IMG/VR virus record: IMGVR_UViG_3300022602_000286
Span: 1 to 31,959 of that record
Strand: one strand, 5' to 3'
DNA from: a virus
DNA: 31,959 bases
The notes beneath the pieces are model-generated. The model ran no database searches and was not told the DNA's origin. It saw nothing but the letters and a program-made list of their open reading frames with translations. Of this stretch, positions 1 through 31,959 are shown in pieces. How positions within the stretch are numbered: the first letter of the stretch is position 1; each line of letters begins with the position of its first letter. Both the position numbers and the translations under genes were made by a program.

Positions 1-135
1 AAATGCTTGAGCTATTGGGATCCAGCAAAGATTCCTACTCAATCTATCTCAGTCAAAGAAGCAGGTGCAGAAGCATTGGCTACATATCTGCAGAGCTTGG
101 GCTTGAAAGCCTACGCAGGTTCGAGACTGGACTGA
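1..135 (+). CDS. 3' end of an unidentified gene, possibly frameshifted
   Basis: An open frame enters from the left edge in frame 1 and reads 44 residues, ending AYAGSRLD at the TGA at 133-135. No family is recognised. Frame 2 stays open past that stop to a TAA at 206-208 and reads DYIGTFLPNALAHYHCEHGQ, which looks like phage protein and uses codons like those of the upstream part. The true C-terminus may therefore lie at 208 if one base is extra, or if ribosomes shift by +1. Alternatively the stop is real and a separate 22-residue hydrophobic peptide (135-203, overlapping as TGATG) follows. I cannot choose between these from the window alone. Confidence 0.5.
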   Translation, partial: KCLSYWDPAKIPTQSISVKEAGAEALATYLQSLGLKAYAGSRLD

Positions 136-238
136 TGATTACATTGGTACATTTCTTCCTAATGCTCTTGCTCATTATCATTGTGAGCATGGGCAGAAGG
201 TAGTATAATTAATTCTTAAATACACAGAAGGAGCGCAA

Positions 239-1123
239 ATGGCTAAAGTCGTAACGAGCAAGATGCTTATGGCACTACAATCAGAAGTTAAAACCAAGAG
301 TCTAGAAGTAGAACCCGTAAAGAAGGATCTGCGCAATGAAACAGACGAAGAGATCCTAGAGCGTCTGCGTACTCGTTTTGGTATCTTAGATGACATGACA
401 CGAGCAGTCAAGAAAGGCGATGTTCGTGCTATGATCGTGACAGGCCCTCCAGGTGTAGGCAAGAGTTACGGTGTAGAGAAAGTACTATCAAAGCATGATG
501 TGTTCGCTGATGTGGCTAATGATCAGAAGCTGAAGAAGTACGAAGTAGTCAAGGGCGCGATGAGTGCCATTGGCTTGTACAGCAAACTCTATGAGTTCAG
601 TGACAAGAAGTGTATTCTAGTGTTTGATGACTGTGACAGCGTATTGCTGGATGACTTGAGCCTTAACATTCTCAAAGCGGCATTAGATACTAGCAAGAAG
701 CGTACTATCAGCTGGAACACAGACAGTCGCTTACTACGTAGCGAAGGAGTACCTAACAGCTTCGAGTTCAAAGGCGGTGCTATCTTCATTACCAACATCA
801 AGTTCGATCACGTGAAGTCAGCCAAGCTCAAGGATCACTTGGAAGCATTGGAAAGCCGTTGCCACTACTTGGATCTTACCATCGACACAGAGCGTGAGAA
901 GGTATTGCGTATCAAGCAAGTAGTAACAGAGCATGGCATGCTGGACAGCTATGACTTATCGGATGTTAAGAAGCTGGAAGTGGTAGAGTTCGTAGATGCC
1001 AACAAGCATCGCATGCGTGAGCTCAGCTTGCGTACAGTACTAAAGGTAGCAGACTTGGCAGCTAGCATGCCCGACAAGTGGCAAGCTGTAGCAGAAGTAA
1101 CTTGTATGCGCAACAGCCGTTAA
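239..1123 (+). CDS. AAA+ family ATPase
   Basis: A 294-residue P-loop ATPase. Walker A is GPPGVGKS at residues 69-76. The Walker B-like strand is CILVFDDCD (125-133). A sensor-1-like AIFITN lies at 181-186, and R207 in LESRCHYLDL is a candidate arginine finger. The N-terminal 60 residues are charged and helical; the C-terminal part looks like a small helical lid. The gene has a clear ribosome-binding site, AGAAGGAG, just before the ATG. A TTAAATA at 216-222 could be a weak late-promoter core, but it sits too close to the Shine-Dalgarno to be convincing. The gene is transcribed alone and is followed by structured RNA and a strong terminator. Its substrate is unknown. It is not a clamp loader (gp44) by sequence, because the RFC-box context is absent. 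The ATPase call is firm; the role is not. Confidence 0.85.
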   Translation: MAKVVTSKMLMALQSEVKTKSLEVEPVKKDLRNETDEEILERLRTRFGILDDMTRAVKKGDVRAMIVTGPPGVGKSYGVEKVLSKHDVFADVANDQKLKKYEVVKGAMSAIGLYSKLYEFSDKKCILVFDDCDSVLLDDLSLNILKAALDTSKKRTISWNTDSRLLRSEGVPNSFEFKGGAIFITNIKFDHVKSAKLKDHLEALESRCHYLDLTIDTEREKVLRIKQVVTEHGMLDSYDLSDVKKLEVVEFVDANKHRMRELSLRTVLKVADLAASMPDKWQAVAEVTCMRNSR

Positions 1124-1136
1124 GAGCTGTAGCATA

Positions 1137-1217
1137 GACGGCGCCAACGATTCGCTCCCGGTAACGCTGTCACTTAAAAGGTCCCATAAGCCCGATTCGC
1201 TCCCGGCAAGACCTTTT
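1137..1217 (+). ncRNA. Twin stem-loops with a shared loop sequence
   Basis: Two consecutive hairpins lie in the 3' untranslated region of the ATPase gene. The first pairs 1137-1143 with 1165-1171 (7 bp, one G-U). The second pairs 1176-1183 with 1210-1217 (8 bp, perfect). The stem sequences differ (GACGGCG versus AAAAGGTC). Both loops begin with CCA and end with CGATTCGCTCCCGG plus YAA immediately before the 3' arm. Conserved loops on different but still pairing stems suggest a selected RNA motif. The type is unknown, and a processing or protein-binding element is only a guess. The T-loop-like TTCGCTC lacks the tRNA A58 and has no acceptor stem, so this is not a tRNA. Confidence 0.5.
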
Positions 1218-1219
1218 TC

Positions 1220-1258
1220 AATCCTCGATCGAGATCAATCGGTCGGGGATTTTTTTTT
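1220..1258 (+). terminator. Strong intrinsic terminator after the AAA+ gene
   Basis: The arms 1220-1231 and 1240-1251 form a 12-bp stem (two G-U pairs) with an 8-nt loop. The arm ends in TT, which continues into an unbroken T run through 1258. It ends the plus-strand transcript that carries the ATPase and the twin stem-loops. Confidence 0.9.
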
Positions 1259-1379
1259 GGTTTCAGAAAGAGAAAAGAAAAAGATTATTGGGAGGGGGTA
1301 CCAGGCGTATATTTACAAACTGTTGTTTTTCTGCAACAAGCGCATGGGTACCGAGCTTTTTTCGTGGTGGTTTTTCTAT
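1259..1379. other. Non-coding spacer, AT-rich with short repeats
   Basis: No convincing ORF. GGGTACC occurs twice (near 1297 and 1347), and a small hairpin TGTTG/CAACA lies near 1321-1338. A TGTAAATA core on the minus strand (1305-1312) has no gene downstream in that direction. No origin or operator could be identified. Confidence 0.4.
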
Positions 1380-1450
1380 AAGTACTTCTTTATAATTTTT
1401 TACGCGGGCAATTTTTTGATCCCCTAGGACCCATTTGACTATATACTAGT
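1380..1450 (+). repeat. Duplicated promoter segment, copy A
   Basis: This segment matches 2278-2349 across about 71 bp and ends directly at an ATG in both copies. Shared blocks in the same order are AAGTACTTCT, a T run, GCG, GATC, TAG, ACCCATTTG and a TATA box (TATATACT here, TATAAATA in copy B). In this copy the late-promoter core is degenerate. It lies just upstream of the 43-residue ORF at 1451. Confidence 0.7.
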
Positions 1451-1582
1451 ATGGACTATGTTCTTGAACAACTCTTTTGGATTGCGATTACATGTGTATC
1501 TTGTGTACTAGTGATCCCGCCTATACATGCCTTGGGCTATTGGCTACAGCGTTTGCTAGGCCACTCAGTTGACGAATCCTAG
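1451..1582 (+). CDS. Small single-span membrane protein (43 aa)
   Basis: ATG at 1451, stop TAG at 1580-1582. The peptide has one strongly hydrophobic stretch, FWIAITCVSCVLVIPPIHAL (residues 9-28), flanked by polar ends, as in a one-span inner-membrane peptide. No Shine-Dalgarno is visible: the ATG follows the promoter-like TATATACT after only a few bases, so any transcript would be leaderless or nearly so. The last 62 bp overlap, in antisense, the 3' end of the gene at 1521-2255. Function is unknown. It is supported mainly by its position at the end of the duplicated promoter segment and by its clear transmembrane pattern. Confidence 0.45.
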   Translation: MDYVLEQLFWIAITCVSCVLVIPPIHALGYWLQRLLGHSVDES

Positions 1583-2255
1583 CAATATCTTCGCCAATTT
1601 TGATCTTTTTATCCAAGCCCGTAGTCTGCGCCAGTGTTTGAGCATGTTTGAGTTTATCCGCATCACCGACCAGTCCTGCACCTGCACTATAGGCCTTTTC
1701 TGCACGATTCACTAGATCATCTGCCTGTGCTATTAAAGGATTGCCTGTATTGCGTACAGCGCCACGCACATCGCCCTGTGATAATTTTTGGCCCGTGTCT
1801 ATAGCTTGAGCCACACGATCACTTCCTGGAACAAAATCTAGTGCAGTTTTTGCCGCATCTGCATAGTTACCCTGTGCTACCGTTTGAGCAATGTCAGTAC
1901 CTTTAGCTAGTGTACCTAAATTTTGCGCCAATCCGCCTCCAGCTATGCCAGCCACTGCCGTCAATGCGCCTTTGGCATCGCCCTTGGCAATACTAGTGGC
2001 CGCTTGTACTACAGTTAGCACTAGTCTAGTCTGTGGCAATAACTTCAGTGCTGTTATTACAGTAGGATGTGTTTTCATCCAACCGTTAACTGTGTCTACT
2101 ATGCCCTTGGGTGATAATTCACTGACTCCGTCATCATCCCTATCAATCTGTTTCAATAGAGCTACGGCTTCGTCATACTCCTTTTGACGCTGTGCCAACA
2201 ACTCGGGTGGAGTTGGCTCAGTGTATAGTGTTTCAGTTATTTCTTTGATCAGCAT
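1521..2255 (-). CDS. Predicted late virion-associated protein, unknown function
   Basis: A 244-residue protein beginning MLIKEITETLY. An in-frame ATG at 2270 would add five residues. I prefer 2255 because a late-promoter core GGTAAATA (2260-2267) ends 4 nt before it and overlaps the longer start. After a charged N-terminus (DRDDDG near residue 43) the middle is rich in Ala and Gly with hydrophobic helices, such as GALTAVAGIAGGGLAQ. Sequences of this kind are seen in capsid-interior or injected proteins, but no domain is recognised. The C-terminus carries GEDIARIRQLSG, matching the tail motif of the two proteins at 26779-27627 and 27624-30206, which suggests a shared virion role. The gene runs against its plus-strand neighbours. 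Confidence 0.75.
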   Translation of the reverse strand: MLIKEITETLYTEPTPPELLAQRQKEYDEAVALLKQIDRDDDGVSELSPKGIVDTVNGWMKTHPTVITALKLLPQTRLVLTVVQAATSIAKGDAKGALTAVAGIAGGGLAQNLGTLAKGTDIAQTVAQGNYADAAKTALDFVPGSDRVAQAIDTGQKLSQGDVRGAVRNTGNPLIAQADDLVNRAEKAYSAGAGLVGDADKLKHAQTLAQTTGLDKKIKIGEDIARIRQLSGLANAVANSPRHV

Positions 2256-2259
2256 AATA

Positions 2260-2267
2260 TATTTACC
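2260..2267 (-). promoter_or_regulatory. T4-type late promoter core GGTAAATA
   Basis: It carries the TAAATA core of the T4 late promoter, 4 nt upstream of the ATG at 2255. By T4 rules the start site would fall on the start codon. Confidence 0.6.
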
Positions 2268-2277
2268 CATCTAGCTC

Positions 2278-2349
2278 AAGTACTTCTCAAAATTTTTTTG
2301 CGCTAGAAAAAATAAGATCTTGTAGACCCATTTGGGCTATAAATACACT
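2278..2349 (+). repeat. Duplicated promoter segment, copy B
   Basis: Second copy of the segment at 1380-1450. It holds the same ordered blocks and ends at the ATG at 2350. This copy contains a perfect TATAAATA, so it is the more likely functional one. The two copies flank the minus-strand gene at 1521-2255. Confidence 0.7.
2338..2345 (+). promoter_or_regulatory. T4-type late promoter TATAAATA (exact)
   Basis: Exact match to the T4 late consensus. It is followed after 4 nt (CACT) by ATG at 2350, so transcription is expected to begin at or within one or two bases of the start codon. Confidence 0.75.
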
Positions 2350-2400
2350 ATGCGATACAAAGAATTTAGTGAATCTCTAGATGTGGATCTTGCCAATTAA
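2350..2400 (+). CDS. Possible 16-residue leader peptide
   Basis: ATG at 2350 reads MRYKEFSESLDVDLAN and stops at TAA 2398-2400, overlapping the next ATG as TAATG. It starts right after an exact late promoter. It may be a leader that delivers ribosomes to the 68-residue ORF by coupling, since that ORF has no Shine-Dalgarno of its own. The N-terminus resembles MLIKEITETL of the gene at 2255. It is too short for codon statistics to help. Confidence 0.35.
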   Translation: MRYKEFSESLDVDLAN

Positions 2401-2606
2401 TGCGTCACTACTACATATTAACACTTCATCCTGATTTTGTATCAGTGTGGCATTGGTTAAATGACAACAATATTTCTCGCGAACTGCACCTAAATCGTAC
2501 ACGTTTTTGGGTGCCAGAAGGTCCTGTACTTACGGACTTTTTACTTAGGTTTGCTGATAGCTGTGAACCAGTAGATCCACAGCTAGATTTGTTTACTGGT
2601 TTCTAA
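2400..2606 (+). CDS. Small hypothetical protein (68 aa)
   Basis: A 68-residue soluble protein rich in aromatic residues (HYYILTLHPDF, VWHWLND, RFWVPEG) with an acidic C-terminal stretch. No family is recognised. The start codon overlaps the stop of the 16-residue leader (TAATG) and lacks a Shine-Dalgarno, so translation is probably coupled. It ends 1 nt before the convergent gene at 2608-2820, with no terminator between them. It is presumably late, driven by TATAAATA at 2338. Confidence 0.6.
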   Translation: MRHYYILTLHPDFVSVWHWLNDNNISRELHLNRTRFWVPEGPVLTDFLLRFADSCEPVDPQLDLFTGF

Positions 2607-2607
2607 A

Positions 2608-2820
2608 TTAAACTTGTGTTTGGCCAGTAGCTGAACCTTTATAAAAGTGTGCAACTAGCTTTGGCTTACCATCGCGATCTACGGCTGCGAGATTTCTAAC
2701 AATGGCTGTGTGGTCCACAGTTTCGGCAAAATTTGTAGCGGCTGTGAGTGTAGGAAAGTTTTGGGTGATGCGCTCCATAGTACCTAGAACGATACGTTGG
2801 GTGGTAACTTGATATGTCAT
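2608..2820 (-). CDS. Small hypothetical protein (70 aa)
   Basis: A 70-residue protein starting MTYQVTTQRIVLGTMERI. It has a strong ribosome-binding site (AAAGGAG, spaced about 6 nt) and a late-promoter core AATAAATA at 2847-2854, which gives a leader of about 21 nt. The pattern of alternating strands and the DRDGKPKLVAHFYKG segment suggest a small beta-rich fold. Function is unknown. The signals make it a real late gene. Confidence 0.7.
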   Translation of the reverse strand: MTYQVTTQRIVLGTMERITQNFPTLTAATNFAETVDHTAIVRNLAAVDRDGKPKLVAHFYKGSATGQTQV

Positions 2821-2846
2821 TTCAGCTCCTTTGATTGACTATTATA

Positions 2847-2854
2847 TATTTATT
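2847..2854 (-). promoter_or_regulatory. T4-type late promoter core AATAAATA
   Basis: Seven of eight bases match TATAAATA. It sits 26 nt before the ATG at 2820, with a Shine-Dalgarno between. Confidence 0.7.
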
Positions 2855-2860
2855 CTTGAT

Positions 2861-2978
2861 AGGCTTCACTAGCAGTAACGCTGTTGGCGTTTTACCGCTT
2901 GTGCTTCGCACTAAGAAAATTTTAGCTTCCGTTAGTTGAGTTGAAAATTTTGCGGCTTCCGCGTGGCGGGATTAAATA
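2861..2978. other. Structured intergenic region between divergent genes
   Basis: No ORF. It contains several small hairpins: AACGC/GCGTT with loop TGTTG, GTGC/GCAC with loop TTC, and GCGG/CCGC with loop CTT. A direct repeat of the form GAAAATTTT, 1-3 bases, GCTTCCG occurs twice, so an A/T palindrome is followed each time by the same GC element. It ends in ATTAAATA (2971-2978), a weak candidate late promoter for the gene at 2998. Confidence 0.5.
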
Positions 2979-2997
2979 GCTTACAAAGGAGAATGCC

Positions 2998-3288
2998 ATG
3001 AGCATACTATCAAAGCTACACCAAATTATTTCAGCTGACGTGGCCCAGCTGTTTTCACAAGCCAAAAGTGCCAGCATCAAGGCTGTTAATGATGTAGAAA
3101 AACTAGAGACGGAATTGGCTCTAGCACATCAAAAAGTCATTGACACCGCAACTGAAGCTCGTCAACATGCCGAAGCTGCCGCCGATCGTGCTCGTGCCGC
3201 AGTGCTTGAATTAGAACTAGAAGCCCGAGCCGCCGCGGAAAAAGTAGCACTACACACTCAAAAACTAGAACGTAAAGACCCAGTCTAA
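2998..3288 (+). CDS. Coiled-coil protein (96 aa)
   Basis: A 96-residue protein that is almost entirely amphipathic helix. It has a long Ala/Glu/Arg heptad pattern (EARQHAEAAADRARAAVLEL) running to the C-terminal KLERKDPV. It has no cysteines and no membrane span. A good ribosome-binding site (AAAGGAG, spacing about 6) fixes the ATG at 2998. The stop overlaps the next start as TAATG, so it is translationally coupled to the 2OG oxygenase. A small structural or assembly helper is plausible, but nothing identifies a role. Confidence 0.75.
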   Translation: MSILSKLHQIISADVAQLFSQAKSASIKAVNDVEKLETELALAHQKVIDTATEARQHAEAAADRARAAVLELELEARAAAEKVALHTQKLERKDPV

Positions 3289-3866
3289 TGGATTCTTACA
3301 AGATAGTACGCCAAGTTCTAGACAGTTCTACTCTAGCTCTAGTCAAGACTAGTCTACAGATCATGAAGGATAATCAGTATTATACTTCACGTGTTCCCCT
3401 GTCGGATCGCAGTTATTTCAGCGGATTAGATCCTGTGGAGTTTAACTGTTGGAGTTGCTATGCGCCTGTAGTCACTGAAAGTTTATTGACTTTATTAAGA
3501 GATCAAGTAGCCGAGGCCAGTGGACTAGATCTAGTTCCTACTTATAGTTACGCCCGTATCTACTGGCATGGTGCTGAAATGGTACGGCACACTGACAGAC
3601 CCAGTTGTGAAATATCAGCCACTGTGAACATCAGCATAGATCCTGAACCATGGGCCATATACATAGGGGGCTATCCTGTATTACTGTATCCCGGGGACAT
3701 GTGTGTATATCCTGGACCTCAAGTAGAACACTGGCGCGAACCTTATCAGGGCCGGGAACAAATTCAAGTATTCTTACACTACGTGGATTGTAACGGTCCT
3801 AATAGTGGTCTAGCATGGGATGGCCGCCCGCAACTGGGGCTTAAACCCACTAAGATAACTAGATAA
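3288..3866 (+). CDS. 2OG-Fe(II) oxygenase, prolyl-hydroxylase-like
   Basis: A 192-residue protein of the 2-oxoglutarate/Fe(II) dioxygenase superfamily. The metal-binding triad is visible as HTD (H101, D103 in MVRHTDRPSCEIS) and H148 (QVEHWRE). R156 in GREQIQVFLHYV is a candidate 2OG carboxylate ligand. The double-stranded beta-helix pattern runs from about residue 85 to 167, which includes YARIYWHG and LLYPGDMCVYPG. Such proteins are frequent in T4-like phages of water bacteria; substrates there are unproven, and protein prolyl or nucleic-acid hydroxylation have been suggested. It forms a two-gene unit with the coiled-coil protein and ends at a bidirectional terminator. Confidence 0.85.
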   Translation: MDSYKIVRQVLDSSTLALVKTSLQIMKDNQYYTSRVPLSDRSYFSGLDPVEFNCWSCYAPVVTESLLTLLRDQVAEASGLDLVPTYSYARIYWHGAEMVRHTDRPSCEISATVNISIDPEPWAIYIGGYPVLLYPGDMCVYPGPQVEHWREPYQGREQIQVFLHYVDCNGPNSGLAWDGRPQLGLKPTKITR

Positions 3867-3894
3867 CAAAAAGCTCCTTTGGGAGCTTTTTGTT
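3865..3894. terminator. Bidirectional terminator between convergent genes
   Basis: A perfect 13-bp stem (3865-3877 with 3882-3894) with a TTTG loop. It is A-rich on one side and T-rich on the other, so it can terminate both the plus-strand oxygenase unit and the minus-strand adhesin cluster. It overlaps the oxygenase stop codon. Confidence 0.9.
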
Positions 3895-3897
3895 TGA

Positions 3898-6800
3898 TTA
3901 CGCTTGAGCTTCACCCCAACGTAGAACCAAGTTTTGGTTAATTGGGCTACCTTGTGTAATGTAAGCATTAATAAACAAGATATCGCAACCGTTTGGATAG
4001 CAACCACGTCCACCAATTGGAGTGTTAGTCAATTCCTTGAATAAACTCAAGTCCAATGAGTCTTTGTTAGCTGGCGCATTAATGTACGAGAATACAGTTT
4101 CGCCAGGTAGTGCGTAAGTGCTACGACTAAAGTTAACCTGCGTACCTGAAACAACACTGACTGGCACACTAGCCAAGATTGTTTGGTTTGCTGTTACACC
4201 ATAGAATGTTGAACCAGTTGGGTTTTGTCCGCTAGCTGGTGAATTACCACTGATATTGACCATGCTATAAGTACCAGTTGATCCTGTTGTACCTGTTAAT
4301 TGTCCAGTAATATAAGTACCAGCCGGGATAGTACCGCCAGTTAGCAAGCTGCCTACTTGTACCGATCCTGTACCAATAGTCAAACTCAATGTGTAGGCTG
4401 TGCCAGTAATACTAGTTGCCGGAGTTGTTTGACTTTGACTTACTGTCCATGTTGAACCTGCACCAGTACCGCCTCCTAAGTATGCTACAATATATGTACC
4501 AGTGGCCACGTTAGTACCAGATAATACCATGCCCACTGCAAATGCACCTGATACACTACCTGATACACTTAATACAGTACCAGTGATAGTACTGGTTGAT
4601 CCACTAGCAGTTGTGCTGGTAGAGATTGTGCTGGTAAATGTAGCTGTGCTGGCTAACAATGAGCTTACTTTGGTCAATCCATACAAACTAGCAGTTGAGC
4701 TTGGGAAGAAAATGTCATCACCGGCTTGTACTGCGGGCACTTGTGTAGCAGGATTGGAAATTAACGGAATGGTAGTCAATCCAGCTGTTAAGTATACAGG
4801 TGTGTTCAAGAATGTGTTTACTGCACCTGTAAACACCATGCTAGATCCTGGAGCTACCTGACTGAAACTGGGTTGTCCAGTTGGGTTTGCCGCTGAGTTC
4901 AAACTGGCAAATTGAATGTTGCTGACGTTTGGCATGTTGCTAGGATTGATAATACCTTCAATAACTAGCGCCGCATTACCAGCACCACTACCCGCACTAG
5001 ATTCTAATGTTTGTAGCAAGAAACTCGCACGATTAATCAATTCACGTTGTCCAAGATCACCAGTTAGAGCATTTGACACGCTAGGTGCTAGACGTACTGC
5101 AAACGCCGTAGTTTTCTTAGTTGAAATGTTAACGTTGGGTTGGCTATAGTTAAAAATGTATGAACGATCTGAGTCAAAGCCGCCATCCTGTACAAAAGCC
5201 GCACCCCAGTGACTGACAATCGGACTAGCAGTAGCATTAACTGAAATTACTCCGGTACTGGCCGTATGACTAGCGGCAGATCCAGCGGTAAATGTTCTGT
5301 ATCCACCAGTAGCCCATGGTCCAATTGTTACACCACGTGTTAGATATTGTAGTTGATTCAAACTATTGCTCTTACTTAAATATGTAATAAACTCGTTATC
5401 GATGTAAACAGTACCGCTTGCTGGGAAACTGCTGACATCACCTAATGTTAATGTTGTATCGCTTGAACCTATGCTACTAGCTAGATAATTAACTCCAGCT
5501 TCGTTCAGCACTTCAAAACGTACAGCCATATTACCAGCTCTCATCCATGCTTCGTTGTTTAGGTTGTTGTTACGCAAACGATGTACTGTTACATATTCAC
5601 CTCTTGGACCGCGCATCATCCAGTCAATAAAACCAGCACCATACCATGTCCACTGCATACCCACCATCTGCATCTTGTTAGGATTTATGCTATAGCCGCT
5701 TGGATTTTTAGAACTTCCAGATCCGTCCATAGTATCCATGTTCCACTTGCTTTGTGGAATCACATAATCAAATGTACGTGTAGCTTTAATACCTGTCACA
5801 CTACTGTAACCACGCCATTGTGGATTAACATACAACAATGTATCTGATACAATTTGTGTTACTGTATGGCTCATACCTCTAATAACAATCTTTGAACCTA
5901 CCCATAATTGAGTACTAAAACGAGTATTAAGACCAATGATCTGTCCACTACCTTGCAAGGCTGTGATAGTGCCTGCCAGCTGGAAAGTGCTAGAACGACG
6001 TACAACACTAACTACTTGTCCGTCATATTGGAAAAATACACCATTTTGTTCATCATATGTGCCTGATCGTACAGTTGCGCCGCCCCATGTATTCAAACTT
6101 AACAAGCATGGATCGCTAATGATAGCACCATTGGCGGCACCTAATACATTAGTGGCTACAAATTGCAAAGTGCGTTCATCTACGATAGCACTTACAGTAT
6201 ATGTGCCGTTGTACCCGCTAGTTGTTACACCACTTAGAGTGAATGTAGCACCTACTTGACATTGATGATCTATGTCATCAGTTACCACTGTTACTGTGCT
6301 ACCGATAGCGGTGCCGTTAGCATAAACGGCTCTTACAAAGTAATTAGGAGCCATTAATAAACCAGTATTGAAATTGATACCTTTACCAGACTGGTAACGA
6401 ATATATTTCTTGCTCATACGTATAGCTTGGCTACCAGCGCTTGGTAAAGCAGTACCTAATTGCACACCACCGTCAAATGGTCTATGTGCATAAAAACTGT
6501 CTGGTCTAGCATAAAGTTGACATTGTATCGGAGTAGATGCTGTAGAAATAACGCCTACACCACGTGCTGTAAAAGTAAACTGATTTGATAGTGTTTGGTT
6601 GTTATATGTTGTTTGTGTAACACTTTCAACGAAGAATGGACCGTTAGTTAAAATGTGATTATTAGTGCCGTTATCACTGGTAACAACCATGTTGATAGTG
6701 TCGCCTGGTATTAAACCATGTGGAGAATAAGTGTTAACAGTAACAGTTGCTTGGCCCGTCACAGCAATAAAGTTTGCTGTTGATGATACAGAACCAGTAT

Positions 6801-8616
6801 TAGTGCTTACTATATATTGTCCAGTACTGCCAGCTGAACCGCTTTGTTGTGATACGATAACTGTGCCGCTAGGAACTGTATTGGTAAGACTTAGACTAAT
6901 ACCTTGTCCAGCTGCCAAACTACCGTTACCAGAAGCAAATGCTGTTACTGTTAGTGTATTACCACTTAAACTAGCTGTAAAACTAGCCACTGTAGTATTT
7001 CCGCCAACTGTAACTGTTGGTGGTGCTACACAAGTCAATGCCATAAATCCGTTATTTGCTGTCACATTTGATAGTGTAACGTTTTGTCCAACCGTAACAC
7101 TCATTGTACCAGAAGCAGTAGTTTGTACAAAAGCGGATCCGCCGGATGTTGTGCTTAAAATAGCATAGTTACTATCTAAGATCTGTATCACATAATAAGT
7201 ACCTGCTGCCAAATTACCTATAGTAGTTCCGGTGATTACTATTGATTCGCCGACTACCATATTAGTGGTTCCGCCTACTGACACACCTTGATAAGTGTAG
7301 TTGGCAAACTTTACACCGTTGGTATTACCGTTAGTAGCTGTAATTAATGTAGTATATTGTATGTATGGACTTAGGGTGATGGTACCGTTAGCACCTGGTG
7401 TTGGAATACTGGTTATGTAGTACACAGCTCCAGCTGAGTTAGCATTTGCCGTTAACCCGCCCATACTGGTCAATCCGCCGGTAACATTCATGTTACCATT
7501 AGATGCAGTAACTTGCGTCTGTACTAAACCGCCTTGAGTGAGCGAAACAGTAATGGTTTTTGTGTCCACAATACTTAGAACATAATAAGTTGTACCACTT
7601 GTTAAATTTCCAAAACTTGTTCCAGAAAAACTTAATGGCATACCTACTGCCATACCTATTGTAGTTCCTAGTGTAACTGTATTACCCGAGGCACTAGTTG
7701 CAACTGCATTGGTTATAATTTGCCCAATAGTAACTTGACTTCCTACACTCATACCAGTTGTAGTTCCTACAGTGACTAAGTTACCTGAACTGCTAGTAGC
7801 CAATATAGTGGTATTAAGAACTGAGTTAATATTGGCACCGGTATAAAATCCGCCTTGACGTAATTGTATTATTGATGTCCAAATGTTGTCACCATTATTA
7901 AATCCTACTTTACCTTTGGCAATGTATGTAAATGTAGTTGTTGAAGCTGTATAAACAATAAAACTACCTTCTGCACGATCAAATCCTGTAATTGCCGCAT
8001 TCATGCCTTTGATTGTAAATGGTTGTCCAGTTACATAACCATGCGGTGTTGCGGTTGTAATTGTGATAATCGATTCAGCTGTAGCAATGCCTCCTAGTCC
8101 TGAACTGGCATCGGTTGTTGCGGCAGTTACAGCAATATCAGTACCAGGAATTTCGTAAATGGCAGGGTAACCACGCTGTTGACTGATAGTTAACCATTTG
8201 GTTGGTTGCATACCGTACTCAAAGTCAGCGTCGATCATGCTTTGTGGTTGAGCAACACGAATACGTTCAAAAGCATCCTGTGCCACTTCTGGCATACGTG
8301 TTAATTGATATGGTTGTTCGAAGAATATTTGTAAATGGTCAGTACCGCTTAATGTTGCAGTATTGATAGCTAGAGTAATTGTAGTTGTACCATCACTATT
8401 ATCTAGAGCGGTTGGGAAATTGCTATCATTAACTCTGTTGAATGTTACTGTAGTTCCACTAAATGATGGATCTGCAAAATTATATAATATTATATTTGCT
8501 GTGGTATCAGTAATAACCAGCAGATTTTCTAATTTTACGTATCCAGGAACTTCAATTGTGCCCGCACCGGCAGCGCCTGGTGTAAAAACGTATTGTCTAA
8601 TTTGACTTTTTGCCAT
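3898..8616 (-). CDS. Large virion structural protein with repeated beta domains (1572 aa)
   Basis: The largest gene in the window. The N-terminus (about 1-170) contains RMPEVAQDAFERIRVAQPQ (from residue 107) followed by DADFEYGMQPTKW. From memory this resembles large structural proteins of marine and freshwater phages. Most of the rest is Thr/Ser/Gly-rich beta sequence with degenerate domains of the form GTTxGNLxxGTxYYV, followed by a short strand and SGG. There are several copies between about residues 290 and 520, and related ones near 1350-1480. The C-terminal end (GGRGCYPNGCDILFINAYI) is less repetitive. Cysteines are few. It has a GGAG ribosome-binding site and a late promoter CATAAATA at 8636-8643. 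As the last gene of the fibre cluster it is likely a tail-fibre, baseplate-decorating or adhesion protein; the exact position in the virion is inference. Confidence 0.85.
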   Translation of the reverse strand: MAKSQIRQYVFTPGAAGAGTIEVPGYVKLENLLVITDTTANIILYNFADPSFSGTTVTFNRVNDSNFPTALDNSDGTTTITLAINTATLSGTDHLQIFFEQPYQLTRMPEVAQDAFERIRVAQPQSMIDADFEYGMQPTKWLTISQQRGYPAIYEIPGTDIAVTAATTDASSGLGGIATAESIITITTATPHGYVTGQPFTIKGMNAAITGFDRAEGSFIVYTASTTTFTYIAKGKVGFNNGDNIWTSIIQLRQGGFYTGANINSVLNTTILATSSSGNLVTVGTTTGMSVGSQVTIGQIITNAVATSASGNTVTLGTTIGMAVGMPLSFSGTSFGNLTSGTTYYVLSIVDTKTITVSLTQGGLVQTQVTASNGNMNVTGGLTSMGGLTANANSAGAVYYITSIPTPGANGTITLSPYIQYTTLITATNGNTNGVKFANYTYQGVSVGGTTNMVVGESIVITGTTIGNLAAGTYYVIQILDSNYAILSTTSGGSAFVQTTASGTMSVTVGQNVTLSNVTANNGFMALTCVAPPTVTVGGNTTVASFTASLSGNTLTVTAFASGNGSLAAGQGISLSLTNTVPSGTVIVSQQSGSAGSTGQYIVSTNTGSVSSTANFIAVTGQATVTVNTYSPHGLIPGDTINMVVTSDNGTNNHILTNGPFFVESVTQTTYNNQTLSNQFTFTARGVGVISTASTPIQCQLYARPDSFYAHRPFDGGVQLGTALPSAGSQAIRMSKKYIRYQSGKGINFNTGLLMAPNYFVRAVYANGTAIGSTVTVVTDDIDHQCQVGATFTLSGVTTSGYNGTYTVSAIVDERTLQFVATNVLGAANGAIISDPCLLSLNTWGGATVRSGTYDEQNGVFFQYDGQVVSVVRRSSTFQLAGTITALQGSGQIIGLNTRFSTQLWVGSKIVIRGMSHTVTQIVSDTLLYVNPQWRGYSSVTGIKATRTFDYVIPQSKWNMDTMDGSGSSKNPSGYSINPNKMQMVGMQWTWYGAGFIDWMMRGPRGEYVTVHRLRNNNLNNEAWMRAGNMAVRFEVLNEAGVNYLASSIGSSDTTLTLGDVSSFPASGTVYIDNEFITYLSKSNSLNQLQYLTRGVTIGPWATGGYRTFTAGSAASHTASTGVISVNATASPIVSHWGAAFVQDGGFDSDRSYIFNYSQPNVNISTKKTTAFAVRLAPSVSNALTGDLGQRELINRASFLLQTLESSAGSGAGNAALVIEGIINPSNMPNVSNIQFASLNSAANPTGQPSFSQVAPGSSMVFTGAVNTFLNTPVYLTAGLTTIPLISNPATQVPAVQAGDDIFFPSSTASLYGLTKVSSLLASTATFTSTISTSTTASGSTSTITGTVLSVSGSVSGAFAVGMVLSGTNVATGTYIVAYLGGGTGAGSTWTVSQSQTTPATSITGTAYTLSLTIGTGSVQVGSLLTGGTIPAGTYITGQLTGTTGSTGTYSMVNISGNSPASGQNPTGSTFYGVTANQTILASVPVSVVSGTQVNFSRSTYALPGETVFSYINAPANKDSLDLSLFKELTNTPIGGRGCYPNGCDILFINAYITQGSPINQNLVLRWGEAQA

Positions 8617-8635
8617 TTAATTCTCCGTGATCTTA

Positions 8636-8643
8636 TATTTATG
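8636..8643 (-). promoter_or_regulatory. T4-type late promoter core CATAAATA
   Basis: Seven of eight bases match the late consensus, 19 nt before the ATG at 8616, leaving a short leader that contains ACGGAG. Confidence 0.75.
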
Positions 8644-9387
8644 TTAGCTTAACGCCGCTGCCATGGCGATTGATAATGCTTTAATATTCGTTCCGCCTAC
8701 TGTTAACGAACCGTTTACTGTAACTGTTCCGCTTACTGTCAAACTAGTTAGAGTTCCTACACTGGTCAAACTACTAGTAGTTATTGATGGATTTAGGGTG
8801 TTACCAGTTAATGACGAAGCCGCCGCTGTTACAGTAACATTTATAGATCCATCAAATGATGTACCGTTAATAGTGACCGGACTTGCAAGTTTTGTTGCTG
8901 TACTGGCATTACCTGTTAATGCACCAATAATTCCGCCATTGGCGGTGATTGCTCCATTAAATGTTGTTGCTGTAACTCCATTGCCTAGTGTAGTAATACT
9001 GCTGTTTACAACATTTGAAGCTAGAGTTGTTCCTGAAATTTGAGAAGCACTAGCATATCCACCTGTACTCCAACTGTAACCAGAACCTGTCCATTGCAAG
9101 AATCCAATTTGTGTCGGTGCGGTGATAAATCCTGTGGTACCTGCTTGGGTTTGATATAATAATTGATTTGTAGATCCTCCCGCAATATTGTTTGCTAAAT
9201 TAGAGGCCGCAATACTTGTAGGAAAAGTTACTGTAGGATATGGAAGACTGCTCCAAGCTGTAACTCCGTCTCCATATTTGATTTTATTTGTATCTGTTTC
9301 TAAACCTGGTTCGCCAGCACTTAAGATTGGATTAACATTTGTCCAATTTGCCGCTGTATCTCTTCTTAGTTTAATCTGTACTGACAT
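8644..9387 (-). CDS. Tail fibre protein with Mtd-like N-terminal domain (247 aa)
   Basis: The start is the ATG at 9387 (MSVQIKLRRD), which has AGGAG 7 nt upstream and a late promoter at 9405-9412; upstream in-frame codons lie beyond that promoter. Residues 1-50 (LRRDTAANWTNVNPILSAGE, then KIKYGDGVTAWSSLPY) match the pattern of the N-terminal domain of the Bordetella phage tropism determinant Mtd, common in phage fibres. The remainder is Thr/Ser/Gly-rich beta-helix-like repeat such as SLTSVGTLTSLTVSGTVTV. The last ten residues, LSIAMAAALS, are nearly the same as those of the next fibre gene (LAIAMAAALS). Likely a host-recognition fibre or fibre tip; the receptor is unknown. Confidence 0.8.
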   Translation of the reverse strand: MSVQIKLRRDTAANWTNVNPILSAGEPGLETDTNKIKYGDGVTAWSSLPYPTVTFPTSIAASNLANNIAGGSTNQLLYQTQAGTTGFITAPTQIGFLQWTGSGYSWSTGGYASASQISGTTLASNVVNSSITTLGNGVTATTFNGAITANGGIIGALTGNASTATKLASPVTINGTSFDGSINVTVTAAASSLTGNTLNPSITTSSLTSVGTLTSLTVSGTVTVNGSLTVGGTNIKALSIAMAAALS

Positions 9388-9404
9388 TATCGCTCCTAGT
9401 GTTA

Positions 9405-9412
9405 TATTTATT
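9405..9412 (-). promoter_or_regulatory. T4-type late promoter core AATAAATA
   Basis: Seven of eight match, 17 nt upstream of the ATG at 9387, with AGGAG in the leader. It overlaps the intergenic end of the fibre gene at 9416. Confidence 0.7.
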
Positions 9413-9415
9413 GTG

Positions 9416-10054
9416 TTATGAAAGCGCGGCAGCCATGGCAATTGCCAAAGATTTTAATTTAATTGAACCTGCATAAACATTACCACTGGAATCTACTATA
9501 GTTTGTCCGTTGACTCGTATGGCACCGGTAGTTGAAACACTTGTAAGTGTTCCTACACTAGTAATATTAGGTTGTGAGGCTGTACTAATTGTACCAGTTA
9601 ATGTTGGTGCTGTGATTGTGCCCGCAACAGATAAACTAGTCAGCGTTCCTACACTAGTAATATAAGGTTGAGCTGGAGTAGTAACTATTGCCGCCAGGCT
9701 ACTGGCTGTAACCGGGCCTTGTACAGACAACGAATTTAGAGTGCCCAGACTAGTAATATTGGGCTGAGATGCTGTGGTAATAGCCCCAGTTATTGTGTTA
9801 GCAGTGACCGAGGTTGCATTGACATTTCCAGTTACTGATCCTATTACATTACCTATTACATTACCAATCAGTGTTCCATTAAAATTTCCACCCCAAAAAT
9901 CGTTGGCATAGATAGAGCCCGCAACTTGAATATTATTAAAACTAGGTGTATCTGTAGGTAAAATTGTCCAAGCAACACCATCCCAATACCAAGTATTTGC
10001 ACCTGAGGTAAAAGTTTGATTTAATGTAGGACTACTGGGAAATATCAAAGACAT
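9416..10054 (-). CDS. Tail fibre protein with 32-residue repeats (212 aa)
   Basis: The N-terminus MSLIFPSSPTLNQTFTSGAN, then TWYWDGVAW, matches the short domain that often caps phage fibre proteins. Residues 60-80 are low-complexity (NVIGNVIGSVTGNV). Residues about 88-190 are three 32-residue beta repeats with the core QPNITSVGTLTSLSV. The C-terminus ends LAIAMAAALS, shared with the fibre gene at 8644. The start is 6 nt after the previous stop and lacks a clear ribosome-binding site, so it is probably translated by coupling. Confidence 0.8.
   Translation of the reverse strand: MSLIFPSSPTLNQTFTSGANTWYWDGVAWTILPTDTPSFNNIQVAGSIYANDFWGGNFNGTLIGNVIGNVIGSVTGNVNATSVTANTITGAITTASQPNITSLGTLNSLSVQGPVTASSLAAIVTTPAQPYITSVGTLTSLSVAGTITAPTLTGTISTASQPNITSVGTLTSVSTTGAIRVNGQTIVDSSGNVYAGSIKLKSLAIAMAAALS
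9540..9835 (-). repeat. Three 96-bp tandem repeats inside a fibre gene
   Basis: The marker ACTAGTAAT recurs at 9557, 9653 and 9749, exactly 96 bp apart, equal to 32 codons. The repeats are in frame and diverged, and could change copy number by recombination to alter fibre length. Confidence 0.8.
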
Positions 10055-10060
10055 ATACTA

Positions 10061-10726
10061 TTAACCGTATGAGCTTAATTGTCCGTTAACTGCAACAAAT
10101 GTTCCGCCAACGTTTATGATAAAGAATGTTACGTAGTTAATTTTATTAGCTACACCCGATGGTGTTATACCGCCTGACCAGTTTATAGTATAACTAACAC
10201 CGTTGATTTGAAATCCGTTTGGAATATAATTTGTAGAACCTTGCTGGATAATTAAAGTCAATGTAGTAGTTCTATTGCTAGTTGTTGGGACGTTAGTCAA
10301 ATTAACTGTAAAACTTGAAGTAACACCAGTATGATAAAAAATAGCACCGGTGCTATAGTCATGTACGACTACGCCAGTTGCTCCAGATTTAGTTTGAATG
10401 ACTTCTTGAATTTCTTGTACAGTAGTCGTTCCACCAAGTGTGATGTTACTATAGCTACCACCACTACCTGCGGCGCTGATTACTCCTCCGCTGATTGTAA
10501 TAGTCGTTCCGTCAACTTTTACTCCGCCCAATGTGCTTGTAGTTGCTGTTGGTAGAGTATAACTGCTTCCTGATGGATAGCTTAGACTGTTCCAAGGTGT
10601 TAGTCCGTCTCCGTACTTAATCTTGAAAGTATCTGTTTCTAATCCAGGTTCGCCCTGGCTCAGCGTAGGATTGTTGTTAGTCCAATTTGCCGCTGTATCA
10701 CGTCTTAGTTGTATCTTATTTGCCAT
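10061..10726 (-). CDS. Tail fibre protein with Mtd-like N-terminal domain (221 aa)
   Basis: Residues 1-50 (IQLRRDTAANWTNNNPTLSQ, then KIKYGDGLTPWNSLSY) are about three-quarters identical to the N-terminus of the fibre gene at 8644, so the two are paralogues at this end. A collar-like segment TATTSTLGGVKVDGTTITIS follows at about 60-80. The C-terminal half (from about residue 100) differs completely and reads as a compact beta domain (HDYSTGAIFYHTGV to the end, VAVNGQLSSYG). This pattern of common anchor and swapped tip suggests modular host-range proteins. GGAG lies 7 nt before the ATG. Confidence 0.8.
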   Translation of the reverse strand: MANKIQLRRDTAANWTNNNPTLSQGEPGLETDTFKIKYGDGLTPWNSLSYPSGSSYTLPTATTSTLGGVKVDGTTITISGGVISAAGSGGSYSNITLGGTTTVQEIQEVIQTKSGATGVVVHDYSTGAIFYHTGVTSSFTVNLTNVPTTSNRTTTLTLIIQQGSTNYIPNGFQINGVSYTINWSGGITPSGVANKINYVTFFIINVGGTFVAVNGQLSSYG

Positions 10727-10748
10727 TCTTGGGCTCCATGTTTATAAA

Positions 10749-11318
10749 TTAACTTCCACTGTAAGCAGGACCGTTGTATACTGCAACAGATCCGCCGCCG
10801 TCGATGAGTAAATCGGTTAAGACATTAAATGATGTAACAGATCCGCCTCCATCTAAAGGTTGACCTGATTGGCTTAGTACATATTGAGAAATGCTTGTTC
10901 CGCCATCGAGTCTCACTTCTGATTTGCTGAAAACTGTAGTGCTTGTTCCGCCGTCCATGCTCGCTGTTACAGCAATACTGGTTAAGCCTGTAGCAAAAGT
11001 TTCTGTTTGAACCCAATAACTATTATTATTAGAATCAGTATAGTAAACGTATAATGCGCCGGTATTGGAATTAAGCCACATTATTCCAGCTTTGGCATTA
11101 GAAGGTGGTACTGTACCAACAGTAACTCCGCCTACGATGCCAGTTGCGTTGCTTAAATCAGCTTTTAATAGACTAAAACCGCCACTGGTTTTTCCATCAA
11201 AAACACGTAATGTATTTTGATCTGAATCAAAAAATACTTCACCCGGATTGGCGGTATAACCAGCAAATTCAGTTGTATGTAATTTCTGTAATCTTAGCGA
11301 GCGTTGAGCCGTGGTCAT
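10749..11318 (-). CDS. Structural protein with DGG repeats (189 aa)
   Basis: The start is the ATG at 11318 (MTTAQRSLRLQKL), with AAGGA 8 nt upstream; the preceding in-frame TTG is not needed. The N-terminal 60 residues contain EFAGYTANPGEVFFDSDQNT, then LRVFDG, a short motif common at the head of phage fibre and decoration proteins. The C-terminal 75 residues hold four repeats of about 17 residues, each beginning with DGG (MDGGTS, LDGGTS, LDGGGS, IDGGGS). It probably forms a beta structure on the tail fibre or virion surface. It is first in the fibre cluster and has its own late promoter at 11341. Confidence 0.75.
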   Translation of the reverse strand: MTTAQRSLRLQKLHTTEFAGYTANPGEVFFDSDQNTLRVFDGKTSGGFSLLKADLSNATGIVGGVTVGTVPPSNAKAGIMWLNSNTGALYVYYTDSNNNSYWVQTETFATGLTSIAVTASMDGGTSTTVFSKSEVRLDGGTSISQYVLSQSGQPLDGGGSVTSFNVLTDLLIDGGGSVAVYNGPAYSGS

Positions 11319-11321
11319 CAA

Positions 11322-11341
11322 ACTAGTCCTTATTGACTAGT
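11322..11341 (-). promoter_or_regulatory. Perfect inverted repeat around a ribosome-binding site
   Basis: ACTAGTC and GACTAGT form a 7-bp perfect stem with a 6-nt loop. The AAGGA of the gene starting at 11318 lies partly in the loop and partly in the 3' arm, so folding could mask it. The repeat abuts the promoter core at 11341, so part of the 5' arm may lie upstream of the transcription start and be absent from that RNA. It would be complete only in read-through transcripts. Confidence 0.5.
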
Positions 11342-11348
11342 ATTTACC
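11341..11348 (-). promoter_or_regulatory. T4-type late promoter core GGTAAATA
   Basis: The TAAATA core is retained, 22 nt before the ATG at 11318. It heads the fibre cluster, downstream of the GNAT-like gene. Confidence 0.6.
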
Positions 11349-11353
11349 TAAAA

Positions 11354-11797
11354 CTATTCTTTGAAATAGTATTCGTAGTTAACGCTTGTTGGATTTTCTT
11401 TTCGGACTTTAGCGCCATTTTTCATATGAAAACGCCTAGCCATTGGAGTTTGCGGACTTAAGGTTACTATGCCTTTAAGATCAGCATAATCCTTTTTTAA
11501 CCATTCCGCGGCTTGCTGTAAAAGTGTTGCACCTGCCCCTGGTGCATAGCTCCATATTGTGTAAAAGACAGCAATTTCCTTATCCTTGTCCATATTAACA
11601 AGATCTTCTTCGGTCTCTGGAACACCTTTCAGCCATTGCATACAAGTAGCCGCTAAGACTTCTTCTCCTGCTTTGAGAATTAGAATTTCTGCGGCTTCGT
11701 TAATACGTTGTTCAAGAGGAATATGAGGACGAACAGGGTCGTCTTTAATTATTCTAACTAAAGGGTCAGTAATATCCCTAATGTGATGAAGTTCCAT
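11354..11797 (-). CDS. GNAT-like acetyltransferase (147 aa)
   Basis: The 147-residue sequence has the order of a GNAT fold. N-terminal strands and helix come first. A central strand EIAVFYTIWSYAP (about 74-86) leads into GAGATLLQQAAEWLKK (87-102), the acetyl-CoA pyrophosphate loop and helix. A later strand GIVTLSPQTPMARRFHMKNG (109-128) has the asparagine/glycine ending typical of motif B. The consensus Q/R-x-x-G-x-G/A is degenerate here (APGAGA), so cofactor binding is likely but unproven. The gene has its own late promoter (GATAAATA, 11823-11830) and lies between gp41 and the fibre genes. Its substrate is unknown. Proteins of this kind are common in T4-like phages. Confidence 0.7.
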   Translation of the reverse strand: MELHHIRDITDPLVRIIKDDPVRPHIPLEQRINEAAEILILKAGEEVLAATCMQWLKGVPETEEDLVNMDKDKEIAVFYTIWSYAPGAGATLLQQAAEWLKKDYADLKGIVTLSPQTPMARRFHMKNGAKVRKENPTSVNYEYYFKE

Positions 11798-11822
11798 GGC
11801 GATCGCTACCTTATTATATGCG

Positions 11823-11830
11823 TATTTATC
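11823..11830 (-). promoter_or_regulatory. T4-type late promoter core GATAAATA
   Basis: Seven of eight match, 25 nt before the ATG at 11797, in the 54-bp gap after gp41. It separates late structural expression from the replication genes. Confidence 0.75.
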
Positions 11831-11851
11831 AGAACCTTCTTTACAGAACGA

Positions 11852-13267
11852 TTACAGGTCCTCGCCTGGCAGGTTAGCCAGCAAATCTCTCAATTTGCTA
11901 CTAGCAACTTCTGCTTTGACTTTTGGTAATGCAATTCCATCTGTTGGTGTTTCTTGGGCTATTGTTTGTCTTTGTTTAATAGAATTTAGTAATGTTGATC
12001 CTGCACTAGGAGCGCCATTACCATAACCATCTTCTTCATCTAGATCACTAATTCTCAACGTATCGATATCAAATGCTAAATCAATTTTCATCCCAACACC
12101 ACTCGAACTACGGGTTTTCATCAGCTGAATTTGGTAACGTCCACGCTCACGCATAGCACGACTTGTAAAGATACCAAACACGTTATCAGCTGTCTGAATC
12201 TTACTCAATCCGCCTGAAATATGACTATGATCAAACTCAACTTCTTCTACAGCACCGCGATTCAGTTGTGCCGCAGTAACAAACACACAGTTCTTTTCTA
12301 CTGCTAGATTACGTAATTCTTCACTCACATACTTGTCTTTTACAAACAAGTTTTCAGCACTAATACGCTTGCTCAGTGGCATAATCAAGTCCATATAATC
12401 GACCAATAATACGTCAACCTTACGTCCCATTTTGACTTCATACTCTTTTAAGTAAGCACGAATGTCATTGGCAGTTTTACCACTTGGCATGTACTTAACC
12501 TGTAAATTTCCCGATTTTTTCCCGATAACTTTGACCTTCATTTCAACGTCATCAATGCTCTTGAAAATCTCTCTTGTTGGTATACCAGTGGTCATTGCAT
12601 CAATACGCATACAGACCAAATCTTCACTAAGCTCTAGTGTAAGGTATAATACATTGAGTCCAGCAAGAGCATAATTGACCCCAAGATTAGCAAGAAATAG
12701 AGATTTTCCAGCACCAGAACCACCAGCCCAAATGTTAAGCTCACCACGATTAAAGCCACCGTAAAGTTTATCATCAATGCTTTTCCATCCTGTCGAAATT
12801 TGTCCATTCTTGTCTTTGATGCGTAATAGTCTAGCACGAGGATCTTCAAAATAATCAGTACCCATGTCCTTCTGTAGACCAATTTGCACCGCTTTTTTGA
12901 TCTTTTCTTCGACCGGACCATACTCGCCTTTTTCCAGTAGATCGGCCGATTCTAAGATGGCTCTCTCGAGTCCTTTATGACGAATAAAAGTTTCAAAGTC
13001 ATTCAACACCCAGTCGTAGTTGTTTTCTTTAACACCTTCTGGAGGTTTCAAATTTGCACCAACTGATGCATTTACAATGTCAAATGTGGGCAAGACATTA
13101 TACTGCTCAACATACTTGTTGATAAATTCTGCCGAGTCCTGTAGCTTGCGATCAAACAATGTATGATCAAAAATACTTTGGCAACGCACAAAAGTTTCTG
13201 CGTCACTCAGCATCATTTCCAAGTACAATTTCTGTACATCATATCCGTAGTTTATGTTTTGTGTCAT
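11852..13267 (-). CDS. 41: Replicative DNA helicase, T4 gp41 / DnaB family
   Basis: A 471-residue RecA-fold hexameric helicase that unwinds DNA at the fork with the primase gp61. The N-terminal helical domain covers about 1-150. Walker A is GGSGAGKS (182-189), the catalytic Glu is within YLTLELSE (208-215 region), and Walker B is VDVLLVDYMDL (274-284). Downstream is the DnaB-like VTAAQLNRG, followed by HISGGLSKIQTADNVF, and then the basic LMKTRSSSGVG segment. Length matches T4 gp41 (475). The C-terminal tail DLLANLPGEDL is acidic. The ATG has no obvious Shine-Dalgarno and follows the carbamoyltransferase stop by 16 nt, so it may depend on upstream translation. Confidence 0.95.
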   Translation of the reverse strand: MTQNINYGYDVQKLYLEMMLSDAETFVRCQSIFDHTLFDRKLQDSAEFINKYVEQYNVLPTFDIVNASVGANLKPPEGVKENNYDWVLNDFETFIRHKGLERAILESADLLEKGEYGPVEEKIKKAVQIGLQKDMGTDYFEDPRARLLRIKDKNGQISTGWKSIDDKLYGGFNRGELNIWAGGSGAGKSLFLANLGVNYALAGLNVLYLTLELSEDLVCMRIDAMTTGIPTREIFKSIDDVEMKVKVIGKKSGNLQVKYMPSGKTANDIRAYLKEYEVKMGRKVDVLLVDYMDLIMPLSKRISAENLFVKDKYVSEELRNLAVEKNCVFVTAAQLNRGAVEEVEFDHSHISGGLSKIQTADNVFGIFTSRAMRERGRYQIQLMKTRSSSGVGMKIDLAFDIDTLRISDLDEEDGYGNGAPSAGSTLLNSIKQRQTIAQETPTDGIALPKVKAEVASSKLRDLLANLPGEDL

Positions 13268-13283
13268 TTATATATTATACATT

Positions 13284-14753
13284 CTAGTTAAAGACTTTAA
13301 CACCATAATGGCGTTCAAAGTTGCGAGCATCTGCATGATCATTCACCATAGGCTGCCCTTTAATGTTTAGACTTGTGTTCAATAGCATAGGACATCCGGT
13401 TCTTGCATACCAAAGTTCTAAGAGTTCTCTAAAAGAACTTCCATCTTTTGGTACAGTCTGTACACGTGAACTTCCATCACGATGCACGATAGCAGGATAA
13501 CGCTCAGGATTCCTACAATGAGCGACGACTTGCATATACCTACTATTATGCCAACCATTAGGCATAATAAAATAGTCATCCACAAGCTCTTCAAGTATTG
13601 CTGGAGCAAAAGGTCTAAATTCTTGTCGTTGTTTAATTGCATTTACTTTGTCCTTAATATCTTCTCCTCGAGGATCGGCTAATAAACTTCTATTACCTAA
13701 AGCACGTGGTCCAAATTCTGCTGGTCCTCGGGCAACACCACATATTTTATTATCCTCTAAATATTCAACAATTTCTTCGTTAGTAACACGATATCCCATA
13801 TCATACCCTAAGAAATTATTGGACCAATCTGTATAATGTCTCCACTCGGGATTCTTTGCCAGAACTGCACCAATAGCCGACCCTGCATCTCCTGGATTTG
13901 GATATATCCATGTATTTGCAAAATATTTTCCTGTTAGTCTATTTGCCGAACAGTTTAGGGCACATCCTCCCATTAATACTAGATTTTTACTAGGAACCAT
14001 ACGTTTGGCTTTGATTAACAGACTTTCAAAAAAATCTTCGTAGATAGCCTGTGTAGTTGCCGCTATTTCAAAACTATCTTTTACGGTCAATTCTGGATGC
14101 CAGTCTTGCACTCCTCTGTGGCAATTTCTAATAAATTTTAGATTATCATAGTTGTCAATAAAATCATGACTCATGTCAAAATATAATTTTTTTGGATCCC
14201 CATAAGCTGCCATACCCATTAAGATGTACTCATCTTCGTTAGGTTTTAATCCCACACGCTGAGTCATAGCACTATAGAATAATCCAATACTATGTGGATA
14301 ACGTAGGCTCCATTTTTTCTTAAGTTTATTGCCTTTGGCTTCCCATATGGTGGCAGTATCCCACTCACCTATAGCATCTATAACTACTATACAAGCTTCA
14401 TTAAAATCACTTGTGAAGTAGCCGCCGGCCGCATGACTAAGATGATGATCTACATATTCAATAGGTGCATCGATTTCGTATCGAGCCATGTAAATGCCAA
14501 TATCGTTATCACGACCCTTCCATCCTTGGCCGGCATACCATTGTCTTAGAGTTTTAAGAAAAGGGCGTTCGTACCAGTAGATTTTTTCTGGAGCACCATA
14601 TCGTTTGGCAGCCATAACAAGTTCTTTACAGAGGTTTCTGTCATTTTTTTGACCGCTATATCGCTCGCTATGACTGGCAAATACTAGTTTTTCATCTAGA
14701 AATACCGCTATAGCCGCGTCGTGACTGTTGCCAGATATTCCCCAACTGATCAT
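13284..14753 (-). CDS. Carbamoyltransferase, NodU/CmcH family
   Basis: A 489-residue member of the carbamoyltransferase family that moves a carbamoyl group from carbamoyl phosphate, through carbamoyl-AMP, to a hydroxyl of a sugar or small molecule. Visible family marks are GNSHDAAIA at 8-16, VDHHLSHAA at 101-109, NEDEYILMGMAAYG at 172-185, MGGCALNCSANR near 263-274 and the C-terminal-domain signature EFGPRALGNRSLLADPR near 347-363. The end LLNTSLNIKGQPMVN is also typical. The gene sits between primase and helicase and overlaps the preceding 38-residue ORF as ATGA. The acceptor is unknown; virion glycans, modified nucleotides and host metabolites are all possible. Confidence 0.9.
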   Translation of the reverse strand: MISWGISGNSHDAAIAVFLDEKLVFASHSERYSGQKNDRNLCKELVMAAKRYGAPEKIYWYERPFLKTLRQWYAGQGWKGRDNDIGIYMARYEIDAPIEYVDHHLSHAAGGYFTSDFNEACIVVIDAIGEWDTATIWEAKGNKLKKKWSLRYPHSIGLFYSAMTQRVGLKPNEDEYILMGMAAYGDPKKLYFDMSHDFIDNYDNLKFIRNCHRGVQDWHPELTVKDSFEIAATTQAIYEDFFESLLIKAKRMVPSKNLVLMGGCALNCSANRLTGKYFANTWIYPNPGDAGSAIGAVLAKNPEWRHYTDWSNNFLGYDMGYRVTNEEIVEYLEDNKICGVARGPAEFGPRALGNRSLLADPRGEDIKDKVNAIKQRQEFRPFAPAILEELVDDYFIMPNGWHNSRYMQVVAHCRNPERYPAIVHRDGSSRVQTVPKDGSSFRELLELWYARTGCPMLLNTSLNIKGQPMVNDHADARNFERHYGVKVFN

Positions 14754-14866
14754 TTATAAATGAACGGATCCCGTTCCCTCAATTCTTTTAGACGTTTTTC
14801 AAAAGCTCTTTTTGACTTCCATTTATAATAAGGACTCAAAAGAAAATTAATTATTCGTTGAACCAT
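14750..14866 (-). CDS. Small basic protein ending DPFIYK (38 aa)
   Basis: ATG at 14866 reads MVQRIINFLLSPYYKWKSKR and continues with a Lys/Arg/Glu helix to the C-terminal RDPFIYK. The stop overlaps the carbamoyltransferase start (ATGA), and the start overlaps the last 16 nt of primase, so it is locked into a translationally coupled unit. GAG lies 10 nt upstream of the ATG. Bacterial carbamoyltransferases often have a small adjacent membrane protein (DUF5989) whose C-terminus, from memory, also has a PFIY-like end. Whether this is a distant counterpart is a guess. An accessory subunit of the carbamoyltransferase is the best inference. Confidence 0.6.
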   Translation of the reverse strand: MVQRIINFLLSPYYKWKSKRAFEKRLKELRERDPFIYK

Positions 14867-15816
14867 TTTTTTGTTCTCAGTTGTATTTTAAGATTGTTAG
14901 ATTCTTTGGCACTAACAATTAACCACATGGTTGCCAGTTTACCTAATTTTATAACAGCATCGTTAATGTCTTTGACACCTTCAGGCCAATCGGGCATACT
15001 TACACTCCAACCATATTCGAGGGCTTGCTCAACGGTGCGCGGACCTTCGTGATCCCTATCGGGAACTAAAACAATCTCTTTACCTAACTGTTTTAATAAG
15101 TAGTTTTGACTGTCCTTTATCTCAGCACCAAGAAGAGCACAGCCATCAATACTTAGTGCATCAAAGGGTCCTTCGCTTACAATCACGAACTCTCTATTAT
15201 CTAGTTGATTATCGAGATTAAACACATATCCCGGTTGTTGTTCACTCAAATATTTAGGTTGTGCGTCATTAATAGCACGAGCAGTCCAGCCTGCGATTTC
15301 GCCTTTGTATAAAAACGGAATAATTAGCCTGTTGCTAAAACCAACTTTCGGAGTCCAATAGAACGGAAAATCTTCGGGAAAAAGTCGTCTACTTACCATG
15401 TATTCTAGTACAGGTATAAGTTTTTCTGGAGGGTCGGCGAGCAATTCCGTGATAGCCGTACTATCGATAGGTAATGCACGAACATCAAATTTAGGAATGA
15501 TACTACGAACTTCTGCTGTATTATTTTGGTCTAATCTTAGTGCTTCTAATCTTAACTGATTAATAATGTCATCGGGAATATTGAGATCCCGCATGAATTT
15601 ATTCATCTTTTGACTGATATGCCTACCTGGTTGCCAACTGCATTTGAATCCACAGTTAAAACAATGATAACTAACAGCATCTCCACCGTTTACGATGAAT
15701 CCGCCACGTTGTCTTTTATCATCACAACAGATCGCATTGAAGCTAATCCAACCACTTGGAGTATGTTTACGCTTTCCAGGTAAAAATTGTAGTAATGTAT
15801 CCGCTATTAGGCTCAT
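14851..15816 (-). CDS. 61: DNA primase, T4 gp61 type
   Basis: A 321-residue primase that makes RNA primers for the lagging strand with gp41. The zinc-finger region has C30, C31, C52 and C55 (SYHCFNCGFKCSW). The Toprim core shows E215 in VSEGPFDALSIDG, D263 and D265 in VPDRDHEG (261-268) and the KDIND motif at 292-296. Length is close to T4 gp61 (342). I place the start at the ATG for MSLIADTLL because relatives begin similarly. A GTG five codons earlier (15831) is possible, and neither has a strong Shine-Dalgarno. The first zinc pair is the adjacent CC rather than a spaced CxxC, so zinc ligation may differ from T4. Confidence 0.9.
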   Translation of the reverse strand: MSLIADTLLQFLPGKRKHTPSGWISFNAICCDDKRQRGGFIVNGGDAVSYHCFNCGFKCSWQPGRHISQKMNKFMRDLNIPDDIINQLRLEALRLDQNNTAEVRSIIPKFDVRALPIDSTAITELLADPPEKLIPVLEYMVSRRLFPEDFPFYWTPKVGFSNRLIIPFLYKGEIAGWTARAINDAQPKYLSEQQPGYVFNLDNQLDNREFVIVSEGPFDALSIDGCALLGAEIKDSQNYLLKQLGKEIVLVPDRDHEGPRTVEQALEYGWSVSMPDWPEGVKDINDAVIKLGKLATMWLIVSAKESNNLKIQLRTKKWFNE

Positions 15817-15846
15817 GCCTAAGTATAACACGTTATTTGATTAAGA

Positions 15847-16701
15847 TCAACTGGTAATGGTAACTGTATTAACCGTTCCGTATGTAATACTAGGGTTTTG
15901 TTGGCTACCATATTGCCAAACATCTGGAAATTTCCAACTTACTCGCATGTAATTCCATTGGTTGCCATTTACAGGATTAATGGTTGGAATATTAGTAAAA
16001 CTCAATGTAGTTGTAGTAGCTATATTGTAAGTCATACTTTGTAATTGAGTAGCATTAAGAAATGATTCTACGCTTATAGTGCTATCTTCAGTGGCTTCCA
16101 CATAAATGACACCTATAAAGTTGGTTATAGCTACATCAAAACTTATAGCGGGTGTTGGATTAGCTTCATAAAATTTACACGGGATAGCGCTAGTATGGTT
16201 GATTACATTCCCCATGAAATTGATTTCACCTTGGAATCTATCATAGACAGTTTCACCTCTAAATTTAGGAAAAGCGTTACCTATTAATTGCATTTTACCA
16301 GCGGCGCTAAATCTACTGTCAGTATAAAATAGTATATCGTTTCCATTACTGTCAACAGCACTAACACTATAAGTCAAGTACTGATCGCTTAAATCTTCTA
16401 GATCAGCTTGTGGAATGGTTACAGTTGCAAGACCCTGGATAGACATGTTAGTCATATAGTAAGGACTGCTGTCTAATTCGTTACCGGCAGCATCCATAAC
16501 AGTAATACACAGATCTACGTACTGAGTTAGATCCAGACGTTTTTGGTCAGCATTTTGTATATCAAACTGTATAGTGTTGTCTATACCATTGTAAATTTTA
16601 ACTGTTTTTGCGTACACGATTGTGTTCTCCACGGTGAAGCCAGCCAAATCGGCAATTAGTATAACTCTATTAGGATATAAATAACTTTGAACTTTTTGCA
16701 T
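15847..16701 (-). CDS. Virion structural protein, baseplate/fibre-like N-terminus (284 aa)
   Basis: The N-terminus YPNRVILIADLAGFTVENTI, then VYAKTVKIYNGIDNTIQFDI, resembles the N-terminal beta domain of phage upper-baseplate and fibre-anchoring proteins. The middle (about 130-170) has SRFSAAGKMQLIGNAFPKFR. The C-terminal half is a Thr/Asn-rich beta region. No catalytic motif is visible. The start is the ATG at 16701 (a TTG two codons upstream is less likely), with AAAGG upstream. It has its own late promoter, CATAAATA at 16721-16728, whose transcript would run on into primase. It is a lone structural gene between replication genes. Confidence 0.7.
   Translation of the reverse strand: MQKVQSYLYPNRVILIADLAGFTVENTIVYAKTVKIYNGIDNTIQFDIQNADQKRLDLTQYVDLCITVMDAAGNELDSSPYYMTNMSIQGLATVTIPQADLEDLSDQYLTYSVSAVDSNGNDILFYTDSRFSAAGKMQLIGNAFPKFRGETVYDRFQGEINFMGNVINHTSAIPCKFYEANPTPAISFDVAITNFIGVIYVEATEDSTISVESFLNATQLQSMTYNIATTTTLSFTNIPTINPVNGNQWNYMRVSWKFPDVWQYGSQQNPSITYGTVNTVTITS
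16676..16683 (+). promoter_or_regulatory. T4-type late promoter TATAAATA (exact), plus strand
   Basis: Exact consensus within the first codons of the minus-strand structural gene, pointing to the ATG at 16726. The expected start near 16689 gives a leader of about 37 nt. Confidence 0.75.
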
Positions 16702-16720
16702 TGGCAAGGACCTTTAATAG

Positions 16721-16728
16721 TATTTATG
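16721..16728 (-). promoter_or_regulatory. T4-type late promoter core CATAAATA, minus strand
   Basis: It overlaps the start codon of the plus-strand gene (ATG 16726-16728) and drives the structural gene at 16701 with a leader of about 14 nt. With the promoter at 16676 it forms a face-to-face pair. Confidence 0.75.
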
Positions 16729-17100
16729 GCAAAATTAAGAGACGATATAGAACAAAATTTACCTTTCATAAGTGTAATTAACTACGGCGATCAAGAGTAT
16801 GTTGGTATCATTATTAATCAGGATCAGTTTGTAACTAGCTTCTATGATCTTAATTCTGTTAAAACTCCTGAAGAAAGGACTAGATTCTTAGAAATAGGAG
16901 AAATTTGGTGGTGGGAGTCAAATCGCCAGTTTCCTATCAATGTTTTTTGCAAGGACGATATACATCCGTTTGCCTATGCTATAAAAACATTCAACAGTAA
17001 AGATACCCGTGTAATTCTTGGACCTGTTGTAAATTTGATGAACTTAACACTTAAACGAGTAAAACGTAAAAGTGTACAACTACTTCGCAAACCTCGTTAA
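16726..17100 (+). CDS. Conserved T4-like phage protein, unknown function (124 aa)
   Basis: The start is the ATG at 16726 (MAKLRDDIEQNLPFISVINY); a TTG 13 codons upstream would begin before the expected transcript start. Other recognisable stretches are EIGEIWWWESNRQFPINVF near 64-82 and the basic C-terminus NLTLKRVKRKSVQLLRKP. I recall proteins with these features across T4-like phages, annotated as hypothetical. It is the only plus-strand gene in the right 28 kb, and it is likely late. Its stop overlaps the convergent DnaE-like gene by 4 bp, and no terminator separates them. Confidence 0.75.
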   Translation: MAKLRDDIEQNLPFISVINYGDQEYVGIIINQDQFVTSFYDLNSVKTPEERTRFLEIGEIWWWESNRQFPINVFCKDDIHPFAYAIKTFNSKDTRVILGPVVNLMNLTLKRVKRKSVQLLRKPR

Positions 17101-17666
17101 CTATATTCGTAGCTAACTTTTTCACAGATTAAATTCATCTGTACTACAATCACATGTGCATAGGCAATAGCATGTGCTTTCTTAAAATAGTATTCGTCAG
17201 TCGTCGGCTTGACCCATATCTCGTCGAATACGTCGTTCCAGCTCTTTCCTAACAAGTGTCGTTTTGCTGGTCGAATTATCGCTATACACGCCGCGAGCTC
17301 TTCGATACTTTTCGGTTTCATCTGCCTCAATACGTTCCCGTGTCCGTTCACGTGAAAAAGTAGATTTGAGAATTCGTCCTGTTCCAATAGGTCCCATAGT
17401 GGTTCTGTCTCCATTAATTGCGTTAGGTGTTCTTTATTACGAACTCCTTCATAAACATTTACATTTAGAAAATCTATCTTAAAATAGCCTCTTTCTTCTG
17501 CTTCCTGATAATTTAGTGTACTTATTCCTGTAATAGGATTGTGCGGAATACTAGTACAATATATACCAGTGTTGTGTTTTTTAGAAGTATCAAGTGATGC
17601 ATCAATGTGTTTTAGCACACTCAATGCTCGTGTGCGATCCGCAAAGTCGATATCGATATCAGGCAT
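17097..17666 (-). CDS. Miniature DnaE (Pol III alpha)-like protein (189 aa)
   Basis: The protein begins MPDIDIDF, the signature of bacterial replicative polymerase DnaE, in which two aspartates bind metal (here D5 and D7). It then has GYFKIDFLNV (60-69), matching DnaE KFDFLGL with the third catalytic aspartate (D65). IEELAACIAIIRPAK (121-135) matches the DnaE fingers motif, and FKKAHAIAYAHVIVVQMNLI (161-180) matches the KSHAAAYALVSYQT region. All four motifs are in DnaE order but squeezed into 189 residues. The PHP domain, OB fold, tau-binding part and most of palm and fingers are missing. The start overlaps the upstream stop as TAATG. It may be a minimal nucleotidyltransferase or a non-catalytic remnant. 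I recall similar uncharacterised proteins in T4-like cyanophages. Confidence 0.75.
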   Translation of the reverse strand: MPDIDIDFADRTRALSVLKHIDASLDTSKKHNTGIYCTSIPHNPITGISTLNYQEAEERGYFKIDFLNVNVYEGVRNKEHLTQLMETEPLWDLLEQDEFSNLLFHVNGHGNVLRQMKPKSIEELAACIAIIRPAKRHLLGKSWNDVFDEIWVKPTTDEYYFKKAHAIAYAHVIVVQMNLICEKVSYEYS

Positions 17667-18361
17667 TATATATTGGATTCCTTAATAACTTCTTTTACAA
17701 ATGATACATCGTCTGGTAACTTCTTAAATTTAGCTACCCAGAATTTTGGATCAATAACTGTTTGTATATGATTCAATTGTTCGTCGCTAAATTTTTGTAG
17801 CATAGCTTTGCCATTGACACTATTCAATATTAACCAAGGACTAATTTTTCCATCTTTAATATCATAACAAGCACGACTTAGACTAACATATAAAAAATAA
17901 TGATTCCACTGAGATTCGTGATCATCTGCCCATAGCATCATCGTACTGATCGATCTTTGGAGTGCGATTTCGACGGGTTCTTTTCTGATAAGTTCGAAAA
18001 CGTATTGTTCGTAGAGTTCGTCTCGGCACCAGTGATCGAGTTTGACACCAGAGGTGACAACATAGTCGATAAATTTTTCCGGGTAGAGAGGATTAACATT
18101 ACTGACAAAACTGCCAAACTTAACAAAAGCATTATAGTAACTACTTTTACAAAAATCTTCATAAGTTTTATCCTGTTTACTATTAGGCTGGGCTATCTTA
18201 TAGAATTTCTGAAATGTATCAAACCCTAATATTACGTGTTTTTCAGTTTTTGCAAGAGCTCGTCTTTTTTGTTCGCATACATGTACAAACAAAGTTTTTT
18301 CCTGCATAAAACCTTTGTTACAATATCCGCAAGAGTATGGCTGAGATACTAAACTCATCAT
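17666..18361 (-). CDS. Zinc-finger-containing conserved phage protein (231 aa)
   Basis: The N-terminus holds CGYC (C11, C14) and HVC (H27, C29), spaced like a small C2HC zinc finger, followed by a basic KRR stretch. The rest is helical, with motifs such as YNAFVKFGSFVSNVNPLYPE and KISPWLILNSVNGKAML. There is no known catalytic pattern. The spacing suggests DNA or RNA binding by the N-terminus. It overlaps the 160-residue gene upstream (ATGA-type) and the DnaE-like gene downstream (TAATG), forming a coupled group that probably works together in replication or repair. Confidence 0.75.
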   Translation of the reverse strand: MMSLVSQPYSCGYCNKGFMQEKTLFVHVCEQKRRALAKTEKHVILGFDTFQKFYKIAQPNSKQDKTYEDFCKSSYYNAFVKFGSFVSNVNPLYPEKFIDYVVTSGVKLDHWCRDELYEQYVFELIRKEPVEIALQRSISTMMLWADDHESQWNHYFLYVSLSRACYDIKDGKISPWLILNSVNGKAMLQKFSDEQLNHIQTVIDPKFWVAKFKKLPDDVSFVKEVIKESNI

Positions 18362-18840
18362 TTTAATTTTTTAGCAATAGTAGCTTCGTCCATGCCGTAC
18401 GCCCGAGCAAGTTCTTTTAATTCTTTGTCTGTACTTATGCGACTCAATACCGCAATCTCATCTTGTTTTTTGTTTGGGTATATTTCTTCTAAAAATTTTA
18501 TTTTCTTTGAATTAGAACCTGTACGTTTTTTATGACCAATCCAATCATGCCAAAATACTTTTTTGCCATTATAACTACACATACATAGTAATAACCACAT
18601 GAGCTTAGGATGTTTTTGTAAACTGTTCCAGTGTTTATTAAAATATTCGTTGACAGTTAAAACAAAATGTTCTTGTACTTCTCTTTTTTGATTAGCTACA
18701 CTACTGATATATCTGTTAAGAATAAAATATTCGTTTTTAAGTGCCTTTTGTTGTTCTAAAGTCATGGCATCCCACAGCTCTCGGACATTTTGGTCCACAG
18801 CCGCTAGTTTTTCTTTTAGTTCGACTTTATCATCACTCAT
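18358..18840 (-). CDS. Conserved hypothetical phage protein (160 aa)
   Basis: A helical, basic protein with recognisable stretches RELWDAMTLEQQKALKNEYF, LNRYISSV, KHPKLMWLLLCMCSYNGKK and KIKFLEEIYPNKKQDEI. I recall similar hypothetical proteins in T4-like cyanophages but know of no function. The last 30 residues (RISTDKELKELARAYGMDEA) look like a helix-turn-helix-type bundle. It overlaps both neighbours by a few bases, so it is part of the coupled replication-side gene chain. Confidence 0.7.
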   Translation of the reverse strand: MSDDKVELKEKLAAVDQNVRELWDAMTLEQQKALKNEYFILNRYISSVANQKREVQEHFVLTVNEYFNKHWNSLQKHPKLMWLLLCMCSYNGKKVFWHDWIGHKKRTGSNSKKIKFLEEIYPNKKQDEIAVLSRISTDKELKELARAYGMDEATIAKKLK

Positions 18841-19129
18841 AGCGTTCTTTACTTAATTTGTATATCATTATAGCACGATCCAAGGCTTTTTGTAAAGTAA
18901 TATTGGTCTTAGCTTCTCTCCGAATTTGACCCCACATCTGATCGTCTCGAATCTCATCAATTAATGTACGACTGTCGATTTTCCGACCATCAAATCGTTT
19001 TGCTTCTTCAGGGTCGTAGTCCCAACCTATTGCTTGTCTAGTGCTTGGATCAGCGCCGAATTCTCTAGCATACGTAGTATTACCGTTACGTTCGTAGATA
19101 TATTTTACACCTGGTTTAAGATTGCCCAT
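18833..19129 (-). CDS. Conserved hypothetical phage protein (98 aa)
   Basis: It begins MGNLKPGVKYIYERNGNTTY with AREFGADPSTRQAIGWDYDP following, a pattern I associate with a small protein widespread in T4-like phages. The C-terminal half is helical (TNITLQKALDRAIMIYKLSK). GAGGA is spaced 8 nt from the ATG, and the start lies inside the oxygenase gene upstream. No function is known. A role in DNA metabolism is suggested only by its place in the replication chain. Confidence 0.7.
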   Translation of the reverse strand: MGNLKPGVKYIYERNGNTTYAREFGADPSTRQAIGWDYDPEEAKRFDGRKIDSRTLIDEIRDDQMWGQIRREAKTNITLQKALDRAIMIYKLSKERYE

Positions 19130-19760
19130 TCGTCAATTCCTCACGAGGTACTAGTCTAGCATCAAATGCCAATACCGTGCGATTTCCCTTGCCCTTCCAC
19201 GGATAAACTGTGTGAGGTAAATGACTAGGAAACAAAATCACTGCACCCGGTTCTGGCTTGAATTTCCAAACATCATTCATTATAAACTTACTAATATCTT
19301 TAGTCTGTGGCATTCTAAACAAAATTTGGCAATCGCTAGGCTGACTGTTTTCTGCTAATTCAGGAACTGTAATATAAATGTTACCACTAATATTACCTAA
19401 CGGGTGAGTATGCATTTCTTGATAATCGCCTTCGTATTGTCGTATTGTCCAGGCACTAACAATTTGAGGTTTGACTAGTTTTAATTCTTCTACACCCGAT
19501 TGTGCAGTAACAAGTTCTATATAACCTTGGCAAATTGATTCGAGCCATTTAACTAACCAAGTTACATCCAAATCAATTGTATTAGGAAAAACTTGTATCT
19601 GTTGACCACCACGAATACTAATAAAAGGATTATCTGCATCATTCAGTTCTGGATGGGAATGTAGTTGTTCCATTAGCCCATAGATCTGACTAAATTCTGA
19701 ATGAGGAACTTGATCTATGGCTAATATTGTAGGTTGAAAATATGCTACTTTTAATGTCAT
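19116..19760 (-). CDS. 2OG-Fe(II) oxygenase, phage type with HxH motif
   Basis: A 214-residue protein of the 2OG-Fe(II) oxygenase class often annotated as TIGR02466/2OG-FeII_Oxy_5 in phages. Visible marks are EMHTHPLGNISGNIYITVPE (H117, H119), the distal histidine in LFPSHLPHTVYPW (H183) and R194 in GNRTVLAFDAR as the candidate 2OG ligand. The usual HxD is HxH here, which is common in this subfamily. The substrate is unknown. It overlaps the upstream 168-residue gene as ATGA. It is unlike the oxygenase at 3288 in sequence, so the phage carries two separate types. Confidence 0.85.
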   Translation of the reverse strand: MTLKVAYFQPTILAIDQVPHSEFSQIYGLMEQLHSHPELNDADNPFISIRGGQQIQVFPNTIDLDVTWLVKWLESICQGYIELVTAQSGVEELKLVKPQIVSAWTIRQYEGDYQEMHTHPLGNISGNIYITVPELAENSQPSDCQILFRMPQTKDISKFIMNDVWKFKPEPGAVILFPSHLPHTVYPWKGKGNRTVLAFDARLVPREELTNGQS

Positions 19761-20263
19761 AATATTTTATCCAATTGAATTATTTCATTTTGTTTGCTGA
19801 TCTCTTTTACAAAATACGCACAATCTGGTTTACTTCCGTTATGCAGTGGGGTTGCAAGTAATTGCCCGTTTTTCATTTTAGGAAAATACCATTTAACATC
19901 ATTATAAAAATTTACAATTTCTATTTTCTTAAATTCTATTCTAAAACTACTCAACGGATTAAAAATTAATGCTTCAAACCCTCGATCGTTCAAACTAGTC
20001 AAAGGTAAAATTTCAATGTCGCAAGCACTGGACCTATCGCCGACAGCAATGCACCAATCAATGGGCATAACTACTTCATCTTCGCCAATCCTTAATACCA
20101 TTGCTGGTGCATTAAAACTTTCCAAGAAAATAAGTGGCATGAAAAAGAAATCAGGTTCGGCAGGATTGCTATTATCTAAAACTGCAAACCTGGTGTTTTC
20201 GTCCACCTCATCTGGTAAATTGTTTAATGAAAATGTCTTGTTATCTAACGTTAATATCTGCAT
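19757..20263 (-). CDS. Conserved hypothetical phage protein (168 aa)
   Basis: Recognisable stretches are DFFFMPLIFLESFNAPAMVL, VVMPIDWCIAVGD, ILPLTSLNDRGFEALIFNPL and VKWYFPKMKNGQLLATPL. I recall the same arrangement in hypothetical proteins of T4-like marine phages. It is mostly beta-structured, with no cofactor or catalytic signature. It starts at an ATG with AAGGA 3 nt upstream, 6 nt after uvsW, and overlaps the oxygenase. Function is unknown. Confidence 0.7.
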   Translation of the reverse strand: MQILTLDNKTFSLNNLPDEVDENTRFAVLDNSNPAEPDFFFMPLIFLESFNAPAMVLRIGEDEVVMPIDWCIAVGDRSSACDIEILPLTSLNDRGFEALIFNPLSSFRIEFKKIEIVNFYNDVKWYFPKMKNGQLLATPLHNGSKPDCAYFVKEISKQNEIIQLDKIL

Positions 20264-20269
20264 GATTCC

Positions 20270-21739
20270 TTATTTTTGCCAGTCCGTTTTTTCTAGTGTA
20301 AACGGATATTTGGCATCCTTGTAAAATTTCTTCCTCGCTGTGAGGTGACGCTTGGCAAATTTACAAGTTGAAGTTATGTCCCAGATCTGTACAAAGTCTT
20401 TATCTTCCGCTTTTCTAATTCCTCTGCCAATACTTTGTATAACTCTAACAAAGCTCTTTCCAGGCTCCAAAAGTACTAGATTAAAAATACGAGGGATATT
20501 AATACCAACAGCGGCTACACCATAAGTTGCCACAGTAACTTTATTATCCATTGTTGCATGATCTTTGTATTCTTCTTTACGATCTTTTCCCTTAACTTCA
20601 CCTGATATAAATGTTGCGCCTTCGATCATTTCTGTTAATAATTTGCCTGTGTCTATTCTATTCACTAAGATTAGTGTGTTGCCTGAGTCAGATATGCCTT
20701 TTACAAGACGACTAAAATATGCCATTCTGTCTTTGTTAGTGACAAGATATTTTAGTTCTTCTTGATATGTCTTAAATTCTAGTAAATCAATTAGTTGTAC
20801 TACATTGACATGTAGATTGCTTAGTACACCCATTTCTTGTAATTCATATGCTTTGATTCCGCCTACTACTGGTCCAATGCTAGCAAAAATAGGCTCCGAT
20901 TCAAACGCATCTTTAGGAACTGTGCCGGTTAATCCCCACCGTATAGGTGCATTACATAAATTTTGTGTGAGCAGATTTTTAAGTACCTCTGCTTTGGCCA
21001 TGTGTACTTCGTCTACTATAACTGTCTTAACCCCGTCAAGAAATTCAGCTAGAGTTAAAGCAACGTCTTCGCTCCAATTTTTACTTTTTTTATCTAAAAT
21101 ATTCAAACTTTGCCAAGTACAAATAGTATGAGTGTTGTTTAGATCTTTTCTGTCGCCATAATAAACGCCAACATCTAATCCAACATTGACAAAGTCTTCT
21201 TCTGTTTGTGTTACTAGATCTTTGTTTGGAACAATAACAATAGTACGGCCATATTTTTCAGCCGAATGACTTAAAGTTGCTGTCATAATTGTCTTGCCAG
21301 CACCTGTTGCTACTTCTTGTAGGCTTTGGGTATTTGTGAAAAATCTATTGACTACTTCTACTTGATCTTCGCGTAATACGATAGGTTGGCCTGCAAATCT
21401 ATGCCCGTCTGGCCATACTTTACCTTGGTCAGCCCAGTAGTGTGTTGTTATAGGATTGAACTCAATTTTACTGGTTGTACGCAAATCATCTAATTCATCC
21501 ACATCAATGTCCATGTCGGACAGTATTTGCAAACAACGTTCCAATTGACTTAGATAACCATTGCCCCCAAGGCCGAACATTGACACCTTACCGTCCCAAC
21601 GTCCTAATTTATAAGCCGGGCGATATCGTGCCGTTGGATCTTCATACTTAAATGTATTAGCCAGTTTTTTACGAGCTTCTAAATTTAAGCCTTCAAATTT
21701 AATATTAACTTCGTCTCGAATTACTAATTTTACAGTCAA
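20270..21739 (-). CDS. uvsW: DNA/RNA helicase UvsW
   Basis: A 489-residue SF2 helicase like T4 UvsW, which remodels replication forks and R-loops and helps switch off origin replication. The N-terminal domain has RYRPAYKLGRWDGKVSMF at about 38-55. Motif I is ATGAGKT (144-150), motif II is DEVH (243-246), motif III is GLTGT (269-273), and motif VI is VIQSIGRGIRK near 440-450. Length is close to T4 (503). The start is a TTG: it overlaps the upstream stop as TTGA, has AGAGG 9 nt upstream, and the family N-terminus (MxVK, then a strand) begins exactly here. There is no in-frame ATG that would keep this domain. Confidence 0.95.
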   Translation of the reverse strand: MTVKLVIRDEVNIKFEGLNLEARKKLANTFKYEDPTARYRPAYKLGRWDGKVSMFGLGGNGYLSQLERCLQILSDMDIDVDELDDLRTTSKIEFNPITTHYWADQGKVWPDGHRFAGQPIVLREDQVEVVNRFFTNTQSLQEVATGAGKTIMTATLSHSAEKYGRTIVIVPNKDLVTQTEEDFVNVGLDVGVYYGDRKDLNNTHTICTWQSLNILDKKSKNWSEDVALTLAEFLDGVKTVIVDEVHMAKAEVLKNLLTQNLCNAPIRWGLTGTVPKDAFESEPIFASIGPVVGGIKAYELQEMGVLSNLHVNVVQLIDLLEFKTYQEELKYLVTNKDRMAYFSRLVKGISDSGNTLILVNRIDTGKLLTEMIEGATFISGEVKGKDRKEEYKDHATMDNKVTVATYGVAAVGINIPRIFNLVLLEPGKSFVRVIQSIGRGIRKAEDKDFVQIWDITSTCKFAKRHLTARKKFYKDAKYPFTLEKTDWQK

Positions 21740-22929
21740 GATTTAATCCTCTTATCATCCAATGGAGGTTCATCGGACCACTCTAAGATACAATCACAAT
21801 TATTAGAGTATACAGCAGTCTTACCATGTCTCATACCCATACGGCTATCTAGTGCAATCACGCTCATAGGACGCCATGCATTTTTTAAGAAAAATTTTGG
21901 TAATTTTCCACTTTGTACACAAGCTATTTTTGTTGTGTTATCTAACAAATAATTATATTTTTTTTCTGCAATAAACTGATTAAATTTTTTACCATGCTCG
22001 TCATTGGGTAATCTAAAATAAACTCCCACGTGATCTTCAATTTTATTTTGTTCTAGTGATTCCGATAAAATTCTTAGATTTTCAAGATATTTATTATTGA
22101 TCAATGTATCAAATACCACTAGTATAGGTAATCGTTTTAACTGTATTAAACTAGAAATTATTTCAGATAACGAGTGTTGATTTTTATCAACCCATACTTT
22201 AGTTGCTGGTCGATTGGCAATATATTCAGTTAGGTTTTCTCCAGGATTCTTTGGAGTATCAACAAAATACTGATATCTTATACTCCTATCGTTGATTATA
22301 TTTTGATCGATATTTGTTGTGAGACCAAGATCGTCAGTTATACATTTTTGAAAGTTAGAATTAGTTATAGTCGTTAATTTGAACTGGTTAACAAAATCTT
22401 CTCGCTTCCACGTTTTTATAATCTCGTAATGACTTTTTATTTTTTCATCAATATCAAAATTATAAGGAGATAATGTTTCGACTAATAATTCTATATTTTT
22501 TTCAGTCAAATCTGCTGTATAACGTTTAGTATGAGGTGTTGCCAAAACATTATCTCCTTTTTTCATTAGGCCATTTAATATTTGTCTAATTTCTGAATTA
22601 AATGTAGATTCGATAACAATTACTATTTCATCTTCTTGATTTTTTCCTAGATAAAGTTTATGAATTTGTACTATCTCTCGAAAATTCCGAGACCAAGTTG
22701 GGTTCAACAATACATTTTCAATATCTTCAGAAAATTTTGATAATTTTTTAGAATTTTCTTTAAGTATTTTAATCAAAAGTTTACTTTGATTTTCAGTGAT
22801 AAAAATTTTATCAACAATGGATGATGCAAGGTTTCTTAATACCTTACTATCTCTTGATGTTAATTGTGATTCTATGGAAGGATCGGTAAAATTAACAATT
22901 TTCAGTAATAAATTATCAACAGTAGTCAT
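21736..22929 (-). CDS. Unknown protein upstream of uvsW (397 aa)
   Basis: The ATG at 22929 (MTTVDNLLLKIVNFTDPSIE) is taken as start. A TTG at 22965 overlapping the previous stop as TTGA would add 12 residues and is possible. Base composition is more AT-rich than its neighbours. The N-terminal 200 residues are Lys/Asn/Ile-rich and helical. The C-terminal part has alternating strands and helices, including RLPILVVFDTL, ENLRILSESLEQ and VGVYFRLPNDEHGKKFNQF. It ends with a distinctive NAWRPMSVIALDSRMGMRHG, then a CDC-containing NNCDCILEWSDEPPLDD. I recognise no family. Its position between recombination genes suggests a role there. Confidence 0.7.
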   Translation of the reverse strand: MTTVDNLLLKIVNFTDPSIESQLTSRDSKVLRNLASSIVDKIFITENQSKLLIKILKENSKKLSKFSEDIENVLLNPTWSRNFREIVQIHKLYLGKNQEDEIVIVIESTFNSEIRQILNGLMKKGDNVLATPHTKRYTADLTEKNIELLVETLSPYNFDIDEKIKSHYEIIKTWKREDFVNQFKLTTITNSNFQKCITDDLGLTTNIDQNIINDRSIRYQYFVDTPKNPGENLTEYIANRPATKVWVDKNQHSLSEIISSLIQLKRLPILVVFDTLINNKYLENLRILSESLEQNKIEDHVGVYFRLPNDEHGKKFNQFIAEKKYNYLLDNTTKIACVQSGKLPKFFLKNAWRPMSVIALDSRMGMRHGKTAVYSNNCDCILEWSDEPPLDDKRIKS

Positions 22930-22961
22930 ATAATATATGTTAACAGATACTAACTTAAAAG

Positions 22962-23837
22962 TCAACTATTAATAATATTTTTATTGACCAAATGTTTCAA
23001 AATTATTTCTGTCCATATCTTGGCCGACTCAGGGCCTGGATGTTTTGTTTGTGTCCATGCTTGTTTTTGACCCACAGCATCGAGCATTGAGCAAAAGACA
23101 CCTAATTTTTGATCGTATGAATGGCTAAATCCTAACGGAATTTTAACACCAGCTATCATATATTGAATTTTTAAGTCAACCCAATTTATCCAATGATCCC
23201 AGTCAACAAAATTTAAGAAAAGTTCTCTGTGGTACTGATCTACATCTTTTAATGGAAATCCTATGCTGTTCCAAAATACAAAATCTATGTTATTTGCTTT
23301 GAAATAGTTTTGAAGCATCAGAATATTTTTAATATGTTCTTTGAACCAATATGAATCATTGAATTGTTTAACATATTCATCTGCTAGTGATTTGTATTTT
23401 TGTTGTACATCTGAATCGTTACCATTCATCGTATAAAGATTCAAATGAAACCACATTTTTTTGAGATTTTCTATGTTGTCGTCTTTAGAAAAATCTTGAT
23501 CTGGTATAGCCCAGTCATTGGGAACCATAATCCTACAAGGATCTGTCCAACCTATACAAGCTACATAGTTGGATCTTTCTTCATAAGGTATTTTATTAAA
23601 AAACTCAATAGTTGAAAAAGTAATTAAATCATTTGTTGCACCATACCGTGCAATATTATAAACATTTTCAAAAATTTTTGTCTTTTCAATGATACCTGAA
23701 ATATTAAATTGCTTTAATACATTTAGATAATCTGTATTATTTTTATCGTACAGAGGTAGCTTGCTATAAGGCCATACTAAGTCGTCGCCGTGTACAAAAC
23801 TACATCCATTCAAAAATAATTGTTTAGATACTTGCAT
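22962..23837 (-). CDS. SGNH-hydrolase-like protein (291 aa)
   Basis: The start is ATG 23837 (MQVSKQLFLNGCSFVHGDDL). The in-frame TTG five codons earlier lies inside the previous gene. GCSF near the N-terminus, with S13 after a beta strand, matches block I of SGNH/GDSL-like phage proteins (I think of the DUF6071 group). NSIGF (after FVFW) could supply a later block. The C-terminal HSYDQKLG and KHPGPESAKIW resemble the DxxHP-type block with the catalytic His. Esterase activity on a cell-surface or virion glycan is possible but unproven. AT-rich like its neighbour at 21736, which suggests a shared acquisition. Confidence 0.6.
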   Translation of the reverse strand: MQVSKQLFLNGCSFVHGDDLVWPYSKLPLYDKNNTDYLNVLKQFNISGIIEKTKIFENVYNIARYGATNDLITFSTIEFFNKIPYEERSNYVACIGWTDPCRIMVPNDWAIPDQDFSKDDNIENLKKMWFHLNLYTMNGNDSDVQQKYKSLADEYVKQFNDSYWFKEHIKNILMLQNYFKANNIDFVFWNSIGFPLKDVDQYHRELFLNFVDWDHWINWVDLKIQYMIAGVKIPLGFSHSYDQKLGVFCSMLDAVGQKQAWTQTKHPGPESAKIWTEIILKHLVNKNIINS

Positions 23838-24279
23838 CTTCCATACCAGCAATTCGTAATTTTACTATGTTAGTAATTTGCCACTGTTTCTGGTCAAGAC
23901 CTTTTGTAATACCTAGCCACTTGTTGCGTAGTAAAGCAAATTCATTGATAATTTTTTCCATATCAATTACATCTGCTTCACCTTCGCAAAAACGTTCGCA
24001 ATCACGACTGCTTAGAGAACGTTGGTAATTTTCTAGATATTTTCGAAAAAACTGACTTTTAAGTCTACGAAGTTCAATATTAAGGTATTCCAATATTGCT
24101 TCAATTTCTTGTAATTGAGAGAATCTATGTTCTACTATTCCCGGTAATGCCGCACTAGCCTTTTCCACATTTCCATACAGTTTGACCTCTTTGCGGGCTT
24201 CTGCTAGTTCTGATTCAAAGTGTAGTACAGCATCAGGAATATTGCTGATGTCTCTTGCAATATCGGTATACCAACCCAT
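23824..24279 (-). CDS. Putative UvsY-like recombination mediator (151 aa)
   Basis: A 151-residue helical protein starting MGWYTDIARDISNIPDAVLH. It has a long coiled coil with FSQLQEIEAILEYLNIELRR, then FRKYLENYQRSLSS, and the C-terminal LLRNKWLGITKGLDQKQWQI, then TNIVKLRIAGMED. T4 UvsY (137 residues) loads UvsX onto gp32-coated DNA, and its C-terminal helices read similarly (ALDAIKSRGFAIKHIQDMR). Size, fold pattern and the position two genes after uvsX fit UvsY, but identity is low and I have not aligned it. An unrelated helical protein remains possible. Confidence 0.45.
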   Translation of the reverse strand: MGWYTDIARDISNIPDAVLHFESELAEARKEVKLYGNVEKASAALPGIVEHRFSQLQEIEAILEYLNIELRRLKSQFFRKYLENYQRSLSSRDCERFCEGEADVIDMEKIINEFALLRNKWLGITKGLDQKQWQITNIVKLRIAGMEDASI

Positions 24280-24524
24280 TAATATTCCTCTTCTTCGTCG
24301 TTGTAATTGTCGTCTTCTTCTTCCTCGATATCTTCGTCGAGGTAATATTCTATAGCAGAATCTAGTACACTGTCAATACCAGATGCACCTTGCATTATAC
24401 GATCACTAGTACCAAAGTCTGCTAATAGATCAACATAACGTTCAGCTACGCTGTCAATAACTTTCTTATCAATGTAGTCTGCAAATAGCAACCAGATATC
24501 ACCAATTTGTGTTTCATTCAACAT
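24279..24524 (-). CDS. Small acidic conserved protein (81 aa)
   Basis: The ATG at 24524 (MLNETQIGDIWLLFADYIDK) follows AGGAG by about 10 nt. The extended TTG start at 24542 is not needed. It ends in an almost purely acidic tail (DEDIEEEEDDNYNDEEEE). The N-terminal half is helical with the recognisable AERYVDLLADFG. The gene overlaps the 3' end of uvsX by 11 nt and abuts the UvsY-like gene. The acidic tail may mimic DNA or bind a basic partner in the recombination complex. I recall such a protein next to uvsX in marine T4-like phages. Confidence 0.7.
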   Translation of the reverse strand: MLNETQIGDIWLLFADYIDKKVIDSVAERYVDLLADFGTSDRIMQGASGIDSVLDSAIEYYLDEDIEEEEDDNYNDEEEEY

Positions 24525-25569
24525 TTTCTTCTGTCTCCTCAAGAACGGTTGTTGTGATAGGTTTAATGTGATAATTTTTCATTATCATATCTAATTTATC
24601 ATCTTTCCATTCTTTTCGGTACAATAATGTTTCCTCGCCAGTCTCAGGATCGACATATTTTAGTCTGTTGCCTTGTTGAACAAGTATGCCTTGCTTCTCA
24701 AGCATATCAACCATACCGCTGTAAGGATTCATACCTGTTTCATATGGAATCTTAATTTGTACAGTTTCAAAAGGTTTACTGTAACGAGTTTTCATAATCT
24801 TACATGATGCACGAATACCCATTACATCTGATACCTTGTTGCCGTCTTCGTCTTCTTTCAACTTTAATTTTTTCATAGCAACTACAATTGAACTTGCGTA
24901 AACAAAGCCCTGCCCGCCACTGATCTTGTCATCTGGATCGAACATATCTTGACTAGCGTATGTATGGTTAGTACATACCATTCCAACATTATAGGATCCA
25001 AACATATTAACACAATTACGCACTAGAGCTGTAAGTGCTTTAGGTTTACGACCCATATCGCCTTTCAAGTCTCCCGCTTCAAACTGGTTAATATCGGTAG
25101 GGGTAAGCAACATACCCAATGAGTCTATGACAAATAAGACTTTAGGACGTTCTGTCATTGTTTTGTATTCTGACATAAATTCATGAATAGTTTTAGCTAC
25201 ATCATCGATCATTGCCATGTTTAATTTTAGCAATTTGTCTTCGCTAGTATCTACGCCAAGATCTTTCAACCATTTTTCATCTAACGCATTTTCGGTATCT
25301 ACAAGAATAACATAAATTCCTTGTTGTTGTGCGTTGCGCACTAGATTGCCCGAACAGATAAAACTTTTACCTGCGCCGGATTCGCCAGCAAACACTGTAA
25401 CTTTTCCTAATGGGATACCTTTGTGGAAATCTCCGCTGATTAGATAGTTAAGCGTATAGTTGCCTGTACTAATCCAATCTGTAGGATCGTTAAATCCTAC
25501 ACCTAGACCATCAATACTTTTAGTCAAGGTCTTTCTAAATTTCGATAAATCGAAGGCTTTTGTGGCCAT
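24514..25569 (-). CDS. uvsX: RecA-like recombinase UvsX
   Basis: A 351-residue strand-exchange protein that forms filaments on gp32-coated single strands. Walker A is GESGAGKS (62-69), the catalytic Glu region is VDTENALDEKW (90-100), and Walker B is KVLFVIDSLGML (143-154). The L2 region lies in SGGQGFVYASSIVV, preceded by NHTYASQDMFDPDDKI. Size is near T4 UvsX (391), but the C-terminal tail is shorter. AGGAG sits 9 nt from the ATG. A terminator-like hairpin separates it from gp32, so it is made either from read-through or at a lower level. Confidence 0.95.
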   Translation of the reverse strand: MATKAFDLSKFRKTLTKSIDGLGVGFNDPTDWISTGNYTLNYLISGDFHKGIPLGKVTVFAGESGAGKSFICSGNLVRNAQQQGIYVILVDTENALDEKWLKDLGVDTSEDKLLKLNMAMIDDVAKTIHEFMSEYKTMTERPKVLFVIDSLGMLLTPTDINQFEAGDLKGDMGRKPKALTALVRNCVNMFGSYNVGMVCTNHTYASQDMFDPDDKISGGQGFVYASSIVVAMKKLKLKEDEDGNKVSDVMGIRASCKIMKTRYSKPFETVQIKIPYETGMNPYSGMVDMLEKQGILVQQGNRLKYVDPETGEETLLYRKEWKDDKLDMIMKNYHIKPITTTVLEETEENVE

Positions 25570-25585
25570 AAGTTAATTCTCCTAA

Positions 25586-25626
25586 ATAGAAAACTAGGGC
25601 GTATGACTAAGTCACATTGGCCCTAG
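25586..25626 (-). terminator. Terminator-like hairpin between gp32 and uvsX
   Basis: CTAGGGC (25594-25600) pairs perfectly with GCCCTAG (25620-25626), with an inner TGAC/GTCA stem in the loop. On the minus strand it is followed by TTTTCTAT. It could partly stop transcripts from gp32, which is needed in greater amount than UvsX. Confidence 0.75.
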
Positions 25627-25632
25627 CCGTGT

Positions 25633-26625
25633 TTATTGTTTTTGACGATTGCGAATCATTGCCAAAATGTCTTGGGCACGACTATCACCGCCTGCACCTG
25701 TTGCATCAGCTTTGGCAGTAGTTGCTGGCGCTGATTTAGATACTGGTGCTGGTGTTTCGTCTTCGAAATCCTCATCTACTGCCGGAGCAGAAGCTTTAGG
25801 AGTTTGCTTTACAGGATCGCCAGTATTTTGGCTCATACCTGCTGGTTTGAAATATTGTCCCCAACGTTCCATATCATATGGCTCGCCGTCTACTGAAGCT
25901 TCAAACATTTCTTTCATAACTTTCAATTCAACTTCACCTGGTTTCTTAGGCAAAAAGTCTGACAAGTTATATAAGCCATTAGCTTTGATAGCTTCGTTTT
26001 CTGCATCGCTTAGTGGACGCTCACGACGTGCCCAACTTGAAGTTGAGTAGTCGGCATAACCGCCTTTTGATGTTTTCTTCATGCGATAGTCCAAACCATG
26101 TACATAGTCTGTTGGCAAATCTTCCAACTCTGGGTCAACAAGTGCCGCACGAATTGATTGGAAAATCTGTGGACCGATAATGAAACGACGGATTGGATTT
26201 TCTGGTTGCTCTTCAGCTTTTTCACCAAGTCCGTCTTCAACAACGAAACCTTGGAAAATATAGCTACGCTTCTTCCAGTATTTACGACCCATATCTTCTA
26301 ATGCTGGGTCTTTGAACCAACCGCGAACTTCAGCCAAGATTGGACATGTGTCGCCATACATTTCTACGCATGGTACTTGTACTGTAACGGGTTTGCTTTC
26401 TGATTCACCTTTGATTCCAGCGAATGGCAATTTGATCATTGCACGTTCTACCCAGAAAAAAGTGTTGTCGGTGTTACCATCTGGTAAAAATCTAAGTGTA
26501 GATTCGCCACCTTCTTTAAGATTCCAGAACGGGTAAATTGATTTGTCACCGCCTGAACGATTGTTGTCTGAACCTTTTTGTTCAGATGCTTTTAGTTTTG
26601 CTCTAATTTCAGCTAAAGTTGCCAT
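25633..26625 (-). CDS. 32: Single-stranded DNA-binding protein gp32
   Basis: A 330-residue gp32-type SSB. The N-terminal cooperativity segment is MATLAEIRAKLKASE, and the core has IYPFWNLKEGGESTLRFLPD near 30-49, ALEDMGRKYWKKRSYIFQGF and NPIRRFIIGPQIF. A flexible Ala/Pro/acidic linker (about 270-315) leads to a C-terminal RAQDILAMIRNRQKQ. T4 gp32 binds zinc with one His and three Cys. Here only C86 and C94 are present, with no His before them, so the zinc site is probably lost. AGGAG is spaced well before the ATG. The gene is preceded by four tandem hairpins that may regulate it. Confidence 0.93.
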   Translation of the reverse strand: MATLAEIRAKLKASEQKGSDNNRSGGDKSIYPFWNLKEGGESTLRFLPDGNTDNTFFWVERAMIKLPFAGIKGESESKPVTVQVPCVEMYGDTCPILAEVRGWFKDPALEDMGRKYWKKRSYIFQGFVVEDGLGEKAEEQPENPIRRFIIGPQIFQSIRAALVDPELEDLPTDYVHGLDYRMKKTSKGGYADYSTSSWARRERPLSDAENEAIKANGLYNLSDFLPKKPGEVELKVMKEMFEASVDGEPYDMERWGQYFKPAGMSQNTGDPVKQTPKASAPAVDEDFEDETPAPVSKSAPATTAKADATGAGGDSRAQDILAMIRNRQKQ

Positions 26626-26673
26626 AATATTCTCCTATTGTTAGCCTTTATGTGCTTTTGTTTGCCTAATATC

Positions 26674-26774
26674 TCTTTAAGATCTACTTAAAGAAAAAGC
26701 GCATACATGTTATTGTATACGCTTTTATTTAGCATTGCAAGAGAAATCTTGCCTGAAATGTGAGTATTTTACTC
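26674..26774 (-). promoter_or_regulatory. Four tandem hairpins upstream of gp32
   Basis: Within 101 bp there are perfect or near-perfect stems at 26674-26694 (8 bp), 26696-26725 (11 bp, one G-U), 26737-26752 (6 bp, loop GAAA or TTTC) and 26762-26774 (5 bp). The 11-bp one is followed by T-rich sequence on both strands and can act as a terminator for the gene at 26779. The one nearest gp32 lies about 49 nt before its ATG. In T4 a structured leader controls gp32 translation; a similar role here is inferred. Confidence 0.65.
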
Positions 26775-26778
26775 GTTA

Positions 26779-27627
26779 TTAACGATGATGTACCAAACTA
26801 ATTAGTCTTGCCAAATCGTCATATTGTACTGACTCTGCTGTCATTGTGCCTGGTTGTCCTGGTCGAACTCCTGGTTGTCTAGGTGCCGCCGCAGGTGCCG
26901 CCGCAATTGGTGCTGTGTCCTTTGCATACTGAGCTTGTAGAGCGGCTGATGGTTTACCTGCCATGTCCATAGCCAACTCTTGTGCCGTTTGTGCAGGCAT
27001 TTGTGCAGGAGCTGCCGCTGGTGCTGCCGCTGGTGCTGCCGCTGGTGCTGCCGCTGGTTGGGTACCTGCTGGTGCTCCTGCCGCAATAGCCGCTTTGTTA
27101 GCATCGGCAAACGATTTGCCTCCCAATGATGCTGCCGGTGTAGGTGCCGCTGGTGCTGCCGGTGCCGCTGATGTTACACCTTTGGCTTTCATGGCCGCTT
27201 GTGTTTTAGGACCAGCAATACCGTCTGGTGTTAGACCGTTGGCTTTTTGGAACGCCATAATTTCTTGTGGAGTTTTCAATGTTGTGCCTGATGGTGAGCC
27301 AGCGCCACTGCCTGTAACTGCTTGAGCTAGTTTGGCTGGATCGGTATTTTGCCAACCTTGTTTGGCACCTTGAGCAACTTGTCCAGCCGCATTAGCAATC
27401 GCCCCAGTAGCCTTATCAACTAACTGGCCAGCATTATTGTAAATGTACTTGCCAAGTTCTGCGCCGGCACGTGCAGGCATAGCTAAGGCTCCACCAGCAG
27501 TTCCAATCGCTTGACCAATTGTGTCAAATACACCTTCATCGGCCTGTTGCTCCGACTCTATTATTGCAATATGTTCTCTTAAACGAGAGACACGATTTAG
27601 TAATTGTGATTCATTTATTTTCTTCAT
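26779..27627 (-). CDS. Ala/Pro-rich late protein with peptidoglycan-binding-like repeat (282 aa)
   Basis: It begins MKKINESQLLNRVSRLREHI. The middle includes a Gly/Ala hydrophobic region (AIGTAGGALAMPARAGAELG). A repeat at about 122-150, EIMAFQKANGLTPDGIAGPK, then TQAAMKAKG, matches the PG_binding_1 fold that attaches phage and bacterial proteins to cell-wall peptidoglycan. Long Ala/Pro linkers follow, including four PAAA units. The C-terminus DDLARLISLVHHR belongs to the motif shared with the proteins at 1521 and 27624. Probably virion-associated and used at entry; no lytic catalytic domain is seen. The start overlaps the upstream stop as ATGA. Confidence 0.8.
   Translation of the reverse strand: MKKINESQLLNRVSRLREHIAIIESEQQADEGVFDTIGQAIGTAGGALAMPARAGAELGKYIYNNAGQLVDKATGAIANAAGQVAQGAKQGWQNTDPAKLAQAVTGSGAGSPSGTTLKTPQEIMAFQKANGLTPDGIAGPKTQAAMKAKGVTSAAPAAPAAPTPAASLGGKSFADANKAAIAAGAPAGTQPAAAPAAAPAAAPAAAPAQMPAQTAQELAMDMAGKPSAALQAQYAKDTAPIAAAPAAAPRQPGVRPGQPGTMTAESVQYDDLARLISLVHHR
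27011..27058. repeat. Four exact 12-bp tandem repeats
   Basis: The unit GCTGCCGCTGGT occurs four times without change, coding PAAA repeats in the linker of the gene at 26779. Exact identity implies recent expansion or ongoing slippage. Confidence 0.9.
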
Positions 27628-30206
27628 TTTTTAACTCCCGCTATTTTAAGAATTTTAGTTAATTCGTCGGACTCATTCATACCACCAAACTGACTCATCA
27701 TGCCCTTCATCATGTCCTGTGGATTCATTTGACCGCCTGGAAATTTTACATTTTGATTAGGCATTTGGCCTTGCATCTTGCCCATCATACCGCCCATCAT
27801 ACCTTTGATTTTGTCTCCCATCTGATCTGGATTATTCATATCAAAATCTTGACCGCCAAAGCTAATCTTAGGCATCTGTTTCATTGCATCATCATAACTA
27901 GCAGGTTTACCGTTAATAGTGCCACTGCTTGTATTGCTACGTGTTACTTTAGCATCTGGATGACTTTGTAGATATTTGTCTAACATACCATCAACATCTG
28001 CACCTTGATGCTTGTCCATGAATTGTTGCATCATGTTAGAAAAGTCTTGTTCGTCATTGCCTGCTTCATCAACTTCAGCATGGTGATGTCCGTGTGCTAA
28101 ATGTTTAATACGGCTAAGTTCATCATGTCCGTGTTCGCTAGGATCCATTTTATCGATTAGATGAAACACATGTTCTAAATCTTGTTCGGTTGCGTTGGGA
28201 AATTCACCATCTTTGAAATCTTTTGCAATTTTGGTTTTGCAACGAGTTCCACCAATTGTGAAATTCTTAGCTTCGCGATTCCAAAAACCAGCAATGCTCT
28301 TGAGCATTTGTTCTACACCGTTTTCATGGTTACCTTCGTCATCCATGTCGCCAAATCCACATTCCATAGGTGCGATACCACACTCTCGCATAGCATCATG
28401 CAATGTCATAGTTTTGTGACCAAAATCCATCATTGTTTCTAATGTAGCACCACATTCTTTAGCTCTGATAAACTTTGCTTTTAATTTAGCATTGTTTATG
28501 CTTTCAGCAACTGGTGCCGCTGGTGGTGCGCCTGGTGCTCCTGGAGGCATTTCTCCTGCTGGAGCTGGTGGTGCTCCTGGTGCGCCTGCCGGAGCCGCTC
28601 CTGCGTCTGGTGCTGGCGGTACAGCTTCTGGCGGAGGAGCTAATGGTGCCTCTGGTGGAGGAGCTTGTTCACCGCCTGTTGGGGCATCACCACCATCGCC
28701 TTTGAAATCTAGTTGCGGAAGAATTCTTGAAAGTTCCATGTCATCTTTCGCCATAGCATTTAGTTCTTGTTGTATAGCACCACGGGCGTCTAAATCTGGA
28801 TCGATATCTTTCATCTTTTCTAAAAATTCTGGATCATCTATTATACCTTTTAGGCTGTCTATAATATTGATTCCATTAGGGCCGCCTTTTAATTCAGTCT
28901 TCATTATTTCATTAAACTTATCTATAGCACTCTGCTGAGTGGCTTTGTTAGGACTGAATAATGTGTTTTCTCCGTCTTGACTTTCTTCATCTTCATTAAC
29001 AATGCTATCTAAGAAAGATTCAATATAACTTTCTTCTGTAGTTTTCTTTTTGTTCTTCATAGCATTGCTTAACAATTTAGAACCTTTATCTGCTTTGTTA
29101 AATTCTTTAGCAACACTTTGTTTCATTCCAACTTTCTTAGCAAAGTTGGGATCATGTGCGGCCGCGGCCATTAGTCTTGCTTGCGGTTCGCTTACACTTT
29201 TTTCTGCTAAAAGGTCATCTGGAGATAATTCTTTAACTGGAATATTTTCTCCGATTAAACGATAGATATAAGGAAATGCTGTTTTCAAATCTTCGTTAAA
29301 TGTGCGAACTGTTAGTCGATCAATCCAATCGTTGAGAACATCTTCTGGAATTTCTTTATTTTCTTTCTCTGTAAAAGATTCTGCAAACTGAGTATAGTAT
29401 GTAGGACGTTGTAGATTATGAACTTCTTTTTTCACGGCATCGATTCTTTTAGCTACTTGCTGATTAATATCGTCCATGGCCTCTGATAATGTATCGTTAC
29501 GTCCTACATAATTCTTAAACTTGCGTAATTGAGCTAATTCTTCACTTAGACTAGTAATATGTTGTCCAATCGGATCATAAGGATTGCCGCCAGCTTTGAT
29601 ATGTTCTGCCAAAGCACGGGCACCATTTAGGTGTTTATATGGATAACGGAAACGTTCACCTTGTGCATTTTCAATATAGATATTTTCAATATGCATTGTT
29701 CTGCCAGCGGCAATATCTGTATTAATTGGTTGACTATGTTTAACAACTAATCTTGCCTCGCCTAAATCTTGGTAGCTCATGCGAGCCGTGCCAAACATTT
29801 TATTTTCCATCATTGGTTCCATAGTTTCTTCCTTGCGTTTCGCTTGAAATTCGTAATCACGTTTATCTAGGTTATTTTTGCCTATATTTTGTACATCAAA
29901 ATTTAACAAACGATCTTTAGCAAATTGTCTAAAACTACGAATAAATCTAAAAGCACTAGGATGCTGACTATCTGCTAAATCTCCACTTATTTGTACAACG
30001 ATTCCGTCGTCTTCGTCCAGGGTAATAGCAACTGTGCCAAGGGCTCTACCATTATCCTTATATTCAAATTCAAAAAAACGAGCGTTAGGAACGTCGCTTT
30101 TCTTACTAAGAACTTTGGCGTTTTCGTCACCAATTTTTATGTTAGGAAAGCGTGATTCGATCTTTCCATACAAGTCTAGTGCTATTTTATCTAAATTCGT
30201 GTTCAT
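27624..30206 (-). CDS. Large late protein, probably virion-associated (860 aa)
   Basis: The N-terminal 130 residues form an alpha/beta domain (IALDLYGKIESRFPNIKIGD; VAITLDEDDGIVVQISGDL). The centre is helical and charged. At about residues 515-575 is a Pro/Ala/Gly hinge (EQAPPPEAPLAPPPEAVPPA). A His/Cys-containing helical domain follows (CGATLETMMDFGHKTMTLHD; HLAHGHHHAEVDEAGNDEQD), then a Met/Gly/Gln-rich tail. The C-terminus DELTKILKIAGVKK carries the motif shared with the proteins at 1521 and 26779. It lies directly after the terminase gene and has its own late promoter 4 nt from the ATG and no Shine-Dalgarno. Function is unknown; an internal head or neck protein is plausible. Confidence 0.75.
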   Translation of the reverse strand: MNTNLDKIALDLYGKIESRFPNIKIGDENAKVLSKKSDVPNARFFEFEYKDNGRALGTVAITLDEDDGIVVQISGDLADSQHPSAFRFIRSFRQFAKDRLLNFDVQNIGKNNLDKRDYEFQAKRKEETMEPMMENKMFGTARMSYQDLGEARLVVKHSQPINTDIAAGRTMHIENIYIENAQGERFRYPYKHLNGARALAEHIKAGGNPYDPIGQHITSLSEELAQLRKFKNYVGRNDTLSEAMDDINQQVAKRIDAVKKEVHNLQRPTYYTQFAESFTEKENKEIPEDVLNDWIDRLTVRTFNEDLKTAFPYIYRLIGENIPVKELSPDDLLAEKSVSEPQARLMAAAAHDPNFAKKVGMKQSVAKEFNKADKGSKLLSNAMKNKKKTTEESYIESFLDSIVNEDEESQDGENTLFSPNKATQQSAIDKFNEIMKTELKGGPNGINIIDSLKGIIDDPEFLEKMKDIDPDLDARGAIQQELNAMAKDDMELSRILPQLDFKGDGGDAPTGGEQAPPPEAPLAPPPEAVPPAPDAGAAPAGAPGAPPAPAGEMPPGAPGAPPAAPVAESINNAKLKAKFIRAKECGATLETMMDFGHKTMTLHDAMRECGIAPMECGFGDMDDEGNHENGVEQMLKSIAGFWNREAKNFTIGGTRCKTKIAKDFKDGEFPNATEQDLEHVFHLIDKMDPSEHGHDELSRIKHLAHGHHHAEVDEAGNDEQDFSNMMQQFMDKHQGADVDGMLDKYLQSHPDAKVTRSNTSSGTINGKPASYDDAMKQMPKISFGGQDFDMNNPDQMGDKIKGMMGGMMGKMQGQMPNQNVKFPGGQMNPQDMMKGMMSQFGGMNESDELTKILKIAGVKK

Positions 30207-30210
30207 GTTA

Positions 30211-30218
30211 TATTTATC
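30211..30218 (-). promoter_or_regulatory. T4-type late promoter core GATAAATA
   Basis: Seven of eight match, with only TAAC between it and the ATG at 30206. It also overlaps the terminase stop codon (30217-30219). Confidence 0.75.
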
Positions 30219-31818
30219 ACATACCGGTTGATATAAAGATGGGCAGAGGTGGTATAAACTCTTCCTCCGTTATCCAGTCGCTGGTAACAGTTAGTCTGTC
30301 TAGTACTGTAGGATCCCATTCTGCTAATAATAATGCCATACGCACTATTAATAATAATGCAGAAACTAAGTCATCGTGCTGTCCTTCTTTTGCTGAAAAA
30401 CTGGTGCCTTTAGCAATATAAGTTTTAAGTTCTGAAATCAACGGACGACTATTTAAGGTCATTTTATCTTCTTCTATAAGATATTTTACCTTGGCACAAG
30501 TACTAATTTTATTGCCAAAAGTAGTGTTAAAACCTTTACGATATTTTTTGACATGTCCTTTTCTTAATGGTTCGCTTAAAAACAAGCCTGGAAAAGTTTC
30601 TTCACCCAAGTTATCAATGACTACTAAAGCACTTTCTCCCACTGTATTGTTTTCTACACTCCAGTAGATTTGATCAAAACTTTCCCCTAAAAGTTCATCT
30701 GCAATGTATTTTAGCACATCACGCAATATTTTAACCTGTTGCTGTATAGGAGTAATATTGTGCTGCCATTCGGCTACTTGTGTCATTGATGGCAATTCAA
30801 ATACTTCGATGGCGCCGAAATCTCCGCCAGTACCTAAACTAGGATCTAACGCTACAAGATATACATGACCTTTTTCAGGTTTTTTGTACCAGCGGACTTG
30901 CCCCATTCTAAATAAAGGATCACGCCCTATTAGTTCTGTTAGTTTTATACTATTAATTAATGTTTCATCAAAAACTAAAAATTCGCATCCATACTCACGA
31001 CGGAAACGTTCTTCCCCAATGCGTCCCATCTCAGTAGCTTTCCATGCATCATCTCTATCTGGATGTTCCCACCACTCTGCTTTGAATCCGTGGAATCCAT
31101 TACGTCCAGTACCATCTTGTTTTTCATTACCAAACTCATCAAATAGATCCTTACTTTCTTTCCAGATGATAGCAAACTCATCTTCGTCACTATTAGGTGT
31201 TGAAGTAATAATTGCTCGTCCACCAGTTGCTAGTGTTGGGCTGATCGAAGTCCAAAATTCTGTAGCAATATTAGGCTGAACGAACGCAAACTCGTCGCAG
31301 TATAATAAGGATATTGACATACCACGACCAGTATTGCCGGTAGTAGTAGCTGATACAATTCTTGAGCCGTTGTCAAATTCAATACTCCCTTTGTTATAGT
31401 TAACTACACCCGCACGTATGTAGTCAGGGCATAGTTCGTATCCGTAACGGATACGTTGCATAATTTCCTGTGAGCCTGTGTATTTGTGTGCGGCTACCAG
31501 AATAGTCTGATCTGGATGAAACATAGCATACCATAGTAAGTATGCTGATGCACACGTTGTTTTACCACTTTGCCTCGGTAACATGTTTATGTTAAAACGA
31601 TAATTATGATAAGCACTTAGTAAGCGTTCCTGATATTCGTAAGGTTCAAATTTTACCTTGCCTTGTACAGGATGCTGAATGTGAAAAAAGTTTTTTGCAA
31701 AGTGAAGGTACCCAGACGTTGGATCCATACACAGAGCCATATCCATGACTTCTTGTTCAGTGAACTTTTCTTTTGTATGCGCTTTTTTGGTTAAGACGCC
31801 GTCTAATGATTTTGCCAT
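30217..31818 (-). CDS. 17: Terminase large subunit gp17
   Basis: A 533-residue DNA-packaging motor. The ATPase part has Walker A LPRQSGKTT (80-88), Walker B LLYCDEFAF (171-179, D175/E176) and the coupling motif TSTPN (206-210). The nuclease part shows D325 in LVALDPSLGTGGD, E389 in YWSVENNTVGE and D482/D483 in GQHDDLVSALLL, matching T4 D401, E458 and D542. It is shorter than T4 gp17 (610), mainly at both ends. The late-promoter core GGTAAATA ends 5 nt before the ATG and no Shine-Dalgarno is visible, which suggests a leaderless mRNA. The gene upstream ends at a strong terminator. Confidence 0.95.
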   Translation of the reverse strand: MAKSLDGVLTKKAHTKEKFTEQEVMDMALCMDPTSGYLHFAKNFFHIQHPVQGKVKFEPYEYQERLLSAYHNYRFNINMLPRQSGKTTCASAYLLWYAMFHPDQTILVAAHKYTGSQEIMQRIRYGYELCPDYIRAGVVNYNKGSIEFDNGSRIVSATTTGNTGRGMSISLLYCDEFAFVQPNIATEFWTSISPTLATGGRAIITSTPNSDEDEFAIIWKESKDLFDEFGNEKQDGTGRNGFHGFKAEWWEHPDRDDAWKATEMGRIGEERFRREYGCEFLVFDETLINSIKLTELIGRDPLFRMGQVRWYKKPEKGHVYLVALDPSLGTGGDFGAIEVFELPSMTQVAEWQHNITPIQQQVKILRDVLKYIADELLGESFDQIYWSVENNTVGESALVVIDNLGEETFPGLFLSEPLRKGHVKKYRKGFNTTFGNKISTCAKVKYLIEEDKMTLNSRPLISELKTYIAKGTSFSAKEGQHDDLVSALLLIVRMALLLAEWDPTVLDRLTVTSDWITEEEFIPPLPIFISTGM

Positions 31819-31823
31819 AAATT

Positions 31824-31831
31824 TATTTACC
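31824..31831 (-). promoter_or_regulatory. T4-type late promoter core GGTAAATA
   Basis: Retains TAAATA and lies just after a terminator, 5 nt before the terminase ATG. The expected start site is the A of the ATG. Confidence 0.65.
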
Positions 31832-31832
31832 G

Positions 31833-31860
31833 AAAAAAATAGACCCCGGAGGGTCTATTT
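31833..31860 (-). terminator. Strong terminator before the terminase gene
   Basis: A perfect 10-bp stem (31837-31846 with 31851-31860) with a 4-nt loop, followed on the minus strand by a run of seven T. A smaller hairpin (GCACC/GGTGC, 31862-31879) precedes it. It ends transcription of the gene at the right edge. Confidence 0.9.
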
Positions 31861-31894
31861 GGCACCTTGGACAGGGTGCTAACTGCGACGAAAC

Positions 31895-31959
31895 TTAACC
31901 GTTTAATCTTTTGTTTAATGCTAGCATAGCATTTAATTCTTTACTTTCATTCATTTGTT
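31895..31959 (-). CDS. 3' end of an unidentified gene at the right edge
   Basis: An open frame enters from the right and ends with TAA at 31895-31897; the visible residues are QMNESKELNAMLALNKRLNG. NESKEL resembles NESDEL near the C-terminus of the 860-residue protein, so this may be another late virion protein, or the small terminase subunit that precedes gp17 in T4. Too little is visible to decide. Confidence 0.5.
   Translation of the reverse strand, partial: QMNESKELNAMLALNKRLNG

What the first reader, a model, noticed from the sequence alone, without database searches (positions are those of the whole stretch)
11354..14866. Carbamoyltransferase and its 38-residue partner inserted inside the primosome operon
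Primase, a 38-residue basic peptide, a carbamoyltransferase and helicase gp41 overlap or nearly abut, so a modification enzyme is co-made with the replication machinery. The peptide is missing from routine gene calls because of its length, yet its start and stop both overlap neighbours. A GNAT-like gene follows gp41. Carbamoyltransferase placement with replication rather than virion genes raises the idea that nucleotides or DNA are the acceptor, though virion glycans or host metabolites are equally open.
Basis: partly seen in the sequence, partly recalled or inferred. Interest (0 to 1): 0.6.

Follow-up and report, generated by a model that had tools for sequence, protein, structure and literature searches.

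The report
Conserved microprotein partner of phage carbamoyltransferase
A 38-residue protein that the gene-family libraries searched do not contain is real, is kept by natural selection, and almost always travels with a sugar-type carbamoyl-transferring enzyme in phages and some bacteria; it is probably that enzyme's dedicated partner, and nothing found supports the idea that the enzyme decorates the phage's DNA.

Summary
The ORFs are as described. The 38-aa ORF is a real gene, not chance. Of 93 viral loci with a related ~490-aa carbamoyltransferase (CTase), 64 have a short ORF ending ...LxELRKRDPFIYK directly before the enzyme and 14 more have it nearby; 6 further records carry it elsewhere. 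A scan started from the peptide found a CTase in 79 of 80 records. The tail is selected as protein: Pro in all four codons, Ile in all three. It also precedes the same short CTase in Edaphobacter, Geodermatophilus and Actinomadura. In 15 helicase relatives primase directly abuts helicase and both peptide and CTase are absent, so the pair is an insertion/deletion cassette. Nearly half the CTases lie outside primosomes, some among sugar-nucleotide genes, so replication context is incidental. DNA as acceptor is not supported: 28 related records hold one thymidylate-synthase-family gene, an ordinary one, hence no visible dCMP hydroxymethylase. Best explanation: a dedicated CTase partner whose C-terminal DPFIY tail engages the enzyme, with a sugar or glycan hydroxyl as likely acceptor. 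Bacterial DUF5989, just upstream of longer CTases, ends in APFIYTLF, a shared PFIY motif. Single-chain AlphaFold did not dock the tail, so binding is inferred.

The parts
14750..14866 (-). 38-aa microprotein MVQRIINFLLSPYYKWKSKRAFEKRLKELRERDPFIYK, CTase-linked
   Evidence: ORF; conserved in 78 of 93 related loci within the flanks; synonymous codon use in the tail; linked to CTase in 79 of 80 peptide-first hits
14753..14773 (-). codons of the conserved C-terminal tail RDPFIYK, the near-invariant part
   Evidence: N-terminal parts vary in length and composition
14750..14753 (-). ATGA overlap of peptide stop and CTase start (translational coupling, inferred)
   Evidence: sequence; same arrangement in most adjacent loci
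13284..14753 (-). O-carbamoyltransferase of the NodU/TobZ type, 489 aa, short form
   Evidence: H103, H107, D126, D289 invariant
14851..15831 (-). DNA primase (Toprim), flank of the cassette
   Evidence: directly joined to helicase in empty-site relatives
11852..13267 (-). DnaB-like replicative helicase (gp41 type), other flank of the cassette
11354..11797 (-). GNAT-like gene, not part of the cassette
   Evidence: MCD C-terminal domain match; family found in 25 loci and also in loci without the CTase

Best explanation
The 38-aa protein is a dedicated partner subunit of the carbamoyltransferase. Its conserved C-terminal helix end and tail (LxELRKRDPFIYK) engage the enzyme, while the variable N-terminal part helps to place or connect it (hydrophobic and Trp/Tyr-rich in the window and many relatives, an acidic linker or a whole sugar-aldolase-like domain in others). 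The pair is a two-gene cassette, translationally coupled in the window, that entered or left the primase-helicase junction as a unit and also lives elsewhere in phage and bacterial genomes. The enzyme uses carbamoyl phosphate and ATP to make carbamoyl adenylate and carbamoylates a hydroxyl, most likely of a sugar or glycan; the acceptor in this phage is not known. Shown: gene, conservation, linkage, cassette behaviour, enzyme family and fold. Inferred: physical binding, the role of the tail, the acceptor.
For: Conservation and linkage; 79/80 from the peptide side. Works in trans: in 14 loci it is not adjacent and in 6 further records it lies outside the flanks, tail intact. Cassette: 62 helicase loci with both, 15 empty sites with neither, 0 with peptide alone, 2 with CTase alone, one of them truncated. 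Same motif before short CTases of bacteria. Enzyme fold and chemistry by family. Sugar context: radical SAM, epimerase, transketolase-like, NTP transferase/APH, cupin, and the tail fused to a GatZ/KbaZ-like protein directly upstream of the CTase in L081. Precedent: SxtJ/SxtK are proposed to act with the CTase SxtI (PMC2679770); DUF5989 ends APF[IL]Y just upstream of ~600-aa CTases.
Against: AlphaFold runs on two natural read-through chains left the tail disordered (pLDDT under 50) and gave no docking, although such a single-chain test is weak. L015/L018, with a CTase 85% identical to the window's, have lost the peptide, and L043, L073, L075, L087 and L088 also show none, so it is not always needed or is replaced. 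The acceptor class rests on other loci; no sugar genes were recognised among the window's own genes that were scanned.
Confidence: 0.68

Rival explanations
1. DNA modification: the CTase carbamoylates 5-hydroxymethylcytosine in phage DNA or its dNTP, as shown for a phage enzyme in 2021, and the primosome position couples it to replication.
For: A phage CTase does this in vitro (PMC8670742) and prefers single strands; the window's CTase sits between primase and helicase.
Against: No thymidylate-synthase-family gene in 27 of 28 related records, several above 190 kb; the one found has Asn (GIPFNIASY), the dUMP type. The peptide-CTase pair also occurs outside primosomes. Empty-site relatives do without it. 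The records may be incomplete, and the window is a 32-kb fragment.
Confidence: 0.1
2. The peptide is the acceptor: the CTase carbamoylates the peptide itself (for example at the invariant Tyr), as HypF does on the C-terminal Cys of HypE (recalled).
For: Only the C-terminal tail is conserved, and Tyr is invariant; present in trans.
Against: The terminal Lys is missing in several bacterial copies and replaced by Asp, Asn, Tyr or His in others, so a Lys acceptor is unlikely; solved members of the enzyme family act on antibiotic or sugar hydroxyls (titles).
Confidence: 0.1
3. The peptide is a replication protein (clamp, primase or helicase ligand) and the CTase is a passenger.
For: Window position between primase and helicase.
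Against: 30 of 43 non-primosome loci also have the peptide next to or near a CTase; 15 primosomes without CTase lack the peptide; bacterial copies.
Confidence: 0.03
4. The ORF is only a coupling leader for translation of the CTase, with no function for its product.
For: ATGA overlap in most loci.
Against: Amino-acid-level conservation with full synonymous turnover and persistence when unlinked from the CTase start.
Confidence: 0.02

Closest known systems
NodU/TobZ-type O-carbamoyltransferases (PF02543 + PF16861; TobZ, GdmN, VtdB, NovN, NodU, WapO)
   Same: Both domains, overall fold (Foldseek TMq about 0.7 although 120 residues of the query are peptide and linker) and conserved His/Asp positions of the metal-ligand type
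   Different: About 490 aa, shorter than the solved members (576-702 aa); NCBIfam NodU model matched far below its cut-off; constant microprotein partner
DUF5989 (PF19451) / SxtK-type small proteins next to CTases
   Same: Small protein immediately upstream of a CTase, C-terminal APF[IL]YT; of 18 loci 16 have the CTase 11-20 nt downstream and one 249 nt
   Different: DUF5989 has a hydrophobic, membrane-type segment; profiles align only over [DA]PFIY with 28% probability, so common descent is not shown; goes with longer ~600-aa CTases
Phage 5hmC carbamoyltransferase (eLife 2021, PMC8670742)
   Same: Phage-encoded CTase of the same Pfam pair
   Different: That enzyme is 63 kDa and co-occurs with a thymidylate synthase homologue; here none of the hydroxymethylase type was found
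Cyanophage and pelagiphage 'Nol-like' carbamoyltransferases (P-SSM2, S-SSM7, S-CAM8, HTVC008M)
   Same: Same superfamily, T4-like phages
   Different: 27-33% identity, 500-600 aa, in sugar or other contexts, and no DPFIY microprotein found beside them

Membership tests
O-carbamoyltransferase (Carbam_trans_N + Carbam_trans_C) | both Pfam domains over the cut-off | tested here: met
   144.2 and 161.4 bits
O-carbamoyltransferase (Carbam_trans_N + Carbam_trans_C) | fold of solved members | tested here: met
   GdmN, VtdB, NovN, TobZ are the top Foldseek hits of an orthologue, L080
O-carbamoyltransferase (Carbam_trans_N + Carbam_trans_C) | carbamoyl transfer from carbamoyl phosphate | not testable with these tools
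   needs an assay
Phage 5hmC carbamoyltransferase system | co-encoded dCMP hydroxymethylase (thymidylate synthase homologue with Asp) | tested here: not met
   0 of 11 and 1 of 17 related records, the one with Asn; fragments, so absence is not proof
Phage 5hmC carbamoyltransferase system | modified cytosine in virion DNA | not testable with these tools
   needs LC-MS
Phage 5hmC carbamoyltransferase system | residues at the W408/G421/R423 positions (TobZ numbering) | not tested
   no TobZ alignment or figure at hand
DUF5989 (PF19451) | match to the Pfam model | tested here: not met
   none of 28 peptides matches
DUF5989 (PF19451) | small protein directly upstream of a CTase with a C-terminal PF[IL]Y | tested here: met
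   analogy, not shown homology

The most novel reading that the evidence does not exclude
A short C-terminal PFIY motif is a general handle for NodU/TobZ-type O-carbamoyltransferases: two unrelated families of tiny proteins (the phage and bacterial DPFIY microprotein, and membrane-type DUF5989/SxtK) carry it, and without such a partner these enzymes are inactive or misplaced.
Probability: 0.4. Interest if true: 0.72.

Novelty: new variant of a known kind. Interest (0 to 1): 0.55.

Why it matters
It adds a conserved microprotein family, absent from Pfam, PHROGs and NCBIfam, to a widespread enzyme class that modifies glycans, antibiotics and phage DNA. If the tail is required, it would offer a testable explanation for the unexplained small genes beside O-carbamoyltransferases (DUF5989, SxtK). 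It also warns against reading a replication-operon position as evidence for DNA modification.

Tried and rejected
Peptide search by tblastn in named phages gave nothing (too short for BLAST). MAFFT of peptides with many CTases misplaced the peptides; repaired by fewer CTase rows. AlphaFold docking on natural read-through chains of L080 and L076 did not place the tail. Tet/JBP search (PF12851) rang nowhere, controls included, so it shows nothing. Neighbour families in bacterial loci (GDSL-like, DUF6071, MFS, integrase) did not settle the acceptor. Homology of peptide and DUF5989 rejected as unproven. No paper in the library mentions DPFIYK, RDPFIY, APFIYTLF or DUF5989.

Full report
The observation. 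On the minus strand the window carries primase (15831-14851), a 38-codon ORF (14866-14750), a carbamoyltransferase (14753-13284), a DnaB-like helicase (13267-11852) and a small GNAT-like gene (11797-11354). The small ORF overlaps primase by 16 nt and the CTase start by 4 nt (ATGA). Pfam and PHROGs name the primase, helicase and CTase with strong scores; the last gene resembles the C-terminal domain of malonyl-CoA decarboxylase, in the window just below the curated cut-off, in two relatives over it. The window is a 31,959-base virus record with T4-type terminase, UvsX-like recombinase and single-strand binding protein, so a T4-like phage fragment.

The peptide is a real protein. Relatives of the CTase were fetched from viral contigs (93 loci with the window). 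In 64 a short ORF ending in the same tail lies directly before the CTase, in 14 it is farther away in the flank, in 15 it is not in the flank; after thinning to CTases under 85% identity the numbers are 41, 7 and 5 of 53. Six of the 15 records hold it outside the flanks, with tails such as LKKRDPFIYN; two more (L007, L014) are cut short at the relevant side. In 66 distinct copies the tail is near invariant in amino acids while codons vary freely: Pro uses four codons, Ile three, Leu and Arg six (D, P and Y were part of the search pattern, F and I were free to vary). L015 and L018, close to the window, have lost the ORF cleanly.

The peptide implies the enzyme. All but one (cut at a contig end) show a short basic ORF; 71 have a CTase within the fetched stretch (53 adjacent), and 8 of the other 9 records hold a PF16861 CTase elsewhere; the last is a 16-kb fragment. 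Some of these records were also in the first set, so the two tests are not fully independent.

The pair is a cassette. Of 80 relatives of the window's helicase, 62 have primase, peptide, CTase and helicase; 15 have primase 6-91 nt from helicase and neither peptide nor CTase; none has the peptide alone; two have the CTase without peptide, of which one (L303) is the L015 record and one (L307) is truncated; one is truncated before the helicase. On the CTase tree primosome and other contexts interchange at least 3 times by well supported branches and 6 times by parsimony. Outside primosomes the pair sits near radical SAM enzymes, epimerases, transketolase-like, NTP-transferase/kinase and cupin genes. 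In L081 the tail is the C-terminus of a 377-aa protein whose N-terminal part matches GatZ/KbaZ-like aldolase subunits, directly overlapping the CTase start.

Beyond phages. Short CTases of Edaphobacter, Geodermatophilus, Reyranella, Actinomadura, Actinokineospora and others have an upstream ORF ending DPFIY, DPFMYK, DPHLYK or similar, or a downstream one ending RDPFIYP. The long CTases of P-SSM2, S-SSM7, S-CAM8, HTVC008M and Mosig have none nearby. In 18 loci with DUF5989 its C-terminus is APF[IL]Y followed by T and two further residues, and 17 have a ~600-aa CTase just downstream. Profile comparison aligns only DPFIY with APFIY at 28% probability: a shared motif in a shared position, not demonstrated kinship. 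SxtJ and SxtK beside the CTase SxtI were proposed in 2009 to act with it (PMC2679770).

Mechanism. The enzyme belongs with TobZ, GdmN, VtdB and NovN by sequence and predicted fold and should form carbamoyl adenylate from ATP and carbamoyl phosphate (family knowledge). The peptide is predicted as a helix followed by a flexible tail. In two single-chain AlphaFold runs on natural read-through stretches (L080, L076; stop codons read as Gly) the tail stayed below pLDDT 50, so docking is not supported by that test; it is a weak test. Near-obligate linkage, also in trans, with conservation of the tail only is best explained by a dedicated partner.

Acceptor. The 2021 discovery that a phage CTase converts 5hmC to 5-carbamoyloxymethylcytosine (PMC8670742) makes DNA a fair hypothesis, but the expected hydroxymethylase is not seen: 0 of 11 and 1 of 17 related records contain PF00303, and that one reads GIPFNIASY with the Asn of ordinary thymidylate synthase. 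Records may be incomplete. Sugar contexts elsewhere, and known O-carbamoylation of LPS heptose attributed to WapO in Pseudomonas (PMC8005017), make a sugar hydroxyl the better guess.

Noticed in passing
L060, L063, L080, L090, L091, between peptide and CTase: A ~77-aa membrane protein resembling DUF2061 (1.7e-4, just under the cut-off) lies between peptide and CTase.
   Followed up: partly
L081:4871-6004: The CTase-linked tail is fused to a GatZ/KbaZ-like protein, a possible natural fusion pointing to a sugar pathway.
   Followed up: partly
window 16687-17100 (+): A 137-aa ORF on the opposite strand to the operon is conserved in 48 of 93 related loci at the same place.
   Followed up: no
window 17097-17666 (-): A 189-aa DNA-polymerase-like protein (PHROG 11778; weak DNA pol III finger match), unusually small for a phage polymerase.
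   Followed up: no
window 3288-3866 (+): Ferrochelatase-like gene (PHROG 2954).
   Followed up: no
window 19116-19760 (-): 2OG-Fe(II) oxygenase of the PF13759 type.
   Followed up: no
window 8644-9441, 10061-10726 (-): Two presumed structural proteins share an N-terminal stretch like IKLRRDTAANWTN.NP.LS.GEPGLETDT, suggesting duplication.
   Followed up: no
L125:2518-4524 of the reverse strand (Reyranella): DUF5989 ending APFIYTLF 19 nt before a 611-aa CTase, preceded by a 143-aa protein in the position of SxtJ.
   Followed up: partly
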